Shown: piece after piece, positions 1-64,000 of the stretch
How the letters are laid out: the number at the start of each line of letters is the position of its first letter
Numbering within the stretch: the stretch's first letter is position 1
NCBI GenBank assembly: GCA_016744135.1
Contig: JADGEX010000001.1
Coordinates: forward strand, 1,375,029 to 1,439,028
Source: Pseudodesulfovibrio sp.
Lineage (GTDB): Bacteria; Desulfobacterota; Desulfovibrionia; Desulfovibrionales; Desulfovibrionaceae
DNA length: 64,000 nt
Reading direction: 5' to 3'
Notes under the pieces: model-generated
Told to the model about the DNA's origin: nothing
Database searches by the model: none
What the model saw: the letters and a program-made list of their open reading frames with translations, nothing else
Made by a program: the position numbers and the translations under genes

Positions 1-436
1 TTTGAACACGCAGCCAAAAATTCGAAAAACTGCGGCCAAACCGAGAAGAAGCCGGGATGTTCGGCCCGGAGAAGTCCCTGCTGCCGACCACAACAGACTC
101 GGGGCATTCTGTCAATACCGGCAGGAACTTGCCTATGTCCGCCGGGTCATGCTGTCCATCCGCGTCCAGGGTTATGATGTGAGAAAAACCGTGTCGGAAT
201 GCGTATTCAATCGCCGTTAAAATGGCGGCACCCTTGCCTTGGTTGCTTTCATGCCTGACGACGTTGACTTCCAACCCGTAGAGCACATCAAGGCCTTCAT
301 CCGTACTGCCGTCGTCCACGACCAGGACATCCGGCAGGACAGCAAGTGTCTGCTTCACCACCTGCCGCAGTGTCCCGGCGTGGTTAAACACCGGGATAAC
401 CGCCAAGGGAGTGATCGCAGCCGACTTAGACATCAT
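1..436 (-). CDS. Family 2 glycosyltransferase, N-terminal part (runs off the left edge)
   Basis: The reverse strand from 436 reads into a GT2 (GT-A fold) enzyme and is open to the window edge, so about 145 N-terminal residues are visible. The nucleotide-sugar binding motif VVDDGSTDEG and the metal-binding stretch LDADGQHDPAD are clear, as in DPM1-like or DUF2064-type polyprenol/lipid glycosyltransferases. The start ATG at 436 overlaps the thioesterase stop by 4 bases (ATGA), so it is translated as the last visible gene of the lipid operon. It probably decorates the product of that pathway; the acceptor is unknown. Confidence 0.85.
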   Translation of the reverse strand, partial: MMSKSAAITPLAVIPVFNHAGTLRQVVKQTLAVLPDVLVVDDGSTDEGLDVLYGLEVNVVRHESNQGKGAAILTAIEYAFRHGFSHIITLDADGQHDPADIGKFLPVLTECPESVVVGSRDFSGPNIPASSRFGRSFSNFWLRVQ

Positions 437-900
437 GCAGGCTCCAATTCCCCGGCTTTCCAACGATCAAAAAACTCACGACAAAAATCCGGCTGCACAA
501 TGAGCAGATCGCCCTCGGTATCCAGGAGCATTTGAACGCTATATGCCGTGGTCGTCACATCCCCATCTGCATTGCGGATAATGTACTCGATGTTCAACCG
601 GGCAGCCTCTGTCCAGTGCAACAGGGCCTCAACGGTAAACTCGTCACCGTACTTCAACGGTTTCAGGTAGTCGATGTGGAGCTGCTTGATAGGGGTGACC
701 ACACCATGAGCATACCAATCCAGATATCCGAAACCGTAAGCATCTCCCAAAGCCACGCGAGCATCTTCCAGATAACTGGAATATCGTCCGTGCCAGGCTA
801 TACCCAAAAGGTCCACCTCTTCGAAACGCACAACTCGGGAAACCGTTTTACCCAAGGGGGCAGGAGCATTGGAGGCGCACTTAAAATACGGTTTAGCCAT
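433..900 (-). CDS. Hotdog-fold acyl-CoA/ACP thioesterase (YbgC / 4-hydroxybenzoyl-CoA thioesterase type)
   Basis: This 155-residue protein has the single hotdog domain of YbgC-like thioesterases. The segment VRFEEVDLLGIAWHGRY (about residues 25-41) carries the family's catalytic Asp-containing loop, followed by YSSYLEDAR. It would hydrolyse an acyl or aryl thioester from CoA or ACP. The start overlaps the end of the dehydratase gene by 8 bases and the stop overlaps the glycosyltransferase start. Aryl polyene clusters carry a thioesterase of this type, so its substrate is probably an intermediate of this operon (inference). Confidence 0.85.
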   Translation of the reverse strand: MAKPYFKCASNAPAPLGKTVSRVVRFEEVDLLGIAWHGRYSSYLEDARVALGDAYGFGYLDWYAHGVVTPIKQLHIDYLKPLKYGDEFTVEALLHWTEAARLNIEYIIRNADGDVTTTAYSVQMLLDTEGDLLIVQPDFCREFFDRWKAGELEPA

Positions 901-1276
901 TGTTTTTTTCTCCTACGACAACAAGATTGAATGAAGATGCCTGCTCGCCATCCACGGTCAGTCGTACGTTAACAGACACGCCGTTCTCATTATCCGAAAG
1001 AGCGCATACGGCATCGATGGAATCGCCCGGTTTGACCAGCCTGGTAAATTTGGCCCTGCTCATGGAGAGTATCTGCACGTCCGGGATGCCCGTGGCCACG
1101 GCCCCGACAAGCAACTGGACCATGGCCGGTAAAATCGAATTGCCTGGAAAATGCCCTTCAAAGCCGAGGAAGTCTTCCCGGCAACAAAAACGGCTGGCAA
1201 CCATGCCATCTTCATTCCGATGCGGCGGGACAATGATGGAATCTATTACAGCCTTCCTCAATGGACTATCTGTCAT
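893..1276 (-). CDS. Hotdog-fold 3-hydroxyacyl-ACP dehydratase-like protein (ApeI/FabZ-like)
   Basis: A 127-residue hotdog protein with the FabZ/FabA-type motif GHFPGNSILPAMVQL (about residues 40-54). The catalytic His is present. The glutamate/aspartate that FabZ carries on the following helix is not obvious; the segment reads QLLVGAVATG. Paired dehydratases in which each subunit is incomplete are known for aryl polyene systems (ApeI/ApeP), and a second dehydratase lies at 4868-5323. Likely role: dehydration of 3-hydroxyacyl-ACP during chain extension. It overlaps both neighbours. Confidence 0.75.
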   Translation of the reverse strand: MTDSPLRKAVIDSIIVPPHRNEDGMVASRFCCREDFLGFEGHFPGNSILPAMVQLLVGAVATGIPDVQILSMSRAKFTRLVKPGDSIDAVCALSDNENGVSVNVRLTVDGEQASSFNLVVVGEKNNG

Positions 1277-1922
1277 ATCTCACACTCGTCGTTCTCAGTA
1301 TAAGTCTGTAATCAGCACCATGATCGGCCAACGTCACAGTATTCGGCACGGGGGTATCAGGCTGACCGGAATAATCATAACTCACGTTCCACTTTTCACT
1401 TTCGCCAATAAATTCCGTGCGCTGAATCTTTCCGCTGGAGTCAAACGTGAACTTGGCTTCCCCTTCTTCCCCAATTGCCACCAGCGAATCTCCGTCCATG
1501 TATACGCCTTTGCTGTCCACAGCCGGTTGATATGTCAAATACAGCCGCTGAACGGCCTGGGCCGCATGGTCAAGAAATCTTGGGAGCTGCCTAGCGGCAG
1601 GTAGCACAAAGTGCACGACATGGGCTGTAGGCGTGACCCCCATGTCAAACCACTTCATGCCGAAACCGCCTAAGATAACAAGCCGGGCGACCTTCTTGTC
1701 CAGGTCAATCCTGATGATTCCATCCATTTGCAGAGACCGTTCTCCCACCTGCAACACGACAGCCTGCTTGAGGGTGTACACACCTTGTCCATTAATCCAA
1801 TGATCTTCCGCCAGCCTCTTTACCCCCTCTGGCACCCCTTCTCCGCCCATAGGGCCGACTGGCGGATGGGCAGCGCAACCTGCAAAAAGGAGAAGGAAAA
1901 GAAAAACACACAGCTGTCTCAC
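1266..1922 (-). CDS. DUF3261-like outer-membrane lipoprotein
   Basis: A 218-residue protein with a lipoprotein signal (hydrophobic run, then FAGCAAH, predicted lipidated Cys16). The mature part is beta-rich and resembles the DUF3261/LolB-like lipoproteins of aryl polyene clusters. The start is GTG at 1922, overlapping the MMPL stop (GTGA). With the LolA-like and MMPL proteins it forms a probable export set: an inner-membrane RND pump, a periplasmic carrier and an outer-membrane acceptor. Assignment to DUF3261 rests on length, lipobox and position, not on a database search. Confidence 0.7.
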   Translation of the reverse strand: MRQLCVFLFLLLFAGCAAHPPVGPMGGEGVPEGVKRLAEDHWINGQGVYTLKQAVVLQVGERSLQMDGIIRIDLDKKVARLVILGGFGMKWFDMGVTPTAHVVHFVLPAARQLPRFLDHAAQAVQRLYLTYQPAVDSKGVYMDGDSLVAIGEEGEAKFTFDSSGKIQRTEFIGESEKWNVSYDYSGQPDTPVPNTVTLADHGADYRLILRTTSVRYDR

Positions 1923-4264
1923 TTGCCCCTCCCCACAACAACAGGGGTAAGAAACAAAGCGGCAGGCAGAGCAACTCCAATTCCCAGGAGAACGGATGTT
2001 CCAATTGCGTGCAAGGCCGGGTGAGCAGTCAACGCCAACGGGCCGAAACCGGCCAGCGTGGTCAATCCCGACACGAGTGTAGCCCGCATGGCAGTTTCAT
2101 CGGTTTTACCCAAAGAGACATGCACCATGTAAATTCCATAATCGGTACACAGCCCGAGAACTATGGGAAACGCTGTCACCGAAAACAGGTTCAGCCCAGC
2201 GCCGGTCATACCCGCAATGCCGGTTATTGCCAGCACGGCACACGCTGACGGCAGGATGGCGGCCAACACGAGACGCGGGTCCCTGAACAAGAATGAAAGC
2301 AGAAGCAAAACAGCAAATGAAGAAAGACACAAAAAACGAAGCGTATCATTCCGAATAGCCCGTTCCAAAGTGGCTTTGACCGACAAAATGGAAGCGATGC
2401 TCATGCCGAGCCCCTTAAGGGACTTCAAAAGAGCAGAATCAACTCCCCCCTCTTCTGAAACAAGAGAAATAAAACGTCCACCGCCGTCGCTTGGGACATG
2501 AAATAATGCAAGCAATTCGCCCAGTCCGGCAGCGGTGGCAATGTCGGGCGTAACAACAGGAGGCGCTTCCGCCAATACCCGCCGAAACGGTTCAAAGGCG
2601 TACACCGAGAAACCATATTCTGCGGCGGCCTTTTCCATGTTTCGGGCAACACTCTCCTGCCGCTCATTAGTCCAAAAACCCTTCCAGGCGTCACTCCGCG
2701 CCTGCTGGGTCCTGATCGACGGGAGTATGGAAGCCAGGCTGGAGACCCTTGCTTCAGGGGCATTCGAAGTCAAAAGGGTATAGGCCTCATCATTGACCCT
2801 CAGCCCGGATTCGGCGGGGGCATCCGGAGTAAAGGCCATGATACTGTCATCCATTCCGCCCCATATTGAACGAACGTCGGCCTCCTCTTTGAGGAGTTCA
2901 GGAGACATATAGCCAAGGGACCGCAAATCACCGTCCACTTTTACATTGACCGCACCAGCCCCGAAGACAACGAGAAATGCGATGAGCATGGCACCAAAAA
3001 CTTTGGGGGTTACCCGCCATGGCAAACCAATTCCTCCGGGCAACCCCGTAGTCCGCCTTAGCAGATGAGGCAGGACAAGCAGCGAAAGCAACAACGAACA
3101 GACAAGCCCGCACATGGTGAAAACGGCAAGCTGCCGAATGGCAGGAGCTGAGGAGAACATGAGAGCGCCAAAGGCACCGAGAGAAGTCAGCACGCCGAAA
3201 AGCAGGGGACGAACAATGCCCCCCAATCTATTGGAACGAGACTCCTCTGCTCCCGCACAAGCGAAATACACATGCACGGCAAAATCCACGGAAATGCCAA
3301 CTAACACAGCGCCGAACCCAACAACAATGCCGGAGATTTCCCCAAATAAAACGCGGGTGCAGGCAAGGGCTGCGACCAGGACTCCACAGGGAACAAGAAA
3401 TATGACGAGCGCAGTCAAACGACGCAAGAACATGACAAAGACAAGAGCCAACAAGACCAACGAAACGGCAAAGGCCACTATGATATCATCGTGGATGACT
3501 CTTTCATTGGCAAGCGTGTGTCTATGGCCAGCGACATAGGTTGCAGTGACGTTCTCCGGAAGCCTGCTGAAAACTTCCTCCAGGTGGCCGACCAGCCGGG
3601 CTGCTCCGTCGGAGTCTGTCATGGACACAGGCGTTTCCGCGATCAGCAACAGGTTTCTGTGGTCGGCAGAAACAAAATGCCCGCCATGCACCTTGGCCAC
3701 TGAAGTAAAATTCAATGATTTCAGCTTCGGGAAGAGCACCGTACGAAGCCGAAGCGGATCAACTCGGACCAACTGCTTCAACATCGCCCCCTGCGGGGAA
3801 AGCAGGTCGCGATAGTTTTGCTGCATGGCGGCACGAACGGCATCAGGACTTGTGAGGCCATCCAATTTCGCCATATCGGCGACATCAAGCAAGACAGGCG
3901 TATGCCTGACGAGCCACGAGACCAGCCGTGGGCCCAGTTCGTCCTGAGGCCCATCAATGACCTTTGTGATCACTTCGCCGGGCAGGATGTCCGAAAGCAG
4001 GTTGGCAGCCTTGTTAAGATCAGCAAAATCTCCCTGAGGGGCGACATGCAAATTGATAACGACCTTGCCCGCAAGCGGAGCCTGCTGAATCAGATTGAAC
4101 TCTTGGACAAGACTCCCGCTGTCCGGAAGCATTGAGACCACATCGTTCCGCACGGGCGCAGTCAACGCCGCCCAGGAACACAATCCCAACACCAGCAGGG
4201 CCACAACGACCAGCACCCCCCGGTGCTTTTCGCGCAGCACTGACTCCAGCCAACGGGGCAGCAT
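1919..4264 (-). CDS. MMPL/RND-family lipid exporter
   Basis: A 781-residue inner-membrane protein with the two-repeat RND architecture. Each half has one N-terminal helix (about residues 16-36 and 420-440), a large periplasmic domain, and a block of five hydrophobic helices (about 255-390 and 640-775). The SSD-like stretch GIVVGFGAVLVGISVDFAVH in the first half has its counterpart FPIVLGLCTDYGIYMVH in the second, giving the Asp residues expected to relay protons. In aryl polyene clusters MMPL proteins are thought to move the lipid out of the inner membrane. The gene follows the LolA-like gene by 2 bases. Confidence 0.88.
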   Translation of the reverse strand: MLPRWLESVLREKHRGVLVVVALLVLGLCSWAALTAPVRNDVVSMLPDSGSLVQEFNLIQQAPLAGKVVINLHVAPQGDFADLNKAANLLSDILPGEVITKVIDGPQDELGPRLVSWLVRHTPVLLDVADMAKLDGLTSPDAVRAAMQQNYRDLLSPQGAMLKQLVRVDPLRLRTVLFPKLKSLNFTSVAKVHGGHFVSADHRNLLLIAETPVSMTDSDGAARLVGHLEEVFSRLPENVTATYVAGHRHTLANERVIHDDIIVAFAVSLVLLALVFVMFLRRLTALVIFLVPCGVLVAALACTRVLFGEISGIVVGFGAVLVGISVDFAVHVYFACAGAEESRSNRLGGIVRPLLFGVLTSLGAFGALMFSSAPAIRQLAVFTMCGLVCSLLLSLLVLPHLLRRTTGLPGGIGLPWRVTPKVFGAMLIAFLVVFGAGAVNVKVDGDLRSLGYMSPELLKEEADVRSIWGGMDDSIMAFTPDAPAESGLRVNDEAYTLLTSNAPEARVSSLASILPSIRTQQARSDAWKGFWTNERQESVARNMEKAAAEYGFSVYAFEPFRRVLAEAPPVVTPDIATAAGLGELLALFHVPSDGGGRFISLVSEEGGVDSALLKSLKGLGMSIASILSVKATLERAIRNDTLRFLCLSSFAVLLLLSFLFRDPRLVLAAILPSACAVLAITGIAGMTGAGLNLFSVTAFPIVLGLCTDYGIYMVHVSLGKTDETAMRATLVSGLTTLAGFGPLALTAHPALHAIGTSVLLGIGVALPAALFLTPVVVGRGK

Positions 4265-4266
4265 GA

Positions 4267-4881
4267 CTAGAAAACTCCTTCTGGAATGGACGGATTCAAG
4301 AGGGTCTCGTAAAAGGAAAGCCGTGTGTAGTCCCCATCCACATCATGAAGCTCCACCACAGAAACGCTTTTCGCATTCGGTGAGAACTCTATACGCAGAT
4401 GACTGACAACACTTTTCAAGGCCGAACTTTTCGGGACGAGCCTGAGAGTGACAGGCTTGGTGCCCAGAACGGAAATATCGTATTGCCTTGTCAACGTCTC
4501 TAAATCGAAAGTCGCCCAGGCCAACACCTGTTCGGCCACCACGCGCATTGCAGGATCGCTGGACAAATCAACATCGTGGTTCCCGGTAAGATCATCCCAA
4601 CGCTTCCCGCTCTCCCCGTTCAAAACAAACCCGCTACGAAAGGGGGATATGTATTCCCAGCGCAACCGCCGGGGGCGCTGAAAAAGAAATGCTCCTTCAG
4701 AAACAATCACATCATTGAAAACCGATAGATGCTTTTCCTGAGTGAACTTACTGGAAATTGCATGCGTATCCAGCGAATTGACCCGCAACTGTTCCAGCAA
4801 TGCATCGCTCTCCCCCTGCGCCACGGCAAGCCCGGACAACAACACGCACAGCAGAATCAGCAGCAGGCTACGAATCTTCAT
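4267..4881 (-). CDS. LolA-like periplasmic lipid/lipoprotein carrier
   Basis: From ATG 4881 this is a 204-residue protein with a signal peptide (MKIRSLLLILLCVLLSGLAVAQG). A longer open frame extends upstream, but that part lies inside the dehydratase gene and lacks a signal. The mature part carries LolA-like features: ISSKFTQEKHL, GAFLFQRPRRLRWEY and a curved beta-sheet pattern. It probably ferries a hydrophobic product or an acylated molecule across the periplasm. It overlaps the upstream dehydratase by 14 bases and precedes the MMPL gene, which supports a shared export role. Confidence 0.8.
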   Translation of the reverse strand: MKIRSLLLILLCVLLSGLAVAQGESDALLEQLRVNSLDTHAISSKFTQEKHLSVFNDVIVSEGAFLFQRPRRLRWEYISPFRSGFVLNGESGKRWDDLTGNHDVDLSSDPAMRVVAEQVLAWATFDLETLTRQYDISVLGTKPVTLRLVPKSSALKSVVSHLRIEFSPNAKSVSVVELHDVDGDYTRLSFYETLLNPSIPEGVF

Positions 4882-5323
4882 TCTCTTCCGCCTCTGAAGG
4901 GATGAAAAGCTTGATCTTTGCGGTGGCCAGGACACGATCGTTGCAACGCACTTCGCCCTCGACCACGGCAAAGCCACTAAATTTGCCGACAGTCTCAGCC
5001 GCGACAAGCAACACGTCTCCTGCCTTGGGACGGCCGAGGGCTTCGCACTTCTGCACTCCCACGAGATAGCCTGGCTGAAGAGGCTTTCCCGCAGTGCGCA
5101 ACTCGAAACCGCGAATAGCGGCATAGGTCTGGGCGACAAGCTCCGGAAAGACCACCCCATCAAGCGTCCCGTCCTCATTCAAAAGCAGATGGTTATCACG
5201 GATGTGAACCTCGGCGCGTCCAGTTTCTCCGTCTGCGCTCAGCAAGGAGTCGATGAGTCTCATCGGCCCTTCGTGCGGAACAAATTTGCCAGCCGGGGCG
5301 GGTAAGGGGATAAACGGCGTCAA
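4868..5323 (-). CDS. ApeP-like 3-hydroxyacyl-ACP dehydratase (hotdog fold)
   Basis: A 151-residue single hotdog domain. The N-terminal stretch FVPHEGPMRLIDSLL and the central VVFPELVAQTYAAIRGFEL are the pattern of the ApeP family, where HRPPMLLLD and ELMAQ-like motifs recur. It would remove water from 3-hydroxyacyl-ACP, perhaps together with the second hotdog protein at 893-1276. Its start overlaps the radical SAM gene stop by 4 bases, and its 3' end carries the start of the LolA-like gene. Confidence 0.8.
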   Translation of the reverse strand: MTPFIPLPAPAGKFVPHEGPMRLIDSLLSADGETGRAEVHIRDNHLLLNEDGTLDGVVFPELVAQTYAAIRGFELRTAGKPLQPGYLVGVQKCEALGRPKAGDVLLVAAETVGKFSGFAVVEGEVRCNDRVLATAKIKLFIPSEAEENEDS

Positions 5324-6393
5324 GAGAGTGCTCCGGGATTACGCTTCCAGCAAAGGGGATCGGAGGCGAGATAATCTCCGGTGGCCTGATAGGCCATCCC
5401 TCTGCATCCGTAACAGGCACCATTCAGGTCGCACTCCCGGCATGTCCCAGTAATACGCTCGGAAATATTTCGCAAATCCCTGATGACAGGACTTTGGGCA
5501 AGAATATCCTTGAGCGGCATTTCCAGAATGTTCCCCACAGTGATGTCAACACCGGGACACGGAATAACGTCGCCAGTCACCGTGATCGTGCAGGAATACA
5601 AATGCCTGTTGCAGGTAAAAGCTGCAACTGACGGGTGGGGCTCCCACACAATGCCAAAACGCTCTTCGTCAATGCGGGCAAGAGTCTGAAACAAGCTCTC
5701 CAACTCCGACGGCTCAACAGAAAGATTCCGATTCCGTGTGGCCCGCCCTTGATCGGTCAGCATCTCGAAATACGGAATGATGCCACGTTCGCGAAGCCAG
5801 ACCCACATATCTGGAAGTTCGTCGATATTCTGCCTGCAAATAACTGTCTGCGCACCCAGGGAAAGGCCCTCCTGAGGATAGCCGACATCACGCAGGATCT
5901 GCATTCCTCGTCGGATTTTCTCGGTTGCCCCTTTGCGCCCTGCGAGCAAATCCTGGACGCTTGAGCGCAGACTGTTCATTTTAACCACCGGCTCAACGCG
6001 CAACTCAAGGAGCAATTGAGCAAGCTCCTCGGTCATCAACATGCCATTGGTGAACAGTTCGATTCGCGCACCGGCGTCATGGGTGTACCGCAACAAGGTC
6101 TCAAGGTGGGGGTACACCAAGGGTTCACCCCCGCCGAGCACGATGATCTTTTTCGCCCCCAGCGCGATTCCCTGATCAACAGCATCAAGGATGGATTCAA
6201 GGGGAAGCTCCTCTTCAAGAGCCTCCCCGGAATCCGCATAGCAATAGATACAGCGAAGATCGCAGGCCCGGCTGAGTTCCAGCTCCATTGTCAGGAGCCT
6301 GCTTTCAACACGGGTGCGTTCAATTTCTTCCGGGGTGAATTCACTCCCCCAGCATTTTGAATTACTCTTCAATTGATTTTTTGGCATTTGCAT
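5320..6393 (-). CDS. Radical SAM protein with C-terminal SPASM-type cluster domain
   Basis: A 357-residue protein. The radical SAM motif is CDLRCIYC with Cys44, Cys48 and Cys51 (CxxxCxxC), followed by the GGGEPLVYP motif for SAM binding. The C-terminus has Cys-rich segments: CNRHLYSC, CPGVDITVGN, CRECDLNGACYGCRG and a final DPLCWK. These fit a SPASM domain holding auxiliary Fe-S clusters. SPASM enzymes usually modify peptides, but some act on other substrates. Here the protein sits inside a fatty-acid-like operon, overlapping the ApeP-like dehydratase, so a role on the lipid or a small accessory peptide is open. Confidence 0.88.
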   Translation of the reverse strand: MQMPKNQLKSNSKCWGSEFTPEEIERTRVESRLLTMELELSRACDLRCIYCYADSGEALEEELPLESILDAVDQGIALGAKKIIVLGGGEPLVYPHLETLLRYTHDAGARIELFTNGMLMTEELAQLLLELRVEPVVKMNSLRSSVQDLLAGRKGATEKIRRGMQILRDVGYPQEGLSLGAQTVICRQNIDELPDMWVWLRERGIIPYFEMLTDQGRATRNRNLSVEPSELESLFQTLARIDEERFGIVWEPHPSVAAFTCNRHLYSCTITVTGDVIPCPGVDITVGNILEMPLKDILAQSPVIRDLRNISERITGTCRECDLNGACYGCRGMAYQATGDYLASDPLCWKRNPGALS

Positions 6394-6399
6394 CTTCGA

Positions 6400-6828
6400 T
6401 TATTTTGAACGGGACAGTGCCGCAGTAAGATGGGCCTGGATGTCCTGCTCCAGGTACTCGATCCAACCATTGTAATAGCGATGAATCTTTTCGCCGTCGT
6501 ATTTGAGGTTTCTGCTGTTCTTGTAGGTGATATCAAAAGTGGACTCGTCGTAGGTGACATCCACAACAGCCTGATGATTGCGAATATTGAGCGTCGCCAC
6601 GATAAGGCCGGGCTTCACGGTAGACATCATCCACCCACGCCCGGTACCCGCATCAATAATGGCATTTTCAACCTGTTCCATCGTCAATTTTTTAGACGAA
6701 CTTTGAGGGATATTATCACCGGAGACATTGTAGACAATCTGCCTTTTGCAACCAGTCATCATCAAGGCGGCAAAGCTTAAGGCAAGAATCAGAATCAACA
6801 GGCTTTTTCGAGGTGTTTTTTTCAGCAT
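6400..6828 (-). CDS. Small lipoprotein of unknown function in the lipid operon
   Basis: A 142-residue protein with a lipoprotein signal: basic start KKTPRKS, a hydrophobic core, then LMMTGCKRQ, giving lipidated Cys27. The mature domain contains MEQVENAIIDAGTGRGWMM and a beta-rich tail ending YLEQDIQAHLTAALSRSK. The family is not recognised with certainty; small lipoproteins of this kind accompany MMPL/LolA genes in aryl polyene clusters. It lies between the acyltransferase (22-base gap) and the radical SAM gene (6-base gap). Confidence 0.75.
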   Translation of the reverse strand: MLKKTPRKSLLILILALSFAALMMTGCKRQIVYNVSGDNIPQSSSKKLTMEQVENAIIDAGTGRGWMMSTVKPGLIVATLNIRNHQAVVDVTYDESTFDITYKNSRNLKYDGEKIHRYYNGWIEYLEQDIQAHLTAALSRSK

Positions 6829-6850
6829 TGCGCTTCATCCTTTGTTTAAG

Positions 6851-7636
6851 TTATCGACCTGGATTGGTTGTATCCATGTCCGCAAGGGCATCGCGAATCA
6901 TGGCTTTGACATCTTTCCTCATCTGCATGTGTCCGCCTGGCGTTCCAGCGTATTCCCGCGGGTCAACAGGCGGCAAAAAACGAATTTCAATATTGCGGCG
7001 ATTCAGGCGTTTCTTCCCGATCGGCATCAGATCAAAAGTCCCATGAAAACAGACCGGCACCACGGGCACCCCTGTTTCCACCGCCAGCTTGAAAGCACCC
7101 GAATAAAATCGTCCGAGCTGACCGTTTCGGGTTCTGTGTCCCTCAGGAAACAAAACCAATGCGGTGGGTTCCTGAAGCGCATCCTTTCCCGCCTGGAGGA
7201 AACTCTCCTGATCAGACGATTCGCTGTTGATATACTTGGCGTATCGCATGAACGGGCCATAGATAGGGATCTTAAACGGCCAGCTACGGACCACGAGCGT
7301 AATATCCATGATCGGTGTTGCGCCTATCAGATACACGTCGAAAAAAGAGGCATGATTGGGCGTGTAGATGCAAGGAGCTTTGATGAGCTCCCGATCGCCA
7401 GTCACCTTGATACGAATGACAAGCGACATGAAAAGCATCCAGCCACGGCCATAGATGACAATAAGTTGCCTCAAAGTCCGCCGAGGGTCTTTTCTCCCGA
7501 CCACAACAATGAGCAGCACGAGAAATGGACCGGCCACAGCACAGGCAAGCGTCCAAACCAGCATGAACGAGTATACGTATACCGTGAACAGCAAGTCCTT
7601 CAGCGACTCAAGCGTATCTGGCTGAGCAGCACCCAT
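6851..7636 (-). CDS. Lysophospholipid acyltransferase family protein (PlsC-like)
   Basis: A 261-residue membrane-associated acyltransferase. An N-terminal hydrophobic segment (about residues 15-45) precedes the catalytic NHASFFD motif (HX4D, about residue 95). The acceptor-binding block FPEGHRTRNGQLGRF is also present. It would move an acyl chain from the adjacent ACP (next gene upstream) to a glycerol- or sugar-type acceptor. Its position right after the ACP gene suggests it loads the operon's own product into a membrane lipid. Confidence 0.88.
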   Translation of the reverse strand: MGAAQPDTLESLKDLLFTVYVYSFMLVWTLACAVAGPFLVLLIVVVGRKDPRRTLRQLIVIYGRGWMLFMSLVIRIKVTGDRELIKAPCIYTPNHASFFDVYLIGATPIMDITLVVRSWPFKIPIYGPFMRYAKYINSESSDQESFLQAGKDALQEPTALVLFPEGHRTRNGQLGRFYSGAFKLAVETGVPVVPVCFHGTFDLMPIGKKRLNRRNIEIRFLPPVDPREYAGTPGGHMQMRKDVKAMIRDALADMDTTNPGR

Positions 7637-7641
7637 TTCAA

Positions 7642-7932
7642 CTATGCCGTCTTGTATTCCGGCTCATCTTTTTCGCTTGCATCAAGCGCTTTCTTTTTAT
7701 TGATCACGAACTCGTGAAGATCACCAAGGGAACGAATCTGCTGGATTTCTTCATCCTGACGAATCTTAAATCCAAAGGCCTGCTCAAGGACAATAACCAT
7801 ATCCACGGCATCCAGGCTGTCCAAACCGAGGTCAGGATTAAACAGTGCGGTCGGCACCATTTCCTCCATCTCCAGTTCAAACTCTTCGGCAAGTGCCTCG
7901 TTCACAATCTCTACAATCTCTTGTTCCGTCAT
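7642..7932 (-). CDS. Acyl carrier protein (pathway-specific)
   Basis: A 96-residue acidic helical protein with the 4'-phosphopantetheine site LGLDSLDAVDMV, where Ser39 is modified. It is longer than housekeeping AcpP by about 18 residues, with a charged C-terminal tail ending DEPEYKTA. The start overlaps the ketosynthase stop (TAATG at 7930-7934). It probably carries the growing chain between the two ketosynthases, the reductase and the dehydratases of this operon. Confidence 0.92.
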   Translation of the reverse strand: MTEQEIVEIVNEALAEEFELEMEEMVPTALFNPDLGLDSLDAVDMVIVLEQAFGFKIRQDEEIQQIRSLGDLHEFVINKKKALDASEKDEPEYKTA

Positions 7933-9161
7933 TAATCTATACTCCTCAGGACCAGAGAGGTGTTGATCCCTCCCAGGCCAAAACTATTCTTGATCCAAAA
8001 TTCAGTTTGCAACGCGGATGTTTCAGTGGGGAGATGAATACCCTCACATCCTTCAGCAACTTCTTCCAAATTCATATTGGGGAGAAGGCGCTCCTCCCGG
8101 ACCGACAGGATACTTATGATCGTTTCCAACACGCCGGATGCGGCCATTGTATGTCCCATGTATCCTTTGTAGCTAGAAACCGGGGTATCCCCGCCGAACA
8201 GATCTTTAACAGCCACCGCCTCGGCCCTATCGCCTGCGAATGTAGACGTTGCGTGAGCATTCACGTAGCCGATCGCATCTGCTGAAATATCTGCAGACTC
8301 AAAAGCCAATTCCATGCATCTCCTGATAGCCATCGGATCAGGATTGGCTACGCTTGACGGGTCAAATGTCATGCCCGTACCAGCAACCTCAGCTAAGATG
8401 GCTGCACCTCGCTGCTCGGCACTTTCCAAAGATTCAAGCAGAAGCATCCCACACCCCTCTGAACAGACAACGCCATCTCTATTCGCATCAAACGGCCTGG
8501 ATGCAAATTGCGGCTCGTCATTCCTGTGATAAGAGGCGGCCTCCATGATATCGAAGGTCCCTACTGTCAGTGGATGGAACTCTTCAGTCCCACCACAGAG
8601 AACGGCGTCCTGTTTGCCATATGCGACAGCCTCATACCCCTGAATGACGGCTTGGCTCCCTGTTGCACAAGCAGCCGAAGGTGCAACGACCTGCCCATGC
8701 AAGCCCAAAGCCTGACCGACGTTGCTGGCGGCCGAATGATTCATAACTTTGAAAAAATGAGTAGACTTGATACTCGAGATGCCGCCATCGCGGAAATAGC
8801 TTCGGAAAAAATCTTCCAAGGCAGCGGGGCCGCCGGTAGTACTACCTAATACCAGTCCAAGTCGCTCAGGAGCAAAAGTCTCCGTATCAGCCTCCCCCTG
8901 CAGAAGAGCTTGTTGCGCTGCAAAAGTTGCAAATATGGACATGGGGGACATGGAACGCCGCTTCTGCCGAGGAATCTGCTTCGCATCAATGGCCGGAACT
9001 ATACCGCCAATCCGAGGTCTGAGCCCATCCATTTCCTCCAAACCAGGCACGCGGGCAATCCCACTACGTCCGTTACTCAACCCAGTCCACAGGGGATCAA
9101 TGCCAACCCCATATGAGGATACGGCTCCCATGCCCGTTATCACAACCCTTTTTAGTTGCAT
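7932..9161 (-). CDS. Beta-ketoacyl-ACP synthase (FabF-like), second of the operon
   Basis: A 409-residue thiolase-fold condensing enzyme. The nucleophile is Cys165 in PSAACATGSQ, and the two active-site histidines are in NAHATSTFAGD and KGYMGHTMAASG, so the Cys-His-His triad of an active KAS I/II enzyme is complete. It is not a chain-length factor. It overlaps the FAD oxidoreductase stop by 10 bases and the ACP start by 3. It probably extends an ACP-bound chain. Confidence 0.92.
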   Translation of the reverse strand: MQLKRVVITGMGAVSSYGVGIDPLWTGLSNGRSGIARVPGLEEMDGLRPRIGGIVPAIDAKQIPRQKRRSMSPMSIFATFAAQQALLQGEADTETFAPERLGLVLGSTTGGPAALEDFFRSYFRDGGISSIKSTHFFKVMNHSAASNVGQALGLHGQVVAPSAACATGSQAVIQGYEAVAYGKQDAVLCGGTEEFHPLTVGTFDIMEAASYHRNDEPQFASRPFDANRDGVVCSEGCGMLLLESLESAEQRGAAILAEVAGTGMTFDPSSVANPDPMAIRRCMELAFESADISADAIGYVNAHATSTFAGDRAEAVAVKDLFGGDTPVSSYKGYMGHTMAASGVLETIISILSVREERLLPNMNLEEVAEGCEGIHLPTETSALQTEFWIKNSFGLGGINTSLVLRSID

Positions 9162-10624
9162 GTAAGCACCTCTTTTCTCAATTCATCCTGACCGAAAACC
9201 ATACCGCATGCCACGTAGGCCGAAATGACAGCCCCAAGCACCCCAGGCGCAACAACAGATTGCCCTGCCAGGAACAACCCTTTGATTTTTGTCATCGGTA
9301 ATACCGGATACTGGCCTTGAGAGTGCTCAACTCCATAGATCGCCCCCGCAGGAGAGCAACCATAGTCTTTGAACGTACATGGAGTTGCGAAATCAACAAC
9401 ACTCAGTTGACCTGCAATTTCAGGACAGTTTTTGGCAAGGGCCGCCAAGAGTTCATCAAGCATACCCGCCTTATACTGGGCATATGCATCACTACGCTTC
9501 CCGTTCACATCCGCCCAAGCCGTATCTCCAAGAGCTGGTGCCGGGCACATAATCACGACACTCCCATCTGCCTCGGCCTTCCCAATAAAAAAGGGAGAAT
9601 CCACCAAATGCCCGGAGACAGAATACATGGCTCGAGTACCGCTAGAGTTAAACTGAAGCAAATTCCGCTTTAACAAAAAGGCGGGAGCTTCCTTCAACTT
9701 ACCAAAGACCATAAATGCTGAATGCGAATTACGCAGCCTACGGATTCTCTTCCTGTAACCAGGGCGCATAGCCGACTCCGGGAGCATGTCCATTAGACAC
9801 GGAGGAGACGCTGTATACACACACTGTTTAGCTTCTAACTTTTGCCCACCCTCTAACTCGACGCCAGAGAAGTCACCAGACACATCAAGGTCCAATTTAC
9901 GCACCCCGCGTCCACAATAGACATCCACACCAAACGCCTTGAGTTGCCGCTGATATCCTTTCACAACAGCCTGCCCACCGCCCTGTACGCTATGAACAGA
10001 ATTAATATATGACCCGGCAACCTGTGCATGGGTGCGGAGAAGAGCCCGCTCTGGTGGCACACCGTAAAGAAGAGTGTGGGCGCTCAAGACAGCCTTCAGT
10101 CCTTCGTCATCCGTCAGGCTATCCAAAAAACTAAGAAGAGTCCGATCATCTCGCTCTAACGAAAACGCATCTTCGGAAAAAGGGCGCTCAAGATTGAGGT
10201 AAGAAGATTCTTCCCACTCCTTATCAATCTCACGGAAATATGCAGAAATAGCAGATTCATCGCCTGGAAATTCTTCCTGCAATGCTTGCTTGTAGCGATT
10301 CTTGCCTGCAGGCTGAAGAAATCTTTGACCGGAATCACGGAAACGTATTTCGTCAAACCCATCCTCTGGAAAAGACTCAAATGACAATTCAGAGGCAACA
10401 CCAAGATGGTTGAAATACCGTACCAGTGGGCCATCTGAACCTAGCCCTCCAGTGTAATGCAGTCCGGTGTCATAGTACGTCCCTTTTCGTCGGAACCCAC
10501 GCAGTATCGGTGCCAGTTGCGCATCCTGCTCAACCAAGGCAACGCTCGCGCCTTGCTTAGCAAAGATCAATGCGGCAGTCATCCCAGAGACACCGCCGCC
10601 TACAACCACTACCTCATACTTCAT
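9152..10624 (-). CDS. FAD-dependent oxidoreductase, phytoene desaturase-like
   Basis: From ATG 10624, two bases after the ketosynthase stop, this is a 490-residue protein; a 19-residue upstream extension lies inside the ketosynthase and is unlikely to be used. The N-terminal EVVVVGGGVSGMTAAL with a following acidic LVEQD is the dinucleotide-binding Rossmann motif. The DTGLHYTGG region and the C-terminal KGLFLAGQSVVAPGVLGAV resemble carotenoid desaturase/isomerase enzymes. It probably introduces or rearranges double bonds in a polyene or acyl chain. Desaturases of this type are not part of the basic aryl polyene set, but are common in ladderane-type clusters. Confidence 0.85.
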   Translation of the reverse strand: MKYEVVVVGGGVSGMTAALIFAKQGASVALVEQDAQLAPILRGFRRKGTYYDTGLHYTGGLGSDGPLVRYFNHLGVASELSFESFPEDGFDEIRFRDSGQRFLQPAGKNRYKQALQEEFPGDESAISAYFREIDKEWEESSYLNLERPFSEDAFSLERDDRTLLSFLDSLTDDEGLKAVLSAHTLLYGVPPERALLRTHAQVAGSYINSVHSVQGGGQAVVKGYQRQLKAFGVDVYCGRGVRKLDLDVSGDFSGVELEGGQKLEAKQCVYTASPPCLMDMLPESAMRPGYRKRIRRLRNSHSAFMVFGKLKEAPAFLLKRNLLQFNSSGTRAMYSVSGHLVDSPFFIGKAEADGSVVIMCPAPALGDTAWADVNGKRSDAYAQYKAGMLDELLAALAKNCPEIAGQLSVVDFATPCTFKDYGCSPAGAIYGVEHSQGQYPVLPMTKIKGLFLAGQSVVAPGVLGAVISAYVACGMVFGQDELRKEVLTCN

Positions 10625-10626
10625 GA

Positions 10627-11841
10627 CTAAAAGGAAATGACAAGAGCCGAGTTTGTCCCACCAAATCCTGCAGAATTGCAAAGGGCAGTAGTGGGAGGAG
10701 TGATATCATTGTCGGTCAAGATATTGAGCTTAGCACTAAACTCATCAGGCCCATTGAAATTTGCATTAGCTACAGTTATGCCCATCTGACGCATGATGAC
10801 CGTGCATGCAACCTGAGACGCGCCGGCCATCCAAAACTCATGACCAGTGAGTCCCTTGAGGGAAGACACGCGGGGGCAATTCTCCCCAAAGACAGAATGG
10901 ATATTCCTAGCCTCGGCTCCATCGCCTGCTGGAGTGGAAGTGGCATGGGCACATATATAGTCAATATCAGACACATTCACCCGTGCCTGCTTCATGGCAC
11001 ATGACATAGCAGCTGCCAGCCCCGTATCACTCGGGACCGAAATGTTCCCACCATCAGACGAAAAACCATAACCTGCCACCGTCCCAAGGATTGAAGCTCC
11101 ACGTTTTTCAGCGAGATCACGACGTTCCAGGACAATGACAGCAGCCCCGCCGCTCGGGACCAAGCCATCGCGATCGGCATCAAAGGGCCTGGAGGCCTGC
11201 TGTGGACTACTCATACGGCCTGAAAACGCCCCAAGTCCATCAAAACTGCACATGGACTGCCAATTGATCTCCTGCGCACCGCCACAAATCATCCGCTCTT
11301 GTCGCCCAAGCGCAATAAGATCAGCAGCTTGGCCTACAGCATGCCCACCACTGGCGCATGCACCACTCAATGTCCATGAAGCCCCCCTCGTCTTCAAAAT
11401 AGTATTCAAATTCATGGAAACGTTGGATGTCATGGACTTAAAAATCGTTCCACTACCGATGAGGCGCGTCTCCTTGCGCTCCTGCAATTTCTCCACTTGA
11501 TCAATAGCGGCGAGGCAACTGGAATCCGAACCAAAAATGAGCCCGGTTTGATCATTCTGCAGATCGTCAGGCTCAAGGCCAGACTGCTGCAACGCCTCAA
11601 CCACTGCCGTGTGCGCTTGGATAGCGAATTCCGGCATAGTCTTGCGCTGTTTTCGACTCAGGTATTGCTTTGAATCGAATCCAAGAATTCGTCCTGTGAG
11701 TCCACTTTGAAAGCCACGCCCAATGCGCTCATCGTCAACGACAATACCACTTTTACCTTCAAGCAAAGAGGCAGAAACGGCATCTGCGCCAATGCCCAGG
11801 CAGGAGACAAGACCAATTCCAGTGATTACAACTTCATGCAT
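10627..11841 (-). CDS. Beta-ketoacyl-ACP synthase, first of the operon
   Basis: A 404-residue condensing enzyme. Cys162 in LSGACASGGHA is the nucleophile; the histidines are in ICAHATSTPAGD and KGLTGHEFWMAGA. All three catalytic residues are present. Compared with the second ketosynthase the sequence differs widely (for example EINWQSM and GLGAFSG near the middle), so the two are not a recent duplication and may act on different chain lengths or starters. It follows the ketoreductase by 8 bases. Confidence 0.92.
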   Translation of the reverse strand: MHEVVITGIGLVSCLGIGADAVSASLLEGKSGIVVDDERIGRGFQSGLTGRILGFDSKQYLSRKQRKTMPEFAIQAHTAVVEALQQSGLEPDDLQNDQTGLIFGSDSSCLAAIDQVEKLQERKETRLIGSGTIFKSMTSNVSMNLNTILKTRGASWTLSGACASGGHAVGQAADLIALGRQERMICGGAQEINWQSMCSFDGLGAFSGRMSSPQQASRPFDADRDGLVPSGGAAVIVLERRDLAEKRGASILGTVAGYGFSSDGGNISVPSDTGLAAAMSCAMKQARVNVSDIDYICAHATSTPAGDGAEARNIHSVFGENCPRVSSLKGLTGHEFWMAGASQVACTVIMRQMGITVANANFNGPDEFSAKLNILTDNDITPPTTALCNSAGFGGTNSALVISF

Positions 11842-11849
11842 AGTAAGGC

Positions 11850-12569
11850 CTAGGTGTGGATGCCGCCATTAACGCCAATGACCTGCCCCGTAATGTAAGA
11901 TGCAGCAGGAGAGCAGAGGAAAGATACAACACCTGCAACCTCGTCAGGAGTGCCGATACGTCCAAGTGGAATCTGTTTCTTAATCTCATCAATTGGAAGA
12001 CCATCGAGCATTCCAGTATCAATAAAACCTGGGGTCACGGCATTGACCAAAATGCCACGTTTACCAACTTCTTTCGCAAGTGAACGCGTTGCACCGATAA
12101 GCCCGGCCTTGGCTGCAGAATAATTGGTTTGACCAGCTACTCCAGTCTCTCCTGATGTGGATGAAATGTTAACGATCCGCCCTGTGCGCTTGCGCAGCAT
12201 GGCGGGCACAACAATCCGGCTAACATTGAAAAAGCCATTCAGATGAACATTGAGCACATCTTGCCAGTCATCAATACTCATAAGCAGCATAATCCCATCG
12301 CGAGTGAAGCCAGCGTTATTGACTAGGACTGTAGGAGTTTCCTGTTCAAGGCAAGGGGTAAGAGCTGATTCAACAGCTGAATACGAGGCTACATCGAACG
12401 GAAGCAAACGGCAGGAACGCCCGAAACTTTCAATATCATCAGATATATCTCGAGCAGCTGCATCATTAGACCTGTAGTTTAACCAAATATCGTATCCATC
12501 AGAAGCCAATTGGCGAGATATAGCTGCACCAATACCAGCACTTGCACCAGTAACTAGAGCAATTGGCAT
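11850..12569 (-). CDS. 3-oxoacyl-ACP reductase (FabG-like short-chain dehydrogenase)
   Basis: A 239-residue [11 protein letters not shown] is the NADP-binding glycine motif (residues 7-14), NNAG follows near 90, and the catalytic Ser and YSAAK (Tyr-x3-Lys) are near 138-155. The ending [20 protein letters not shown] is typical FabG. It is the first visible gene of the operon. Its start is preceded on the minus strand by an A-rich leader with AAAGG-like sequence and lies only 87 bases from the insertion sequence. Confidence 0.93.
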
Positions 12570-12718
12570 TTTTATATACCTTTATAATTTTTCCTTTAAA
12601 AAAATAAAACTACACCAAGCCCGGTGAGCGCGCAATATGATTTTGACGCTCGCTTAGAGAAGTGGGTCCACTTTGTTGGACCACTGAGCGGCGAATTTAA
12701 GGTGGACAATTTTACAGG

Positions 12719-13600
12719 TTACGCCGCCTTGTGGGTCCATCCCAGAGGGGGTACCCCCTCTGGGATGGGACCGCTTTGATATATCTCCATCGGCTTGCGT
12801 CCGTCAAAGGTCTTGTGAGGACGCCGATTGTTGTAGAAGTTAAACCACCAAGCCAAGGCTCTCCGCAGCTCACTTCCTGTCTCCAGTTCCCGCAAGTAAA
12901 CACATTCGTATTTCAAAGACTTCCAGAGTCGTTCGATCATAACGTTGTCCATCCAACGCTCGCGGCCATCCATTGAGATACGGCTACCAGTATCCCTCAG
13001 AGTCTTTGTGAACTCATAACTGGTAAACTGACTGCCCTGATCCGTATTGAATATCTCAGGGACGCCATAACGGTTAATTGCGTCCTCTAAGGCCGCAACA
13101 CAAAAGTCGGCATCCATCGTATTTGACAAACGCCAAGAAAAGACCGCACGATTATGCCAATCCATAACTGCCACAAGGTACAAGAAGCCTCTTTTCATCG
13201 GGATATACGTTATGTCCGTGCACCAAACCTGATTGGGTTTCGTAATCGCCATATTGCGCAGTAAATAAGGATACGTCTTATGCTGTGGATGTGGCTGGCT
13301 CGTATTTGGCTTTTGGTAAATTGCCATCAAACCCATCTTTCGCATCAGCCGACGTACTCGACCACGACCAACCCAATGCCCTTCATCCCGCAGGATGTTG
13401 CGCATTTGGCGTGAACCGAAGAACGGCAACTCCATGAACAACTTGTCGATGCGTTTCATCAGTTCCAAGTTGTACGCAGACTCGCCAATTGGCTGATAGT
13501 AATATGTTGAGCGTTGCCGCTTGAGAATTCTGCACTGCCGTCGGACGCTGAGTTGTGGATGCTCTTTATCAACGACTTCACGCCTTCGCTCGCAGCTCAA
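12719..13600 (-). CDS. IS3-family transposase OrfB (DDE integrase core)
   Basis: A 293-residue protein with an N-terminal HTH_21-like region and an rve core. The catalytic residues are in WCTDITYIP (first Asp), [11 protein letters not shown] (second Asp) and [13 protein letters not shown] (Glu). The C-terminal [18 protein letters not shown] is standard. The start is TTG at 13600, overlapping the orfA stop as TTGA, in the -1 frame relative to orfA. This could be read by re-initiation, or by frameshifting on the T-rich stretch GATTTTTTG just upstream. Confidence 0.93.
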
Positions 13601-13908
13601 ATTTTGGCGAAGGCTTGTTGCAAAAAATCCTTCTCGATTAGAAATTGGCCAATCTTAGCGTGCAGATCCTTAATATGCGCTTCATCGGTTTGCTGGCTCT
13701 TTTGCTGTTTGCCGGAAAAACCGGCAACGATCTGTTCTTTAGCTTGTCTCTTCCATTGGGATATCTGATTGGTGTGAACGCCATACTTGCTGGCTAACTC
13801 GGAAAGCGTGAGTTCACCGGACAGAGCATCCAGGGCAACACGGGCTTTAAATTCAGCAGTAAATCTTCTTCTCTTCTTGGACATCGAAAAGCCTCCTTCG
13901 GCTATCAT
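13597..13908 (-). CDS. IS3-family transposase OrfA (helix-turn-helix)
   Basis: A 103-residue protein starting KKRRRFTAEFKARVAL, with the LSELASKYGVHTNQISQWKR helix-turn-helix and a C-terminal leucine-zipper-like helix (HIKDLHAKIGQFLIEKDFL). It binds the IS ends and helps form the OrfAB transposase. The alternative start MSKKRRRF lies at 13887 and has an AAGGAGGC ribosome-binding site just upstream (AAGGAGGCTTTTCG then ATG); that start may be the real one. Confidence 0.9.
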   Translation of the reverse strand: MIAEGGFSMSKKRRRFTAEFKARVALDALSGELTLSELASKYGVHTNQISQWKRQAKEQIVAGFSGKQQKSQQTDEAHIKDLHAKIGQFLIEKDFLQQAFAKI

Positions 13909-13952
13909 ATGTCCACCTTAAACTGTGGTCCAGTTTCTTAGACCCACTTCTC

Positions 13953-14098
13953 ACTTTCAATGCGAATTGATGCTTTCGGAACTAGCCAGCAAGTACAAAA
14001 TAAATCTCATCTTCCGGCTCGAACACATTATTTTTGACGACGAAAAACTTGAGAAAAAGGCTCCCCGCTCTTACCGCTGGAGACTCTACATTTCGTAA
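13953..14098 (+). pseudogene. 3' remnant of a gene cut by the insertion sequence
   Basis: Reading the plus strand out of the right IS end, one frame is open for about 48 codons and ends at TAA 14096-14098. It contains ELASKYKINLIF and then HIIFDDEKLEKKAP. An ATG at 13970 could start a 42-residue peptide, but there is no ribosome-binding site close to it. The residue mix looks protein-like, and no matching N-terminal part is seen left of the IS. I read it as the tail of a truncated gene; the family is not recognised. Confidence 0.4.
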
Positions 14099-14132
14099 AT
14101 CCACTACCTCTCCCAAACTTCAACCTAAACAC

Positions 14133-14201
14133 GCTACTCCCCCCGTTACTGTATGTCTAACCTAGACATACAGTAACGTTTTTTGGGGGCATACAGTAAC
14201 G
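14133..14201. promoter_or_regulatory. Palindromic operator-like element, copy 1
   Basis: A perfect 16-bp inverted repeat, CGTTACTGTATGTCTA (14144-14159) and its complement (14163-14178) with a 3-base spacer, is followed by a third half-site CATACAGTAACG at 14190-14201. The 23 bases 14133-14155 recur exactly at 17911-17933. The third half-site ends 10 bases before a TTGACA -35-like box, so binding there could control the ATPase gene. The six T after the palindrome would also allow it to act as a terminator. Confidence 0.65.
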
Positions 14202-14211
14202 CTTTTGGGTA

Positions 14212-14240
14212 TTGACATGTATAGCAAAAATCTCTTAAAG
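14212..14240 (+). promoter_or_regulatory. Candidate sigma-70 promoter of the ATPase gene
   Basis: TTGACA at 14212-14217 is followed after 17 bases by TTAAAG (14235-14240). The ATPase start codon lies 33 bases further on. The -35 box is perfect and the -10 box is weak, which would suit a repressed or activated promoter next to the palindromic element. Confidence 0.4.
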
Positions 14241-14272
14241 ATTTTTGTAGTACCAATACAAATGGAGACATC

Positions 14273-16033
14273 ATGAAAACGACTCAAGCTTTCAAAGAAA
14301 AGGACCTGCGAAAGATTCAAGTCCTGACTGGTGGTTCGTCTGCGAAAACCCAAAGCCACCCCACTCAACCTCGACTCTACGAATTTGACGAAGGCGACAC
14401 ACTCTCCTTTGACGAGGGGACACATGGCGTACTGGTTATTGGAGGAGTAGGCAGAGGCAAGACGGCGTCATTTATGTTGCCCATGGCATCTTCACTGATC
14501 GAGAACGGACTGCCTGGGCTCATCATCGACATCAAAAACAATTTCACGGATCAAATACGCAAGCTAGCCAAAACCGCCGGACGCGAAGATGACATCATTG
14601 AAATCGGCACGCATCCTTCAGCCACTCCCATAAATATTTTGGCAGGGCTCAGTTTGGATGAAATGCACCAACTGTTTGAATCGCTTATCATCAGCGGCAT
14701 GGAGAACAGCCGAAACATAGACTGGCTCCATAAAGGTATCCGGATACTCAGCGATGTCGCTATGTTGCTACATTACGTATCACAAAATAATTTACTATTT
14801 GTACCTAACTTCGTATTACTCGATAAATGCATTAATGATTATGAATTCGCACGCACTGTTTTTAAAATGTACTTGGACAGTGCATACGATGCCAAAGATT
14901 ACTGCCAACGCGCTTTTGTCACGAGGGTCCAAACTTCAGCCTTCCATATCTTCACTCCGCAAGACCAAACGACATCGTCCAAGTATGAAGAACAGCTCGC
15001 CTTCCAGCTTTACACACCACGACTGGTCCTAGGAGCCATCACTTCAGATGATTCTCTGTGCGCCAACCTGTCGGGGATGGATTGCTCGCTCACTCTGGAT
15101 TACCGAGAACTTCTGAAAAACAATAAGATCGTCCTGCTCCGCTTTAAACATACGCAGGGACATGCAGCCAAACTGCTGGCACGACTGCTCAAAGAAAAAT
15201 ACTACGCGGACATCTATCGTACTTTGGACCAGGATTACGAACGCCCTAAGCATTGCTTTTTCATGGCCGACGAATACCAAGACGTCATCAACGTCTCACC
15301 GGACAACACTTTTGATGACTTTTCTTGGTTTTCTAAGGCACGTGAATTTGGCTGCATCAACGTGGTGGCTTCACAGGCACTCTCAAGCCTGTATGCAAAC
15401 AGTTCCCAGCGAGATCAAGTCAATGCTCTGGTTGCGAATTGCTCCACCAAAATCGTCCTGCAAAACGATGATCCGGCAGCCGATGCTTATTTCCGACACT
15501 TCTGCGGCTTGGACAAAACACTCGCTCAACTGGGAGCAGCCGAAGCACTTGTCTCTCGCTTCGATTTGAAGAAACGCGAACAAACAGTCAAAATGTTGCA
15601 TTGCAGCCAGGCCTTTAAACGAATACAGGCGCAATTAGTTCAGCTTAAGGAGGTTACTCCTCCCACAAACGTCTGCAAATCCCACATCAATTTACTACGA
15701 AATATTGATACCGTACTGCAACTTCACAAGCTACCACGGGCAATCAAAATACGACCTGACTATTTAGAACTGACCACAACCTTCAAAGACCTATTCGAGG
15801 ACTTGGACGAAGTAAAAATCAGGTACAGAGAAGGACTCCATAGTGAAGTCATGGATGCATTGAAAACCCTGCACACAAACTACAGCGGTAAGTTTACTGT
15901 CAACGGAATCATTGAAGTCAACTATGGCATCATCTACCTCGACATTAATTCAGATTTCGATGTTGAAGATGAAATAGATGACTTCGTACGCGAACTAGTG
16001 GAGAAAGGACATGAAGAACAGAAAAACAGATAA
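14273..16033 (+). CDS. TraG/VirD4/HerA-like P-loop ATPase without membrane helices
   Basis: A 586-residue protein. Walker A is GGVGRGKT at residues 57-64; the Walker B-like FFMADEYQD is near 328-337; SKAREFGCINVVASQALSSLY after it matches the sensor motif of TraG/VirD4 coupling ATPases. Unlike coupling proteins of conjugation systems it has no N-terminal membrane helices, and no relaxase or type IV secretion genes are near. The last 100 residues are acidic and end near FVRELVEKGHEE. It may be a DNA-pumping ATPase of the island or part of an unknown system. The next gene overlaps its end by 23 bases. Confidence 0.65.
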   Translation: MKTTQAFKEKDLRKIQVLTGGSSAKTQSHPTQPRLYEFDEGDTLSFDEGTHGVLVIGGVGRGKTASFMLPMASSLIENGLPGLIIDIKNNFTDQIRKLAKTAGREDDIIEIGTHPSATPINILAGLSLDEMHQLFESLIISGMENSRNIDWLHKGIRILSDVAMLLHYVSQNNLLFVPNFVLLDKCINDYEFARTVFKMYLDSAYDAKDYCQRAFVTRVQTSAFHIFTPQDQTTSSKYEEQLAFQLYTPRLVLGAITSDDSLCANLSGMDCSLTLDYRELLKNNKIVLLRFKHTQGHAAKLLARLLKEKYYADIYRTLDQDYERPKHCFFMADEYQDVINVSPDNTFDDFSWFSKAREFGCINVVASQALSSLYANSSQRDQVNALVANCSTKIVLQNDDPAADAYFRHFCGLDKTLAQLGAAEALVSRFDLKKREQTVKMLHCSQAFKRIQAQLVQLKEVTPPTNVCKSHINLLRNIDTVLQLHKLPRAIKIRPDYLELTTTFKDLFEDLDEVKIRYREGLHSEVMDALKTLHTNYSGKFTVNGIIEVNYGIIYLDINSDFDVEDEIDDFVRELVEKGHEEQKNR

Positions 16034-16439
16034 CTACTTTCAACGCGAACAGATGTTTAACCGCTATCTGATCAAGGCTGGCCATAATTTATTAACAGAA
16101 AAAGCAAACTACAGAGTTCCTGTAGGTTGGATCAATATCGTCGTAGAACTTTTTAAACGAGTCAGGCAATATCACCCAAACCTCAAAATTGAGAGCATGA
16201 TTATCGTTGAGCCCTCACACAGTTACGGCAGTAAATTCTTTTTTGCATACATAGCGCCCGACAAACAACGGTACGATGACCTCTTGCACAAACCCCGCTC
16301 CCTGCGCTGGATCGAACTACAGGCCCGCCGACAAGTTTATGCAACATGTTCCAGGTGCGGACGACCACTCAAAGGCCCAAGCAAAAAGAACCGTTGTCTG
16401 GTATGTGCTCGTAAAAATGGCTTCAAGAGTTTCAACTAG
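16011..16439 (+). CDS. Hypothetical protein with C-terminal zinc ribbon
   Basis: A 142-residue basic protein. The C-terminus carries CSRCGRPLKG, then CLVCARK, four cysteines spaced as a zinc ribbon (about residues 113-134). The N-terminal 100 residues (NYFQREQMFNRYLIKAGHNLL onward) form a mixed alpha/beta domain I cannot assign. It overlaps the ATPase gene by 23 bases, so the two are probably translated together and may work as partners. Confidence 0.55.
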   Translation: MKNRKTDNYFQREQMFNRYLIKAGHNLLTEKANYRVPVGWINIVVELFKRVRQYHPNLKIESMIIVEPSHSYGSKFFFAYIAPDKQRYDDLLHKPRSLRWIELQARRQVYATCSRCGRPLKGPSKKNRCLVCARKNGFKSFN

Positions 16440-16481
16440 TCAGCCATTGCCGCGCGCAACGTTGATTGTTACATAAGAAAA

Positions 16482-17129
16482 ATGGAAAACGAAAAGGACG
16501 ATCTCGACCTCATAGCAGACTTGGACTTGGGCCTGGATTTCAAAAAACACATCAGCGATAAGCCTCGCTTGATAGGCTATACCCGTTACGGCCCAACCGA
16601 AAAAAATGAAGCCAACTTCGAAGACGACATGGGGTATTTAATATCGGACGTGTCATTCCTAGACCAAGCCGGAAGCAAAACCACAGAGCATCGCCCTCAA
16701 CTCGAAAAATGCATCAATCAACTCAGACAAGGCGATCGTCTTAATATTCCATCAATAGATCGACTAGCTAGAAACACCAAAGAATTGGTTGAGCTAATAA
16801 AACGAATCGCCGACAAAGGGGTCAGCATTGAATTTGAACGCGAAGGCATTAAGCTCGATCCTGTATTGCCAGACTTTGAAGAAAAATTGAATCTGATTGA
16901 AGGCATTTACAAAGCAGAGCAAGCTGTTGCTCTTGAGCGACGCAAAGAAGGACTCATCAAGGCAAAAAAGAAAGGCGTTCGTTTAGGCCGCCCCACGAAA
17001 GTGTCAGATGAAAAGCGTTCACAGATTCGCAAACGGCTCGCTGACGGCGAAAAAGCTCCATCACTCGCCAAGGAATATGGGATTTCAGAAAGCCTCGTTT
17101 ACACAATAGGCCGGGAAGGTGGACGTTAG
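16482..17129 (+). CDS. Serine recombinase (resolvase/invertase) homologue lacking the catalytic serine
   Basis: A 215-residue protein with a resolvase catalytic domain and a C-terminal Hin-type helix-turn-helix (GRPTKVSDEKRSQIRKRL then LAKEYGISESLVYTI). Alignment by eye to gamma-delta resolvase (GYARVST...) gives GYTRYGPT at residues 32-39: the arginine (Arg35) is kept but the nucleophilic Ser10 position is Gly37. The partner arginines (HRPQ Arg71; DRLAR Arg94 and Arg97) are kept. An acidic N-terminal extension of about 28 residues is unusual. It may be a DNA-binding regulator rather than a recombinase. Confidence 0.75.
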   Translation: MENEKDDLDLIADLDLGLDFKKHISDKPRLIGYTRYGPTEKNEANFEDDMGYLISDVSFLDQAGSKTTEHRPQLEKCINQLRQGDRLNIPSIDRLARNTKELVELIKRIADKGVSIEFEREGIKLDPVLPDFEEKLNLIEGIYKAEQAVALERRKEGLIKAKKKGVRLGRPTKVSDEKRSQIRKRLADGEKAPSLAKEYGISESLVYTIGREGGR

Positions 17130-17174
17130 TTCTTCATCTCATGGCACACACCACAACGGCAACCACCTTTAAAA

Positions 17175-17474
17175 TCAATCCCGAAACCAACCGATAGTCG
17201 TACGGTATTTCCCAATCCACAACATATGAAGGTACATTAGTACAACAAAGACTATCATCCCAACAATGACGTAGTCGGTCATCAGCCACGCACTGATGGA
17301 GTAGAGTATTGTCATTGACAGGATAATAATGGTTGAGAAACTTCCAGCTGTCACTTGCTGCCCATGCACAGCCTGACAATTACCACAGACAGATGCTCCC
17401 TTGGACACGAACTCTCCACAAAAAGGACATGCACCTTCTTCTGTCGTCGCCTGGTAAGAAAAGCTATTATCCAT
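17175..17474 (-). CDS. Small membrane protein with N-terminal zinc ribbon
   Basis: A 99-residue protein. CPFCGEFVSKGASVCGNC (residues 16-33) is a CxxC...CxxC zinc ribbon. Two hydrophobic helices follow, about residues 46-66 and 69-87. It is a zinc-ribbon/TM2-like topology with no known function. It is oppositely oriented between the recombinase homologue and the XRE gene. Confidence 0.6.
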   Translation of the reverse strand: MDNSFSYQATTEEGACPFCGEFVSKGASVCGNCQAVHGQQVTAGSFSTIIILSMTILYSISAWLMTDYVIVGMIVFVVLMYLHMLWIGKYRTTIGWFRD

Positions 17475-17573
17475 CGCATTCTCCGATAGTTATACTAATA
17501 TTATCTCTCATTGTGATACTTATAGTCTGTAGACTTATAGAAGTCAAACTTCCATGCGAATATTTGGAGGAGT

Positions 17574-17819
17574 ATGCGCATGTCTGGAAATTACACGAAG
17601 CAGGAAAAAACATTCTTGAAGAAGCTTGGAAAGGCCATCAAAGAACGACGGACAAAGAAAGGCTTGTCGCAAGAAAAACTCGCAGAATTGACTGGACTAC
17701 ACAGAACTTATGTAGGCTCGGTTGAACGCGGAGAACGCAATATCAGCGCGCTAAACACCAAAGTACTGGCTGACGCTTTAGGATGTCAGGCTAGCGATCT
17801 ATTTCGAAGTGCCGAATAA
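17574..17819 (+). CDS. XRE-family transcriptional regulator
   Basis: An 81-residue protein that is almost entirely a Cro/C1 helix-turn-helix: KKLGKAIKERRTKKGLSQEK then LAELTGLHRTYVGSVERGERN. GGAGG lies just upstream, and starts at 17574 or 17580 are both possible. The second copy of the palindromic operator-like element begins 92 bases after its stop and the first lies before the ATPase gene, so it is a candidate repressor of both. Confidence 0.8.
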   Translation: MRMSGNYTKQEKTFLKKLGKAIKERRTKKGLSQEKLAELTGLHRTYVGSVERGERNISALNTKVLADALGCQASDLFRSAE

Positions 17820-17910
17820 AAAGGTACGCAGCAAATTGCCGAATCAGCCCCTGACCAAATGAAACCGTTTGACCCCCAAATGTATAAAACGGTCAAAATG
17901 CCCTTCTCCG

Positions 17911-17981
17911 GCTACTCCCCCCGTTACTGTATGCCAAAATCGACATACAGTAACGCTTTTTGCCACCCCAAAGTAACGCTT
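17911..17981. promoter_or_regulatory. Palindromic operator-like element, copy 2
   Basis: CGTTACTGTATG (17922-17933) pairs with CATACAGTAACG (17944-17955), and a third partial half-site AAGTAACGCTT follows at 17971-17981, the same layout as copy 1. The 23 bases 17911-17933 are identical to 14133-14155. The rest of the 18000-18224 gap before hipB shows nothing else I can name. Confidence 0.6.
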
Positions 17982-18248
17982 TGATGTATAAAGACCTACT
18001 GCCTGCCTAATCGTTTTTGCCCCCCCCTCCTCCATCCTTTCTTAAGACAGCAATCGCCCTACATTATGTAGAGTTGCACAAAATTAATAATTACAAACAG
18101 ATACGCCTTACCCATTTTCTTACATGAACAGCCAAGAGTTGGATCTGACACTATTCACTTACATATCATTCCGCATTGACTCATGCCTTATTTGTGACTA
18201 TTATACTTGTTGTAATTAATTTTTATGGCAATTAAAATAGGCATAATA

Positions 18249-18557
18249 ATGAAAAAGAAACTCCCAATATCTGTCCGTAGCGGATTAAAAAAACTCGGTG
18301 ACTCCTTGAAGAAAGCCAGACTCCGGAGACGATTAAAAATGGTAACCATCGCTAATCGAGCTGGGATCAGTCGTGAGACTTTGGCCAAGATTCAAAAAGG
18401 TGATTCAGGTGTGAGCATAGGAAATTATGCAGCCGTCATTTTCGCTCTTGGCCTGGGTGTTGAGTGGATGGGCTTGGCTGACATCTCGGAAGATAAGGTA
18501 GGACAGGCCTTAGATGAAGAGCGCATTCCTCGTCGCGCCAGAGATATTAAGGCATAG
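18249..18557 (+). CDS. hipB: HipB-like antitoxin/XRE regulator
   Basis: From ATG 18249 (AGG 8 bases upstream) this is a 102-residue protein; a start at 18225 in the same frame is possible but has no ribosome-binding site. The helix-turn-helix is KMVTIANRAGISRETLAKIQ. The C-terminal tail (DEERIPRRARDIKA) is basic. It ends 9 bases before the HipA gene. Family knowledge: HipB binds HipA, neutralises it and represses the operon. Confidence 0.82.
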   Translation: MKKKLPISVRSGLKKLGDSLKKARLRRRLKMVTIANRAGISRETLAKIQKGDSGVSIGNYAAVIFALGLGVEWMGLADISEDKVGQALDEERIPRRARDIKA

Positions 18558-18566
18558 GAATTCACC

Positions 18567-19850
18567 ATGGCCAAAAAAATATATGTTTATGTTGATCTCC
18601 AAGAAGGGACTCATCCCGTAGGGATATTGTGGGTACATGCCAACAATGCAGGGGAAAGTGCGTCTTTTGAATATGCACCGGAGTGGAGGAACTCTCCGTC
18701 TAAATTTTCTCTTGAGCCAGCACTGGAAGTTGGTGAAGGGGCTTTTCACACAGATGCAGGCAAATCCTTGTTCGGCTCTATTGGAGACTCTGCGCCTGAC
18801 AGGTGGGGGCGAGTGCTCATGAAACGCCGTGAAGCTCATGCTGCAAAAGCTGAGAAGCGTAATCCTCGACTTCTTCATGACTCTAACTACTTGCTAATGG
18901 TCAACGACTTCTCCAGACAAGGAGCTTTGCGCTTTGCCGAAACGAAAAACGGCCCTTTCATGGCTGCAGACACAAACGACAGCATTCCCCCAGTCGTTGA
19001 CCTTAGACGACTTCTAAACGCGTCTGAAAGAATTCAGGCTCGCCAGGAACTGGATCAGGACATCAAAGACCTTGTTGATCCGGGTGCCTCCTTGGGCGGG
19101 GCACGACCAAAGGCCTCCGTCATTGATACAAATGGCGACCTGCTTATTGCGAAACTTCCTAGCCGAAATGATGATTGGGATGTTGAGCTATGGGAGTATC
19201 TCTCTTTCAAAATGGCAGAGCGTGCGGGCATTCCAACGCCTGCCACTCGACTGGAAAAGATTAACGATAAAAATGTGCTTCTTCTCAAGCGCTTTGACCG
19301 CAGAGAAAAAGGAATTCGAATTCCTTTCCTGTCTGCCATGAGTATGCTGAGTTATTCTGATGGAACCCACGGTAGTTATATTGAATTAGCCGAGATTCTG
19401 GCCCGATATGGATCTGAAACGACATTGGACCAAAAGGACTTATGGCGTAGGATGGTGTTCAACATCATGATCTCGAATGTTGATGATCATCTTCGAAACC
19501 ACGGTTTTCTCTATGACGGTTCCGCAGGGTGGCGACTTTCGCCACTCTACGATCTCGAACCAACGCCGACACACAACAAGCCGAGAGTGCTGCACACTTA
19601 TATAGACATGTACAATGGTACAGCTTCTTTAGATCTTGCTTACAGTGTGGCAGACGAATTTGACCTCAATTTGAACGAAGCACGCAAAATAGCTAAAGAG
19701 GTGGCAGAAGCAACAAGAAATTGGGCCTACGAAGCTGGTCGACTTGGAGCAGACAAAAATGACATTGAAACCATGAGTTCTGCATTTAACCATGACGACC
19801 TAAAGTTGGGGCTCAAGGCCAAGGTTGTTATCGGAAACTCCCGAGCCTGA
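18567..19850 (+). CDS. hipA: HipA-family serine/threonine kinase toxin
   Basis: A 427-residue protein, the usual HipA length. SLGGARPK (near residue 174) is the HipA glycine-rich loop; LLLKRFDR follows; the catalytic loop NVDDHLRNH is near 304-312, and the metal-binding LSPLYDLEPTP near 324. All catalytic motifs are intact. The E. coli enzyme phosphorylates GltX; the target here is unknown. The upstream HipB makes this a type II toxin-antitoxin pair that could stabilise the island. Confidence 0.9.
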   Translation: MAKKIYVYVDLQEGTHPVGILWVHANNAGESASFEYAPEWRNSPSKFSLEPALEVGEGAFHTDAGKSLFGSIGDSAPDRWGRVLMKRREAHAAKAEKRNPRLLHDSNYLLMVNDFSRQGALRFAETKNGPFMAADTNDSIPPVVDLRRLLNASERIQARQELDQDIKDLVDPGASLGGARPKASVIDTNGDLLIAKLPSRNDDWDVELWEYLSFKMAERAGIPTPATRLEKINDKNVLLLKRFDRREKGIRIPFLSAMSMLSYSDGTHGSYIELAEILARYGSETTLDQKDLWRRMVFNIMISNVDDHLRNHGFLYDGSAGWRLSPLYDLEPTPTHNKPRVLHTYIDMYNGTASLDLAYSVADEFDLNLNEARKIAKEVAEATRNWAYEAGRLGADKNDIETMSSAFNHDDLKLGLKAKVVIGNSRA

Positions 19851-19970
19851 CGCAGAAACAGGGGGGGGTACACTCACCCCCAAGAATTTGAATTCAATGG
19901 GGATGGCCAACGCTTTACAAAAATCATATAAGTGACTAATTTTAAAATGCAAAATAAAGGATTGGGTAAT

Positions 19971-20174
19971 TTATTGCCAAATCGAATCCGCCTCTATTTT
20001 CTTCTGAAGCCAATCCTCCACAATTTGCATAGGCCAACCGAGCCTTCTACCCAAATGGATAGGGCGAGGGATTGCATCAAAGTTACGCCGTTGCCAATGA
20101 CTACGGATGGCTGCGCTAGTTGTTCCTAGCAATTCCGCAAGCTCGTAGATATTCAAAACTTTTTGATTACTCAT
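19971..20174 (-). CDS. AlpA/excisionase-type helix-turn-helix protein
   Basis: From ATG 20174, with GAGGAG 7 bases upstream, this is a 67-residue protein; the longer open frame to 20213 is less likely. VLNIYELAELLGTTSAAIRS is the helix-turn-helix and HLGRRLGWPMQIVEDWL the following recognition wing, as in MerR-like excisionases and AlpA. It is divergent from the 314-residue protein at 20287 and may control it. Confidence 0.65.
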   Translation of the reverse strand: MSNQKVLNIYELAELLGTTSAAIRSHWQRRNFDAIPRPIHLGRRLGWPMQIVEDWLQKKIEADSIWQ

Positions 20175-20286
20175 GATTTTTTCTCCTCTTCGAAATTCAT
20201 CATGAGTTATCAATAAACTGACAATACAAAATGCGACTATCTACGATTTTCTTTTCACACAGCTGATTTTTTTTGGAAGCAAACGT

Positions 20287-21231
20287 ATGTACCAAAGACA
20301 ACAAGAACTAATGCTCATAGAGAGATACAAAGGACGTACTCCGGCTGACGTGACAAACTTGATCAGAAAAGACATCTCACAACTCTTTCCTAAAAGCGTC
20401 CTAGCCAAATCATTGATTATCCTTCACAAATGCAACTCGTGGTCAAAATTGGGCAAAAAAATAAAATGGCTTTCCAGCGCTACCGAATACGGAGAACAAG
20501 AAGATTTTATTAACGACCTATACTCCGCATTCCTAATTATAAAAACCAACGGGGATAAAAGATTTGCCCTAAAAAAAAGAACAAACAAATTTCTTGGGCA
20601 CTTCACTACTTGTCCCCATTGTTGGCGCTTTGTTTTCAAGCGTTACAACAAAATCAAAAAAGCCCCTTATTGCTGCTTCCACGAATCCGGTTGTGCCGAA
20701 TACCAAAGTCACCGACGGGCCCTTTTACGCCTCGCAAAAATCGGAAAAACATCGAGGCTACAGGAGCTTCGGAGCCTCTACCTAAAACATACTCAAAATG
20801 TACTTCACATTTGGCCCCCTAACTACATCAATTTAAAATCCAAAGGAATCCTTGCGCCTGAGGAATACGAGCCTGTCGAGCATGACCTCACAGAGATATG
20901 GCCCCATCTTCCTCTTACCAAAGAATTTATTTGCAAAACAGGAGGCGACATTCGCAATATCGAATCCGTAATATCGGCGCTTGATCCTGTCGATAGAATT
21001 GACCCTAATGATATGTGGGATAAAAATGATACCGAAGGTGCTGCATTTGTCCGCGAAAAACGACTCCTGCTCCACCAAATCATTATTCGTGACGCTAGTT
21101 TATACAAATGGGAATTTAGCCAAGCTGAAGCCTGGCTCAAACTCCAGCAGGAAGTACGGTCATCAAAAGGAGGCCCAAAACCAAACGCAGGAGGGCGACG
21201 TATAGGGGCTGGCAGACCTAAAAAACAATGA
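20287..21231 (+). CDS. Hypothetical island protein with a Cys/His cluster and basic tail
   Basis: A 314-residue protein I do not recognise. Residues around 112-140 contain CPHCWRFVFKRY and CCFHESGC, a possible metal site of CxxC...C(x)nC type. The C-terminus GGRRIGAGRPKKQ is an AT-hook-like basic tail. The rest is helical with many Trp and Lys. It could be a DNA-binding replication or mobility factor of the island; this is only inference from the tail and context. Confidence 0.5.
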   Translation: MYQRQQELMLIERYKGRTPADVTNLIRKDISQLFPKSVLAKSLIILHKCNSWSKLGKKIKWLSSATEYGEQEDFINDLYSAFLIIKTNGDKRFALKKRTNKFLGHFTTCPHCWRFVFKRYNKIKKAPYCCFHESGCAEYQSHRRALLRLAKIGKTSRLQELRSLYLKHTQNVLHIWPPNYINLKSKGILAPEEYEPVEHDLTEIWPHLPLTKEFICKTGGDIRNIESVISALDPVDRIDPNDMWDKNDTEGAAFVREKRLLLHQIIIRDASLYKWEFSQAEAWLKLQQEVRSSKGGPKPNAGGRRIGAGRPKKQ

Positions 21232-21371
21232 CCCTTTTCCTCTACATATTTGACGACTGGCCCCCTTCAACTTACTAACAAAAAAACTAATTCCCTGTTT
21301 AAAGCCAGCTATTTATTCAAAAATCAAGGCGCACAGAACACAGAATTATTGTATCTACACAACCAACCGTA

Positions 21372-21520
21372 TTCATCACGATGCATCACGATCAATCACA
21401 ATGGTTGTAGTCGCTGAGCAGCAACAGACTCCAACAAATGCTGTATGTCTTCGACCACAAATCGGCCCTAGGGGACCTCATTCACCCTGAACTTCCCTGA
21501 TTCATCACAATTCATCAAAA
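21372..21520. repeat. Two clusters of 10-bp-phased TTCATCACRA repeats
   Basis: Three 10-base units abut at 21372-21401 (TTCATCACGA, TGCATCACGA, TCAATCACAA) and two more at 21501-21520 (TTCATCACAA, TTCATCAAAA). A period of one helical turn suggests cooperative protein binding on one DNA face. The gap 21232-21908 holds no intact gene other than these and a short remnant. Confidence 0.6.
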
Positions 21521-21572
21521 AGAATCAACCCGTTGAATTTAAAGAATAACTTGAAAAAACTTACCAGCCTGA

Positions 21573-21668
21573 TATTATCCCTCCACCTTCCAGAATGAAC
21601 AAGCGATACTGGCAGAAGCAGAAGCCTCAGAACTCAATGTGTCCTGGCGTACCATTGAGTATAATTAA
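21573..21668 (+). pseudogene. Short 3' remnant resembling a primase/replication-protein tail
   Basis: A frame open for 31 codons and ending at TAA 21666-21668 reads EQAILAEAEASELNVSWRTI. Stretches of the form AEAEA-x-G-I-S-W-R-T are common at the C-terminus of phage and plasmid primase or RepA proteins. There is no start codon with a ribosome-binding site. This is a guess from pattern alone. Confidence 0.2.
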
Positions 21669-21908
21669 TGACCTTCTGCCCCCTATGGGCGGAACGCCAC
21701 CTGACCGCATTACATAGGCAGGATGACCGCCACATCCTGCTGGTTGGTTCTTCATACGGAACCTCGGTTATGAGATGAACAGGAAAGCGAAACCGAACCG
21801 CGAACCAAAGAGTCATCCGGCCCAGAAACCGCCCTCTCACCAGGGTCTATATTCCTAACCAGCATTCGAACTGGGCGCTGTTCGGCAACCTTCATCATGG
21901 AGGCTGCT

Positions 21909-22133
21909 ATGCAGTATCAAAATAACCAAGCACTCTTACCTAACCTCTTTACAATTCAAGACGCCGCAACCTTTCTGCGCGTCCACCGTTCCACCATTTC
22001 TCGTATCATTTCCACTGGCGATTTACCCTGCATCAGAGTAAGATCACGTAAGCTGATCCGAGAGCAGGATTTGCTAGCGTTCATTGACAGCCAAATCGGA
22101 ATTGAAACGGGCGGAAGCTCGCAGGAGTACTAG
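21909..22133 (+). CDS. Excisionase-family DNA-binding protein
   Basis: From ATG 21909, with GGAGG 6 bases upstream, this is a 74-residue protein (an in-frame ATG at 21897 is upstream of that site). LFTIQDAATFLRVHRSTISR is an HTH_17 helix-turn-helix, with RVRSRKLIREQDLLAFID as the wing. It ends 3 bases before the integrase gene, the standard Xis-Int arrangement, and probably controls excision. Confidence 0.82.
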   Translation: MQYQNNQALLPNLFTIQDAATFLRVHRSTISRIISTGDLPCIRVRSRKLIREQDLLAFIDSQIGIETGGSSQEY

Positions 22134-22136
22134 CCC

Positions 22137-23261
22137 ATGGCTACAGTAACCATTGCGAAATGCCCCAGAAAAAAGACCAAAGATGTATACCGTGTAGACT
22201 TCTACTGCCCGGAAACACAAATGAAAAAATATTACGGCACGTTCAAGAGAAAAAGCGATGCGAAAGCGGCAAAAGCCAAACTTGAAGTTACAATAGATGG
22301 CGGAGAATTAATTGAGATGCCAAGGGCCAACAGGTCCTTACGAAACAAGACCGTCAATCACTTCTGTGATCTCAAAGAAAAAGAGTGGAAAAGACGCAAA
22401 CAAGAAGGGAGTCTCAGCCCTGTCACAGCTTCAGGATATATAGGCCGTCTGAAACGAATCCGAAAAACGTTTGGAAGAAAGCTGATCGGGACGATTACCG
22501 AAGAACTCCTTCTCGACTTCCGAGCCAAAGAAGCTCATCGCAACTCCCCAGCCTCGGCGAATCGGTATCTGTTCGTTGTTCAACAAGTAATAAAGCTGGC
22601 ATCGAAAGAGAAGGCGATCACGACTGATCCGTCTGCTTCAATCCCGAAGTTAAGCGAAAAACAACATGAACGGAAAGTATTCCTCACCCCTAACGAGGTT
22701 GAGATATTACTCGAACAAGCTAGAAAACAAAAAACACGACACTACATGGTGCTGGCGATTCTGCTTGCCGTAGAGCATGGATGTGCTCGCCAAGAGATAC
22801 TTGACCTCAAATGGTCCCAAATTGACCTGGACTTTCAAGACACAGGAGCAATCAACTTCTACCGCACCAAAAATAAGAACGACAGGCTTCACTCAATTAT
22901 GCCGAGAACGAGAGAAGCCTTGCTTGAGCGAAAGGCCCACCTTGAGAAGATGAGAAAACAGCGTGGAATCGAAGTAAAAGACGAGCATATTGTCGGGAAA
23001 CTCAATGGCTGTAGGTCCACCAACTTCAACAAGGCTTGGCGGACCATCCGTGACGCATGCGGCTTCAACAAGAAGCTCAACTTCCACGACCACCGCCACA
23101 CTTATTGTACCAACATCGTGCTGGCGGGCGGGTCAACAAAACACGCAGCATCCATGATCGGCCATAATGATCCGCGTATGACCGAGCGTTATACCAACCT
23201 CGAGAACTTGCTCCACAACCCGGTACAGGACAAGTTGGCCGCACACTATCAAAATACATAA
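22137..23261 (+). CDS. int: Tyrosine recombinase (site-specific integrase)
   Basis: A 374-residue phage-type integrase. An N-terminal arm/SAM-like domain (DVYRVDFYCPETQMKKYYGT) is followed by the catalytic core with EHGCARQEILDL (Arg I, near 215), HDHRHTYCTN (His-x-x-Arg, near 314) and IGHNDPRMTERY (Tyr, near 352). All catalytic residues are present. It lies 100 bases from the 3' end of tRNA-Ala, so that tRNA end is the likely attachment site of the island. Confidence 0.93.
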   Translation: MATVTIAKCPRKKTKDVYRVDFYCPETQMKKYYGTFKRKSDAKAAKAKLEVTIDGGELIEMPRANRSLRNKTVNHFCDLKEKEWKRRKQEGSLSPVTASGYIGRLKRIRKTFGRKLIGTITEELLLDFRAKEAHRNSPASANRYLFVVQQVIKLASKEKAITTDPSASIPKLSEKQHERKVFLTPNEVEILLEQARKQKTRHYMVLAILLAVEHGCARQEILDLKWSQIDLDFQDTGAINFYRTKNKNDRLHSIMPRTREALLERKAHLEKMRKQRGIEVKDEHIVGKLNGCRSTNFNKAWRTIRDACGFNKKLNFHDHRHTYCTNIVLAGGSTKHAASMIGHNDPRMTERYTNLENLLHNPVQDKLAAHYQNT

Positions 23262-23317
23262 AAATCCCATTTGGGACATATATGGGACACAAAACCGTTT
23301 TCCGACTTTAAACCAAA

Positions 23318-23351
23318 GAAAAAGGACCTCGGATAATCATCCGAAGTCCTT
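23318..23351 (-). terminator. Rho-independent terminator of tRNA-Ala
   Basis: On the minus strand, AAGGACTTCGGAT pairs with ATCCGAGGTCCTT across a 4-base loop (23322-23351, 13 bp with one G-U), followed by a U-rich tail. It starts about 11 bases after the tRNA 3' end. Confidence 0.85.
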
Positions 23352-23361
23352 AACTTTCTTG

Positions 23362-23437
<76 letters not shown>

Positions 23438-23456
23438 ACGCTGTTGGGTGAAGGGG

Positions 23457-23485
23457 GAAATAGCCAAGGCGGGAAGCAATGTCAA
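23457..23485 (-). promoter_or_regulatory. Promoter of tRNA-Ala
   Basis: On the minus strand, TTGACA (23485-23480), a 17-base spacer, and TATTTC (23462-23457) precede the tRNA 5' end by about 20 bases. Confidence 0.65.
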
Positions 23486-23580
23486 CTGAAAATCTCATTG
23501 TAGGGGGAGAGAGTTGTCCATTGATTCATGGCTCGTCTTGCAGTAAGAATAACGGACGGTTGGAATTATATGGAGAATAG

Positions 23581-24576
23581 ATGGCACACGTTCTGAAACG
23601 GATACTTATCAAACTGCTGTGGGTGGGCGTGGTGTTTCTCGGCATCACGGTTATCAGCTTCTGGGTTATTCATCTGGCCCCCGGCTCGCCCACAGATCTT
23701 CAGACCACGTTGAACCCCGACGCCGGAATTGAAGCACGTCTCCAGCTCGAAAAGCTCTACGGTTTAGATAAGCCTCTGCATATTCAATACGCCAGCTGGC
23801 TGAAAAGATTGGTACAACTCGACTTTGGTCAATCCATGTCCGGCGACCATCGCCCGGTCTGGGACAAGATCAAGGAACGCCTACCTTTAACCTTTGGTAT
23901 GAATGTGGCTTCCATGGTGCTGACTCTGCTCATCGCGGTTCCCATAGGGGTAACTGCGGCATGGTGGCGTGGTGGCGTTTTTGATAAACTGTCAACCGTG
24001 GTCGTATTCATAGGCTTTGCCATGCCCGGATTCTGGCTGGCCCTGCTGCTCATGCTCTGGCTCGGCATTTCCTGGCCCATCCTTCCCATCTCCGGCCTGA
24101 CATCCATGGGATTCGACTCCATGTCGCCTATGGGTAAACTGTGGGATGTGACCAAGCACCTCATCCTGCCAATCTTCATCTATACCTCCGGCTCATGGGC
24201 AGGCATGTCCCGATTCATGCGTTCCTCCATGCTTGAAGTCCTGCGGCAGGACTACATCATGACTGCGCGCGCCAAGGGGTTGTCCAGTCGTGTCGTTCTG
24301 TTCAAACACGCCCTACGAAACGCACTCATGCCGGTTATCACCATCCTCGGCCTGTCGGTTCCAGCTCTGATCGGCGGCTCTGTCATCATTGAATCAATCT
24401 TCGCCCTGCCCGGCCTTGGGCAACTTTTCTATCAAGCGGTCATGTCACGAGATTACCCTCTCATCATGGGATCGTTAGTACTAGGTGCCATATTGACACT
24501 TATCGGGAATCTGCTGGCTGACATTGGCTACGGCCTTGCTGATCCACGTATCCGCGTGGGACAAGGGGGCAAATAA
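23581..24576 (+). CDS. ABC transporter permease, DppB/OppB type
   Basis: A 331-residue inner-membrane protein with about six helices. APGSPTD near residue 33 is the N-terminal DppB signature, and the EAA loop DYIMTARAKGLSSRVVLFKHALRNALMPVI is close to 222-250. It would form half of a peptide/nickel-type import channel with the next gene. GGAG lies 6 bases before the start. No substrate-binding protein or ATPase gene is next to it, so these must be supplied elsewhere. Confidence 0.9.
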   Translation: MAHVLKRILIKLLWVGVVFLGITVISFWVIHLAPGSPTDLQTTLNPDAGIEARLQLEKLYGLDKPLHIQYASWLKRLVQLDFGQSMSGDHRPVWDKIKERLPLTFGMNVASMVLTLLIAVPIGVTAAWWRGGVFDKLSTVVVFIGFAMPGFWLALLLMLWLGISWPILPISGLTSMGFDSMSPMGKLWDVTKHLILPIFIYTSGSWAGMSRFMRSSMLEVLRQDYIMTARAKGLSSRVVLFKHALRNALMPVITILGLSVPALIGGSVIIESIFALPGLGQLFYQAVMSRDYPLIMGSLVLGAILTLIGNLLADIGYGLADPRIRVGQGGK

Positions 24577-25418
24577 TGAAACGCAAACCACTGAAACGAG
24601 TCTCCCCATGGGCACGGCACGCCCTGCTCATTCTGGGCGGTCTCATTGTAGGACTGATGTCCCTGACCGCAATCTTCGCCCCACTCCTTGCGCCATTCGA
24701 TCCAAGTCTCATCAACGTAGACACGCTACTCTTGCCGCCATCAACAACCCATCTCATGGGAACCGACGCTCTGGGCCGCGATGTCTTTTCACGCATTCTG
24801 TTTGGTGGCCGCGTCTCACTCTGGGTCGGTTTTGTTGCCGTGGGTATCGCCACTTCCATCGGGCTGGCCCTCGGCCTGACCGCTGGCTATTTTGGCCGTA
24901 TTGTGGATGAAATCATCATGCGCGGCGTGGATGTCATGCTCTGCTTCCCTTCCTTTTTCCTCATTCTGGCGGTCATCGCATTTCTGGAACCAAGCCTGAC
25001 AAATATCATGATTGTCATCGGTCTGACCGGCTGGATGGGGGTGGCTCGACTGGTCCGCGCCGAGACCCTGACAATCCGCGAGCGAGATTACGTACTGGCT
25101 GCACGAGCTGCCGGTGCTGGGCCCATCCGAATCATTTTCCGACACATCATGCCCAATGCCATCGGCCCGGTACTCGTTTCCGCCACCCTTGGCGTAGCTG
25201 GTGCCATCCTGACTGAATCTTCGCTGTCATTTCTGGGCCTCGGCGTACAGCCGCCAGATGCTTCCTGGGGCAATATGCTCATGGAAGGTAAAGAAGTCTT
25301 GGGAATCGCGTGGTGGTTATCTGTCTTTCCCGGCCTCGCCATTCTATTTACGGTGCTTGGGTACAACCTGCTCGGCGAATCCTTGCGCGACCTGCTCGAC
25401 CCAAGGCTGAAGCAATGA
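24576..25418 (+). CDS. ABC transporter permease, DppC/OppC type
   Basis: A 280-residue membrane protein. MGTDALGRDVFSRILFGGR is the DppC N-terminal signature, and RDYVLAARAAGAGPIRIIFRH with HIMPNAIGPVL is the EAA loop that contacts the ATPase. It overlaps the DppB-type gene by one base and the next gene by 4 (ATGA), so the three are one transcript. Confidence 0.92.
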   Translation: MKRKPLKRVSPWARHALLILGGLIVGLMSLTAIFAPLLAPFDPSLINVDTLLLPPSTTHLMGTDALGRDVFSRILFGGRVSLWVGFVAVGIATSIGLALGLTAGYFGRIVDEIIMRGVDVMLCFPSFFLILAVIAFLEPSLTNIMIVIGLTGWMGVARLVRAETLTIRERDYVLAARAAGAGPIRIIFRHIMPNAIGPVLVSATLGVAGAILTESSLSFLGLGVQPPDASWGNMLMEGKEVLGIAWWLSVFPGLAILFTVLGYNLLGESLRDLLDPRLKQ

Positions 25419-26629
25419 CCGGGTTCATTACCCGCCATCTATTTCTGTCACTTTTGGCCATCCTATTGGTCACTCCGGCTCTCGCAGGCACCAACCTGCC
25501 CGACACCATCGTACTCTCGCCAACCATTTTGTATCAAACAAAACGCCAAATTCTGCAGCGAGATCCGGCCATTCGTCCGGCATATGAAAATTTCATCAAC
25601 GAAGCCAAACAGGCCTTGGATGCTTCCATCGAATCCGTCACCTTGAAAAAAAAGGCTGGCCCAAGCAACGATCGCCATGATTACTGGTCGTTGTCGCCTG
25701 ACTGGTGGCCGAACCCCGCGATCAAAAACGGCTTGCCCTATGTGCAACAACCCGGAAAAGCCAACCCCGAAGCTTTATCTGACATTTATGACCGCTCTCG
25801 ACTTTCTCGCATGGCAAAGCAAGCAATAACACTGGCTCTTGCATGGTATTTCACAGGTGACGAACTATACGCCAGCAAAAGTACCGCGTTGATCATGGCG
25901 TGGTGTAGCGATTCCTCAACTCGAGTCAGCCCTCACATGCTCTATGCCCACTCACGGCTAGGTGTCGCAGAAGGTCATCATACCGGCATCATTGAGACAC
26001 GCGACCTCATCCGCGTGGTGGATGCGGCCCTCATACTTGAGCCTTCCCACGCATGGTCCAAATCGACCAGTCGAAAAATCAAAAAGTGGTTCTCCGCATA
26101 CGTTCAATGGCTGATGCACAGTGAATTCGGTCGCCGCGAAGCAGAATCCCGCGACGAGCACGGCACATGGTTTGACGCACAGGTTGCCGTATATGCCCTG
26201 TACGCAGAAGATATAGACCTAGCCCGAACCATCATACGTACGGCCGAACGACGGCGTATAGTACGCCAAATAATGCCTGACGGGTCCATGCCCTACGCGC
26301 TGAAACAGCCCCGATCACGCAACGCCACCTTTTCTACCCTTGAAGCATACGCAATTCTCTCCAGTGTGGGCGAACGCCTGGGGCTTGATCTCTGGAATTG
26401 GGCAGACCCCGAAGGGCCATCCATCCGGCAAGCCCTCGACTTTGCGGCCCCATATCTCAATCCCAAAAAAAAATGGCCGCATGGGACAACAGGGGTATTC
26501 AATCCGTACCGCTACGTTCCTCTTTTCCGCAGGGCCGCACTGGTGTATAAGGACAATCGTTACCTTGATTATTTAAACGAGTTACCCAAGGCCCATGGCG
26601 CACGGGACAACTCGATACTTTTTTACTAG
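25415..26629 (+). CDS. Secreted alginate-lyase-family protein
   Basis: From ATG 25415 this is a 404-residue protein with a signal peptide (FLSLLAILLVTPALAG). A longer frame beginning at 25310 lies inside the permease and is rejected. The mature part has the alginate lyase (PF05426) marks DYWSLSPDWWPNP, PYVQQPGKANPE and GHHTGIIETRD, and later DGSMPYALKQPRSRNATFSTLEAY. It would cleave a uronate-type polysaccharide in the periplasm. Translational coupling to two permeases suggests they import the products (inference). Confidence 0.8.
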   Translation: MTGFITRHLFLSLLAILLVTPALAGTNLPDTIVLSPTILYQTKRQILQRDPAIRPAYENFINEAKQALDASIESVTLKKKAGPSNDRHDYWSLSPDWWPNPAIKNGLPYVQQPGKANPEALSDIYDRSRLSRMAKQAITLALAWYFTGDELYASKSTALIMAWCSDSSTRVSPHMLYAHSRLGVAEGHHTGIIETRDLIRVVDAALILEPSHAWSKSTSRKIKKWFSAYVQWLMHSEFGRREAESRDEHGTWFDAQVAVYALYAEDIDLARTIIRTAERRRIVRQIMPDGSMPYALKQPRSRNATFSTLEAYAILSSVGERLGLDLWNWADPEGPSIRQALDFAAPYLNPKKKWPHGTTGVFNPYRYVPLFRRAALVYKDNRYLDYLNELPKAHGARDNSILFY

Positions 26630-26640
26630 GCTGGAGCTTC

Positions 26641-28254
26641 ATGCTTGAACTGTTACGGATCAAGAACCTTGCCCTCATAGAAGACGTTGAGCTGGAATTC
26701 TCTCCGGGGCTAAACACGCTCACAGGTGAAACTGGTGCGGGCAAATCCTTTATCATGCGAGCCGTGGATTTCCTCATGGGCGAACGCATGGACAAGAAAC
26801 TGGTCCGCCCCGGCAGCAATAAGGCATCGGTGGAAGCATTATTCGTGCTGCCTGAAGGCGAAACAGTCATTCGCCGTGAACTTTCCGCCGAGACAGGCCG
26901 CAGTCGTGTCTACATCAACGACACGCTGTCATCTCAGCCGACAATTCGCGACATGCGCACGCGACTGATCATCCACACCAGCCAACATGGACAGCAAAAG
27001 CTGCTTTCTCCGGCCTTTCAGTCGGAAATCCTCGACTCCTTCATTCCTGACCAATCCATTCTGATTCAACGCAACGACAAACTCGCAGTGCTCAAGGATG
27101 TGCTGGAACGCAAACGTCATCTCAACGAAAAGTACGACGACATAGAAAAACAGCGCGATTTCTTTGAGTATCAAAAAAAGGAAATTGACGCTGTTGATCC
27201 GCAGCCGGATGAAGAAAACGAGCTTGAGGAACGCAAAAAAATTCTCAAGGACCGGGAACGTGCCGGAGAATGTCTACAAAATGCACTGGACATTCTACAC
27301 GGTGAAATCAGCATGCTCGACAACATGACATTGCTCACCCGCGAAATGGAAATTATCGCTCGGCTCTTTCCTGGATTCGACGAGGACCGCGAAGCCATAG
27401 AGGAATTACGCATCCGGTTGCATGATCTCGACTCACGACTCAGACGTGGACCGGGAAACCTGGAAGATGACGACCCCATGTCTCTTGACGATATCGAATC
27501 ACGTCTTTTCGAATTGGCCAAGCTCAAACGAAAGCTTCGACGCAATCTGGATGACATCGTCACCATGAAAGTGGAAATAGATGAAAACCTTTCCTTCCTC
27601 GACGCCTGTGCTCTGGACATGAAGAACCTGTCCCGCGAAGAGTCCGCAGCCGCGTCAAATCTTCAAATAACACTCGGCGAAGTCAACAAGGCCCGGAAAA
27701 AAGCGGCAAAGGAACTTTCTATCCGCATCGTGGATGAATTGTTCGATCTCGGCTTTTCCGAACACATCAAAGTACATTTCGAATTTGAAGCACGCGAGTT
27801 GTATCCCGGTTGTGACGACATGCGTGGGCGCCTCATGTGGGTGCCCAACCCCGGCCAGCCAGCCCAGCCGCTCGACAAAATAGCCTCGGGCGGAGAGCTG
27901 TCACGATTCCTGCTCGCATTGGTCACCATGCGCGGTGACAACGCCAAGGAACACGATGCCCTGCCATCACTTATTTTTGATGAAGTAGACGCCGGAATTG
28001 GAGGCTTGACACTCAACTCGGTTGGCGGCAAACTCCGCGCCCTTGCAGACCGCCAGCAGATGTTGCTCATTACCCATTGGCCACAACTGGCAGGCAAGGC
28101 CGACCGTCATTTCTTCATCAAGAAAGAAGTTGTGGACGGGGAGACCTACACCCGCTGTAACCGGCTGGAAACCGATGCCATCATGGATGAATTATCCCGC
28201 ATGGCAGGCGGCGGAGAACAAGGTCGAGCATTGGCTGAAAAACTCGTTAAGTAG
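26641..28254 (+). CDS. recN: DNA repair protein RecN
   Basis: A 537-residue SMC-like ATPase. Walker A is TGETGAGKSF near residue 28, the ABC signature is KIASGGELSRF near 415, and the Walker B is LPSLIFDEVDAGIGG near 440. The middle is coiled coil (about 150-360). It helps repair double-strand breaks with RecA. It is only 12 bases after the alginate-lyase gene, but functionally unrelated. A dispersed repeat lies after it. Confidence 0.95.
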   Translation: MLELLRIKNLALIEDVELEFSPGLNTLTGETGAGKSFIMRAVDFLMGERMDKKLVRPGSNKASVEALFVLPEGETVIRRELSAETGRSRVYINDTLSSQPTIRDMRTRLIIHTSQHGQQKLLSPAFQSEILDSFIPDQSILIQRNDKLAVLKDVLERKRHLNEKYDDIEKQRDFFEYQKKEIDAVDPQPDEENELEERKKILKDRERAGECLQNALDILHGEISMLDNMTLLTREMEIIARLFPGFDEDREAIEELRIRLHDLDSRLRRGPGNLEDDDPMSLDDIESRLFELAKLKRKLRRNLDDIVTMKVEIDENLSFLDACALDMKNLSREESAAASNLQITLGEVNKARKKAAKELSIRIVDELFDLGFSEHIKVHFEFEARELYPGCDDMRGRLMWVPNPGQPAQPLDKIASGGELSRFLLALVTMRGDNAKEHDALPSLIFDEVDAGIGGLTLNSVGGKLRALADRQQMLLITHWPQLAGKADRHFFIKKEVVDGETYTRCNRLETDAIMDELSRMAGGGEQGRALAEKLVK

Positions 28255-28269
28255 AGATGTGACCGGTAA

Positions 28270-28359
28270 GCCTACCGGCGGTCTCTCCGAGGGCTCAAGA
28301 ACCTTTTAAAAAAGGGGCTTGAGAATCTCCCAAACTTTTTGTGTGCGCTTCGCGCAGGG
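28270..28359. repeat. Dispersed palindromic repeat, copy 1
   Basis: The copy holds GCCTACCGGCGG, a hairpin made by CTCAAG (28294-28299) and CTTGAG (28318-28323), then CTCCCAAACTTTTT and the small hairpin TGCGCTTCGCGCA. The same order of parts is found at 55501-55592 and, in the other direction, at 56455-56491. It fills nearly the whole recN-marC gap and ends at the base before the marC start. Confidence 0.75.
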
Positions 28360-28962
28360 ATGACCATCGTGACCAACCTCTTCATCTCCCTTTATATCAA
28401 ATTATTTTTCCTGCTGACGCCATTTTTCGTTTTGTCAGTATTCCTGTCATTCATCGAAGACATGGACGTAATTGAACAACGAAAACTGGCAATTCGGGTA
28501 ACCATTTCCGTCTTGGTTATTGTGCTGACACTCTACTTTGCCGGGAACCCTATCTTTTCGACGTTAGGCATTACGTTGGATGGATTCCGCGTTGGCGCAG
28601 GAAGCCTGCTGTTCCTGTCTGCCGTATCATTAGTATCCGGCAAACGCACCCGACCGGAACCAGAAGACGATACGGATGTGGCGGTGGTTCCATTGGCTAT
28701 CCCCATCACTGTGGGCCCAGCCACCATCGGTACGTTGCTCATTCTTGGTGCAGAACTTGGTGGTGCGACAGAACGACTCATTGGCGCAGCGTCTCTGATT
28801 GCAGCCTGCCTGACCGTAGGATTGATGCTTTTTGTCGCTCCAGCTCTGAAACGGGTCATCGGCTCCATGGGGCTCGCAGTTCTGACCAAAATAACCGGCC
28901 TGATCCTGTCAGCCATGGCCGCTCAAATCGTGTTTACAGGCGTGGCCAACTTCCTGTCATAA
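28360..28962 (+). CDS. MarC-family membrane protein
   Basis: A protein of about 200 residues with six hydrophobic helices. LFFLLTPFFVLSVFLSFIEDMD near the start and FRVGAGSLLFLSAVSLV are MarC/UPF0056 features; VVPLAIPITVGPATIGTLL is its second repeat. The frame can begin earlier at 28339, but that part is only the translated repeat. The start at 28360 has no normal ribosome-binding site, and GTG 28369 is an alternative. Transport function of the family is not settled. Confidence 0.85.
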   Translation: MTIVTNLFISLYIKLFFLLTPFFVLSVFLSFIEDMDVIEQRKLAIRVTISVLVIVLTLYFAGNPIFSTLGITLDGFRVGAGSLLFLSAVSLVSGKRTRPEPEDDTDVAVVPLAIPITVGPATIGTLLILGAELGGATERLIGAASLIAACLTVGLMLFVAPALKRVIGSMGLAVLTKITGLILSAMAAQIVFTGVANFLS

Positions 28963-29057
28963 TCAATATCCATCCAAAAGACTCCACACGTCATACGATA
29001 CAAAATTTCATCAAAGGGCTCTGTACGAGGTAACATTTTTCCGGTATTTTACCTTAT

Positions 29058-29762
29058 ATGAAATTTTTCGTATCATTATTGCTCACCATATTCATAGCTT
29101 GTCCTGCATTTGCCGGACAAGCACTGGTCTTGGCGATGGGAGAGGATGATACAACTGCTGCCACGGGCATATTGGCCATCCTCAAAACCGCCTATTCCAG
29201 AATTGGCATAGAAGTAAAAGGCAAGGTTCTTCCAGCAAACCGTGCCTTGGTCGACTCGAATACAGGCTACATCGACGGAGAACTCTGCCGAATCGCCGAC
29301 ATTGAATCAGAGCACCCAAATCTCATTCGTATTCCCGTACCAATCATGACTGTTGATATCATGGCCTACACCATTAAAAACAGCTTCCCCATCAAAGGCT
29401 GGAAAAGCCTCGAGAAACAACGAATCGGCATCAAGGCAGGCCTCAGATACGCGGAGATACGGACGCAGGGGATGCCAAAAGTTCTCCGTACAACAAACCA
29501 TGACACATTATTCAAACTTCTCGCCGCAAACCGTCTTGATGTCGTTATTGCCACGCGAAGCATCCACCCTGCCCAAAGTGAAAAAGCATACGTCAAAAAA
29601 TTCTATGCCCATGAGCCTCCACTTGCAAAATTGGAGCTCTACCACTATCTCCATATAAAACATGCAGAATTGGTCCCGCTCATTACAGAGGTCCTTTCCC
29701 GCATGCACGAAAGCGGAGAAATGGACAAAATAAGAAACAGTGCCATGCAGACAAAAGAATAG
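29058..29762 (+). CDS. Periplasmic solute-binding-like protein
   Basis: A 234-residue protein with a signal peptide (FVSLLLTIFIACPAFAGQ). The mature part has the two-lobe pattern of family 3 solute-binding proteins: LKTAYSRIGIEVKGKVLPANRAL, then DGELCRIADIE, and later AANRLDVVIATR. Such proteins without transport genes nearby often act in sensing. It ends 5 bases before the acyl-ACP thioesterase gene. The ligand is unknown. No other gene is visible in 28963-29057. Confidence 0.75.
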   Translation: MKFFVSLLLTIFIACPAFAGQALVLAMGEDDTTAATGILAILKTAYSRIGIEVKGKVLPANRALVDSNTGYIDGELCRIADIESEHPNLIRIPVPIMTVDIMAYTIKNSFPIKGWKSLEKQRIGIKAGLRYAEIRTQGMPKVLRTTNHDTLFKLLAANRLDVVIATRSIHPAQSEKAYVKKFYAHEPPLAKLELYHYLHIKHAELVPLITEVLSRMHESGEMDKIRNSAMQTKE

Positions 29763-29767
29763 AGCCC

Positions 29768-30529
29768 ATGACATCACCCAATGACCTCACTCTTGAGCAC
29801 CTGTACAACATACGCTCTTACGAACCCCGCACGGATGGTCATATATCAATCTCGTCCGTGTGTAATTATCTACAGGACATAGCCTCTCGCCATGCCGACT
29901 CACTCGGATTCGGGTTGCGCGATCTCCGCCAAAATGGTCATTTCTGGGTATTGGCTCGACTCCATGTCATGATGGATCGGATGCCTGAATTTGGAGAACA
30001 GGTCAGCGTAAGAACATGGCCCTCAGAAAACGAACGACTGGTAGCCCTTCGAGACTTCCTCATTCACGATACAGACACTCTCATAGGACGAGCCACCTCT
30101 TCCTGGGCCACCATTAATGTCGAGACACACCGCCCGGACAAACCTGACTCCGTGCTCAATAAACGATTCATCCCGAAACGTGACCACTCCATTGTCTTTC
30201 CATCCAAAGCCGTCACCCGCCTCAAACAAGGTGAGCATACCGTGGAAATCATGGCCCGCAAGGCCGATACAGACATCAATGGTCATGTGAACAACGTAAA
30301 ATATATTGAATATTGTATGGAAGCCGTGCCACTAGAATGGGACAATGCGCACAGGTGCATGGGGCTGGACATTCAATTCAGAACCGAGTCCTTTGCTGGT
30401 GAAACGTATCAGGCGAGCTGCACTCTGGGTAAACCCGACAACAATATGGACACCTTCACGCATTCCCTGACACGCCTTTCAGACAACCGAGAAACAGTCC
30501 GCATGAAAACATGGTGGAAACCGGCATGA
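29768..30529 (+). CDS. Acyl-ACP thioesterase (FatA/FatB-like)
   Basis: A 253-residue protein with two hotdog domains. HFWVLARLHVMMDRMPEFGE lies in the first. The second has ADTDINGHVNNVKYIEY, the Asp-x-Asn-x-His-type catalytic motif near residue 173. It would release free fatty acid from ACP. The stop overlaps the GNAT gene start (ATGA). Confidence 0.88.
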   Translation: MTSPNDLTLEHLYNIRSYEPRTDGHISISSVCNYLQDIASRHADSLGFGLRDLRQNGHFWVLARLHVMMDRMPEFGEQVSVRTWPSENERLVALRDFLIHDTDTLIGRATSSWATINVETHRPDKPDSVLNKRFIPKRDHSIVFPSKAVTRLKQGEHTVEIMARKADTDINGHVNNVKYIEYCMEAVPLEWDNAHRCMGLDIQFRTESFAGETYQASCTLGKPDNNMDTFTHSLTRLSDNRETVRMKTWWKPA

Positions 30530-30957
30530 GCGATGATATAAAACTACGATTTGACACGACCGGCGTGGACTGGGCTGTGGCCGCCAATGTTTTGAAACGA
30601 GCACCTCTTAGCATTCGTGAACCGGACAAAATACAAGCAACTTTTGAAAACAGCAACCTCGTGTGCTTCGCATGGTTCAACAACGAACTCGTGGGGATGG
30701 CCCGTGCCCTGTCAGACGGAGTATACCAATCAGTTATCTATGACCTATGCATTTTACCGGAGCATCAGGGCAAACATTTGGGAAGTCGCATAATGAAAGC
30801 ACTGACCAAACGTCTAAACACCCCCAGCGTGGTTTTATGGAGCGTCCCGGGCAAGGAAAAATTCTACGCACGGCTTGGCTTCAACCCCATGCTTACCGCC
30901 ATGGCTCTTGTCAAAGATCCTGAGCAATTTGCAAAAAACGGGTATATTCAACTTTAG
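30526..30957 (+). CDS. GNAT-family N-acetyltransferase
   Basis: From ATG 30526 this is a 143-residue protein. ICDLCILPEHQGKHLGSRIM-like motif A is present as YDLCILPEHQGKHLGSRIM (acetyl-CoA binding, about residues 75-93), and KFYARLGFNPM marks the C-terminal end of the fold. The substrate is unknown. It is translationally coupled to the thioesterase. Confidence 0.88.
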   Translation: MSDDIKLRFDTTGVDWAVAANVLKRAPLSIREPDKIQATFENSNLVCFAWFNNELVGMARALSDGVYQSVIYDLCILPEHQGKHLGSRIMKALTKRLNTPSVVLWSVPGKEKFYARLGFNPMLTAMALVKDPEQFAKNGYIQL

Positions 30958-30969
30958 GACCAGCATCCC

Positions 30970-31836
30970 GTGATTCGCCGCCCACACTTTCATTCCCCCA
31001 GTATGCTTAATTTATCGATAGGCGTACTCTTTCTGCTTCTGGCGGTACCAACCCCTTCTGCGGCAAAACTAAAACCAAAATTGATCGTAACACACGACTC
31101 AAACTACGAACCTTTGGTCTACATAAACGCACAGGGCCTTCCACAAGGATATTTAATCGATTTCTGGAAACATTTCGGTGAAGTCAACAACATCGATATC
31201 CGCTTCAAATTAGGTGACTGGCAAGAAACTCTGGACTGGGTGCGTACAGGTCAAGCAGATGTCCACGGAGGGCTCTTCTATACCGAAAAAAGAAATGAAT
31301 ATCTTGACTTCGGAGAGCCGATCACCAATCTCTCGGCAGCCATCTATATTGCCAAAGGGTTGAATTGGGATGATATCAAACTATTCCCAGTGGGTATCGT
31401 GGCAGGTGGATACACTGAACATTTCATGCAGCATTCATGGCCAAACCACCCCATACGCCCGTTCCCGCAAGCCAGAGACATGATCAAGGCCGCCGTCGAT
31501 GGAGACATCAAGGCCTTTGTCGCCGACCAACCCATCGCAGTCTTCTACTTACGAAAATTCAAAGCCCAAGGCCGATTCCTGAAAGAGAAAGACGCATATA
31601 GAAACACCCTAAGGGTAGCCGTAGCCGATGGGCGGAATGACCTGCGCACCTTAGTGCAAAATGGATGGAAACGGCTGGATGCGAAAAGACTCAACTACAT
31701 TCGCAGCAAATGGTTTCTGGACGTGACACACGACAGGGGATGGGCTTTGACCGGCATACTCATGGTTGCAGTGGTTATGTTCATAGGCTTACTTTGTCGC
31801 ATTCTTGGCCGACGATATACTCCACCCGAAGAATAA
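30970..31836 (+). CDS. Solute-binding-like protein with C-terminal membrane helix
   Basis: A 288-residue protein starting at GTG 30970 (AGGA about 10 bases upstream); MLNLSIGV at 31003 is an alternative. A signal sequence precedes a family 3 binding domain: LIVTHDSNYEPLVYINAQGL, then WKHFGEVNNIDIRFKLGDWQ and GQADVHGGLFYTEKR. One helix near 263-280 (GILMVAVVMFIGLLCRILG) anchors the C-terminus. This is the sensor half seen in histidine kinases and diguanylate cyclases, here without an output domain. Confidence 0.75.
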   Translation: MIRRPHFHSPSMLNLSIGVLFLLLAVPTPSAAKLKPKLIVTHDSNYEPLVYINAQGLPQGYLIDFWKHFGEVNNIDIRFKLGDWQETLDWVRTGQADVHGGLFYTEKRNEYLDFGEPITNLSAAIYIAKGLNWDDIKLFPVGIVAGGYTEHFMQHSWPNHPIRPFPQARDMIKAAVDGDIKAFVADQPIAVFYLRKFKAQGRFLKEKDAYRNTLRVAVADGRNDLRTLVQNGWKRLDAKRLNYIRSKWFLDVTHDRGWALTGILMVAVVMFIGLLCRILGRRYTPPEE

Positions 31837-31846
31837 TCTTTTTCGC

Positions 31847-32848
31847 CTATACCGACGCCTTAGCACCATTCATCCAGCCTCCTTCAGCCAAAGCTTCACC
31901 GAGAAGCTTAATCAAGGTCGGTTCGTACTTTCTCTTGTCCTTGATCAGGGCAATGGCTGCTTCGGCCACATCTTTGGACGATCGATAAGGACGAACGCCT
32001 ATCATGGCGGAAAAGGAATCCGCCACAGCACAGAGCTTTCCGGCCATAGAAATATCCTTGCCAAAACGCCGGTCGGGATAGCCGGAGCCGTCATTGCGTT
32101 CATGATGTTGGCGCATACACTCCAACACAACGGGATCGGCAATCTTGAGGCGCTGCAACATCTTCAGCCCCGCGTCGATATGATTTTCAATGGATTCACG
32201 ATCTCGCCGCACCAAGAAATGCTGTTTATCCCTGATGAAACGGGGCACCTGAGTCATGCCAAGATCATGCAGAAGTAATCCGAGAGCGACACGAGCCAAA
32301 CCGTCCTTCTCTACAGCCCGTCCTGCGGCATGGACATGCAAGGTCAACCCGATAAACATCGAGTTGGTTGAGTGAACAGCCAGACTGTATTCCTTATCCA
32401 GAGTCTGAGTTAAAAACTCAACCCGGCTAGGATCTATCCAAAGGTATTCAGCCAATACGGAAATATCCTTAACCAACAATTCAAGCATACCTTTTTGCGG
32501 TTGCTCAAAAAACTGTTCCATACGATCTCGAAAGGCGAGAAAAAAGATTTCTGCCACTTCCACGGGACTAAAACCTTCCTCTACCAACAACATGCCAAGC
32601 CGCTTGCTCAAATGGCTGGCATAGATTCTGTAATCATCCCTGAGCAAAAACAGCCGACCTTCGGTGGCGATCATTGCGACTTCGGCCTGTCCGTCCGTGT
32701 CCAGACGAGCTTCGGCCTTATGAAATTTCTTTACCTGCCCCACAGCGGAATCAAATACATACAGATCCACAGGTGGACGAAATTTAGGAAAACTTTCCAA
32801 AATAGTTGCGCTGATTTGCAGATAGGTCTCTTCAAAAAAATCCGTCAT
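31847..32848 (-). CDS. HD-GYP domain protein (probable c-di-GMP phosphodiesterase)
   Basis: A 333-residue protein from ATG 32848 (GTG 32857 is also possible; GAAGG fits the ATG better). The N-terminal 130 residues are an unassigned regulatory domain. The HD-GYP domain follows: HVHAAGRAVEKDGL, HDLGM, then ENHIDAGLKML, and QHHERNDGSGYPDRRFG with the GYP motif, and CAVADSFSAMIG. It would hydrolyse c-di-GMP in the cytosol. It is convergent with the preceding gene. Confidence 0.88.
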   Translation of the reverse strand: MTDFFEETYLQISATILESFPKFRPPVDLYVFDSAVGQVKKFHKAEARLDTDGQAEVAMIATEGRLFLLRDDYRIYASHLSKRLGMLLVEEGFSPVEVAEIFFLAFRDRMEQFFEQPQKGMLELLVKDISVLAEYLWIDPSRVEFLTQTLDKEYSLAVHSTNSMFIGLTLHVHAAGRAVEKDGLARVALGLLLHDLGMTQVPRFIRDKQHFLVRRDRESIENHIDAGLKMLQRLKIADPVVLECMRQHHERNDGSGYPDRRFGKDISMAGKLCAVADSFSAMIGVRPYRSSKDVAEAAIALIKDKRKYEPTLIKLLGEALAEGGWMNGAKASV

Positions 32849-32931
32849 AAAAAACACGCACCTTCATTAATTCATCGATACCTGCAAAATAACCTGATTC
32901 AACAACAATTTTCAAGGCCAAGGTCCCCATA

Positions 32932-32967
32932 CAAAAAATGGGACTCGTCACACAGACAAGTCCCATT
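32932..32967 (-). terminator. Rho-independent terminator after the exported Gly/Asn-rich protein gene
   Basis: On the minus strand, ATGGGACTTGTC pairs with GACGAGTCCCAT (32966-32955 and 32949-32938, one mismatch), followed by a run of T. It lies 32 bases past the stop of the gene at 32999. Confidence 0.8.
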
Positions 32968-32998
32968 CGGAATTTAGATATATTGAGTATAACAACAG

Positions 32999-33922
32999 CT
33001 ACTTTTTGCCACCGCCATTACCGCCGCCATTACCACCACCGTTGCCGCCTCCGTTGCCGTTGTTACCGGAGTTACCCTTTCCGTTACTTCCAGAATTACC
33101 ATTCCCGTTACTCCCGGAATTACCTCGCCCTCCCGAGGATGAAGAACTCTTGGAGGACTTGGAATCCTTGGCACCGGACTTGGCCTTGCTGGATGCCCGA
33201 CTCAGACCGACAGCCTTGGACCCTTTGCCACCGGAAACACCAGGCGTCTTGGCAACGCCGGACTTAACGTTACGATTGGTCTTGTTGACCGTCTTGCCAT
33301 ACGCAGCGGCCACATGGACATTTGACGCAACCCCAACATTCTTTGTCTTTTGCTGATGCTGCTTTTTGTGCCCCAGTCCCAACGTGCTGGGATGTACACC
33401 CAGTTCATGGGCAATCTCACCCCATCCCATACCGGCAGTCCGCATGGACGCGATACTATCAACATCAATGGAGGCAGCACTGGCAATAGCCTTATCTGCA
33501 GCAACCTGCTTTTCAGTCAAAGCAGCCGTTGCAGCCTCTAACGCAGCCATGGCCTCTGCTTCTTCCGAAGAATCTTCTTCCGCAGCATCGACGGCTGCCT
33601 GAGCTTGAGCCACAGCAGCTTCAGCTTCGCTGACAGACTGCTCGGCATCGGCTACAGCCTGTGCTCCAACTTCAGCAACAGCTTCGGCCAAAGATTCGGC
33701 CTTGGCAGCTTGAGCCGGATTAGCAAAGGTTGATGTTTCATCGGCTGATTCATCGGCATCACCAGTATCACCGGTCTCTCCGGTATCTCCGGTATCCGTA
33801 GCGACATCCGTATCTCCGGTGCCTCCATCATCCGTTTGAGCAAATGCAACAGGGGCAGCCAACAACGCCATCAAAATAAAAACGACACACAACATATATA
33901 TTTTATTCATCATTTTAAACAT
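32999..33922 (-). CDS. Exported low-complexity Asp/Thr- and Gly/Asn/Ser-rich protein
   Basis: A 307-residue protein with GGAGG 7 bases before ATG 33922 and a signal peptide (YMLCVVFILMALLAAPVAFAQ). Then come an acidic GDTG/ETGDTGD repeat (about 33-60), an Ala/Glu coiled-coil helix (70-150), a short motif GMGWGEIAHELGVHPSTLG that looks like a helix-turn-helix, a Lys-rich stretch, and a C-terminal region of SGSNGNGN and NGGG repeats. I know no function. It is probably a surface or matrix component and is the last gene of the ECF sigma locus. Confidence 0.7.
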   Translation of the reverse strand: MFKMMNKIYMLCVVFILMALLAAPVAFAQTDDGGTGDTDVATDTGDTGETGDTGDADESADETSTFANPAQAAKAESLAEAVAEVGAQAVADAEQSVSEAEAAVAQAQAAVDAAEEDSSEEAEAMAALEAATAALTEKQVAADKAIASAASIDVDSIASMRTAGMGWGEIAHELGVHPSTLGLGHKKQHQQKTKNVGVASNVHVAAAYGKTVNKTNRNVKSGVAKTPGVSGGKGSKAVGLSRASSKAKSGAKDSKSSKSSSSSGGRGNSGSNGNGNSGSNGKGNSGNNGNGGGNGGGNGGGNGGGKK

Positions 33923-33939
33923 GATGTATCCTCCAACAG

Positions 33940-34896
33940 TTATTGAACTTCAGTAACAAATTTCACCGAGCGTTCAAGCGTAAAGGTTTTTTTACCGTAA
34001 TCAATCGACTCGATGGTCCCAAACCAACTCAAAAGCAGCCTTGAAGGATCAATATCTGAATGTCCTCGTAAAATGGCATCTCGAACGGCCTTGGCATTAA
34101 CCTTGGCCCGTTCCGCATCACCTTGTTGAAAGGAGACGATGTGCAATGACAGCTGTTCATTGGCAAGCATCATCGCGCTCAACACGTTCAGCGAAGCCCG
34201 ACTATCGACATCCAAAGAAGTTGTTCCCGGTTTGAACGTCATGCTCTTAAGCGTAACATTACGTTTTCCAATGATAAAATTACGATAGAGAAAGTTTCCT
34301 TGCAGATTGAGTTGCACCGTAGCCTCCATGGCCAGGCTCCCATCAGGGTAATACTCAAGAAACTTCTTCCAAGCCGCAATTTCCTCCGAGGTCCGTCCCA
34401 ATCCGCCCAGAGCAACAGCCCGATTATACAGGGCCTCGGGATTATATTTATCCAGTGCAACAACCTTGTCGTACTGGGCCAGAGCCTTAGTCCACTCTCC
34501 CCGATCAACATATCCGTGACCAAGGTAGAGATTCGCCGAAATATGTTCCGGGTTAAGGCGCAGAGTCTGTTTGTACGCGGCCTCTTCCCGTTCAAAATCA
34601 AGTGTTGCCCAGTAGCCTACACCGGTCCAAAAAACGTAGTCAGCGTTGTCCGGCTCCAAAGACACGGCCTTTTCTAAATAAGGAAGACCTTGCTCAGGCT
34701 TATCTAATGCCAAATAATATCGCCCGACATAGTAGGCTGAAGATGCGTCATCTGGATTTTCTTGAAGATGCTCTCCAAGAATTTCAATCCCATCTACATA
34801 TTTTTCCTGTTCAAGATAATACGGGCCAACGACTTTGGCACACCCCGCCATGCCCAACACAATCAAAACCAATATTAAAGCTATAGAACCTTTCAC
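33940..34896 (-). CDS. TPR-repeat lipoprotein with OmpA-like C-terminal region
   Basis: A 318-residue protein with a lipobox (LIVLGMAGCAK, Cys19). Residues about 40-180 are four TPR units (for example DDASSAYYVGRYYLALDKPE and NPEHISANLYLGHGYVDRGE). The C-terminal part, with ERAKVNAKAVRDAILRGHSD and PSRLLLSWFG, follows the OmpA-like peptidoglycan-binding pattern in degenerate form. It probably acts in assembly at the outer membrane. It is followed after 17 bases by the exported low-complexity protein. Confidence 0.75.
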   Translation of the reverse strand: MKGSIALILVLIVLGMAGCAKVVGPYYLEQEKYVDGIEILGEHLQENPDDASSAYYVGRYYLALDKPEQGLPYLEKAVSLEPDNADYVFWTGVGYWATLDFEREEAAYKQTLRLNPEHISANLYLGHGYVDRGEWTKALAQYDKVVALDKYNPEALYNRAVALGGLGRTSEEIAAWKKFLEYYPDGSLAMEATVQLNLQGNFLYRNFIIGKRNVTLKSMTFKPGTTSLDVDSRASLNVLSAMMLANEQLSLHIVSFQQGDAERAKVNAKAVRDAILRGHSDIDPSRLLLSWFGTIESIDYGKKTFTLERSVKFVTEVQ

Positions 34897-34997
34897 TCAA
34901 AAAACTCCCATGGAATTATCGCGATTAAAACCATTCCTACTAACAATATACCCAGACCCACTGGCTCAGGTCACAAAATACCGCAAAACTTCTGAAA

Positions 34998-35756
34998 TTA
35001 TTTCTTCCCAGTCATGCTGCGACTGGTAAAACCAAGACGAGCCGACACATCATTCACTGTCCCCATCTCGGATAGCACGCCAGACGAAACTTCACCGATG
35101 ACGTTATCCGAAATACCGCGCTGCCTAGCTATAAGAACGACTCGCACAAGATACCGCCACTGCGGAGTCAAACCGCCAGAGGCAAAACCGGCTTTAAGCA
35201 TGGAACGAGTCTGTTCTGGATCAAAGTCAATCTGACCAAGCAAAGAAATCATCTCTGCTCCGGTCAAAAAAATTTCTGGAGATTGCCCATAGAATTTAGC
35301 AACATACGCTTCGAAGTCATGTTCAGAAACACCTCTGGAAAGCCCCTCCCCCACAATAATCAGAACATCAGAAGCAACAGGTTCCAAATGTCGATTCAAG
35401 AGGCGACGAGCATTCTCATACGCGTTTAATTTCACCTGCAAAGCTAGACCGATACGTAAAGGCGCAACTTGCTTCGCCAAGCCTTCAGCCAATTTATCCT
35501 GTAATGGCGCAATTGGCAGTTTTTTTTCACATGCCGCAAGCAATGGGGTAACAAGAGCTGTCCCTTCATCATCGGAAAAAGTCCCGGCTTTCACCAGTTC
35601 TCCGACCTCATTGAGGACTTCTGACGAAACTCCACACTCCACGGCGCGCTCTTTCATGCCAGCAAATGAATCGCTTTCGGCTCGGCTTGGTTGCACACCG
35701 AAAACAACCAATACGAAAAGCACACTCGCTAAAATTACTTTACAAAGCTTGTTCAT
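34998..35756 (-). CDS. Exported protein of unknown function
   Basis: From ATG 35756 this is a 252-residue protein with a signal peptide (LCKVILASVLFVLVVFGVQPSRAES). The upstream frame extension lies inside the previous gene. The mature part is helical, with AYENARRLLNRHLEPVASDV and SEHDFEAYVAKFYGQ. I do not recognise the family. It overlaps the anti-sigma-like gene by 17 bases, so it belongs to the sigma operon. Confidence 0.7.
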   Translation of the reverse strand: MNKLCKVILASVLFVLVVFGVQPSRAESDSFAGMKERAVECGVSSEVLNEVGELVKAGTFSDDEGTALVTPLLAACEKKLPIAPLQDKLAEGLAKQVAPLRIGLALQVKLNAYENARRLLNRHLEPVASDVLIIVGEGLSRGVSEHDFEAYVAKFYGQSPEIFLTGAEMISLLGQIDFDPEQTRSMLKAGFASGGLTPQWRYLVRVVLIARQRGISDNVIGEVSSGVLSEMGTVNDVSARLGFTSRSMTGKK

Positions 35757-36312
35757 TATTCTGCACCACAAACATAATGGAATTTCTGTTTCCAAAGCCA
35801 TCATCACGCGTCAACGGCGCCAACGGATCTGGCACAAGATTCTTTCCATTCACCAAAAAAAGATATTCATGATCGCCAGGCGGCAACTCCGCCTCCAGCA
35901 CCCATGCTCCAGCTTCAACGCTATACCACATAACAGAACGGTCTGATTTCCATCCATTGAAGGACCCGACTACCGAAACATTCTGAGCGGACATTCCCCC
36001 GTCATACATGACAAATTTAACTGTCGACAGTTGAAGACCGTCCGTACCCGGTGCCGGATTCATCTGAATAAAAGCAAAGGCCAACAGAGCAACGGCCAAT
36101 GTGACCACAGGAATCACCTGAAACGGACGAATCGTCATGACCTGCGGTCGGACCAGCCATAAATATATTCGAGTCCAAACAGAAGGGGTCTTCGGGGAAA
36201 GCCCTTCCATGACACGCTCTGAAAATCCTTCAGGCACAGCCGTTTCCGGTGCACGCCGAATACTTTCAATGATAGCATCTTCCATCAGTATTTTCTTTTG
36301 TTCATCAGTCAT
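35740..36312 (-). CDS. Anti-sigma-like membrane protein with an isoamylase early-set/CBM48-like domain
   Basis: From ATG 36312 this is a 190-residue protein. A cytosolic N-terminus (MTDEQKKILMEDAIIESIRR) is followed by one membrane helix near 77-95 (IPVVTLAVALLAFAFIQM). The periplasmic part has VVGSFNGWKSDRSVMWYSVE and PPGDHEYLFLVNGKNLVPDP, the pattern of glycogen-binding and early-set domains. It overlaps the sigma factor gene by 8 bases. This position and topology suggest an anti-sigma factor that senses a glycan (inference). Confidence 0.75.
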   Translation of the reverse strand: MTDEQKKILMEDAIIESIRRAPETAVPEGFSERVMEGLSPKTPSVWTRIYLWLVRPQVMTIRPFQVIPVVTLAVALLAFAFIQMNPAPGTDGLQLSTVKFVMYDGGMSAQNVSVVGSFNGWKSDRSVMWYSVEAGAWVLEAELPPGDHEYLFLVNGKNLVPDPLAPLTRDDGFGNRNSIMFVVQNNEQAL

Positions 36313-36862
36313 TTGAACCCTCGTTGAATTGGTGTCGGACCATGTCCAACCCTCTGCTGAGACGCATTTTCGCCCCACTGACCGAAATCTCCAACGTTTC
36401 TGCTATTTCACGTACGGAAAAATCATATTTATATCTGAGAATCAAAGCTTCACGATATTTCACATCGAGCTTCTGCACGAGAATGAAGGCTTTGGCCCCA
36501 TCCAGTCGGGCGTGTATAGCCTGTTGTTCGTCAATCAAATCTTCATTTCTGACCATAACGGCGGCATCATCGACAAAGACATGCATGTCACGACCTCTTT
36601 TCCGAAGCCAATCCCGAGCCACGTTCAAAGAAACTGAATACAACCAAGGAAAAAAACGTTTCCTCACATTAAAGGTTCCGAGTTTTTCATAGGCACGAGT
36701 GAAGGCTTCCTGGGCAAGATCAGCTGCCATATCGGTATCGCCCAACATGCGCAGCATGAGATTATACACAGGCCCTTGGTACTCTCGCACCAGAAGTCCA
36801 AATGCTTGGGTATCCCCCAAAAGCACTTCACGTACTATTTCCGCTTCGCGTATATCTTTCAT
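36305..36862 (-). CDS. ECF-type RNA polymerase sigma factor
   Basis: A 185-residue protein with region 2 (YNLMLRMLGDTDMAADLAQE then RFFPWLYSVSLNVARDWLRK) and region 4 (YREALILRYKYDFSVREIAE, then LEISVSGAKMRLSRGLD). It is the first gene of a minus-strand operon of five genes down to 32999. An autoregulated promoter would lie in 36863-36985, but no clear -35/-10 pair stands out to the eye. Confidence 0.92.
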   Translation of the reverse strand: MKDIREAEIVREVLLGDTQAFGLLVREYQGPVYNLMLRMLGDTDMAADLAQEAFTRAYEKLGTFNVRKRFFPWLYSVSLNVARDWLRKRGRDMHVFVDDAAVMVRNEDLIDEQQAIHARLDGAKAFILVQKLDVKYREALILRYKYDFSVREIAETLEISVSGAKMRLSRGLDMVRHQFNEGSND

Positions 36863-37002
36863 TCAAATCCTGATGGTCCAAACATGAACTTCAACTCATC
36901 TGCACTTAATTATACGCCGCCCAAACCTCATTGGTCACAAAACTTGCCCGTCTCTCCGTCCTAAGCTAAATACATACACTCACCATGAAGGAGAACACAA
37001 TT

Positions 37003-37524
37003 ATGAACATGCATGAGAATCCGGTCCTTGATGCCATATTTTCTCGCCGGTCCATTCGTAAATACACGGAAGAACCTGTTTCACGGCAAGACATCACGAC
37101 TATCCTCGAAGCCGGTCAGTGGGCTCCCAGCGGACTGAATAATCAGCCTTGGCGTTTCTTGGTCATCACCCGCGGTGATCCACGTCATTCCAAACTGGCC
37201 GAATGCACCAAATATGCGCATATAGTCCGCGCTTCTGCAGCATGTATCTGCGTCGTGCTCGAAAAAGAAGCCATGTATAGTGAAATGAAAGATCATCAAG
37301 GGGTCGGAGCATGCATTCAAAACATGATGTTGGCCGCTCATGCGCTCGGTATAGGCTCGGTCTGGCTCGGTCAAATCGTCAACGATCAGGCAACCTCTCT
37401 CGGTGCTCTTGAAATCAATCCCGAAACATACGAACTTCAGGCGGTCATCGCCCTTGGGCATCCCGATCAAAAGGGAAGCTCTAAGCGCAAAGACTTGTCT
37501 GAACTCATGCTGGAGGCATTTTAA
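37003..37524 (+). CDS. Nitroreductase-family FMN protein
   Basis: A 173-residue protein from ATG 37003, which has GGAG 8 bases upstream (an ATG at 36985 lies before that site). RRSIRKYTEEPV near residue 14 and APSGLNNQPWRFLVI near 40 are the FMN-binding marks; GIGSVWLGQ is near 117. It lies at the start of an overlapping five-gene operon. The substrate is not defined. Confidence 0.9.
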   Translation: MNMHENPVLDAIFSRRSIRKYTEEPVSRQDITTILEAGQWAPSGLNNQPWRFLVITRGDPRHSKLAECTKYAHIVRASAACICVVLEKEAMYSEMKDHQGVGACIQNMMLAAHALGIGSVWLGQIVNDQATSLGALEINPETYELQAVIALGHPDQKGSSKRKDLSELMLEAF

Positions 37525-38144
37525 TGACCATAAAGACATTCAATCTTGGCCCACTTCAGACCAATTGCTACGTCCTATCAGGCGAAAAGGAAGCTGTGGT
37601 CATCGATCCAGGCGGCAACCCCGCCGAGGTCGTGGAATATCTCAAGGCCAACAACCTCACCGTGACCCACATCCTAAACACCCATCTGCATTTTGACCAC
37701 ACCGCAGGCAACAGGGAACTTTCAGAAATTACGGGCGCCCCGATACTGTGCAGTGAAAAAGATGCCGACCTATTGGACACCTGGCTTGGGCGAGGCGGAG
37801 AAAACGGATTGCCACTTCTGGACTCTTACGAGTGGCAAAACATCGAGCCGGGAGAAACTCAATTTGCCGGCTTCGACTGCACCATCTTCCACACACCAGG
37901 TCACTCCACAGGCAGCCTGACCTTCTATTTCCCCGAAGCAGAAGCCGCCTTTGTAGGCGATTTGATTTTCTACCGCTCCATCGGACGCACTGACTTCCCC
38001 GGCGGAGATCTGGATGTGCTCAAACGGTCCGTGACCGAGCATATATTCACCCTGCCGCCTGCCACAAAATTGCTGTCCGGCCACGGCCCGGAAACCACTG
38101 TTTCCGACGAACAAAACCATAACTCGTTCTTTTCGGAGTTTTAA
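37524..38144 (+). CDS. MBL-fold hydrolase (glyoxalase II-like)
   Basis: A 206-residue metallo-beta-lactamase-fold protein. THLHFDHTAGN (HxHxDH, residues 53-63) and FHTPGHSTGS, then FVGDLIFYRSIGRTD, give the metal-binding set, with HGPETTV near the end. It probably hydrolyses thioesters, as glyoxalase II relatives do. It shares one base with the nitroreductase and is directly followed by the selenoprotein gene. Confidence 0.92.
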   Translation: MTIKTFNLGPLQTNCYVLSGEKEAVVIDPGGNPAEVVEYLKANNLTVTHILNTHLHFDHTAGNRELSEITGAPILCSEKDADLLDTWLGRGGENGLPLLDSYEWQNIEPGETQFAGFDCTIFHTPGHSTGSLTFYFPEAEAAFVGDLIFYRSIGRTDFPGGDLDVLKRSVTEHIFTLPPATKLLSGHGPETTVSDEQNHNSFFSEF

Positions 38145-38390
38145 ATGAGTGAACCGATTCTCATAGATATCCGCGACAAATGTTGAGGCGTGGGCATGGA
38201 GATAGGTTGGTATCTCCGTTTCGCCAAGGCCGATGCCATCGAAGCCAAGGTTTCCCTCAAGGGAGCGGCTCAAGTGCGTCATGACGAAAACATCTTTCCG
38301 GACTGGAGCTTTGCATTTGAGGAGCATGAAGACCATGTGGTCGCACGATTAACCCGCAAAAACCCCCTGTTCGACAAAGAGGACACATGA
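38145..38390 (+). CDS. Small selenoprotein with a Cys-Sec motif (in-frame UGA)
   Basis: The frame starts at ATG 38145, with GGAG 6 bases upstream, directly after the previous stop. Codon 13 is TGT and codon 14 is TGA (38184-38186). The frame then continues without a stop to TGA 38388-38390, which overlaps the next start. If UGA is read as selenocysteine, the product is 81 residues with C13-U14. A GGAGATA/TATCTCC hairpin follows 11 bases after the UGA. The fold may be TusA/SirA-like (redox Cys after a first strand, then FPDWSFAFEEHEDHVVARL), but that is a weak visual match. Without Sec only a GTG-started 66-residue piece would remain. Confidence 0.8.
38184..38217 (+). other. Bacterial SECIS-like element
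   Basis: After the UGA at 38184-38186, GGAGATA (38198-38204) pairs with TATCTCC (38211-38217) around the loop GGTTGG. Bacterial SECIS hairpins lie just downstream of the UGA and carry a G and U near the start of the apical loop, for SelB binding; this hairpin fits both. Confidence 0.7.
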
Positions 38391-38992
38391 CCAAAAGCGT
38401 GATCTATGCATGCAGCCACCGACGGGGCGGCAACTCGGACCGGACGGCCACCCTGCTCGCTCAGGGCGTGGCCGAAGCCGGAGGAGAAGCAAACGTTCTC
38501 TACATTCGCAACCACTCTGTCATGGCCTGCCTTGCCTGTGACTATTGTGCAGAAGCAAAATTCAAACAGGGAATGGCGCGCTGTGTCCTCGGACAGCAGG
38601 ATGACGCATATGAACTATTCGAACCAATGCTCACGGCCCGGACCGTATTCTTCACCTCACCTATCTATTTTTACCATCTCCCGTCCCTGTTCAAAACGTG
38701 GATCGATCGAAGTCAACAATTCTGGGCAGCCAAACAACTTGGAGAACCATGGGTTGCAGACCTTCCAAAACGTACGGCTCATGTGGTGCTTCATGCTGGT
38801 CGCCCTGCCGGTGACAAACTTTTTGAAGGAGCACAAGTCACTCTCAAATACTTCTTAAACAACTTCAATTTCACATTGGCTGAACCGCTGATATTCAGAG
38901 GTATCGACGAGCAAAATGATATGGAGGCGCACCCGGATTTCGAACAGCAAATTATCGAACTCGGTCGCACGGCGTGGGCTTCTGCCCAATGA
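38387..38992 (+). CDS. Flavodoxin-family FMN reductase
   Basis: A 201-residue protein. CSHRRGGNSDRTATL near the start is the FMN-phosphate loop, and SPIYFYHLPSLFKTWIDR near 87-104 matches NADPH-dependent FMN reductases/iron-sulfur flavoproteins. CLACDYCAEAKF adds three cysteines near 44-50. It is fused to the selenoprotein by a 4-base overlap, so the two may act together in thiol/selenol redox chemistry. It overlaps comF by 4 bases. Confidence 0.87.
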   Translation: MTKSVIYACSHRRGGNSDRTATLLAQGVAEAGGEANVLYIRNHSVMACLACDYCAEAKFKQGMARCVLGQQDDAYELFEPMLTARTVFFTSPIYFYHLPSLFKTWIDRSQQFWAAKQLGEPWVADLPKRTAHVVLHAGRPAGDKLFEGAQVTLKYFLNNFNFTLAEPLIFRGIDEQNDMEAHPDFEQQIIELGRTAWASAQ

Positions 38993-39726
38993 CACCTATG
39001 CCCGAATGGTTTCGCTGGTTCGCTCGCAAAACCCAATTGACAAGCAAACGCTGCCCGGTCTGCGGAGTGGTCATGCACGGTACAGATCTGATGTGTACAT
39101 CTTGTAAAGAAGCAATTCCGATTCGTGTTGGCGGCTACTGCCCCACATGCGGTGCCATGTCCGGGCGTCCAGATGCACCGCCAAGCCAATGCCCTGAATG
39201 TCGACGCAACCCACCGCCATGGGACACCCTGTACTTTCATGGCCGATATGCCGACTCGCTGCGAGAGCTCATTATTTCGTATAAATTTTCTAACAACTTC
39301 GGAAGAAGCCATGTCCTCTCTGCGCTCGCTTGCACCACATTCAGAGCCAGAAAAATACGAATGCCAGACATCATTATTCCAGTGCCTCTACACAGCCGCA
39401 GACTGCTCTGGCGCGGCTTCAATCAAAGCTTGGAATTAGCAAAAGCATTGGGCAAAACATTTGAAAGACCGATTTTAAAGGAGGGGCTTGTTCGCACTCG
39501 CAACACTCCACCCCAGACGCAATTCGGACACAAAGAACGACAAAAGAATATCAAGAATGCATTCGCAGCAGATAAAAAAGGTATCGCAGGACAAACCGTA
39601 CTGCTCGTAGATGATGTGTATACTACAGGCGCAACTTTGCGTGAATGTGCCCAAACAGTGAAGCGAGCCGGAGCCTTAGGCGTTGACATATTGGTTCTGG
39701 CCCGCACACAGCAGGAACCATGCTGA
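38989..39726 (+). CDS. ComF-family phosphoribosyltransferase-like protein
   Basis: A 245-residue protein from ATG 38989. The N-terminal zinc cysteines are CPVCG, CTSCK, CPTCG and CPECRRN (residues about 20-73). The C-terminus has the PRPP-binding loop VLLVDDVYTTGATLRECA and the segment RNTPPQTQFGHKERQKNIKN. In other bacteria ComF helps take up DNA; here the role is uncertain. Confidence 0.92.
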   Translation: MTPMPEWFRWFARKTQLTSKRCPVCGVVMHGTDLMCTSCKEAIPIRVGGYCPTCGAMSGRPDAPPSQCPECRRNPPPWDTLYFHGRYADSLRELIISYKFSNNFGRSHVLSALACTTFRARKIRMPDIIIPVPLHSRRLLWRGFNQSLELAKALGKTFERPILKEGLVRTRNTPPQTQFGHKERQKNIKNAFAADKKGIAGQTVLLVDDVYTTGATLRECAQTVKRAGALGVDILVLARTQQEPC

Positions 39727-39799
39727 CGCAGCTATATTGTATGAATTGGCCCAATCGATAAAAATCGACAAAAAAAACGCAAAAAAAACACATGAGGGC

Positions 39800-39859
39800 T
39801 TGACTTCCACCAAGGGTTGCGGATAGGTTGCCTCCTCTTACGAACTGGAGGTTTTTATT
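39800..39859 (+). promoter_or_regulatory. rplU promoter and leader
   Basis: TTGACT (39800-39805) and TAGGTT (39824-39829) are a possible -35/-10 pair. The leader then holds CCTCC (39831-39835) that can pair with the ribosome-binding GGAGG (39847-39851), leaving a T-run after it. This could sequester the site or act as a weak attenuator for autoregulation by ribosomal protein; the stem is only 5 bp. Confidence 0.4.
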
Positions 39860-40171
39860 ATGTTTGCTATCATCGAGACCGGCGGAAAACAGTACCGCGT
39901 TGAAGAAGGTCTTGAATTTAATGTAGATTTACTCAAGGCTGATGCCGGCAATAGCCTGAGCATCGATTCCGTTCTCCTGTTTGACAAGGACGGCGACACA
40001 AAGATTGGCGAACCCTACGTGAAGGGCGCGAAAGTCGAGTGCGAAGTCTTGGGCCATATCCGCGGTGAAAAAATCGTAGTCTTTCATAAGCTGTCCAAAA
40101 AGGACGCTCGCAAGACTCAGGGACACCGTCAGGATTACACTCAACTGAAAGTCAAATCCATCAACGCCTAG
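39860..40171 (+). CDS. rplU: 50S ribosomal protein L21
   Basis: A 103-residue protein starting MFAIIETGGKQYRVEEG, the usual L21 signature, with KGAKVECEVLGHIRGEKIVV and RRKNYRR-like KKDARKTQGHRQDYT. It binds 23S rRNA next to L20. GGAGG lies 8 bases before the start. It is followed by L27 after 20 bases. Confidence 0.97.
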   Translation: MFAIIETGGKQYRVEEGLEFNVDLLKADAGNSLSIDSVLLFDKDGDTKIGEPYVKGAKVECEVLGHIRGEKIVVFHKLSKKDARKTQGHRQDYTQLKVKSINA

Positions 40172-40191
40172 CGGCTTGAGGGGAGGATACA

Positions 40192-40461
40192 ATGGCTCAT
40201 AAAAAAGCTGGTGGTAGTTCCAGAAACGGTCGCGACAGCGCCGGACAAAGACGTGGCGTAAAGCGTTTCGGTGGTCAGGAAGTTCTGGCTGGCAACATTC
40301 TTGTTCGTCAGCTCGGCACCAAATTTCACCCTGGCGAAGGCGTTGGCATGGGCAGGGATTACACCCTGTTCGCTCTGGTCGACGGTCTCGTCAAGTTTGA
40401 GAAGTACACACGCAAAAAGGTCGTCAAGACCCGCGTGCACGTACTGCCCGCCGAGGCCTAG
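40192..40461 (+). CDS. rpmA: 50S ribosomal protein L27
   Basis: An 89-residue protein with [16 protein letters not shown] and [17 protein letters not shown], typical of L27. Its N-terminus begins AHKKAGG as in E. coli, without a cleavable extension, and reaches the peptidyl transferase centre. GGGGAGG precedes the start. Confidence 0.97.
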
Positions 40462-40564
40462 TTCTCGTTTAAAAAATGCATTTCTCGGGCAGGTGGCGTT
40501 GCAGAACGCTTCCTGCCCGTTTTGCTGTTTTCCCGCCGTCCATATGCGGCAGAGGTAATGTCTC

Positions 40565-41590
40565 ATGCGATTTGTAGATGAAGCGACCATCAAGGTCACG
40601 TCCGGCAATGGCGGCAACGGTTGTGCCAGTTTACGGCGCGAAGCCAACATGCCCAAGGGCGGCCCTGACGGCGGAGACGGCGGCAAGGGCGGAGATCTTA
40701 TTTTCCGTGGGTCTTCCCGCCTCATGACTCTGTACGATTTCCGTTTGAAACGCATGTATGGCGCAAAAAACGGTCAACAGGGCATGGGTCGAGACCGCTA
40801 TGGTCGCGCTGCCGAGGACCTGATCGTTGATCTGCCTGTGGGCACTCTCATCTACGAACTCATTGAAAACGAGGACGGAACGATTGAAGAAAAGCTCATA
40901 GCCGATCTAGTAGAGGATCAAACTGAAGTGATCATCTGCAAAGGCGGTAAAGGGGGGCGGGGCAACCTGCATTTCAAAACGTCCACGAACCGCACACCTC
41001 GTTATGCCGAACCCGGCTTTTCAGGTGAGGAAAAGAAGATCCGCCTGGAACTGAAAATCCTGGCCGACGTCGGTTTGCTTGGTCTTCCCAGCGCAGGCAA
41101 GTCCACATTCATTTCCAAAATTTCCGCTGCCCGTCCAAAAATCGCGGCATACCCGTTCACCACACTGGTCCCTAATCTCGGAGTCATCGAAGACGACGAC
41201 TTCAACCGCATGGTCATCGCCGACATTCCAGGCCTCATTGAAGGGGCTTCCGAAGGACGAGGTCTTGGCATTACCTTCCTCAAACATGTTGAACGAAACC
41301 GCTTCCTCGTGCACATCCTCGCTGCCGAAGATGTCAACCGGGAAAACCCGATTGACGGTTACGACATGCTCAATCAAGAATTGTGTGAGTACAATGCCGA
41401 ACTGGGCAACAAACCACAGATCAAAGTCATCAACAAAATCGACACGCTCACTGATGAAGAATTGGTCGACATAAAGACCAAGATCGAAGCCACTGGTGAA
41501 GAAGTCTTTTTCATCTCTGCACTCACTGGTGATGGTGTCGACAAACTTCTCGACAGAATGTGGAAACAACTCGCAGAACTCAGCGAATAA
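40565..41590 (+). CDS. obgE: GTPase Obg
   Basis: A 341-residue protein with the glycine-rich Obg fold at the N-terminus (GGNGGNGCASLRREANMPKGG-like, to residue 158) and a G domain: GLPSAGKST (G1), DIPGLIEGASEGRG (G3), NKID (G4). The variable C-terminal domain seen in longer Obg proteins is absent. It takes part in 50S subunit assembly. It follows rpmA in the common rplU-rpmA-obgE order. Confidence 0.96.
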   Translation: MRFVDEATIKVTSGNGGNGCASLRREANMPKGGPDGGDGGKGGDLIFRGSSRLMTLYDFRLKRMYGAKNGQQGMGRDRYGRAAEDLIVDLPVGTLIYELIENEDGTIEEKLIADLVEDQTEVIICKGGKGGRGNLHFKTSTNRTPRYAEPGFSGEEKKIRLELKILADVGLLGLPSAGKSTFISKISAARPKIAAYPFTTLVPNLGVIEDDDFNRMVIADIPGLIEGASEGRGLGITFLKHVERNRFLVHILAAEDVNRENPIDGYDMLNQELCEYNAELGNKPQIKVINKIDTLTDEELVDIKTKIEATGEEVFFISALTGDGVDKLLDRMWKQLAELSE

Positions 41591-41634
41591 TTTTTTCCAG
41601 TCTCTTTTTTTACTCCCGTATCCGAGGAGTCTTC

Positions 41635-41661
41635 AAGTCCGCCTTTGGCGGACTTTTTTTT
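41635..41661 (+). terminator. Rho-independent terminator after obgE
   Basis: AAGTCCGCC (41635-41643) pairs with GGCGGACTT (41647-41655) across a 3-base loop, followed by T through 41661. Confidence 0.88.
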
Positions 41662-41807
41662 AGACCAGACACAAAAACACATTTCACAATAAATGATTAT
41701 TCCGTAGTCACTTCAACATGTGAGCACATATCATTCTCTTGTGTTTTTCTCCCGGCCAGGTAGTATTCAAATTCATACATCCAACAATCGACCCACGGAG
41801 GGACCAC

Positions 41808-42656
41808 ATGGGTAAGCTTATCAAAGAAAAAGGCGGAAAAGGCAGACTGCACATTGACACTCCCCTACTAGGTGAATCTCTGGTTGGCAAAGCTCTACTC
41901 AGAAGCACTGAATCTGAAGAATACTTCCGTATGCAGCCGGAGGTAAATGTACTCAAGATCGGCGGCCAGTCCATCATGGATCGTGGTGCCAAAGCACTGT
42001 TCCCCATTCTTGAAGAATTGGTAAAAGCCAAAGAAAAACACAAAATTCTGCTCATGTGCGGCGGCGGTACCCGCGCAAGACATGTTTATAATATTGGCAT
42101 TGACCTGGGAATGCCCACGGGTGTGCTGTCCAAACTAGGCGACAAGGTCTCTGCCCAGAATGCTGAAATGCTTTCTGTTCTCTTGGCAAAACATGGCGGG
42201 GCCATGATCGGTCATGGAGCCCACCTTGAACAGTTGCACATGTATTGCCAGCAAGGATACCTGCCCATCACCACTGGTATTCCGCCTTATGGATTCTTTG
42301 AACATCCGGCAGAAATCGGCTCAATCCCGCCCCACCGCACCGACTCGGGAGCCTGCCTGCTAGCCGAGAACATCGGCGCCAAGTCCCTCATCTACCTGAA
42401 GGACGAGAAAGGTATGTACGAGAACGATCCCAAAAAGGGCAATCGTGATACCATGAAGTTCTTCGACAAAATCCACGTGGATGAACTCATTGAAATGGAC
42501 CTTGAAGATCTTATCGTGGAACGCCCGGTTCTGACCTTCCTCAAAAATGCCAAAACATTGAAGTCCTTTCAGATCATCGACGTCCTGCGCCATCCCGAGC
42601 ACCTACACGCCGCATTGGAAGGCGAACACGTCGGCACTATTATTTACAAGGATTAA
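41808..42656 (+). CDS. Molybdenum-storage-protein-like amino-acid-kinase-fold protein (MosA/MosB-like)
   Basis: A 282-residue protein from ATG 41808 (GGAGGG 6 bases upstream; a longer frame to 41739 lacks a site). VNVLKIGGQSIMDRG and LLMCGGGTRARHVYNIG are the nucleotide-binding loops of the UMP-kinase-like fold. TTGIPPYGFFEHPA and PPHRTDSGACLLAENIGA match the MoSto subunits rather than housekeeping PyrH. MoSto of Azotobacter stores molybdate or tungstate oxo-clusters with ATP; whether this protein does so is inferred. Confidence 0.78.
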   Translation: MGKLIKEKGGKGRLHIDTPLLGESLVGKALLRSTESEEYFRMQPEVNVLKIGGQSIMDRGAKALFPILEELVKAKEKHKILLMCGGGTRARHVYNIGIDLGMPTGVLSKLGDKVSAQNAEMLSVLLAKHGGAMIGHGAHLEQLHMYCQQGYLPITTGIPPYGFFEHPAEIGSIPPHRTDSGACLLAENIGAKSLIYLKDEKGMYENDPKKGNRDTMKFFDKIHVDELIEMDLEDLIVERPVLTFLKNAKTLKSFQIIDVLRHPEHLHAALEGEHVGTIIYKD

Positions 42657-42673
42657 AAGCCCCTTTCTCCAAC

Positions 42674-42709
42674 AAAAAAAGGCCGAAAGCTTATGCTTCC
42701 GGCCTTTTT
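42674..42709. terminator. Bidirectional terminator
   Basis: GGCCGAAAGC (42681-42690) and GCTTCCGGCC (42695-42704) form a stem with one mismatch, with an A-run before and a T-run after it. It serves both the Mos-like gene and the small minus-strand gene. Confidence 0.85.
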
Positions 42710-42722
42710 CACGTCAGACGAA

Positions 42723-42929
42723 CTATTTTTTTTCGCCTTCCGCCCCTTTGCCGTCACGGGTGAGATACACAACATCAGCTCCAACGTGTTCAGCAATCTC
42801 GGTCAGTTCCACCTTGCGAATACGCTTGGCGTAAATTTTCAAATCCCCACCCTGAACTCCGACAACGCGGAAACGAGGCTTCTTTTCACCTTTGTCTGAC
42901 CTGCGACGCTCTCTGACAAATATTTTCAT
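42723..42929 (-). CDS. Small basic protein of unknown function
   Basis: A 68-residue protein with AAGGAG before the ATG at 42929. The basic N-terminus KIFVRERRRSDKGEKKPRFR is followed by VVGVQGGDLKIYAKRIRKVELTEIA, a probable beta-beta-alpha fold. It ends in charged residues. The family is not recognised. Confidence 0.6.
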   Translation of the reverse strand: MKIFVRERRRSDKGEKKPRFRVVGVQGGDLKIYAKRIRKVELTEIAEHVGADVVYLTRDGKGAEGEKK

Positions 42930-43021
42930 AGCTTACTCCTTGGCATTGTGCCTTTGTGGATAATTGACTATACTAGATATATATCCTTAAAGCACATAGA
43001 GTCAAGAAGGACCTTGCAAAA

Positions 43022-43366
43022 ATGTCAAAAAAAGTTGGTGGCGCCAAGCCACAAAGATACGTTCAGCCCTCCCTGCTCATGGCTTTGAGCAGCGGCCAGT
43101 CATACGGATACCAATTAATTCACTCTATTGGAGAATATGGTTTTCTACGCGGAGACGCCCCTCCGGGCATGATATACCGCCATTTGCGGCAAATGGATGA
43201 AGAAGGACTTGTCACTTCAGAATGGGACGCAGAAGGAGATGGCCCTGCCAAGCGGGTCTACGCCATCACGCCTGAAGGATTGGAAATCCTGGACGCATGG
43301 ATTCATCACATGGAAAAACAGAGAGATCGACTCGACAGCTTTATTGCGCGGTACCGGCAAAAGTAG
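43022..43366 (+). CDS. PadR-family transcriptional regulator
   Basis: A 114-residue protein with the winged helix of PadR: SLLMALSSGQSYGYQLIHSI near residue 17, GMIYRHLRQMDEEGLVTSEW in the recognition helix, and KRVYAITPEGLEILDAWI. The C-terminal helix is short. Its ligand is unknown. The last 26 bases overlap the oppositely directed TiaS-like gene. Confidence 0.85.
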   Translation: MSKKVGGAKPQRYVQPSLLMALSSGQSYGYQLIHSIGEYGFLRGDAPPGMIYRHLRQMDEEGLVTSEWDAEGDGPAKRVYAITPEGLEILDAWIHHMEKQRDRLDSFIARYRQK

Positions 43367-44111
43367 CAGGTATTTCCTTTTTCATGCCCGGCCCATGCTT
43401 TTTCTTACGTTTGCCATGAGCAGTTTCCCAAACACCGTGCTGCACGTTGCGTAATTGAAGCATGGGTTGTCCTGCCCAAAGCGAAGGACGAATCCAGTTG
43501 GCATCGATCACTACGTCTTCAGGTTGCGGGACCAATGGGTCTCGGTCGACCGACACGACACTGATTCCGGCGTCTGTCAGGTCGTGAACACGAAGGCGTG
43601 CAGGCAGATCGCGAAGCACTCCGTATTCGATGAATCGTCCACACCAGCCGTATTTGGTCAGCCCTACGGCAGCCAATGCGCCAATGATGCCATCGTTCGT
43701 GCCGCCCAATCCGTAGAGTTCAATATCTCCAGCCGTCCGCATGGCGTCCTTCTGGGTCACTTTCCGACTCGTGACCAGTTGGCTGTATGCAACAACGTCC
43801 GAAGTGACATCTGATTCTTGGACGAGGCACAGCCCCGGATCACTACCGGGTGCACAATGGATTTCAAGGTGTTCTATCGCCAAACGACGCAAAGTATCGA
43901 GCAAACCAGCATCAGCCATATCAACGATAGCGCAGGCTGAACTGTTATTAGATGTAAACGGGATATTCTCGAGACGTGGAAGTTGATGCCGAACGATGCC
44001 TCGCAAAGAGAAACCATCGGGAAGCTTATAGCCAAATTCCCGCACCAGACGCCCTGTTCCCATAGGCGCATCGTGATCATCCGTATCGTCGAAACCAAGA
44101 TATATCCGCAC
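43341..44111 (-). CDS. TiaS-like protein (tRNA-Ile agmatinyltransferase N-terminal type)
   Basis: From GTG 44111, with GGAGG 6 bases upstream, this is a 256-residue protein; an ATG at 44150 in the same frame lies before that site. IYLGFDDTDDHDAPMGTGRL is the FDDTD motif of archaeal TiaS, and NIPFTSNNSSACAIVDM and GGTNDGIIGALAAVGL follow it. Archaeal TiaS is longer and has OB-fold and zinc domains; those are absent here. Bacteria use TilS for this tRNA change, so the real function is probably different. Confidence 0.65.
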   Translation of the reverse strand: MRIYLGFDDTDDHDAPMGTGRLVREFGYKLPDGFSLRGIVRHQLPRLENIPFTSNNSSACAIVDMADAGLLDTLRRLAIEHLEIHCAPGSDPGLCLVQESDVTSDVVAYSQLVTSRKVTQKDAMRTAGDIELYGLGGTNDGIIGALAAVGLTKYGWCGRFIEYGVLRDLPARLRVHDLTDAGISVVSVDRDPLVPQPEDVVIDANWIRPSLWAGQPMLQLRNVQHGVWETAHGKRKKKHGPGMKKEIPATFAGTAQ

Positions 44112-44404
44112 AATCAGCCTCCATTTATGCTGTTGCGGGCACAATTCCACAACTCATAAGGGGAGGCAAGCGGTGTTTTCCTGCGTCGGAAATGACACTG
44201 ATAAAAGATGTATCAGGCGAGAACTAAACGGTACAGAGCGCGTTCGTAACATCGCGTCACTCTTGATGCAGCACCATGTGCCACACCCAGTGTGCGCAAT
44301 CTGCAATAGACATGCAGTGGATTGAAGGCATGTTGTAGCCGGGAACGTAATCCTGTCATGCTTTTCTTATCGACATATGCACAAAAATGATTAGGGGGAG
44401 GCTG

Positions 44405-45571
44405 TTATGCCTTAATATTTTTCACACCCAACAAAGCCAGCAGCAGAATAGCAAATGCGCACACCACTCCTCCGTAAAAAACAGCATCCATACCGAACAA
44501 GGCATAGATCATACCCATGAAAATCGGAGCGATAGTTTGTGCCAGCCGCAAAAGTAATCCATTGGCCGCCATGAACGCACCCCGCTGTTCCATGGGAGCG
44601 ATGGAAGTCAACATTGTCATGATGGTCGGAATGTTCAGCCCTTGCGCCAAACCAAAAAAAATCACAGGCACAATGACATGCCACATACCGGGCGCATGAG
44701 GCATAAGCACCATGGACAGACCGTAAAAGACAGAAGCGGCAGCCAAAAGAGCGCGTTGTCCAAAACGTTCCGCAAGCTTTCCAAGCTGAAAGGAAGCTAT
44801 GCCACTAAAGCCGGAAGCAACCAAAAAGATCATACCGATGGAGGCGGGAGAAGCCCCGTACCGAGTATCCAGCAACAAGGGAAGGTATGTCACAATAGGG
44901 CCGTAAAGAATGATGAACGTCAACAAGGTTGTCGCAAACAGCGAGAGGACCTGCCGCGTCTTCATCTGACGCAGTGCGTCAGCCATATAATCCTTGAGGC
45001 TGCCTGTACTTTTCGGTTCAGGAGCATCCATATTAAAAATAATAGCGACACCTAGGGGAATAGCCAACAAAGGAAGCAGAAATGGATAATTCCAGCCGAG
45101 CAAAGCCAAAACTCCACCCAAAGCAGGAAAGCCCGCCGTTCCCATGGCAAGAACGGACGCGTTGTACCCCATGGCCTGACCGCGCTCGCGTCCCTGATAC
45201 ATATCTCCGATCATGGTCCCGTAAATAACGCCTAGCGGCGCGGCTCCCATGCCCTGCAAAAACCGCAGAACGAGCAGTTGCTCAATATTCTGCGCAAAAA
45301 AACAGGCGCAGCCAAAACCGCCGAAGACAAAAAGAGAAGGGATCAAGATGGCCTTCCGCCCCACTCGATCCGCCATGATGCCGACCACTGGCGCAAAAAG
45401 TACGCCGGGTAAAGTAAAAACCGAAATAACCAGCCCGATCTTGGCCGGAGTGAACTGCAAACCAGTGATGAGATCCGGCAAAGCAGGGATAATACTTGAG
45501 ACACCGAGTACCGCCATCAGCGTGACGCCGAAAACGAACTGCAAATTCTTGTCGAGATATATTTTTCGCAT
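44405..45571 (-). CDS. MFS transporter
   Basis: A 388-residue membrane protein with 12 hydrophobic helices. GIMADRVGRKAILIPS is the loop 2-3 motif of drug/H+ antiporter MFS members, and LRFLQGMGAAPLGVIYGTMIG is in helix 4. A charged linker after helix 6 (MDAPEPKSTGS) is typical. The substrate cannot be read from the sequence. The 44112-44404 gap to the TiaS-like gene holds nothing obvious. Confidence 0.9.
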   Translation of the reverse strand: MRKIYLDKNLQFVFGVTLMAVLGVSSIIPALPDLITGLQFTPAKIGLVISVFTLPGVLFAPVVGIMADRVGRKAILIPSLFVFGGFGCACFFAQNIEQLLVLRFLQGMGAAPLGVIYGTMIGDMYQGRERGQAMGYNASVLAMGTAGFPALGGVLALLGWNYPFLLPLLAIPLGVAIIFNMDAPEPKSTGSLKDYMADALRQMKTRQVLSLFATTLLTFIILYGPIVTYLPLLLDTRYGASPASIGMIFLVASGFSGIASFQLGKLAERFGQRALLAAASVFYGLSMVLMPHAPGMWHVIVPVIFFGLAQGLNIPTIMTMLTSIAPMEQRGAFMAANGLLLRLAQTIAPIFMGMIYALFGMDAVFYGGVVCAFAILLLALLGVKNIKA

Positions 45572-45580
45572 GAAATCCGG

Positions 45581-46741
45581 CTAAATAGCTGCGTCGAGCA
45601 ACATGTTGTCCCGATGGACTGCCTCGTCGAAGGCAAGAGGACCGAGGATGGAGGCGAGTTCGTCCGTATGTTTTCCCTTGATGCGAATGAGTTCGTCAGC
45701 CGAGAAATTGGACTGTCCTACGCCAAGTTCCTCGCCTTCAAGCGTCTTGATGAAAACCAATGCTCCACGTTCAAAACACCCGTCCACCGCACTTATGCCG
45801 ATGGGCAGCAGGGATTTCCCCTTGGTCAAAAGCGCGTTGGCAGCACCTCTATCAACCAGTATGGAACCAGCCGGATCATCATGATAGGCGAGCCAAAATT
45901 TCTTGCTGGAAACAACATGTTCACGAGGTAGAACAAGCGTTCCCTTGTTCTCGCTTTCAAGAGCTGCCACAATATCAAACTCGCCTTTGCCAGAAACAAT
46001 GAAGGTAGGCACACCCAATTGGGCGGCACGGCGTGCGGCACGGAGCTTGGAGTACATGCCACCGGTTCCAACCAAAGTCTTGCCGTCACACATGGATTCC
46101 AAATCAAGAGCACAAATATTTTCGATGGTCGGCATGGACTGTGCGTCCGGATTATTTTCTGGATTTTTGTCGAACACCCCGTCAGCCGATGTCAAATTGA
46201 TAAACAGATCGGCACCGACCAATCCCAGACACATAGCGCCCAGGGTATCATTATCTCCAAACTCCAACTCACGGATGGACACAGTGTCATTTTCATTAAC
46301 GATGGGAATCACGCCCCACTCAAGCAATCGCTCCATGGTGTTCCGTGCATTGAGAAACCGACGACGAAATTTGAGACCACTTCGTGTCAGCAGCATCTGC
46401 GCTGTAACTTTTCCATGAGCGGCAAAGGCTTCGTCATAGTCGTGCATCAGTCGCCCTTGACCAATGGCCGAAGCGGCCTGACGCGTTGCCATATCCTTAT
46501 AATCCTTGCCATGTTTGCAAGCATTATCCGCGATACGCTGTCGACCGGCTGCGACTGCGCCGGACGTGACAAGCACCACGTCCATACCGCTGTCGCTCAA
46601 TTCGGAAAGCTGCCTTGCAAGTCGTTCAATAGCATCAGGATTCAAGCCGTGTCCTGTCGTGACCACGGCAGAACCGACCTTGACCACCACACGCCGGGCT
46701 TTGCCAAGCAGGGAATGTCTGTTTACATCATTCTTCGTCAT
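45581..46741 (-). CDS. proB: Glutamate 5-kinase
   Basis: A 386-residue protein from ATG 46741 (GTG 46750 is 9 bases upstream). The kinase domain has VVVKVGSAVVT, VTSGAVAAGRQ and NENDTVS; GTGGMYSKLRAARRAAQLGV is near 215. A C-terminal PUA domain is present (about 275-365). It makes glutamyl phosphate for proline synthesis. It follows the MFS gene, but in many bacteria it is next to obgE, as nearly here. Confidence 0.94.
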   Translation of the reverse strand: MTKNDVNRHSLLGKARRVVVKVGSAVVTTGHGLNPDAIERLARQLSELSDSGMDVVLVTSGAVAAGRQRIADNACKHGKDYKDMATRQAASAIGQGRLMHDYDEAFAAHGKVTAQMLLTRSGLKFRRRFLNARNTMERLLEWGVIPIVNENDTVSIRELEFGDNDTLGAMCLGLVGADLFINLTSADGVFDKNPENNPDAQSMPTIENICALDLESMCDGKTLVGTGGMYSKLRAARRAAQLGVPTFIVSGKGEFDIVAALESENKGTLVLPREHVVSSKKFWLAYHDDPAGSILVDRGAANALLTKGKSLLPIGISAVDGCFERGALVFIKTLEGEELGVGQSNFSADELIRIKGKHTDELASILGPLAFDEAVHRDNMLLDAAI

Positions 46742-46957
46742 GGGGGGCACGGTACAGCAACATCATGGGTTTGAAAAGTGTTCGCTTTGAGTAGTAGCGG
46801 GCTTGAAGGATGAGGAAGAAAGTCTATTTTGGTGGGCGTTGCGTGCTTCGCAGTGAAAATGCAAACGGCATTGTTTCAAAGGTTTCGCCTTTACGGCGAC
46901 CTGCTTTTTTTGAGGCGAAAAAAAGGAGGCAAAAAACGCCTTCTTCGGTGTGAGCCT

Positions 46958-47072
46958 GATAGCGGACCTAAGAGCCTGTACGCGGCTTTACTGCCCGACA
47001 GGATTGTCTGTGGTACAGACACTCGGTCGGGCCACGCTTCGCCGCGCGGGACAGGCTCTAAGGCCCGCTATC
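46958..47072. repeat. Long nested palindromic element
   Basis: Four stems nest inside one another: 46958-46979 with 47051-47072 (20 of 22 pairs); CGCGGC 46981-46986 with GCCGCG 47041-47046; GCCCGAC 46993-46999 with GTCGGGC 47026-47032; GTCTGT 47006-47011 with ACAGAC 47015-47020. It lies in a non-coding stretch 46742-47844. An RNA from either strand would fold into one long hairpin. Confidence 0.7.
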
Positions 47073-47295
47073 AATTGTTCGTCGATGTAAGGGGCTTCTC
47101 GTTGTAGGTGCTCATCTTTGATTCTAGGTTCTTCGATAACCATACTTAATTTTTGAATCTTACTTCATCCCCTTTTTTGACTCAGACTCTTCGACAACCA
47201 TGAACAATTAACATTTCAATGCTATCTTTCCCTCAAAGGTTCTTTTTCCCAATCAAACACAAACTTAATCAGCTCTTCGCTCACCATAGAGGGCC

Positions 47296-47317
47296 TTGGG
47301 GTGCCCCAGCACCCCAA
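47296..47317. repeat. GC-rich hairpin repeat, copy 1
   Basis: TTGGGGTGC (47296-47304) and GCACCCCAA (47309-47317) form a 9-bp hairpin. A close relative lies at 47628-47647; both are preceded by GCC and followed by CA. Confidence 0.5.
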
Positions 47318-47627
47318 CACCGCTCTCCCTCCGAAGACAACTTCTTCCTCCCAACCAGACGAAGACCGATCCCAGCCCTTGATCGGCGGCTTAGAAGCTG
47401 ACCAATCGAAGAAGGCGGCTCTCGTCAGGGAATCAGGCAATTTGTCTTAAACTGAAGGATGAGGTGAAAGGCAAAGCTTATACTTTTAATAGGGTGGAGC
47501 CGACTCGATTGGATCAGATTCTTACCGCCGATCATGGGGGCGGCCAAGCTAGCGAGCCGAGTTTTTTGGTTCTTTTTGGGGCGGCTCAGCCAAAAAGATC
47601 CGCCGCCCGCGCAGGGCATGGAAAGCC

Positions 47628-47647
47628 TTGGGTGCTTCAGCACCCAA
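47628..47647. repeat. GC-rich hairpin repeat, copy 2
   Basis: TTGGGTGC (47628-47635) and GCACCCAA (47640-47647) form an 8-bp hairpin with loop TTCA, in the same direction as the copy at 47296. Confidence 0.5.
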
Positions 47648-47676
47648 CAATGACTCTCGCCGAAGGCGTATCTTTC

Positions 47677-47703
47677 AAAAAAAAGGCCGCTTCCAAAGCG
47701 GCC
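47677..47703 (-). terminator. Terminator on the minus strand, downstream of dxs
   Basis: On the minus strand, GGCCGCTT and AAGCGGCC (47703-47696 and 47692-47685) enclose TGG and are followed by eight T. The first minus-strand gene upstream of it is dxs at 48487, so a dxs transcript ending here would run antisense through the YchJ-like gene. Confidence 0.5.
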
Positions 47704-47844
47704 ATCCTTGCTTATTATTTCCCATCAGACTTTAAACCCCGACTACTTCAGGCTCGCTGCTCGAAGCGACTCAATCATTACTCATTGACACTCACCAACA
47801 AATCTCTACAATCCGCGAACCAAACTCAAACCGAGGGAAGCAAT

Positions 47845-48333
47845 ATGTCTCAAAAATGCCCATGCGGCTCCGGCAAAGAAACCGCCCAATGCTGCACCCC
47901 CTATATTTCCGGTAAGGCCGACGCGCCCACAGCCGAAGCGCTCATGCGCGCAAGGTATTCCGCATACGTGCTCAACGAACTGGACTACCTGAAGGTAAGT
48001 CTCGCACCCGAGACCCTGAAAGGTCACGACGAAGAATCCGTTCGCGAATGGTCTGAAAAGGCTGAATGGCTTGGCCTGACCGTCCATGACACTTGGGCTG
48101 GTCTTGAAGATGATACCGACGGTATCGTGGAATTCTCTGCCAACTACGCCATCGATGGAGAGGAACTTTCTCACCGCGAACGCAGTCACTTCCGCAAGGA
48201 TGACGGCAAATGGTATTATGTAGATGGCGATATGGTTTCCGGTCCGCCTGTCCGCAAAGAACCCAAGGTAGGCCGCAATGAGCCATGCCCATGCGGTTCC
48301 GGAAAAAAATTCAAGAAGTGCTGCGGCCGTTAA
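47845..48333 (+). CDS. YchJ/UPF0225-like protein with two SEC-C motifs
   Basis: From ATG 47845, with GAGGGAAG upstream, this is a 162-residue protein. An open frame to 47464 lies in the repeat-rich gap and is not supported. [13 protein letters not shown] at the N-terminus and [13 protein letters not shown] at the C-terminus are SEC-C zinc motifs; between them is an NTF2-like YchJ middle domain ([17 protein letters not shown] near 33). Its cellular role is not known. Confidence 0.88.
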
Positions 48334-48486
48334 CCTAAACGACCAAAGTCATTAGGCTGAACTAAAGGCCTTTTCCGACACCGGAACGGGCCAATCAGCT
48401 ACTCTTGTCTATGATACCAACGCACATTTACGCTGACGAAATGGACGTTGAAACAATCCTCTGCCAACGAATTGCACCAGTCAGGA

Positions 48487-50385
48487 TTATTCACATAAAG
48501 AACGCATAGCCCGCTTTATACCAGCTTTGTCGATGCCCAACATGGATCGCAATTCTTTTTGCGTACCGTGTTCAACAAACTCATCCGGTATACCAAGTTG
48601 ACGGACCATCTTGTCTCGCAAAGCATCATGTCCGGCTAACAATTCAAGAACGGCAGAACCAAAACCTCCGGCCTCAGCATTTTCTTCCACCAATAAGATA
48701 CGCTCAAACCGTTCCGCCAACTCCAGCAGTTGTTTTTCAGGCAAAGGCTTGACGAACCGACTGTTGAAAACCGCCACATCCAATCCATCTTTTGCCAGCT
48801 CCATGGCCGCTTCCACGGCAGGATAAACCCGCGAACCGATGGTAATGATAATTGCATCCTTTCCATCGTGCATGAGCTCCCCTTTACCTATGGCAATTTT
48901 TCTGGGAGTCTTTGACACCTTGGCTCCGACACCGGTACCACGCGGGTATCGCATGGCGCACGGGCCGTCATACGCAAAAGCCGTAGCCATCATCTGGGCA
49001 AGCTCCGCTTCATCCTTGGGAGCCATAACCACAAGATTCGGGACCTGTCGCAAAAAGCTCATGTCAAACGCACCATGATGTGTGGCACCGTCTTCGCCAA
49101 CAAGACCGCCACGATCAAGAAAGAAATTCACATTCAGATTCTGCAAACAAACATCGTGAATGATTTGATCATAGGCCCGTTGCAGGAAAGTGGAATAGAT
49201 AGCTACTGCGGGCTTGAAGCCCTGTGTAGCCAATCCGGCTGCAAACGTGACCGCATGCTGTTCACAGATTCCAACATCCACGAAACGCTCCGGGAACTGC
49301 TCATAAAAACATTCGGTACCAGTGCCTTCGGGCATGGCGGCGGTGATGGCCATGATGGACTCATCCTTCTCTGCCAAAGCGCACAGTGTGGACCCGAAAA
49401 TGGACGTATAGGATGGCAGCCCGGAACCTGAAAATTTACGAGCCAAACCGGTTTCGGGAATAAATTTACCGACCCCGTGATAGTGGGAGGGATCAGACTC
49501 CGCCGGTTCATACCCCTTACCCTTCTTGGTCATGACGTGCACGAGCACAGGCTTGTCGAGCTTCTTGATCTCTTCAAAAACCTTAACCATCTTGGCCGTA
49601 TCGTGCCCGTCAATAGGACCGACATAGGTAAAATGGAATGCCTCGAATAAAATACCGGGGGTAAAAAAAGATTTCACAGAATCGCCATAGCGCTTGGCGT
49701 ATCCAGCCAGATCATCACCAATCTTGGGAATAGTTGCGAGCAGTCCTTCCACATCGCTCTTCAACCGCTGCAAAAATGGCGTGGTCATCTTGCGACTCAA
49801 AAACTGAGATAATGCACCCACGTTTTTGGAAATGGACATCTCGTTATCATTGAGAACCACAACCATCTTGCGACCAAGATCACCCGCCTGATTCAACCCC
49901 TCAAAAGCCAATCCGGCTGTGAGAGAACCATCCCCGATAACCGCGATAACTTCGTTATCATCACCCTTGAGGTCGCGCGCCATAGCCATGCCAAGCGCAG
50001 CGGAAATGGATGTGGAGGAATGGCCCACGCCAAAATGGTCATACTTGGACTCGGCCATACGAGGAAACCCGCTGAGCCCACCCTTTTGACGCAGCGTCGA
50101 AAATTCCTTGAGCCGTCCAGTGAGTAATTTATGGGCGTACGCCTGATGCCCAACGTCCCAGACCAGTTTGTCCTTATCAAGGTCGTATGACTTGAACAAA
50201 GCAAGAGTCAGTTCAACAACACCAAGACAAGGCGCAAGATGCCCACCGTGGTCGGACACCTGACTGATGATAATGTCACGCAATTCCTGGGCGAGAACAT
50301 CAAGTTCGTCACCTTCCAGACCGTGAACATCATTGGGCTTATTTATTTTAGACAGAATCTCTGTCTTCATGGGGTCTTTTATCAT
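48487..50385 (-). CDS. dxs: 1-deoxy-D-xylulose-5-phosphate synthase
   Basis: A 632-residue TPP enzyme. GDGSLTAGLAFEGLNQAG near residue 151 is the TPP-binding motif, HYHGVGKF lies near 303, and the transketolase-like ending is RYPRGTG and EHGTQKELRSMLG. It makes DXP from pyruvate and glyceraldehyde 3-phosphate, the first step of the MEP isoprenoid pathway. ispG of the same pathway is at 58333. It follows ispA in the xse/isp operon. Confidence 0.96.
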   Translation of the reverse strand: MIKDPMKTEILSKINKPNDVHGLEGDELDVLAQELRDIIISQVSDHGGHLAPCLGVVELTLALFKSYDLDKDKLVWDVGHQAYAHKLLTGRLKEFSTLRQKGGLSGFPRMAESKYDHFGVGHSSTSISAALGMAMARDLKGDDNEVIAVIGDGSLTAGLAFEGLNQAGDLGRKMVVVLNDNEMSISKNVGALSQFLSRKMTTPFLQRLKSDVEGLLATIPKIGDDLAGYAKRYGDSVKSFFTPGILFEAFHFTYVGPIDGHDTAKMVKVFEEIKKLDKPVLVHVMTKKGKGYEPAESDPSHYHGVGKFIPETGLARKFSGSGLPSYTSIFGSTLCALAEKDESIMAITAAMPEGTGTECFYEQFPERFVDVGICEQHAVTFAAGLATQGFKPAVAIYSTFLQRAYDQIIHDVCLQNLNVNFFLDRGGLVGEDGATHHGAFDMSFLRQVPNLVVMAPKDEAELAQMMATAFAYDGPCAMRYPRGTGVGAKVSKTPRKIAIGKGELMHDGKDAIIITIGSRVYPAVEAAMELAKDGLDVAVFNSRFVKPLPEKQLLELAERFERILLVEENAEAGGFGSAVLELLAGHDALRDKMVRQLGIPDEFVEHGTQKELRSMLGIDKAGIKRAMRSLCE

Positions 50386-50406
50386 AAGGGATAAACTTTA
50401 TTCCAA

Positions 50407-51312
50407 TCAGTAAACCCTGTCCACTATGTAGCGGGCGAGGTGTTCAAGAAATTCTTTTTCAGGTCCAGTACAATTCAAAAGGTGTTTCAAGGCAGCATCG
50501 ATATGCTGTGATGCCAACTGCTTACTCTTCTCAAGGCCTATGAGTGACGGGTACGTCGACTTACCCATTTCCTCATCACTGCCGGCAGGTTTACCCAGTG
50601 TTTCCGTGTCGCTGACAACATCGAGTACGTCATCCACAATTTGGAACGCAACCCCAATGGACTTGCCGAATTCGCGGGCATTGTCGATATCCGATTCATC
50701 GGCACCGGACAGGATAGCCCCACACTCACAGGCCGCAGTGATAAGCGCACCGGTCTTCATGGCATGCATCTCGCGCAACTCTTCAAGCGGCACGTCGTCC
50801 CGACCTGTAAACTCCATATCGACAACCTGACCACCGACCATACCGCCGGAACCAGCCGCAGTGGCCAGCACATAAATGGCACGCAAAACCCGGTCGGCAG
50901 GCAATCCCTTGACGATAGAGGCCGCGCTCATCAACCCGAAGGCTTCGGTAAGCAGGCCGTCACCAGCCAAAATAGCTGTAGCTTCATCAAACTGTTTGTG
51001 ATTGGAAGGCTTACCTCGACGCAGGTCATCATCATCCATGGCAGGTAAATCGTCGTGAATAAGCGAATAGGTATGGATACACTCAAGGGAAGCCGCAAAC
51101 GGCATAACCTTGTCACCCATGTCCGCCTCATCTGGGGCCAACATTGTAGCCCATGACAGGACCAACACTGGCCGCAATCGCTTGCCACCAGCCAGCAGAG
51201 AGTATTCCATAGACTTGAGCAGACGAGGCGGAATGCCACGGTCCTTCATGCACCCGGAAAGAAACGACTCAACGGTTTCAGCACGCTGTGCCAACTGTTC
51301 CTTAACGGTCAC
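50407..51312 (-). CDS. ispA: Farnesyl diphosphate synthase (polyprenyl synthetase)
   Basis: A 301-residue all-helical protein. The two aspartate-rich motifs are DDLPAMDDDDLRRG (near residue 93) and FQIVDDVLD (near 222). It makes C15 diphosphate from IPP and DMAPP. It overlaps xseB by 4 bases and precedes dxs by 21. Confidence 0.95.
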   Translation of the reverse strand: MTVKEQLAQRAETVESFLSGCMKDRGIPPRLLKSMEYSLLAGGKRLRPVLVLSWATMLAPDEADMGDKVMPFAASLECIHTYSLIHDDLPAMDDDDLRRGKPSNHKQFDEATAILAGDGLLTEAFGLMSAASIVKGLPADRVLRAIYVLATAAGSGGMVGGQVVDMEFTGRDDVPLEELREMHAMKTGALITAACECGAILSGADESDIDNAREFGKSIGVAFQIVDDVLDVVSDTETLGKPAGSDEEMGKSTYPSLIGLEKSKQLASQHIDAALKHLLNCTGPEKEFLEHLARYIVDRVY

Positions 51313-51551
51313 GACGCTTCCTCCGCATCATCACCGAGTTCACTCAATGCGTCGAATTCCTTGATCAGCCCTTCGGACACGATCCTGACTTCGTTGCGAG
51401 CGTTCTCCAACTGGGAGCCACACCCTTTGACCAATTCAAGACCTTCTTTATACAAGGCCACACCTTCTTCCAAAGGTTGATCGCCGCGTTCCAGCTTATC
51501 GACCACTTCCTTGAGCCTTTCCAATTTCTTCTCAAATGTATCTTTTGCCAT
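51309..51551 (-). CDS. xseB: Exodeoxyribonuclease VII small subunit
   Basis: An 80-residue protein from ATG 51551 (another ATG at 51557 is in frame). FEKKLERLKEVVDKLERGDQ and LEEGVALYKEGLELVKGC are the helical pair of XseB. Its partner XseA is encoded at 54077 in the same operon. Confidence 0.95.
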   Translation of the reverse strand: MAKDTFEKKLERLKEVVDKLERGDQPLEEGVALYKEGLELVKGCGSQLENARNEVRIVSEGLIKEFDALSELGDDAEEAS

Positions 51552-51568
51552 ATTCAACTCCGTTCAGG

Positions 51569-52156
51569 TCACATGACACGCTGCCAATATCGCCGGGGAT
51601 ACCAGTAGCTCAAAGCGATCAAACCGGCCACGACCGGCCAGCCAAGGACAAGCCTTGCCGCCAAATAAATTTCTACGGACATGGAATTCATGATACCCCA
51701 CGCCACCACGCCCTTAAGCACATACGCGCCGCCCCAAAAAAAACTCAGACGGAGCCAAAGCGAACGATAATATTTGCTCGTCCTGATCTCCTCGGGAAAA
51801 GCATCGATGCCAGCCATTTGTTCAGCCAATATCTGAATAAGCGGTTTACGCACGCCCATTGACGCGAGAAAAATTCCGCCCAACACCCAATCCGACACGA
51901 TGGGGGACATCAAATACCAGTCAGGGTCACGCATGACCAGCACCCCGGCCAACTCCGAAAGCGCATAGGCGGCACCAATCCCGGAAAACCCGTCTGCTTC
52001 ACCTGTACCGACCCAAAACCAAACCAACACACCAAGTCCCCATACAGACGCAGCCACGGCACCAACCAACGCCATGTCAAATTCACGCCCGACATAATAA
52101 ATGCCTACCGGGGCGACTGCGCCGAGCAGTATTCTATTGAGCGGTGTGTATGCCAT
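51569..52156 (-). CDS. Multi-spanning membrane protein
   Basis: From ATG 52156 this is a 195-residue protein with about five or six hydrophobic helices and a loop with FPEEIRTSKYYRSLWLRLSF near 127. This loop and the arrangement resemble VC0807-like/DUF3159-type intracellular-septation relatives, but that is not certain. The start overlaps the M23 gene stop by 23 bases. Confidence 0.65.
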   Translation of the reverse strand: MAYTPLNRILLGAVAPVGIYYVGREFDMALVGAVAASVWGLGVLVWFWVGTGEADGFSGIGAAYALSELAGVLVMRDPDWYLMSPIVSDWVLGGIFLASMGVRKPLIQILAEQMAGIDAFPEEIRTSKYYRSLWLRLSFFWGGAYVLKGVVAWGIMNSMSVEIYLAARLVLGWPVVAGLIALSYWYPRRYWQRVM

Positions 52157-53069
52157 CAATCCATCCCATCTGCGGCATTGTATCAACATTTATAGAAAAC
52201 AATGGTTCAGGATCAACAACCTGCCCTTGAACAAAAGTTCCCAAATGGAGATGTGCCCCATTCACTCTGCCGGTGGCACCGGACAGGCCTATTTTCTGAC
52301 CGGATGTCAACATGTCACCTTCATTGACCAACACTTTGGACATATGAGCGTACATGGAAACAAAACCATTTCCATGGTCTACATAAATACAATTACCAGC
52401 ATAGTAAAAGTTCCCTTTCAAGACAACTCTTCCAGCAGCCATGGCATACAGTGGAGTGCCTTCCCAAGCACGAAAATCCAACCCTGTGTGACGACTCGCC
52501 GTGTCACCGTTGAAAATTCTGTATAGCCCGAAACGGCTAAGCATCTTGCCCTTGGCTGGTCTGGAAAATGGCAACTTCCAATACCGCTCGGGGGAAACCG
52601 TATTGAGCACGGCCTTAATACGTTCTCGTTCCTTCGCAATCCGTACCAACGCTTCCTTGGGTGGTTTGACCATCTTCGGCGGAACAGACAAAGTCTCCTT
52701 GCCCCACGCTGACTCGACCACGGTGATGTCTTTGGCAAACGTATATGTGTGGCCCCAAAAAGATGCCGTTACATTGATAGGATACACGCCAGGCTCTCCA
52801 CGCAGACGAATTCCAAGATACACCAGCGCGTGATATTTCCCACCGCCTTGAGTGATGGTCGGTCGAACGTCACGCCCAGCCCAATGAACCACTACGTCAT
52901 CAAGTGGATACCAGGAGGTCACGTTGACCAACAAAGGTTTACCTACACCTATCGTGTCCGGGGAATCGATCTCGACCATTCCGGCAGCACCGGCAAGGAC
53001 AGGCAACAACAAGCACACAACAACAATCGGCAGGCAAAGCCCGCGCAACAAGACGGATATATTTTTCAT
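52134..53069 (-). CDS. M23-family peptidase, second copy
   Basis: A 311-residue protein with a signal peptide (LCLPIVVVCLLLPVLAGAAG). An N-terminal beta-rich domain is followed by the LytM domain: HTGLDFRAWEGTPLY (metal-binding His and Asp), YYAGNCIYVDHGNGFVSMYA, and GAHLHLG (HxH). It probably cuts peptidoglycan peptides. The neighbour at 53082 has the same layout, so they are a tandem duplication. Confidence 0.9.
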   Translation of the reverse strand: MKNISVLLRGLCLPIVVVCLLLPVLAGAAGMVEIDSPDTIGVGKPLLVNVTSWYPLDDVVVHWAGRDVRPTITQGGGKYHALVYLGIRLRGEPGVYPINVTASFWGHTYTFAKDITVVESAWGKETLSVPPKMVKPPKEALVRIAKERERIKAVLNTVSPERYWKLPFSRPAKGKMLSRFGLYRIFNGDTASRHTGLDFRAWEGTPLYAMAAGRVVLKGNFYYAGNCIYVDHGNGFVSMYAHMSKVLVNEGDMLTSGQKIGLSGATGRVNGAHLHLGTFVQGQVVDPEPLFSINVDTMPQMGWIDGIHTAQ

Positions 53070-53081
53070 GAAATCTGGGAC

Positions 53082-54065
53082 CTAATTCAACAACTTATCA
53101 GCGCTGTTATCAAAAAGCGGTTGGGGATCAACCAATTCACCAAGAACCGACAAGGAAAAATGCAGATGTGGGCCTGTGGCGCGCCCGGACATACCAGACA
53201 ATCCGATTGCCTGACCTCGCTGAATCTTGTCGCCCTCTTTAACAATGGGCTTGGACAGATGAAAATACATGCTTACAACGCCGTTGCCGTGGTCGATATA
53301 CACAGAATTACCCGCGTAATAATGATCTCCCACTAACACAACCACACCATCAGCCACCGACTTCACAGGGTTCCCCATGGGAGAACGCATATCCTGCCCT
53401 CGGTGCGGATTTTTCGATTTGCCATTAAGGATACGACGCAAGCCATAGGTGCTGGAAATCTCTCCATCCACCGGACGCAGCAAAGGCAAACGCCAGAGCC
53501 GTTGCGGAGTAAGCGTATTCTTGGCTGCTGTTGTCTGCTTGCGCTCCTCGGAAATACGATCATAGACATCCTGAGGCGGCGTGACCATGGCCGGCGGCAG
53601 CGTCAATTCCTGCTTGGGGTATTCCTTGCTCGTAACCTGAACAGTACGGCGCAGGGTGTTCTCCTTGCCGTCCACCGATGCGATAACAGACAAATCCTGC
53701 TTGCCAGCTTTTGTGTCCAACACATCGGAGCCAAGCATAACCAAAGCCACATGTCGGTTGTTCCAAACAGAAATGGATGGCTCAACTTCCTTACCCAACC
53801 AGTACACAGACACGGAGCCCAACGGCTGATCAGAGGTCAGGCGCACCAAAAATGGCTGCCCCACACCCACACGTGCCGGTGCGGCCAACACCAAAGCGGA
53901 CCCGCTATTCACAGGAGCCACCTGCTCGGCGGCGCCAGCATCCTTGGGCAGGACAAACACACCGTCGCCCTCTTCAAGCCCAAAATCCTGAGCTGTCACG
54001 GAAACAGGGGAAAAAGGAAGTGTCATGGCAATAACCAGGAACAGGAGAAGGAAAATCCGTTTCAT
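53082..54065 (-). CDS. M23-family peptidase, first copy
   Basis: A 327-residue protein with a signal peptide (IFLLLFLVIAMTLPFSPVSVTA). After a linker and beta-rich domain comes LytM: HRGQDMRSPMGNPVKS, YYAGNSVYIDHGNGVVSMYF and GPHLHFSLS. Metal ligands are complete. It is 12 bases before the second copy. The N-terminal halves differ more than the LytM halves. Confidence 0.9.
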   Translation of the reverse strand: MKRIFLLLFLVIAMTLPFSPVSVTAQDFGLEEGDGVFVLPKDAGAAEQVAPVNSGSALVLAAPARVGVGQPFLVRLTSDQPLGSVSVYWLGKEVEPSISVWNNRHVALVMLGSDVLDTKAGKQDLSVIASVDGKENTLRRTVQVTSKEYPKQELTLPPAMVTPPQDVYDRISEERKQTTAAKNTLTPQRLWRLPLLRPVDGEISSTYGLRRILNGKSKNPHRGQDMRSPMGNPVKSVADGVVVLVGDHYYAGNSVYIDHGNGVVSMYFHLSKPIVKEGDKIQRGQAIGLSGMSGRATGPHLHFSLSVLGELVDPQPLFDNSADKLLN

Positions 54066-54076
54066 AAATATACCTA

Positions 54077-55495
54077 TTAGTCTGATGAAGTCTCGTCGGT
54101 TACAACGGCGGCCACTGAGCCGCCTTTCACTCTGATATCAAGCCCGTCGCCCTTCGTCACCCCTTTCGGGTCACGTAAAAACTCTCCAGTCCGATTAATG
54201 CGCACCAATGCGTATCCCCGCTCAAGCGGTCCTTCGGGATCAAGGCCATGCAATGCAGTCTGTAACAGCTCAAAGTCTTGTGCCTTGCCTTCACTGAACC
54301 GCTGCACCCCTTGGGTCAAACGATGCGCCAATCCTGCCACTTCTACGGCCAGCCCATCAACCTGCACCGTGCCAAATGCCCGGTTCAACCGGTCAGTTGT
54401 CCGCACAGCGTCATCAACATGATCATAAAAAGTATCCAATCCCGCACCCTGAAGTCGGGCCGACAACGCCGTAAACTGATCCTCCATGCGCTCCAGCCGC
54501 CGTTCGGGCGACAGCCACACAAGAGCCTTGCGCAGATGTTCAAAATCCTTGCCCTTGCCAAGCAGCCAATTCGCATACGCTCGGCCCAGCCCCATATCGA
54601 GCACGTCCAGCTTCTGCGCCAATGTTTCACGTTGAGGCCACAATTCCTGCGCCGCATGGCTCGGGGTGGCCACCCGTTTATCCGCTACAAAATCGGCTAT
54701 GGACACATCCGGTTCATGCCCCACGCCGGATACCACCGGCAGCCTGGCGCGATAGATGGCATCCGCCACAGGCTCGGTATTAAAGGCCCACAAATCTTCC
54801 AGCGATCCACCGCCGCGAATGAGTACAGCGACCTCGGCCCAATCATCCGCATCCGCTGCATCCAGTGCCGCCGCGATTTGTTCCGGGGCCTGATCGCCCT
54901 GCACCAGTGAAGGATAAATTCGTATTTCCGCACCCGTTCCACGCGTATCGGCAATGCGTAGGAAATCCCGAATAGCCGCGCCTGATGGCGACGTAATAAC
55001 CGCCACCCGCCGGGGGTTCTTCGGCACTGCGATTTTGCGATCCTCATCAAAGTATCCCTTATCGGCAAGTTTCCGTTTCAACGCCTCAAAGGCCACGGCC
55101 AGATCACCCACACCCTGATCCTGCACCAATTCAGCCACCAATTGATACTGACCACGCGGTTCATATACATTGAGTCGACCTGCACACAGCACTTCCATGC
55201 CGTCCTCCAGTCCACTCCCGGTCAAAGCTGTCGCGCCCTGCTCTTCTTCGATCTCACCCGTGAGCGGATTGACCCGTTCCTCACCACGATTCACCGGCTC
55301 GGCAGACCGTTGCGAGGATTTGAACCAGACCACAGACAAGGCCGCGTCGCCATCGGTCAACGTAAAATACACATGCCCACTGGCCGGACGCGCCAAGTTC
55401 GTCACCTGACCACGCACCCAGACAAACGGAAATTCCGCCTCAAGAAGCGCCTTGACGGATTTTGTAAGTTCACTGACTGAAAGAATATTGGACAA
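54077..55495 (-). CDS. xseA: Exodeoxyribonuclease VII large subunit
   Basis: A 472-residue protein. An N-terminal OB fold (FPFVWVRGQVTNLARPASGHVYFTLTD) leads into the catalytic domain with AVITSPSGAAIRDFL and VLIRGGGSLEDLWAFN and SGVGHEPDVSIADFVAD. A helical region and the ending GYALVRI follow. It starts the operon that ends with dxs. Confidence 0.95.
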   Translation of the reverse strand: MSNILSVSELTKSVKALLEAEFPFVWVRGQVTNLARPASGHVYFTLTDGDAALSVVWFKSSQRSAEPVNRGEERVNPLTGEIEEEQGATALTGSGLEDGMEVLCAGRLNVYEPRGQYQLVAELVQDQGVGDLAVAFEALKRKLADKGYFDEDRKIAVPKNPRRVAVITSPSGAAIRDFLRIADTRGTGAEIRIYPSLVQGDQAPEQIAAALDAADADDWAEVAVLIRGGGSLEDLWAFNTEPVADAIYRARLPVVSGVGHEPDVSIADFVADKRVATPSHAAQELWPQRETLAQKLDVLDMGLGRAYANWLLGKGKDFEHLRKALVWLSPERRLERMEDQFTALSARLQGAGLDTFYDHVDDAVRTTDRLNRAFGTVQVDGLAVEVAGLAHRLTQGVQRFSEGKAQDFELLQTALHGLDPEGPLERGYALVRINRTGEFLRDPKGVTKGDGLDIRVKGGSVAAVVTDETSSD

Positions 55496-55510
55496 TGGAT
55501 GCCTCCGGCG

Positions 55511-55592
55511 GCCCCTTCGGGGGGACCAGAGAACCCTTTGAAAAAAGGTTCTCTGGACTCTCCTAAACTTTTTATGTGCGCTTCGCGCAGGG
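55511..55592. repeat. Dispersed palindromic repeat, copy 2
   Basis: CCAGAGAACC (55526-55535) and GGTTCTCTGG (55547-55556) form a perfect hairpin. CTCTCCTAAACTTTTT and the small hairpin TGCGCTTCGCGCA follow, as in copy 1 at 28270. It lies just upstream of xseA, in the gap before the LysE gene. Confidence 0.8.
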
Positions 55593-55626
55593 TGTTACGA
55601 TGCGTTGTGTGCATCAGCTATTTTTT

Positions 55627-56238
55627 TTATTCAGCAGCAATAACCGCGCCTGCGCCTATCATGATGGAGCCAGCGGTGCGGTTGGCTATTTTCCAAACAC
55701 GGGTTGAGCGTATTGCGGTACGACCTCGACCGGCCAGCCATGCGTAGGTGGCAAGGACCGTAAATACTGTGGGGATAATAATAGAAACGACCATGATGAT
55801 ATCCACGGTGGTCAATTCAGACATGTGGACAAATCCGGGCAGGAAGCCGCAATAAAAAGCGATAACCTTGGGGTTGCCGAGTGAAACGCACAGGCCTGCC
55901 AAGAAGCTGCGTCTACCGCGAACCGGGACACAGGCCGAGTCCTGTTCTGTTGGCGATTTGGCCATCCATGCCCTAACGCCCATATAAACAAGATAGGCCG
56001 CGCCTATCCATTTAAGGACTGCAAACCATGGCCCTATCTGTGACGAAATCCATCCAAGGCCGAACAAAGCCGTCAACAAATACGTCAGATCACCGCACGC
56101 CAAACCAGCGGCGTATCCGACTCCGGTCTTGAAACCACGAGACAGGGATTGGGCCACAAGAGCAGAAACTCCCGGTCCCGGGATACTTGCAAAAACAAAG
56201 GTGGCGAATGCCAAGGCAATTCCACTTTCAATCGTCAT
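55627..56238 (-). CDS. LysE/RhtB-family exporter
   Basis: From ATG 56238, with GGAGAGAG just upstream, this is a 203-residue protein with five or six helices. FASIPGPGVSALVAQSLSRGFKTG near residue 14 is the LysE/RhtB signature, and AFYCGFLPGFVH and AYLVYMGVRAW follow. It exports an amino acid or derivative. Confidence 0.9.
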   Translation of the reverse strand: MTIESGIALAFATFVFASIPGPGVSALVAQSLSRGFKTGVGYAAGLACGDLTYLLTALFGLGWISSQIGPWFAVLKWIGAAYLVYMGVRAWMAKSPTEQDSACVPVRGRRSFLAGLCVSLGNPKVIAFYCGFLPGFVHMSELTTVDIIMVVSIIIPTVFTVLATYAWLAGRGRTAIRSTRVWKIANRTAGSIMIGAGAVIAAE

Positions 56239-56348
56239 TTTCTCTCTCCATTTCCATATATCCGGCCATACAGTGCATATCACCCCACGGACCAGACAGC
56301 CAATAAAAAAGGAACACGTCACCCGAAGGGAACAAGATGCCTTCGGCG

Positions 56349-56491
56349 ACCAGAGGGGGAACCTCTTGAAAGAGGTTCCCCCTCTGGACTCCCCCTCCAG
56401 AACTTTTTATCGCGCCTTCGGCGAGGCTCTCCAAAACCAATAAAATTTTTCCCCTCCCTTGCGCGAAGCGCACACAAAAAGTTTAGGAAGG
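56349..56491. repeat. Dispersed palindromic repeats, copies 3 and 4, head to head
   Basis: A perfect 17-bp inverted repeat (56350-56366 with 56371-56387) starts with CCAGAG and is followed by CTCC...AACTTTTTATCGCGCC. A copy of the tail, TGCGCGAAGCGCA with AAAAAGTTTAGGAAGG, lies at 56459-56490 in reverse. Both are in the gap 56239-56585 between the LysE gene and proS, which holds no gene. Confidence 0.75.
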
Positions 56492-56585
56492 GAGATAGGG
56501 ATGGGGGTCTGGGGTAAGCACCCCAAAAAGAAAGCCCAGCGCAGAAATTCCGCGCCGGGCTTGTAGCCATATATACGATCAGAAC

Positions 56586-58328
56586 CTATTTCACTTCAAG
56601 GCCCCAATTATTCCAAATTTCCTTACGCCATGCGGTAAAAGCTTCGACAAAACCGTCGAGCGGCAATTCGATCTTCTCGCCGGTTTTGCGATCCTTGGCT
56701 TCCACGATACCGTTCTTGAGGCCTTTGCCACCGAGAACAAGTTGCATGGGATAACCAATGAGATCGGCCTCGGCAAACTTGACACCCGGGCGTTCTTTGC
56801 GGTCGTCGTAGGCAGCGTCCACGCCAAGTCCCTTAATCGCGGAATACAGTTCCTCGGCCTTATCAGTCACAGCTTGGTCCTTGCCGCCGAGAGCAATCAA
56901 GCAGACCTCAAACGGTGCAATGGACGGCGGAAAACAACAGCCGTTTTCGTCATTGTTCTGCTCAATGGCGGAGGCCATAATACGAGATACGCCGATGCCA
57001 TAACACCCCATAATCAAGGGCTTGGGCTTACCATTCTCGTCGAGGAAAGTGGCTTCCATCTTCTCGGAGTATTTCACACCGAGTTTAAAGACATGGCCCA
57101 CTTCGATACCCTTGGTGAACTCGATCTTGCCACCGCACTCGGGGCATGGGTCAGTCGGCTCAATCACACGCAAATCAGCGAACTTCTCGATAGTACAGTC
57201 ACGACCAAGAGACAGATGCTTCACGTGCGTATCACCCTTGTTGGCTCCGGCCACCCAATCTGTGGCCGCACACAATTCATGGTCAGCGTAAATAGGCACG
57301 TCCTTATCCAAACCGGAAGGACCGGCAAAACCGACAGGTGCGTTGGTCAGTTTCTTAACCAATTCCTCATCTGCCAACTCAATCTCGTTACCGCCAACAA
57401 GGTTGCGCAACTTGATATCGTTAAGTTCACGATCACCACGCACCAATGCGGCGACAGGCTCGTCGTCCACAACGAACAGCAGCGTCTTGACCAACTTGCT
57501 CGGGTCCACACCGAGATATTTGCAAACTTCTTCCACGGTATGCTGACCGGGAGTATCCACTTCTTCGATGGCCGGACAATCGGCGTTGGTCATGTCCTCG
57601 CCAGCAGGCGCGGCAACCTTGGCTTTTTCCAGATTTGCACCGAATTCACACGACAAACAAGATGCAATGGTGTCCTCACCGGTATCGGCAAGAACCATAA
57701 ATTCATGTGAGAAGTCACCGCCAATAGCCCCGGAATCGGCCTGAACCGGTTTGAACCGCAGACCGATGCGAGAAAAGGCTTTTTTGTAAGCTTCGAACAT
57801 CTCAAAATAGGATTTCTCTGCGCCGTCCTCATCTTTATCGAAGGAATAAGCGTCCTTCATGATGAACTCACGACCTCGCATGAGACCAAAACGAGGACGA
57901 ATTTCATCGCGGAACTTGGTTTGAATCTGATACAGATTGACCGGCAACTGCTTGTAGGAATTAATTTCACCGCGCACCAAATCGGTAATGACTTCTTCGT
58001 GCGTGGGTCCAAGACAGTAGTCACGGCCGTTGCGGTCATTCAAACGCAACAGCTCCTTGCCGTAGTAATCCCAACGACCGGTCTCGACCCACAGGTCGGC
58101 AGGCTGAACCATGGGCATGAGCACTTCCATTGCTCCGGCGCGGTCCATTTCCTCGCGCACGATAGTGGCGACCTTGTTGATGGAGCGCAGGCCAAGCGGA
58201 AGGTAGTTATAAATACCGCTGGTGAGTTTGCGGATCATGCCCGCACGCATCAAAAGCTTGTGGGAGACAACCTCAGCGTCTGCCGGGTCCTCCTTGAGAG
58301 TCGGGATGTAGTAACGGGAAAGACGCAT
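56586..58328 (-). CDS. proS: Prolyl-tRNA synthetase (bacterial type)
   Basis: A 580-residue class II synthetase with a bacterial YbaK-like insertion domain in the middle (about 225-390). Motif 1 is near [21 protein letters not shown], motif 2 near [25 protein letters not shown], and motif 3 [14 protein letters not shown] near 445. It charges tRNA-Pro. It follows ispG by 4 bases. Confidence 0.97.
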
Positions 58329-58332
58329 ATTT

Positions 58333-59403
58333 CTATTTTCTCCTTTCTTCCAGGAACATATTAATTTCTTTCATGAATTCCGGTAGTAAATTTTCATTGC
58401 CCTTGACCTTGCGCACCACTTCTCCCTTACGGAAAATGATGCCCAAATCACGGCCTCCGGCTATGCCAATGTCAGCTTCCCGGGCTTCGCCGGGACCATT
58501 GACCACGCACCCCATGACCGCCACGGTAAAGACTTCCTCCACTCCACGCAGAGCCTCTTCCACCTTTTCGGCCAACTCGATCAGTTTAATCTCGGTACGC
58601 CCACAGGTCGGACAGGATATAATCTCCGGGCCGCGTTCACGCAAGCCCAAGCTACGCAGGACTTCGTAGGCCACGCCAATCTCGGCGACAGGGTCATGGG
58701 TGAGCGACACACGCATGGTGTCGCCGATCCCCTCGGATAACAAAAGTCCCAGTCCGACAGCGGACTTGACCGCCCCTCGGACCAATGTTCCGGCCTCAGT
58801 GATACCGATATGCAGCGGATAATCCACCTTCTCGCTCATGAGTCGATAAGCGGCCACGGTGTTCAGAACCGATGATGTCTTGAGTGAAATTTTGGTATCG
58901 TAAAAGCCACGCTTTTCCAGCATGGCAACATGACGCAGGCCAGATTCAACCATGGCTTCGGGGGTAGGGCCACCAAACTGCCGAAGCAAATCTTTTTCCA
59001 GCGACCCGCCATTGACACCGATACGAATGGGAACGTTGTTGGCCATAGCCGCACGAACCACGATGTCCACTTTTTGCTCGTCACCGATATTGCCTGGGTT
59101 GATACGCAACCCTTCAAACCCGGCTTCCACGGCATCCAGAGCCAATCGATAATCGAAATGTATGTCCGCTATAAGGGGTACCGGAGATTGCTCGCGGATA
59201 TCCTTGAGTACAGCGGCGGCCTTGTCATCGGGTACGGCCAGACGCACAATCTCGCACCCGGCCTCGGCCAGTTGATTGATCTGTGTCACCGTGGCGATAA
59301 CATCGCGGGTATCGGTGTTGCACATGGATTGGACGCGGACAGGGTTATCCCCGCCAATGCCCACCGCACCTATATTCAGGACTCGTGTCTGCTTTCGTTG
59401 CAT
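58333..59403 (-). CDS. ispG: (E)-4-hydroxy-3-methylbut-2-enyl-diphosphate synthase
   Basis: A 356-residue protein from ATG 59403 (a longer frame reaches 59469). The N-terminus has the TIM-barrel pattern [13 protein letters not shown] and [11 protein letters not shown]; the 4Fe-4S cysteines are in SCPTCGRTE and [10 protein letters not shown]. It makes HMBPP from MEcPP, the same pathway as dxs. ispG and proS are in one transcript. Confidence 0.95.
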
Positions 59404-59532
59404 AAGGATTGGCACGTTACGCAATTTCCCCCGGCAAGCCAAGTGCGGTACGGTGTGAATTAAAATCAAAAACTGTAGCTATATTTTAAAAAGTCGCATC
59501 CACCGGCAACCTTACTTCAACGCATCCTTTTC

Positions 59533-60399
59533 TTACGTCGCAATATATGTCAGACACGCCCCGACTATAATAAGCAAAACACCGAGAACCCGTGGTAAGG
59601 ATAAGGATTCACGCAATACCAGCCAGCCCAGCCCGACTCCGACCACAAGACTAAGTTGCCGCAATGCCCCGACATAGGTGACCTTACCCATGTTCAAAGC
59701 CATCAGCATGAGAACAAATGAAAGTGTATTCAGTACAGAAACAGTAAGGATGCTCCATTTATTCCGGCTCCATTCCTCCTTAACAACAAGACGATCAAGC
59801 CGTCGCAAGGAAGGCAAAAAATACGCACACGAAGCCAGCGTGTAGCAATACATGTAAATGAATGGGTGCATATGCCGAACAGCCTCTTTGCCCCACAAGG
59901 TATACAATGCCACGGTAAAAGCCGCAAAAAGGGCAAACAACAAACCTGAATTGCTGCCCTGACGATTCCATGAGATGGAAGAAAATCGTAAATCCTTCAA
60001 TTGAACGACAAGGACACCAACTGTGACAAAAAAGACTGAACACCAGCCTATGGCGTCAATGCTTTCCTGAAAAATAAGGTATGCCAGAAACGGAAGAAAC
60101 AGAGTGCTGGAACGCGACACGGGATATGCAATGGAAAGATCAAGTCGTTTGTAACTGTTGGCGAGACAGAAATAGTTCACCACAGAAAGCAACGTTCCCA
60201 CCCCCGCATACCAAAGAGATGCCGGATCAAGCCCCCAGACACTTACCGCTATGGCAAATGGTATTGCATATATGACTGGTTCAGCCATTTTGCTCAAGCC
60301 GAGAAAGGCATCTTTATTCTGTGCTCGTTTCAGAAGAAAATTCCAATATCCATGTGCGATGGAGGAAAGGATAACGAGGAGAAATGGGAGTTCCTGCAT
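59533..60399 (-). CDS. EamA/DMT-family transporter
   Basis: A 288-residue membrane protein with ten helices in two EamA repeats: WNFLLKRAQNK begins the first, and LLFALFAAFTVALYTLWGKEAV the second. YLIFQESIDAIGWCSVFFVTVGV resembles the conserved helix-glutamate motif. The substrate is unknown. Confidence 0.85.
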   Translation of the reverse strand: MQELPFLLVILSSIAHGYWNFLLKRAQNKDAFLGLSKMAEPVIYAIPFAIAVSVWGLDPASLWYAGVGTLLSVVNYFCLANSYKRLDLSIAYPVSRSSTLFLPFLAYLIFQESIDAIGWCSVFFVTVGVLVVQLKDLRFSSISWNRQGSNSGLLFALFAAFTVALYTLWGKEAVRHMHPFIYMYCYTLASCAYFLPSLRRLDRLVVKEEWSRNKWSILTVSVLNTLSFVLMLMALNMGKVTYVGALRQLSLVVGVGLGWLVLRESLSLPRVLGVLLIIVGACLTYIAT

Positions 60400-60536
60400 G
60401 ATTCTTGAGCGATAAGTCCTGTTTCAATTAAATGGACGACTAATTTCATCCACTTCTTCAGAGAAGATAAAGAGACTCCACCCATTAAGCAATACCATAA
60501 CCCATTGTACCCCTTTTTGAAGACCTCAGCCTTCAC

Positions 60537-60572
60537 AAAAAAAGCCCCGGCTCAAGAACCGGGGCTTTTTTT
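60537..60572. terminator. Terminator after the ech operon
   Basis: AAAGCCCCGG (60541-60550) and CCGGGGCTTT (60559-60568) form a strong stem with A- and T-runs on both sides, 19 bases past the echF stop on the minus strand. Confidence 0.92.
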
Positions 60573-60590
60573 AATTGTCGCTGACGAAGA

Positions 60591-61040
60591 CTATTTCTTG
60601 TCGGCCTTGTTGGCGTCAGGCTTCGTCTCAGCCTTTTCGGCCTTGGGAGCAGCTTCCTTCTCAGGAGCAGTTTCCGCAGCAGGAGCGGCTTTCTTTTTTT
60701 TCGGTTTGGGCGGTGTGCCCTGTTCGACCCAGGTGGTCTTCTCGGTCATAGGCTTGCGGTGCGTGTCCTTCATGGTCAGGCATTTGGTAGGGCATGCATC
60801 GACGCAATAACCGCAAGTAATGCATTCATGAGGATCGCAGGACCAAGTACCCGTAGTTTTATCAACCGTAATGCACTGACAGGGGCATTTGCGTGAGCAC
60901 ATGCCGCAGAAAATGCACTTATCGATGTCAATAACAAGCTCACCGCGATATTTAGGAAACGGATCGCGCACCACGAACGGATAGTTACGGGTGGCGGGTT
61001 TCTTCAACAGGTTCTTGACGACTGTAGGTGTAAACAGCAT
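60591..61040 (-). CDS. echF: Ech hydrogenase subunit F (two [4Fe-4S] ferredoxin-like)
   Basis: From ATG 61040 (GGAGAG 6 bases upstream) this is a 149-residue protein. Two 4Fe-4S motifs are complete: Cys42, 45, 48, 52 and Cys73, 76, 79, 83. They carry electrons between ferredoxin and the hydrogenase core. The last 40 residues are a Lys/Ala/Glu/Pro-rich tail (KPKKKKAAPAAE then KAEKAETKPDANK), which is unusual for EchF. Confidence 0.92.
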   Translation of the reverse strand: MLFTPTVVKNLLKKPATRNYPFVVRDPFPKYRGELVIDIDKCIFCGMCSRKCPCQCITVDKTTGTWSCDPHECITCGYCVDACPTKCLTMKDTHRKPMTEKTTWVEQGTPPKPKKKKAAPAAETAPEKEAAPKAEKAETKPDANKADKK

Positions 61041-61050
61041 GTCAACTCTC

Positions 61051-62130
61051 CTAGCGTTCGGTGCAGCTGATGCACGGGTCAATAGCCAAGACGATGACTG
61101 GCACGTCGGCCAGTTCACAACCCGGCAACATGTGCAGGAGCGGCGGAATATTTGCAAATGTAGGGGTGCGGATACGCAACCGATCCAGATGCTTGGTGCC
61201 ATTGCCCTTGATATAGTAGACGCACTCACCGCGCGGCTGTTCCACGCGCATGTAGACTTCGCCTTCCGGCGGGTTGCCCTTGACCTTGGCGGCAATATCG
61301 CCCTCAGGCAACTTGCTGACGGCCTGACGAACCAAATCAATGGACTGAATTACTTCATGGAAACGGACCGTGGAACGAGCCCAACAGTCACCGGAAGTCT
61401 CAACAACCGGTTCAAAATCCAGCTCGGAGTATGCGCCGTAACCGATCATGCGCATGTCGGATGCGACACCGGAACCACGCAAGGTCGGACCAGCAGCGCC
61501 GAGAACGTAAGCGTCCTCTTTGGACATGTAGCCAATACCAACGGTACGGGACTTGACCGAGTAGTCGTTCATGATGGTGTCCTGCATGGCCTTGACCTCT
61601 TTCTCCACGATTTCCAGCTCGGAGAGAATCCAGCGAATCTGGTCGGGGGAAAGGTCGGCACGGACGCCGCCGATGATGTTGACGGACACGATAACGCGGC
61701 TACCAGCAGTGGCCTCGTTGATGTCCATAATGCGCTCGCGCACTTTCCAGAACTGCATGAACAGGGATTCAAAGCCGAAAGCATCGGCGAACAAGCCCAG
61801 CCAAAGCAGGTGAGAATGCATACGGTGAAGTTCACTCCAGATAACACGCAGCATTTCTGCACGAGCCGGAACTTCAATGTCCATAAGTTCTTCGATGCAC
61901 TGCGAATAGCAGGTGCCGTGAATCATGGAGCAGATGCCACACACGCGTTCGCACACGGTGATCATCTGATGGAAGTCGCGAATATCTGCCAGCTTTTCCA
62001 AACCACGATGAACGTAGCCCAGTGCCGGGATAGCTTCTTTAACGATTTCGTCCTCAACCTTGAGCGTCAAATGAATCGGCTCGGGGAGAACGGGATGCTG
62101 CGGGCCGAAGGGAATTACGGTAGTAGCCAT
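61051..62130 (-). CDS. echE: Ech hydrogenase large ([NiFe]) subunit
   Basis: A 359-residue protein. The four nickel-binding cysteines are present: Cys64 and Cys67 in RVCGICSMIH and Cys353 and Cys356 in DPCISCTER, at the very C-terminus. Complex I NuoD proteins lack these, so this is a true group 4 hydrogenase. The chain ends at the CTER signature with no cleavable tail beyond three residues. It follows echD by 9 bases. Confidence 0.95.
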   Translation of the reverse strand: MATTVIPFGPQHPVLPEPIHLTLKVEDEIVKEAIPALGYVHRGLEKLADIRDFHQMITVCERVCGICSMIHGTCYSQCIEELMDIEVPARAEMLRVIWSELHRMHSHLLWLGLFADAFGFESLFMQFWKVRERIMDINEATAGSRVIVSVNIIGGVRADLSPDQIRWILSELEIVEKEVKAMQDTIMNDYSVKSRTVGIGYMSKEDAYVLGAAGPTLRGSGVASDMRMIGYGAYSELDFEPVVETSGDCWARSTVRFHEVIQSIDLVRQAVSKLPEGDIAAKVKGNPPEGEVYMRVEQPRGECVYYIKGNGTKHLDRLRIRTPTFANIPPLLHMLPGCELADVPVIVLAIDPCISCTER

Positions 62131-62139
62131 TTCAGCCCC

Positions 62140-62508
62140 CTATTTTTTCGGCTCAATCTTGACGTTGGACACCAGGGGAACCTGGGTGACCTCGGGATCA
62201 AGAAAGAGTGTGCGGTTAAAGTCAAGAACCATGCCGTCGAACTTGACGTCCCACTGGTCACGGATTTCATTTTCTACCAGCATGGCGCCAAAGAAGACAC
62301 CGGAAACGCTGGGAATAGGCTTCTTCATGTCGACAGTCATCCGCAGATGAGTATCCTCATATTCCTTATCGAAATGATAAAGAATACCAAGCTTGCCCTC
62401 GCCTTCCTGATATGTGGAAAGCGTGACGAACCGTTGTCCGTCGTTCTTCATATTCATGACCTCTCCGACAACATTGTCGATGGTCACGTCAATAATAGTA
62501 CCTTTCAT
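62140..62508 (-). CDS. echD: Ech hydrogenase subunit D (NuoC-like)
   Basis: A 122-residue protein homologous to the 30-kDa complex I subunit. EGKLGILYHFDKEYEDTHLRM and PSVSGVFFGAMLVENEIRDQW match its pattern. It is the peripheral support subunit of the complex. Confidence 0.88.
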   Translation of the reverse strand: MKGTIIDVTIDNVVGEVMNMKNDGQRFVTLSTYQEGEGKLGILYHFDKEYEDTHLRMTVDMKKPIPSVSGVFFGAMLVENEIRDQWDVKFDGMVLDFNRTLFLDPEVTQVPLVSNVKIEPKK

Positions 62509-62529
62509 ATTATACCTCTGTGGACACGC

Positions 62530-62973
62530 CTATTCGGCTTCTTCCACTTTTTGCGCAAACTTGGCCAACCCTGCGACAACACCGTCGATGATAGCTTCGG
62601 GTTTTGCAGGACAACCGGGAACATACACGTCCACCGGGATGATTTTATCCACGCCGCCAACAACGTTGTAGGCTTCGCGGAACACACCGCCGGTATTGCC
62701 GCATGCGCCGATGGCGATGACAGCCTTGGGCTCAGGCATCTGATCATACAGATTCTTGAGCACCTTTTTATTCCGATGGTTGACAGTACCAGTAACCAGC
62801 AACACGTCAGCGTGCTTAGGATTACCGACGTTGATGATGCCGAACCGCTCCACATCGTACAGCGGTGTCAGGCAAGCCAGAACCTCGATGTCGCAGCCGT
62901 TACAGCTACCGCAATCAAAATGCATGATCCACGGAGACTTGGCGCGAGATTTCTTGATGAATGATCCAAACAT
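62530..62973 (-). CDS. echC: Ech hydrogenase small subunit (NuoB-like)
   Basis: A 147-residue protein. CGSCNGCDIEVLA (Cys21, 24, 27), IGACGNTGG (Cys91) and YVPGCPAKPEA (Cys121) give the proximal [4Fe-4S] cluster ligands. It couples the ferredoxin subunit to the nickel site. Confidence 0.94.
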   Translation of the reverse strand: MFGSFIKKSRAKSPWIMHFDCGSCNGCDIEVLACLTPLYDVERFGIINVGNPKHADVLLVTGTVNHRNKKVLKNLYDQMPEPKAVIAIGACGNTGGVFREAYNVVGGVDKIIPVDVYVPGCPAKPEAIIDGVVAGLAKFAQKVEEAE

Positions 62974-62976
62974 GAT

Positions 62977-63825
62977 TTACCTCGCGTACAGCCAGATGAG
63001 ATTGACAATGGACAGGCCCATACCGAGCAGCCAGACACGCTTGAGCATCCAGCGCCAAGTCATGCGAGCCATAGTGTTGTCCACCAGGATTTCAAGCATG
63101 TAAGTGATCACCAGCAGCACGGCCATCCAAACAACATTGGTGTGCCAGAAGATGGCGCACAAACCGAGAACCAAAATGGTCTCGTACCAGTGGGCAATTT
63201 CAATCAGAGCCAGATAGGGACCGGAATATTCGGTGAGTACACCTTTAACCAGTTCCTGATGACCGTGATGGGACGTGGAGAAGTCAAACGGGGACTTTCT
63301 CAATTTAATGGTTAAGGCATAACCCAGAGCCAGATAAAGCAGCGGCATCTTAGTGATGAGCGGCATATCCTGGGACCAGACAGCGTCCAGAGAGAAGGAG
63401 CCTGTAACCATATAGAAGCCAACAAAAACCAGAATCAAAACTGGCTCGTAAGCAAGAATCTGTATCAATTCGCGCTGTGCGCCCACCTGAGAGTACGGGG
63501 ACTTGGTGGCCATGGCACCCATGACCAAAAAGACCGCACCAACAGCCTGCACAAAGAAAATGAGCAGAAGGTCGCTCTGAGCGAAGAACAGTGCCAAAGA
63601 GGTAGCAGCAGCGATCATATATACCCAGGCGCAGAGGATCTGCCACTGGTTGACCACCATTTTTTCCTTTCCGAACAGTTTGGCCACATCATAGAAAGCC
63701 TGCATGATCGGGGGACCCTGACGAGACTGGAACCATGCGGTGACGCGCCTGTCCAGACCAGCGATGAGACCACCCAAAAGTGGTCCGGCAATGAGTCCGA
63801 TGATAACGAGAATAAGAGTATCCAT
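62977..63825 (-). CDS. echB: Ech hydrogenase membrane subunit (NuoH-like)
   Basis: A 282-residue membrane protein with about eight helices. RRVTAWFQSRQGPPIMQAFYD near 28-48 and QILAYEPVLILVFVG are the NuoH-type marks, with KLRKSPFDFSTSHHGHQELVKG near 175, which includes conserved acidic residues for coupling. It overlaps echA by one base (TAATG). Confidence 0.93.
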   Translation of the reverse strand: MDTLILVIIGLIAGPLLGGLIAGLDRRVTAWFQSRQGPPIMQAFYDVAKLFGKEKMVVNQWQILCAWVYMIAAATSLALFFAQSDLLLIFFVQAVGAVFLVMGAMATKSPYSQVGAQRELIQILAYEPVLILVFVGFYMVTGSFSLDAVWSQDMPLITKMPLLYLALGYALTIKLRKSPFDFSTSHHGHQELVKGVLTEYSGPYLALIEIAHWYETILVLGLCAIFWHTNVVWMAVLLVITYMLEILVDNTMARMTWRWMLKRVWLLGMGLSIVNLIWLYAR

Positions 63826-64000
63826 TAGATCGCCCCTCCCAACATAAGCACAATCAAAGCGATCGCGAGTGCGTTGAAGATAGGCGTCAGCTTACCTTCA
63901 GCGAACAGCTCGCCCAGGTACATGTTACCAGCTGCAAACGGTACATCACCATTCATGGGACCGATGTAAGTACCGTCTGTTGATGAATTCGCGCCACCCA
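63825..64000 (-). CDS. echA: Ech hydrogenase subunit A (NuoL-like antiporter subunit), C-terminal end
   Basis: The reverse strand from the window edge to TAA 63827-63825 is open for 58 codons. It ends in LTPIFNALAIALIVLMLGGA, a terminal membrane helix, and lies directly before echB. By position and helix it is EchA; the bulk of the protein is outside the window, so its length is unknown. Confidence 0.8.
   Translation of the reverse strand, partial: GGANSSTDGTYIGPMNGDVPFAAGNMYLGELFAEGKLTPIFNALAIALIVLMLGGAI

Follow-up and report, generated by a model that had tools for sequence, protein, structure and literature searches.

Positions 38145 to 38390 of the window, by which is meant the whole 64,000-nucleotide stretch of Pseudodesulfovibrio sp. 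DNA that was analysed, almost certainly hold a selenoprotein gene, in which the UGA at codon 14 would, judging from sequence comparison, be decoded as selenocysteine (Sec). On the same grounds the encoded protein is taken to represent a real selenoprotein family that occurs in many sulfate-reducing bacteria. This family of small selenoproteins is missing from the selenoprotein catalogues checked, and ordinary gene finders truncate the gene at the stop codon. The combined reading, a selenoprotein that also has a TusA-like fold, is considered highly probable.

A selenoprotein gene with a conserved in-frame TGA

The initial annotation had described an 82-codon frame with an ATG start, a GGAG site, a TGT followed by an in-frame TGA at codon 14, and four-base coupling to the next gene, and inspection of the sequence located each of these at the position claimed. 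The start ATG (38145-38147) directly abuts the TAA of the upstream gene (38142-38144), the terminal TGA shares an ATGA overlap with the ATG of the next gene (38387), and the motif around Sec14 in the window protein is DIRDKCUGVGMEIGWYLRF. The features of the region are as follows.

36985-37524, + strand: member of the nitroreductase family, found upstream of the selenoprotein gene in 39 of 85 loci
37524-38144, + strand: glyoxalase II-like hydrolase of the metallo-beta-lactamase fold, found upstream of the selenoprotein gene in 68 of 85 loci, at a distance of about 1.1 kb in several of them
38135-38138, + strand: GGAG ribosome-binding site, 6 nt 5′ of the ATG (from sequence)
38145-38390, + strand: candidate selenoprotein gene, 81 residues, Sec14, terminal stop TGA at 38388-38390 (from sequence and homologues)
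38181-38183, + strand: TGT, encoding Cys13, the Cys of the adjacent Cys-Sec pair (from sequence and homologues)
38184-38186, + strand: in-frame TGA, putatively read as Sec14 (from same-codon conservation)
38198-38217, + strand: bacterial-type SECIS hairpin, GGAGATA-GGTTGG-TATCTCC (from sequence, covariation and fold energy)
38387-38992, + strand: FMN_red/Flavodoxin_2-type flavoprotein (by Pfam) overlapping the selenoprotein gene, downstream in 71 of 85 loci
38974-39726, + strand: ComF-like protein, downstream in 69 of 85 loci

The ORF list produced with translation table 11 contains, in the selenoprotein frame, only a GTG-started 66-residue ORF (38190-38390), confirming that standard gene calling would yield just this fragment.

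A search of 150 genomes of the window's order (the order sample) with the Cys-substituted protein identified a homologue in 85 genomes, and all 85 loci were extracted. The TGA is present at the same codon in 84 of the 85 homologues, the exception being L098 of genome G070, a CPC orthologue that keeps two cysteines in place of the Cys-TGA pair. Since pairwise protein identity among the 85 homologues has a median of only 34% (minimum 17%), the retention of TGA at codon 14 is more than would be expected by chance. The codon before the TGA is TGC or TGT in all 84 TGA-bearing homologues of the order sample, and the motifs at the Sec site across homologues are CUGxG, CUHVG and similar. Four columns of the alignment of 85 proteins are invariant: D8, C13, position 14, where the alignment tool writes Sec as Cys and another Cys stands in L098, and L24.

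A later profile search, run across the class, gave matches in six further genomes of the order sample, five with the TGA (G012, G027, G032, G039 and G129) and one, G084, with a Cys paralogue only. In all, this search gave matches in 168 of 348 genomes of the class, with the TGA form in 165, a count for which the codon was read in extracted loci and pattern matches and elsewhere taken from the stop count. All of the class matches listed have the TGA, and 18 lower-scoring genomes were settled through the order-sample search and the extracted loci. The three genomes without the TGA form are G070 with its CPC orthologue, and G636 and G084, in which only the Cys paralogue was found. The phylum sample gave matches in 6 of 395 genomes, all six within the window's family; the carrier sequences are mutually related, so these counts are not of independent events. 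A plasmid search for the gene found none. As a separate observation, two of the 165 TGA copies appear decayed (G684 and G695). Among the extracted loci, decayed-looking copies are L113, with an early TAA, and L137/L142, with strong divergence in L137, which suggests loss of the selenoprotein gene in some lineages.

Some genomes of the class also carry a divergent paralogue family with the motif xCGLxP (19 loci; L139-L141 and L143-L158). Profile comparison of the paralogues with the Sec family gave a probability of 98.9% (E 1.2e-17) over 78 columns, with Cys placed on Sec. The two families thus share whole-length homology and a chalcogen residue at the same position. The paralogues differ in lacking both the TGA at that codon and the GWYL stretch, and in having an invariant Pro at the fourth residue past the Cys; in 19 of 19 paralogue loci the four neighbour genes are all missing. 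Six of the 19 paralogues were scanned against Pfam, with nothing above chance (one match at E 0.13), and against NCBIfam, where no model matched. In L151 the paralogue directly follows an ORF that we take to be mnmE-like. The initial annotation had named Cys or Sec at position 14 of homologues as support for its proposal, and both were found, the TGA in 84 of the 85 homologues and Cys in the paralogues.

These data bear on two readings in which the codon is not Sec. In the first, the TGA is a true stop that separates a 13-residue leader peptide from a GTG-started 66-residue protein, and such a 66-residue ORF does exist under the standard code. However, the sequences on the two sides of the TGA are conserved together as a single protein, and the Cys homologues read straight across the site. 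The start at 38190 is not conserved, GTG being found at codon 2 after the TGA in only 41 of 84 homologues, and 9 of 84 lack any start codon within 29 codons past the TGA. The chance that this reading is correct is regarded as negligible. Frameshifting was rejected, as homology runs on in the same frame on either side of the TGA.

The second reading has Trp or some other residue inserted at the TGA, through a change of code or near-cognate readthrough, for which nothing speaks except the open frame. A pattern allowing any TGN at the site, TGG included, was scanned over genome contigs and gave 57 matches, of which 57 have TGA and none TGG; the pattern demands a Cys codon before the site and recovers 75 of the 85 known loci, so divergent copies are missed. 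Matches whose group is named below phylum or class level are, we assume, from the Desulfovibrionales, and several are given only as Proteobacteria or Deltaproteobacteria. Decoding as Trp is further opposed by the paralogues with Cys at the site, by the use of TGA as terminal stop in 56 of the 85 genes of the family, and by the loss of the TGA in G070, a genome without detected sel genes, making it extremely improbable.

Selenocysteine machinery and the hairpin after the TGA

The presence of selA, selB and selC in the genome had been proposed as a further check, and all are present in the genome of the window (selB 398.8 bits, tRNA-Sec 78.7 bits, selA 612.5 bits). In the order sample, selB is above the cut-off in 134 of 150 genomes, including 81 of the 84 TGA carriers; the remaining three (G064, G079 and G104) have selA, and tRNA-Sec is above the cut-off in G064 and G104 and below it in G079, which is 77% complete. 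As 53 of the 65 genomes with no match in the initial order search also have selB, the selenoprotein gene is not required by organisms that use Sec. In G070, the genome with the CPC orthologue, neither selB nor selA was detected and the best tRNA-Sec match scored 46.8 bits against a cut-off of 47, although, with the genome only 85% complete, the absence of sel genes is no more than likely. The congeneric genomes G009 and G073 keep both the TGA and the machinery (tRNA-Sec 79.3 bits). G070 can be viewed as an experiment of nature: the Sec machinery is probably missing, and CPC stands where the other homologues have the Cys-TGA pair.

A 7-bp hairpin follows the TGA, with GGAGATA at 38198-38204, the loop GGTTGG at 38205-38210 and TATCTCC at 38211-38217. 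It begins 11 nt past the TGA, its loop begins 18 nt past the TGA, and it satisfies the bacterial SECIS criteria as quoted in PMC13188914. The 42 nt after the TGA have a fold energy of -17.9 kcal/mol in the window, stronger than all 300 synonymous recodings (z -3.35); the same recoding test over 84 genes gave a mean z of -1.83, with 44 of 84 below p 0.05. A scan of window positions 37900-38600 against Rfam gave zero matches.

In the 84 aligned stretches, 86.8% of the cells of the named helix are paired, compared with 82.1% after shuffling, and cells changed on both sides of the helix number 32, compared with 3.0; neither value was reached in any of 500 shuffles. Further pair types in the helix were not above shuffles (6 vs 5.1; reached in 67 of 500). 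Helices slid along the alignment have 0 to 17 double-change cells, while their covariation scores at slides of -3, -2 and +2 (0.148, 0.178 and 0.190) are close to or higher than the 0.161 observed. The synonymous codons of the stem provide a clearer test: wherever the stem holds an isoleucine codon (ATA/ATC), the partner Tyr is encoded by TAT (23 of 23), and of the 30 valine codons with a partner Tyr, 20 go with TAC and 10 with TAT. RNAalifold, run on all 84 stretches, returned no consensus structure. GCC replaces RTN in the stem of 16 of the 84 sequences, 14 of which belong to a single genus, and these 16 seem to use a different, shifted hairpin. The GCC-type loci include L079, L082, L085-L089, L091 and L093, and in several of these the predicted hairpin is shifted and has a loop of 4 nt, which might represent a second type of SECIS.

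The hairpin had been described from the window alone, and its stem of 7 bp, its loop and its SECIS-like distance were all verified, together with conservation through compensatory changes. The central claim of the initial annotation, an 81-residue selenoprotein with a Cys-Sec pair, is thus supported by the conserved TGA, the Cys paralogues, the hairpin and the sel genes.

Predicted fold and neighbouring genes

AlphaFold2, run on the 85-row alignment, predicted an E-H-E-H-E-E fold (pLDDT 91.5) with helix 1 starting at residue 16. In this model the Cys13-Sec14 pair lies just before helix 1, at the place where TusA and SirA hold their sulfur-binding Cys. Neither the Sec-family model nor the paralogue model had a Foldseek match reaching E 0.001. 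For the Sec-family model the top ranks were taken by SpoVS, Alba and an rRNA methyltransferase, followed by TusA from the IscS complex (3lvj, rank 7), the SirA-like 3hz7 (rank 11) and TsuA-TsuB (8k1r, rank 13; 8j4c, rank 17, query TM 0.67); as SpoVS and Alba rank higher, the resemblance to TusA is not specific. For the paralogue model (pLDDT 75.0), the SirA-like 3hz7 ranked first (E 0.037) and TusA fifth.

Sequence comparisons were less favourable to a relationship with TusA. The window protein had no match in Pfam at E 0.1, PF01206 included, a PDB sequence search gave three weak, irrelevant matches only, and the CPxP active-site motif of TusA/SirA is absent from the family. When profiles were compared with the TusA and YedF encoded in the window's genome, the Sec family gave no match (1.1%) and the paralogues a weak one (48.9%). 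Of the initial suggestion that the protein is TusA/SirA-like, the fold part is supported by the predicted structure, whereas the Pfam, PDB sequence and profile comparisons provide no direct sequence match. A TusA-like fold is therefore very likely as a model-based prediction, and membership of the TusA family is not well supported by sequence. In common with TusA/SirA (PF01206, including YedF), the predicted protein has the E-H-E-H-E-E order in about 80 residues and, in the model, a reactive chalcogen placed between a D-L-R strand and the start of helix 1; it differs in having Sec for Cys, a Cys preceding it, no CPxP and no Pfam match.

Neighbouring genes were counted in the 85 loci within the fetched flanks. 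In the flavoprotein whose gene overlaps that of the selenoprotein, four cysteines (positions 54, 57, 60 and 72 of the aligned fragment) are invariant in 71 of 71 sequences. Even its best relatives among solved structures match weakly (E 6e-6). Iron-sulfur flavoproteins (Isf) are FMN proteins of flavodoxin-like type with a compact motif of cysteines, and the partner resembles them in this, as judged from its Pfam assignment (FMN_red/Flavodoxin_2) and the four cysteines; the overlapping FMN-binding protein is probably an Fe-S flavoprotein. The best solved relatives of the metallo-beta-lactamase-fold protein are labelled as a lactamase_B-domain protein and a hydroxyacylglutathione hydrolase. The ORF at 38974-39726 is presumed to be ComF-like from its sequence. 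In 14 of the 85 loci, among them L065 with little upstream sequence, none of the four neighbours was found nearby, and no common alternative neighbour was established; in L074 and L077 an ORF that is presumably DsbA/VKOR-like lies 8 bp downstream of the selenoprotein gene, in the place of the flavoprotein. Elsewhere in the window, positions 12719-23261 may be a mobile region, with IS3-type transposase-like, TraD-like, HipA-like and integrase-like ORFs, and an ORF at 43341-44150 on the - strand appears to us to resemble TiaS, the tRNA-Ile2 agmatinylcytidine synthetase of archaea, whose presence in a bacterial genome would be out of the ordinary.

Possible function and relation to known selenoproteins

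In the proposed mechanism, selenocysteine would be inserted at UGA 14 via the SECIS hairpin, in a genome with selA, selB and tRNA-Sec, and the resulting Cys13-Sec14 pair would cycle between a reduced state and a selenenylsulfide (or Sec-bound sulfane sulfur). The FMN-binding protein encoded by the overlapping gene, in which four cysteines are invariant, would relay electrons from NAD(P)H to the Cys-Sec pair. In sulfate reducers this pair would thereby reduce or carry sulfane sulfur or thiol adducts, in a TusA-like but selenium-dependent manner. The electron donor, the selenenylsulfide cycle and the sulfane-sulfur substrate are what we infer from the fold, from gene order and from the presence of a Cys-Sec pair, and the selenoprotein and the FMN-reductase-like protein may on this basis work jointly, as the initial annotation had suggested. 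The chances that this redox or carrier mechanism with a flavoprotein partner is correct are put at slightly below even.

An alternative makes Cys13 incidental, with sulfane sulfur (or selenium) carried on Sec14 only, in the manner of the TusA Cys. The Cys aligned to Sec is invariant in all 19 paralogues while the residue before it varies, the copy L134, from one genome, has Gly at position 13 and yet keeps Sec, and the predicted fold and site resemble those of TusA. This carrier role for one residue is nevertheless opposed by the conservation of Cys13 in all 84 TGA-bearing homologues of the order sample and by the two cysteines kept in the orthologue without TGA, and is considered unlikely. 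From the sequences, CPC in G070 would favour a two-chalcogen centre, and Gly13 in L134 and the paralogues would favour a single essential residue.

The mammalian thioredoxin reductase C-terminus is GCUG. A vicinal Cys-Sec-Gly redox motif is common to that enzyme and the present family, with no homology claimed, and in the mammalian enzyme the motif is the C-terminal tail of a large flavoenzyme.

Among known prokaryotic selenoproteins, an adjacent Cys-Sec pair occurs in several families (CopZ-like form 2, SaoL, SaoC, HgcA, MbdU and KCU-star) in the table of a 2026 review (PMC13188914), which by that table have other domains; their NF models were not among the NCBIfam matches of the 85 members. 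Several of these CU-motif families are linked to metals by name in the same table (MerB-like SaoL, HgcA, MbdU), which raises the possibility that the present protein binds a metal or organometal, with the Cys-Sec pair as a soft ligand. Metal binding is judged rather improbable, as the predicted fold and the Cys paralogues point to TusA-like chemistry and no metal-resistance-like gene is found among the four conserved neighbours.

The window protein matched no model in NCBIfam release 20 at E 1, and the 85 members together matched four unrelated models, one member each, at chance level (E 0.032-0.096). The review's table, which covers 119 prokaryotic selenoprotein families, contains no TusA-like or matching family (PMC13188914). 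A 2006 list for Desulfovibrio vulgaris, a strain that may lack the gene, comprises SelD, FdhA (3), DsrE-like, GlpC, HesB-like and FrhA. In the open-access literature no description of the family was found, and an earlier account in subscription papers or supplements is possible. For Desulfomicrobium orale, the deep-Sep study gives six known and zero new selenoprotein genes, and its authors state that their own method may miss selenoproteins without Cys homologues (PMC12013277).

A fuller form of the preferred reading, considered possible but somewhat less likely than not, is that a TusA fold and its sulfur transfer have been rebuilt on an obligatory vicinal Cys-Sec pair, giving a reductase or carrier of sulfane sulfur that depends on selenium and has a flavoprotein of its own to supply it, with the SECIS element fixing part of the active-site helix (E-[VI]-G-W-[YH]-L-R) and the family being practically Sec-only. 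Such a family would be invisible to methods that need Cys homologues. A widespread selenoprotein family would be added to a well-studied bacterial group, showing how a family that is almost exclusively Sec-containing can be overlooked, and would make selenium chemistry at the site of a sulfur carrier open to experiment.
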